This document shows, piece by piece, positions 1 through 5,623 of a stretch of 5,623 nucleotides of DNA. A program made the position numbers and the translations under genes. Within the stretch, counting starts at the first letter, position 1, and each line of letters starts with the position of its first letter. The stretch comes from an uncultured Methylococcaceae bacterium (GTDB lineage: Bacteria > Pseudomonadota > Gammaproteobacteria > Methylococcales > Methylomonadaceae): assembly GCA_903839795.1 (NCBI GenBank), contig CAIMDR010000197.1, forward strand, positions 1 to 5,623. The letters run 5' to 3'. A model generated the notes under the pieces. That model did no database searches. It saw only the letters and a list, made by a program, of their open reading frames with translations, and was not told the origin of the DNA.

Positions 1-16
1 ACATCGTGGCATTAAA

Positions 17-37
17 GGGCAGGCGTAAAGCCTGCCC
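17..37. repeat. REP-like GC-rich hairpin
   Basis: A perfect 8-bp inverted repeat, GGGCAGGC (17-24) and GCCTGCCC (30-37), encloses the 5-base loop GTAAA. It resembles the short GC-rich palindromes (REP-type elements) scattered between genes in many bacterial genomes. On neither strand is it followed by a clear T-run, so I do not call it an intrinsic terminator. The rest of bases 1-70 shows no gene or other signal that I can support. The hairpin is read directly; membership of a repeat family is inference. Confidence 0.6.
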
Positions 38-70
38 CTACAAAAAATGTCCCGGCTAAAGTGGGTAGCC

Positions 71-290
71 AAAAGTAGGATTTTCCCAATCAAGCGATTG
101 GATTCGTCTAATGGGTAAGTTCTTTCGCAGAAATCATCTTATACCTATCAACCATAAATTAATCTCCGTAGAGACGCGATTTATCGCGTCTAAATGGATA
201 ACCCGTGGGTTTTCGGTAGGGACACGATAAATAGAGACGCGATAAATCGCGTCTCTACGGTGACGACCTGTATATTGCCGCCCATGTGTG
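71..290. repeat. Long direct repeat unit, copy A
   Basis: This 220-base unit recurs at 333-560 with, by my hand alignment, about 7 substitutions and 4 small indels. It starts at AAAAGTAGGATTTTC and ends at CATGTGTG. Inside, in order, are a small stem-loop (CCAATC 86-91, loop AAGC, GATTGG 96-101), a large palindromic core (166-260) and a tail, TGTATATTGC...CATGTGTG. No open reading frame of credible length fits it on either strand. It looks like a duplicated non-coding repetitive element, perhaps a non-autonomous mobile element or REP cluster. No transposase is in view. The 42 bases between the copies (291-332) show nothing beyond one inverted-repeat arm near their end. Confidence 0.85.
166..260. 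repeat. Palindromic core of copy A (26-bp inverted repeat)
   Basis: Bases 166-191 and 235-260 are exact reverse complements (26 bp), separated by 43 bases. Each arm is itself a hairpin: AGACGCGAT (172-180), TT, ATCGCGTCT (183-191) on the left, and TAGAGACGCGAT (232-243), AA, ATCGCGTCTCTA (246-257) on the right. The spacer holds a small AACCC-GT-GGGTT stem (200-211) and a diverged third half-site (GACACGATAAATAG, 221-234). Two hairpins in opposite orientation around a spacer is the architecture of REP pairs (BIME-like) or of a tiny MITE. The element class is inference. Confidence 0.75.
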
Positions 291-332
291 ATTCATAGTT
301 TAAGGTGATTTCCGGAGAATATTTTACCCATT

Positions 333-560
333 AAAAGTAGGATTTTCCCAATCAAGCAAGCGATTGGATTCGTCTAATGGGTAAGTTCTTTCGCAGAAAT
401 AACCTTATACCTATCAACCATAAATTAATCTCCGTAGAGACGCGATTTATCGCGTCTAAATGATAACCCGTGGGTTTTCGGATGTAGGGACGCGATAAAT
501 CGAGACGCGATAAATCGCGTCTCTACGATGACGATACCTGTATATTGCTGCTCATGTGTG
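333..560. repeat. Long direct repeat unit, copy B
   Basis: This is the second copy of the unit at 71-290, 228 bases long. The extra 8 bases come from a duplicated AAGC in the loop of the small stem-loop (CCAATC 348-353, AAGCAAGC, GATTGG 362-367) and from small indels around the palindromic core. The start-to-start distance between copies is 262 bases. Copy B alone is preceded by TTACCCATT (324-332), the exact reverse complement of AATGGGTAA inside the unit (376-384). Copy A has AATGGGTAA at 110-118 but no matching upstream arm, so copy B may preserve more of the original element end. Confidence 0.85.
433..527. repeat. Palindromic core of copy B (25-bp inverted repeat)
   Basis: Bases 433-457 and 503-527 are exact reverse complements, separated by 45 bases. 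The core matches that of copy A; the one change in the arms is the outermost base (G260 against A528), which shortens the repeat from 26 to 25 bp. A 14-base direct repeat, GACGCGATAAATCG, occurs at 489-502 and again at 504-517, overlapping the right arm, so three half-sites are present. On the minus strand, the operon's direction, the first strong stem met after the last gene is GAGACGCGAT/ATCGCGTCTC (523-502). No T-run follows it. Confidence 0.75.
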
Positions 561-569
561 GTTATAAAT

Positions 570-602
570 CTTCGTGTTCTTCGTGTCTTCGTGTCTTCGT
601 GG
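570..602. repeat. CTTCGTGT short tandem repeat
   Basis: Four head-to-tail units, CTTCGTGTT (570-578), CTTCGTGT (579-586), CTTCGTGT (587-594) and CTTCGTGG (595-602), lie 9 bases beyond the stop codon of the last gene. On the minus strand they read as repeated CACGAAGA. From memory, similar CACGAAG-type repeats are common between genes in environmental bacteria, where they often give rise to spurious ORF calls. They would lie in the 3' untranslated part of the operon mRNA. No function can be read from the sequence. Confidence 0.7.
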
Positions 603-611
603 TGAAATGTC

Positions 612-2063
612 TTAACTTGACCACGCTTTACTTGAAATGAGCGCTTGAAAGGCTTGCAATAAGTATAGTGCGTTATTTCTGATGTTAAAATGAGTGGCAT
701 AAAAAGAATCACTCATTAATTTTTCTTCCTCAGAAGCATCGGCAGGTATATTTAATTGGGTCGGTCCCAGTAAGCCGGAGGGTGTTTGATCGGCAAGTTT
801 TTCCCATTCTTCGATGCGTTTTTCCGCCGTTTCAAGGTTTACTGGTAAAGAGCCCATGAAACTGAGATCGCCACTGATAACAGCAAGAATACGCGGTAAA
901 TAACGCAGTACAGGCGCACTCACATTCCATTCTCCTACCGAGAATTCAGTTCGTTCCGGCGCACCAAAATCGTTTAAGTCTATTTTATTACCTCGTAAGC
1001 GCTTGATGAGATAAGGCTTTAAAGGATTTTGCATTAAAGCGAAACCTAAAGCCAACAACCAAAACGGTAAGCTTAGAATCAGTAAAAACAATCCGGCAAG
1101 GCGATTAAAAACGGTACCCAAACCTTTATTAAAGGGGGTAGTCTTTAAATCTGCCAGCAAAAATGTTTCGTTAATTTTAAGAATCGCCCCATTATCGACA
1201 CGAATCAGATCATTGCCTCGAACGATTGCGTTACGCAATTCAACTAATTCACCAATATAACTATGTGGCAAGATAACCGAGGACTCGATGGTAACCCTGC
1301 TATCAATAATAACGTTATCACCAATAACAACTTCTCCCGTCAATTCAACCGAAGGATGCAAATGGCAATTTGAGCCAATCAAAGCAATACCTTGTTTTAA
1401 ATTTTGCGGATAGGCTTCGGTATTGCGACCTTGAGTCAGTCCCAATGCAGTTTGGCGACCTGGAATTAATAAGGTATCAAGTCGTCCGGCAGCCGCATCA
1501 AGATTGGTCTGATGAAAAGCGGCCAGCGAATCAATTCTGGCCACACAACCGTTCACGTCCACCGTTGTTTTGGCGAACGCTATCGGGTTTAAATCAGTCC
1601 AGTTTAACGTTTCGATATCAGCATCAACCGCATTACGGCAAAGCAACATATAGGCATTTTCTTTGCCATACAAAGCTTGAACGCAAGGAGAGGTGGGTGA
1701 TTCTGATTGTTGTAAAAAATATTTGATTGATCCGCTTCGAATAATATCACCACGCAAAATTAAGAAAGGTGATACTGGCGGGTTTTGCAGTTTGGATAAT
1801 TCTTGTAAGGTTGACTCCTCACCACGACAGGTGCTGAAGGTTAAGGTCATGCCCCAACGCTCACCGTTGCCCAATATCTCTTTGACCTGTTCTGCAAATG
1901 GAGAAAGGATAATGTGCGCTTTTCGCACTCCTGCATCTACCAGAGCTTCCAGGGTATGTTCCAGAATCAGTTTCCCGGCTAACGGTAATAAAGCAACGCA
2001 GGTTTGATCGGTTAGCGGCAATAATTCCTGCCCTTTGCGATCAGCAAAAATTATGACATCCAT
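612..2063 (-). CDS. Degenerate nucleotidyltransferase / hexapeptide beta-helix / pseudo sugar-phosphate transferase fusion
   Basis: This 483-residue protein has three regions. Residues 1-~200 resemble sugar-nucleotide pyrophosphorylases (LLPLAGKLILEHTLEAL, residues 25-41; RGD with D106). However, the G-x-G-T-R signature reads R-K-G-Q-E (9-13) and the following Pro-Lys is lost, so nucleotidyl transfer is doubtful. Residues ~225-285 carry hexapeptide repeats (VVIGDNVIIDSRVTI) typical of a left-handed beta-helix. Residues ~315-483 look like a sugar-phosphate transferase: a hydrophobic helix with a kink proline (P333), then YLPRILAVISGDLSFMG (388-404). The catalytic Asp-Glu is R387-Y388, and the GPRP motif reads GSLP. 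The ATG overlaps the previous stop codon (TGATG) and has a good GGAG site. It is the last gene of the operon. I infer a non-catalytic, membrane-bound partner of the upstream fusion protein. A sugar-binding or regulatory role is possible. The coding call is firm; the function is not. Confidence 0.85.
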   Translation of the reverse strand: MDVIIFADRKGQELLPLTDQTCVALLPLAGKLILEHTLEALVDAGVRKAHIILSPFAEQVKEILGNGERWGMTLTFSTCRGEESTLQELSKLQNPPVSPFLILRGDIIRSGSIKYFLQQSESPTSPCVQALYGKENAYMLLCRNAVDADIETLNWTDLNPIAFAKTTVDVNGCVARIDSLAAFHQTNLDAAAGRLDTLLIPGRQTALGLTQGRNTEAYPQNLKQGIALIGSNCHLHPSVELTGEVVIGDNVIIDSRVTIESSVILPHSYIGELVELRNAIVRGNDLIRVDNGAILKINETFLLADLKTTPFNKGLGTVFNRLAGLFLLILSLPFWLLALGFALMQNPLKPYLIKRLRGNKIDLNDFGAPERTEFSVGEWNVSAPVLRYLPRILAVISGDLSFMGSLPVNLETAEKRIEEWEKLADQTPSGLLGPTQLNIPADASEEEKLMSDSFYATHFNIRNNALYLLQAFQALISSKAWSS

Positions 2064-4132
2064 CAGTAAGCTCCACGGCTTAATAATACGGCCGGAATAG
2101 TTTGTAGTAACAGTTTAAGATCAAGCAACAAAGATTGGGATTGTATGTATTCAACATCCAATTGTACTTGCTGCGGAAAGGGTATATCTGATCGTCCTGA
2201 AACTTGCCAGATACAAGTAATACCGGGTATGACTTCCAAGCGTTGACGATCTTGTAACGAGTATTGGTTTACCTCGGAAGGTAGTGCGGGGCGGGGGCCA
2301 ACCAGTGACATATCGCCCTTAAGCACATTCCATAATTGCGGTAATTCATCAATGGAAGCCTTACGGATAAAACGACCTATCGGAATGATGCGCGGATCAT
2401 TTTTCATTTTAAAAATAACGCCGCCGGTCATTTCATTTTGCGCTGTCATTTCTTTTAAACGTGCATCGGCGTCGCAATACATGGAACGAAATTTCCACAT
2501 CGTAAACAATTTTCCCCGGTGGCCAACACGGGTTTGTTTATAAAAAACCGGCCCGGGGGAACTCGCATAAATCAGTAACATGATGATTAAAAATACCGGC
2601 ATCAATACAATCAGTAATATAAGGGACGCAACTATATCAATCAATCGCTTGACCAGATAAGTGCCGCGAACCACGGTTAACCATAACAAACGTTTTAATT
2701 GTAAACGAAAAGAAACCTGTCCTTTAAAAAAGTTGATGCGACTATAACGATTTAATAATTCTCTTTGTAATGCCTGACTGGTTTGTTTATCACGCGCAGC
2801 ACCGGCTGTCGAGTCCGGTTTAGAGCCTTTTTGCCTTTGTAACCATACCCGATAAAGAAATAAGGGGTTACCAATGATATAGCGTTTCCACATGCGACCG
2901 GGTTCTTGTATTAATCGCCAAGTCCATTCCAGACCGATTTCGCGCATCCAGACCGGTGCTCTCACTATGCGTCCCGAATAAAAATCGAATAAACCTCCAG
3001 TGCCCAAACAGACACTCGCGTTTAATTGTTCACGGTTACGCGCCAGCCATAATTCCTGTTTGGGAGCGCCAAATCCTACCAAGAGAATATCAGCGCCCGA
3101 GTTATTAATGTCTTCAATGAGCTCGGCTTCCTGTTCGCTATCAAAAAAACCGTCATGGACACCGGCAATAATTAACTTAGGGTAGCGTTGTTGCATGGCC
3201 TGAGCCGTGAGCTCGGCAACACCGGGCAAGCCGCCCAATAAAAATAATCGATGACCACCTTTAGCAGCACGTTCGCATAAGCGAGGAAACAGGTCAGTCC
3301 CGTTAATGTTGGACAGTAATGATTCATTGAGCATTCTACAGCCGATGTTAATCCCGATTCCATCCGGCAAGATTCTATCAGCAGCTTGTAAAACTTCCCG
3401 ATAGGCTGTGTGTGTATAGGCAATGTTAAGACAGTCAGGGTTAACAAAAGCCAGCAAGGTCTGTTGTTTTTTCAGGATGCGCTGCTCGATCCAGTCCAAA
3501 GCTTCAGTCATCGTCGTATTGACAATATCAATCCCCCAAAAATGCAGCATTGGCGGCGTCTGTCTGGGTTCATTGCCTCCCATAATTGAGCCGGCTACAC
3601 CGCGCAGACTGACCCCTATATGTTCTTTAGTGGTCGCACTATAATAAAATTCATGATCCGTCAACTGCTCATCATCGTAAGCCAAACCGATTTTCTTTCT
3701 GAGGGTATAGGGAGAAATGACGCCAGGTCTAACGCCAAATCTGAAAAAACCCTGCGCAGACAGTTCAAGTAATTCTTCAGGTAGTATTGCGCGAGGTCCT
3801 GCCCAAGCTAAATCGCCACGTAATACATTCAATAACACGGCAAAATCTTTGCCAGGCTTGGAGCCTGCAAAGCTTAAACGTTCAAATTCTTGTTGAAAAT
3901 ACCCTAGCTGTTTTTGTCGCTTAAAAACAAAACCGGTCTGGCTGTAAGCGAGCAAACCACGTAGAAATAATAAAGGCGATAAAAATAAGAGTAACAGCAG
4001 ACTGGTCAATAGATCAAAAATACGCGGTAAAGCAGACTGCGCAAGGTACAGCAACGGCTGAAACAATCGGATATAAGTCGGCTTGGGACGCTGGCCTAAA
4101 GGCCCTGGTATTATTTGGATTGGCTTAGTCAT
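2063..4132 (-). CDS. Three-domain fusion: degenerate sugar-phosphate transferase, GT26 (WecG/TagA/CpsF) glycosyltransferase, active-type sugar-phosphate transferase
   Basis: 689 residues. Residues ~36-185 are a shortened sugar-phosphate transferase copy: a membrane helix with S52-P53, then LLNVLRGDLAWAGPRA (100-115). The catalytic pair is replaced by K95-D96, and about 45 residues before it are missing. Residues ~198-432 are a GT26 domain with VNPD (230-233), PDGIG (256-260, probable catalytic D257), GFGAPKQELW (353-362) and the C-terminal RAP...GLEW...RMWKRY segment. After a polar linker, residues ~490-689 form a full PglC/WcaJ-type transferase: a membrane helix with kink P512, KFRSM (547-551), D595-E596, GPRP (612-615) and PGITCIWQVSGR (636-647). 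By family, the last domain moves a sugar phosphate from a UDP-sugar to undecaprenyl phosphate, and GT26 adds a second sugar, often a ManNAc type, on the cytoplasmic membrane face. An in-frame TAA two codons upstream rules out a longer protein. The ATG has no clear Shine-Dalgarno site, so coupling to the previous gene is likely. Sugar specificity is unknown. Confidence 0.92.
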   Translation of the reverse strand: MTKPIQIIPGPLGQRPKPTYIRLFQPLLYLAQSALPRIFDLLTSLLLLLFLSPLLFLRGLLAYSQTGFVFKRQKQLGYFQQEFERLSFAGSKPGKDFAVLLNVLRGDLAWAGPRAILPEELLELSAQGFFRFGVRPGVISPYTLRKKIGLAYDDEQLTDHEFYYSATTKEHIGVSLRGVAGSIMGGNEPRQTPPMLHFWGIDIVNTTMTEALDWIEQRILKKQQTLLAFVNPDCLNIAYTHTAYREVLQAADRILPDGIGINIGCRMLNESLLSNINGTDLFPRLCERAAKGGHRLFLLGGLPGVAELTAQAMQQRYPKLIIAGVHDGFFDSEQEAELIEDINNSGADILLVGFGAPKQELWLARNREQLNASVCLGTGGLFDFYSGRIVRAPVWMREIGLEWTWRLIQEPGRMWKRYIIGNPLFLYRVWLQRQKGSKPDSTAGAARDKQTSQALQRELLNRYSRINFFKGQVSFRLQLKRLLWLTVVRGTYLVKRLIDIVASLILLIVLMPVFLIIMLLIYASSPGPVFYKQTRVGHRGKLFTMWKFRSMYCDADARLKEMTAQNEMTGGVIFKMKNDPRIIPIGRFIRKASIDELPQLWNVLKGDMSLVGPRPALPSEVNQYSLQDRQRLEVIPGITCIWQVSGRSDIPFPQQVQLDVEYIQSQSLLLDLKLLLQTIPAVLLSRGAY
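2071..2074 (-). promoter_or_regulatory. Ribosome binding site of the last gene
   Basis: GGAG on the minus strand sits 7 bases before the ATG at 2063. It lies inside the final codons of the upstream gene, whose TGA stop shares one base with this ATG. The site fixes the start and suggests translational coupling of the two proteins. Confidence 0.7.
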
Positions 4133-4138
4133 TTCTAT

Positions 4139-4654
4139 TTAAGTTTGTTGTCTGGGAGAACGCGGTTTAATGTGTGCAGGCACACCTACAGCCAGTGAAT
4201 TGGCTGGAATATCTTGCAATACCACGGCATTGGCACCAATCACGACGTCATCACCGATATGAATAGCGCCTAAGAGCTTGGCACCGGCACCAATATCAAC
4301 ACGGTTGCCAATCACCGGTGCTCCGGCGATACCCGTGCGTTTCAAGCCGATGGTAACCCCGTTGCGGATAATGACATCATCACCGATAACGGTATCGCCA
4401 CTAATAATGATGCCACCAAAATGTTCGATAATTAAGCGCTGTCCAACCTGCACTTCGCAAGGAAGATCAATGCCCGTTAAAATCTGCGACAGCAACTTTA
4501 GAATTCTATAGGCAAAAGAAAACGGTAAGCGTAACCAGCGCTGTTGAATAGTGTATCGCCAGCGTCCAAAACGATACACCAGCATGACACCTAAACCTTG
4601 CCGACTTAAATCGCCACCGTAGGTGTGCCAATCTTCGCGAATATGCTCAAACAT
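4139..4654 (-). CDS. CysE-like hexapeptide acyltransferase
   Basis: 171 residues from the chosen ATG. The N-terminus MFEHIREDW and the region ~63-165 of hexapeptide repeats (IIISGDTVIGDDVIIRNGVTIG, DIGAGAKLLGAIHIGDDVVIGANAVV) match serine acetyltransferase-type left-handed beta-helix enzymes. H78 in IEHFGG fits the catalytic histidine of the family (DHATG in CysE). The ending VGVPAH is the usual cap of the helix. CysE proteins are roughly 270 residues; this one lacks most of the N-terminal helical domain and belongs to the short class often found in polysaccharide clusters. I infer acetyl transfer from acetyl-CoA to a sugar or lipid-linked glycan in the cytoplasm; true serine acetylation cannot be excluded. 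The start is taken at 4654 rather than the GTG at 4663 (174 residues), because only the ATG has a Shine-Dalgarno site. A 6-base gap separates it from the next gene. Confidence 0.88.
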   Translation of the reverse strand: MFEHIREDWHTYGGDLSRQGLGVMLVYRFGRWRYTIQQRWLRLPFSFAYRILKLLSQILTGIDLPCEVQVGQRLIIEHFGGIIISGDTVIGDDVIIRNGVTIGLKRTGIAGAPVIGNRVDIGAGAKLLGAIHIGDDVVIGANAVVLQDIPANSLAVGVPAHIKPRSPRQQT

Positions 4655-4659
4655 AAAAT

Positions 4660-4664
4660 TCACC
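4660..4664 (-). promoter_or_regulatory. Ribosome binding site overlapping the upstream stop codon
   Basis: GGTGA on the minus strand lies 5 bases before the ATG at 4654 and complements the 3' end of 16S rRNA. Its TGA (4662-4660) is also the stop codon of the upstream glycosyltransferase, so termination and re-initiation occur at the same place. The alternative GTG at 4663 lies inside this motif and has no such site upstream. This decides the start. Confidence 0.6.
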
Positions 4665-5623
4665 AGGGTTGATGCGGAGAATTAAGGCCGCCCTGCGTCG
4701 CTTGCCAGGCTTGCTGCCAGAGTTGCACAATATGTCTGGATTCGGCCGCTTTTGCAGGAGCACGGGTTTTATTTCGCCAGGCACGTAAGCCATGCCAAGC
4801 CTGCTCAATAGCTTTTACCAAGCGGGTGTAAAGCAAACCATGCCACTTTCGATAATATAATAACTGACTCTGCATACGCCAAAGTGTTAGTTGTTTACCA
4901 GAGCTTGAAAACGCCAGTTCATCAACTGTTTCTGAAGAAGCGCCGCCAACATGGGTAATGACCAGATCTGGCCAGTAATAAACCTTGAACCCCGCTTGAT
5001 AGATGCGGCGGCACAAATCAACTTCTTCGTAATAAAGAAAAAAACGCGGGTCAAACAGACCTATTTGCTCAACCAGGCTTCTGCGTAAAATTGCGAAAGC
5101 ACCAGGTACCCAATTAACAGGCGTCATTTTTAAAGGATCGGCCCAAGAGCGATCAAAACGACCAAAAAAACGGGATTCAGGATAACGATTGGCCAAACCT
5201 GACAACGTTAAAGTGTCATTTAATAAAGAAGGAAACAGCCGCGCTGAAGGTTGCCAAGCACCTTGTGTGTCTTGCAAAAGACCGCCGCCCATTCCCGCAT
5301 CGGTATTGTCTTCCATGTGTTTTAATGCACGCTCCAAGGTATCGGGTGGTAATTGCGCATCGGGATTAAGCAATACTAAATAACGTCCTTGCGCCAGCGT
5401 TAAAGCCATATTGTTGGCATTACCAAAGCCCAGATTAGTCTCGCTGGTAATTAAATTAACCTCTGGATACTCTGCGCGTATGATAGCTATTGAGTCATCG
5501 CGAGAGGCGTTATCCACCACAATGACTTCAAAATTGCCTGCCATTGTTTGCGCTCGCAGGCTATCAAGGCAAGAGCGCAATAGGGGTGAACTGTTGTACG
5601 TTACAATAAAAACCGATAAATTC
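4660..5623 (-). CDS. GT2 family glycosyltransferase (WbbL-like), 5' end cut by the window
   Basis: At least 320 residues are visible. The frame stays open to the window edge and reads NLSVFIVTYNSSPLLRSCL, the classic first beta-strand of GT-A family 2 enzymes. The TTG at 5580 is therefore an internal leucine, not the start, and only a few residues are probably missing. In visible numbering, motifs are VVDNAS (D37), NLGFGNANN, LNPDAQ (D88, nucleotide/metal binding), WVPGAF, and YYEEVDLCRR (E199, E200, D202), which holds the probable catalytic acidic residue, then THVGG (H224). This pattern is typical of rhamnosyltransferase-like COG1216 proteins that extend O-antigen or exopolysaccharide units from nucleotide sugars at the cytoplasmic membrane face. 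Donor and acceptor cannot be read from the sequence. The C-terminal ~90 residues are rich in Trp, Arg and Gln and may contact the membrane. Its TGA overlaps the next gene's ribosome binding site. Confidence 0.93.
   Translation of the reverse strand, partial: NLSVFIVTYNSSPLLRSCLDSLRAQTMAGNFEVIVVDNASRDDSIAIIRAEYPEVNLITSETNLGFGNANNMALTLAQGRYLVLLNPDAQLPPDTLERALKHMEDNTDAGMGGGLLQDTQGAWQPSARLFPSLLNDTLTLSGLANRYPESRFFGRFDRSWADPLKMTPVNWVPGAFAILRRSLVEQIGLFDPRFFLYYEEVDLCRRIYQAGFKVYYWPDLVITHVGGASSETVDELAFSSSGKQLTLWRMQSQLLYYRKWHGLLYTRLVKAIEQAWHGLRAWRNKTRAPAKAAESRHIVQLWQQAWQATQGGLNSPHQPW

What the first reader, a model, noticed from the sequence alone, without database searches (positions are those of the whole stretch)
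612..4132. Three sugar-phosphate transferase modules in two adjacent genes, only one with its catalytic Asp-Glu
Aligning the N-V-L-K-G-D core of the complete copy (gene at 4132-2063, residues 490-689) with two other segments gives matching frameworks: residues ~36-185 of the same protein (LNVLRGD) and residues ~315-483 of the next protein (LAVISGD). The pair D595-E596, essential in PglC/WcaJ-type enzymes, becomes K95-D96 and R387-Y388. KFRSM and GPRP motifs are also eroded in the two odd copies. All three keep a hydrophobic helix with a central proline (P53, P512, P333), as in the re-entrant helix of monotopic transferases. Keeping the fold and membrane helix while losing the active site suggests pseudoenzymes acting as scaffold, dimerisation or regulatory partners in an initiation complex.
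Basis: partly seen in the sequence, partly recalled or inferred. Interest (0 to 1): 0.78.

Follow-up and report, generated by a model that had tools for sequence, protein, structure and literature searches.

The report
Dead transferase modules scaffold polysaccharide initiation
Two neighbouring genes of a bacterium from the methane-oxidiser order carry three copies of a module predicted to fold like a membrane sugar-phosphate transferase; two copies lack its catalytic Asp-Glu pair, relatives keep them in that state, and they likely serve as docking parts that would hold the first enzymes of a surface polysaccharide together.

The parts
612..2063 (-). Gene A, 483 aa: pseudo-nucleotidyltransferase + left-handed beta-helix + dead PGT
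1419..2063 (-). A residues 1-215, NDP-sugar pyrophosphorylase-like domain with ADRxGxEL in place of the signature of its active relatives
   Evidence: PF00483 E 6e-7; ADRxGxEL conserved in 118 sequences; AAGR/KGERM/L in 11 of 12 related loci, AGGFGTRL in the twelfth
1164..1418 (-). A residues 216-300, left-handed beta-helix (hexapeptide repeats)
   Evidence: PF00132 E 2.8e-8
615..1166 (-). A residues 300-483, dead PGT module
   Evidence: PF02397, hhalign, AF2 and fold searches
900..905 (-). R387-Y388 in the place of the catalytic Asp-Glu
2063..4132 (-). Gene B, 689 aa: dead PGT + WecG/TagA glycosyltransferase + active PGT
3548..4081 (-). B residues 18-195, dead PGT module (re-entrant-type helix with S52-P53, GPR kept)
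3845..3850 (-). K95-D96 in the place of the catalytic Asp-Glu
2813..3556 (-). B residues 193-440, WecG/TagA/CpsF glycosyltransferase (GT26) domain with catalytic-base Asp (D257)
   Evidence: PF03808 E 4e-64; TagA alignment; conservation
2066..2668 (-). B residues 489-689, PGT module with intact KFRSM, Asp-Glu and GPRP
2345..2350 (-). D595-E596, catalytic dyad of the active module
4139..4663 (-). Hexapeptide (acetyltransferase-like) protein, conserved upstream neighbour
4660..5622 (-). Family 2 glycosyltransferase, conserved upstream neighbour (cut by the window end)

Best explanation
Proteins A and B each carry a PGT-type module that lacks the Asp-Glu pair and is conserved in that state, and these modules likely act as membrane-embedded docking parts that would hold the WecG-type glycosyltransferase, the active PGT and the apparently non-catalytic protein A in one polysaccharide-initiation complex. 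Predicted sequence of events: the active PGT would put a sugar phosphate on undecaprenyl phosphate; the dead module of B, which keeps the proline-broken helix and the GPR arginine, would seat the WecG domain on the membrane beside it so that WecG adds the second sugar; A would join through its own dead PGT module as a non-catalytic hub (dead pyrophosphorylase plus beta-helix). Shown here: domain make-up, loss of the dyads and of the pyrophosphorylase signature, predicted PGT folds, purifying selection, co-occurrence, gene order, natural fusions. Inferred: membrane insertion, physical contact, order of reactions, role of A, control by the neighbouring partner-switch genes.
For: Fold. Dyad lost: position 387 is R in 117 of 118 and S in one (the window and 117 of the 120 proteins listed out of 228 found); 0 of 134 readable WecG-bearing proteins have an Asp-Glu motif before WecG, while 54 of the 56 of 530-750 aa have one after it (2 of 136 dropped for lack of the WecG motif; a motif count, not a module count); in fetched loci 18 of 18 PGTs have DE and KFRSM, 0 of 22 pPGT-WecG and 0 of 28 readable A proteins have the dyad (L011 and L061 are the same genome). 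Selection: dN/dS 0.14 and 0.10 for A's module (two unsaturated pairs), 0.15 for B's (one), against 0.04, 0.04 and 0.12 for the active PGT. Co-occurrence in 121 genomes of the order: both 18 (A is split over two contigs in G081 and partial in G109), B only 1 (G095, 87% complete), A only 0, neither 102 (Fisher 1.5e-20, not corrected for kinship). Gene order: of 26 loci with at least 2.5 kb upstream of A, 24 have WecG upstream, 22 of these with the dead module, and 18 have an active PGT (L011/L061 counted twice). Fusions: B's dead module and WecG joined to the PGT in the window and in 54 proteins, A then B in P0189, B then an A-like part in 20 proteins of 881-933 aa. TagA, a WecG relative, is active as a membrane-bound monomer (PMC6493773, passages), which gives an anchor module a reason.
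Against: No contact was tested: the structure tool folds single chains and gives neither coordinates nor PAE. In five genomes of one genus (g18: G003, G017, G021, G041, G049; L068, L071-L074) and in L010 no PGT lies between B and A, so the active PGT is not always linked. L077 and L078 carry A without B nearby, although a hit to B's dead module exists elsewhere in both genomes. In the class sample G272 and G318 have A (each near a contig end) without a B hit, and G469 has a weak B hit without a full A, though an A-like nucleotidyltransferase part follows its PGT (L124). In Calditrichaeota and Neomarinimicrobiota-phylum loci WecG has no dead module (L015, L016 by Pfam; L119-L121 by tblastn), so WecG as such does not need one. 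For A the Foldseek TM-scores are only 0.57-0.66. Fusions and co-occurrence show functional linkage, not necessarily binding.
Confidence: 0.55

Rival explanations
1. The dead module of B is only a lipid-acceptor holder for its own WecG domain: it grips the undecaprenyl-diphosphate sugar and presents it to WecG, with no role in joining A or the PGT.
For: B keeps the Pro of the helix (86 of 86; Ser-Pro in 58), the GPR arginine (82 of 86) and a basic residue (K or R, 68 of 86) where the active modules have the SGR arginine. In PglC, Arg88, Arg145 and Lys179 contact UndP in simulation (PMC10519829, passages) and Pro24 is tied to polyprenol binding (PMC6133551, passages). Matching these numbers to my columns rests on recalled PglC numbering.
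Against: The column that I match to PglC Arg88 falls in a gap in B. It does not explain A's dead module or the A-B fusions.
Confidence: 0.2
2. A is a nucleotide-sugar sensor of the GMPPA kind: its dead pyrophosphorylase domain binds the donor sugar nucleotide and its dead PGT module throttles the real PGT.
For: A's best PDB relatives by sequence are GMPPB and a bacterial nucleotidyltransferase, with eIF2B-epsilon next. GMPPA is a non-catalytic paralogue that binds GDP-mannose and regulates GMPPB (PMC11228364, start of abstract in a listing). D106 of A is invariant (118 of 118).
Against: The Arg of the signature is Glu13 in 117 of 118, and the Lys of PKPLL is V, P, I or T in at least 113 of 118, so nucleotide binding is doubtful. 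No ligand evidence.
Confidence: 0.15
3. The odd modules are neutral leftovers of duplication and fusion.
For: They have lost most catalytic landmarks, and their dN is higher than that of the active PGT.
Against: dN/dS 0.10-0.15; P333, G398, W420, D452 and W481 of A in 118 of 118 and R387 in 117; retention in seven of 36 sampled genera of the order and in two Calditrichaeota-phylum genomes (L015, L122).
Confidence: 0.05
4. The odd modules are active transferases with other catalytic residues.
For: B has D96, in the lost dyad's second place.
Against: That place is Asp in 13 and Glu in 8 of 86 rows only; K, R, S and M of KFRSM are lost as well; in A position 387 is never acidic (R62, A1, H1 of 64).
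Confidence: 0.03

Closest known systems
Monotopic phosphoglycosyl transferases (PglC, WbaP; PF02397)
   Same: Predicted fold, helix with central Pro, Gly framework; the C-terminal module of B is an ordinary member with KFRSM, Asp-Glu and GPRP
   Different: The two odd modules lack the Asp-Glu dyad and KFRSM apart from its F; B lacks the N-terminal domain PF13727 seen in some large PGTs (no hit)
WecG/TagA/CpsF glycosyltransferases (GT26)
   Same: Equivalents of TagA Asp65, Asn39, Gln167, Arg214, Arg221 and Arg224 all conserved
   Different: Thr37 reads Phe229 and Arg83 reads Asn275; carried on a dead PGT module
Bifunctional PGTs (PGT fused to other functional domains)
   Same: PGT joined to a glycosyltransferase in one chain, as in B
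   Different: The class is described as functional domains fused to the PGT catalytic domain (PMC10942596, passages); here the extra PGT modules are catalytically dead. The survey that lists fusions (PNAS 2021) was not held
GMPPA and eIF2B-epsilon (pseudo-pyrophosphorylase + beta-helix; partly recalled)
   Same: Nucleotidyltransferase-like domain plus left-handed beta-helix in a protein that is not itself a pyrophosphorylase
   Different: A adds a dead PGT module and sits with a PGT and WecG
EpsW-EpsZ (response regulator acting on a PGT; PMC12802240, passages) and SypA/SypE (STAS control of a polysaccharide; PMC4517449, passages)
   Same: Control of polysaccharide production after translation; Rsb-type genes lie next to the cluster in some relatives
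   Different: There the partners are a response regulator or a STAS protein; here pseudo-PGT modules. Contact with the partner-switch proteins is not shown

Membership tests
PF02397 fold family (odd modules A and B) | Profile match over the curated cut-off | tested here: met
   A 30.5 bits against 27, C-terminal half only; B's two N-terminal stretches 21.2 and 20 bits, 43 together, cut-off 27
PF02397 fold family (odd modules A and B) | PGT fold | tested here: met
Catalytic monotopic PGT (odd modules) | Asp-Glu dyad | tested here: not met
   A R387-Y388, B K95-D96; absent in all readable homologues examined
Catalytic monotopic PGT (odd modules) | KFRSM motif | tested here: not met
   K, R, S, M replaced or gapped in both; F kept in 85 of 86 B rows and 45 of 64 A rows
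Catalytic monotopic PGT (odd modules) | Re-entrant membrane topology | not testable with these tools
   Long helix with central Pro present; membrane insertion untested
Catalytic monotopic PGT (B residues 489-689) | Asp-Glu, KFRSM, GPRP | tested here: met
Large PGT (WbaP type) | N-terminal domain PF13727 before the catalytic domain (link of this Pfam to large PGTs recalled, and seen in P0194-P0196) | tested here: not met
   No PF13727 hit in B at E up to 10
WecG/TagA/CpsF (GT26) | Profile match, catalytic-base Asp, Asn39, Gln167, appendage arginines | tested here: met
   PF03808 E 4e-64; D257, N231, Q359, R406, R413, R417 each 70 of 70, aligned to TagA, roles from PMC6493773 (passages)
WecG/TagA/CpsF (GT26) | Thr37 and Arg83 of TagA | tested here: not met
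   F229 in 69 of 70, N275 in 70 of 70; Asn is also found in 6 of 8 readable WecG fusions of other kinds, 3 of 11 unreadable
NDP-sugar pyrophosphorylase (A residues 1-215) | GxGxR-type signature and following Lys | tested here: not met
   ADRxGxEL, Arg to Glu13 in 117 of 118; Lys position V, P, I or T in at least 113 of 118; compared with 12 related loci
Rsb-type partner switch linked to the cluster | HATPase and STAS genes near A | tested here: inconclusive
   Relatives: HATPase in 14 and STAS in 9 of 26 loci with 1.5 kb downstream by tblastn, weaker HATPase hits in L063, L064, L067; response regulator-SpoIIE proteins in L060, L063, L074. Own genome: no HATPase hit (83% complete, contig ends)

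The most novel reading that the evidence does not exclude
A whole initiation machine built round pseudoenzymes: A, dead in both its pyrophosphorylase and its PGT domain, is the hub that pairs with the dead PGT module of B and with the active PGT, and a STAS-based partner switch gates this assembly, so that polysaccharide synthesis is turned on post-translationally at its first two sugars.
Probability: 0.25. Interest if true: 0.85.

Novelty: new variant of a known kind. Interest (0 to 1): 0.68.

Why it matters
Monotopic PGTs start many O-antigens, capsules and exopolysaccharides (established knowledge), and how they hand their lipid-linked product to the next enzyme is, as far as I know, poorly understood. 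A conserved set in which the PGT fold is kept only as a non-catalytic part gives genetic evidence that the first two steps are coupled and makes that directly testable in a cultured methanotroph. It also offers a lead to the open question of how STAS proteins such as SypA control polysaccharide production (their partner is unknown according to PMC4517449, passages), since WecG is fused to STAS domains in a Calditrichaeota genome.

Tried and rejected
Considered and rejected: sequencing error (the state is fixed in over 100 homologues); chance resemblance (profile and fold evidence); unconventional catalysis. The idea that loss of TagA Arg83 goes with gain of the dead module was dropped: Asn occurs there in 6 of 8 readable WecG fusions of other kinds.

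Led nowhere: a joint alignment of the A-B fusion P0189 with both families misplaced the A rows, so no fusion was folded; the tool would not have shown contacts anyway. P0252 found nothing in 398 genomes of the phylum at 1e-100, so the taxonomy of the B-A fusions is unknown. Calditrichaeota phylum: 2 of 9 genomes (one of them the query's own) have a match over 1e-15 that covers the dead module. Phylum of L016 with the WecG-STAS protein: 7 of 245 genomes over 1e-20. The first profile comparison of B matched the active module of fusion rows and was replaced by module-only alignments. Beyond the PglC/WbaP rows the fold searches gave only weak matches. Paper searches for pseudo-PGTs listed no description; the PNAS 2021 survey and a 2021 review are not held. 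Searches were for context.
Full report
OBSERVATION. The two genes lie head to tail on the minus strand and overlap by one base. Pfam finds PF02397 once in A and three times in B, together with PF00483 and PF00132 in A and PF03808 in B. B is therefore dead PGT, WecG/TagA, active PGT, and A is pyrophosphorylase-like, left-handed beta-helix, dead PGT. Profile-profile alignment of the modules with 19 PGTs puts R387-Y388 (A) and K95-D96 (B) opposite the dyad. The landmark table (64 A rows, 86 B rows, 19 active rows) shows what was kept and lost. Kept in both: the helix-breaking Pro, G49, G118, G124 and G149 of the module, and mostly D/E119. Lost in both: K, R, S and M of KFRSM and the Asp-Glu. B but not A keeps R8, D11, N114 and the GPR arginine.

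CONSERVED AS DEAD. In 118 A-type sequences (the window and 117 of the 120 listed, kept by length 470-500) position 387 is Arg in 117 and Ser in one. In 70 B-type proteins position 95 is mostly K or R and position 96 G, D, S or H. A motif count over 136 WecG-bearing proteins (2 dropped for lack of the WecG motif) finds no Asp-Glu motif before WecG in 134, whereas 54 of the 56 of 530-750 aa have one after it. In fetched loci 18 of 18 active PGTs have Asp-Glu and KFRSM; none of 22 B and none of 28 readable A modules has the dyad (L013 lacks its C-terminus, L079 was read from the printed sequence, L011 and L061 are one genome). dN/dS by a Nei-Gojobori count is 0.14 and 0.10 for A's dead module, 0.15 for B's, 0.08 for WecG and 0.04, 0.04 and 0.12 for the active PGT; the other pairs of these modules are saturated. 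A Calditrichaeota protein of A type has other residues in place of the dyad (L015, P0198), and a second genome of that phylum has a matching dead module (L122). An Ignavibacteria protein of the same domain order keeps the dyad (L018, P0199); I read it as a possible active ancestor type, which is inference.

A IS DEAD TWICE. Eleven of twelve related nucleotidyltransferases of the order read AAGR/KGERM/L, the twelfth AGGFGTRL, all followed by PKPLL. A reads ADRxGxEL, with Arg replaced by Glu13 in 117 of 118 and the Lys position V, P, I or T in at least 113. D106 is invariant. By sequence the nearest solved relatives include GMPPB and eIF2B-epsilon.

WECG LOOKS INTACT WITH TWO DIFFERENCES. Against TagA (roles from PMC6493773, passages): Asp65, Asn39, Gln167, Arg214, Arg221 and Arg224 correspond to D257, N231, Q359, R406, R413 and R417, each 70 of 70. 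Thr37 corresponds to F229 and Arg83 to N275. The paper concludes that TagA is active as a membrane-bound monomer and inactive as a soluble dimer.

LINKAGE. In 121 genomes of the order A and B's dead module co-occur in 18 (A split over two contigs in G081, partial in G109); B alone 1 (G095), A alone 0 (Fisher p 1.5e-20 without correction for kinship; genus level 7 of 36, p 1.2e-7). In the class sample of 369 genomes, which includes the own genome, A is found in 7 and B in 6, both in 5; A without B in G272 and G318, B without full A in G469. Of 26 loci with at least 2.5 kb upstream of A, 24 have WecG upstream, 22 with the dead module, and 18 have an active PGT (L011/L061 counted twice). Five loci of one genus (g18) and L010 lack the linked PGT; in three of the g18 loci (L071, L072, L074) a frame of 404-423 aa was read in its place, and the one scanned (L072) has no Pfam match. 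P0189 is A followed by pPGT-WecG. Twenty proteins of 881-933 aa are pPGT-WecG followed by an A-like part (19 of 20 with a precomputed beta-helix-type domain; the A rows shown align to that part at 18-22% identity; order read by eye in four full-length sequences).

REGULATION LEAD. Downstream of A some relatives have a HATPase_c_2 protein and a STAS protein, others a response regulator-SpoIIE protein and a HATPase. In L015 the WecG protein carries STAS domains, two stretches. In the window's genome no such HATPase was found and the 600 bases after A are repeat-rich. SypA, a STAS protein, controls Vibrio fischeri biofilm through an unknown mechanism (PMC4517449, passages), and a response regulator is reported to act directly on a PGT (PMC12802240, passages).

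HOST. G000 is in the same family as G028, whose contig has the length (4687143) of the Methylovulum miyakonense HT12 contig of L011 and the same cluster. That this is the methanotroph order Methylococcales is recalled and fits the titles of L006-L014.

VERDICT. Pseudo-PGT status is firm at the level of sequence and predicted fold. The scaffold role is the best reading and is inferred.

Noticed in passing
window 1-600: The stretch after gene A is repeat-rich: 65 matches in the own genome (itself included), among them a 28-base piece (566-593) found identically at 11 listed places. The HATPase gene that follows A in many relatives was not found in this genome.
   Followed up: partly
L015 6390-7919: A Calditrichaeota WecG protein carries C-terminal STAS domains (two stretches), between an active PGT and an A-type double pseudoenzyme; frames that look RmlA- and RmlC-like precede (by eye).
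   Followed up: partly
L018 7221-8984: Ignavibacteria protein with nucleotidyltransferase, beta-helix and PGT in one chain whose PGT keeps Asp-Glu; a possible active ancestor type of A.
   Followed up: partly
L072 7116-8327 (also L071, L074): In loci of genus g18 a membrane-looking frame of 404-423 aa stands where the PGT is elsewhere; the L072 copy has no Pfam match.
   Followed up: no
window 2813-3556: The WecG domain has Phe229 and Asn275 where TagA has Thr37 and Arg83, so donor or acceptor contacts may differ.
   Followed up: partly
L002 (G000:C600): The own genome holds one further full PGT on another contig (frame of 472 aa).
   Followed up: no
L010 4294-7863: A frame of 1189 aa lies between the B-type gene and A, with no PGT there.
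   Followed up: no
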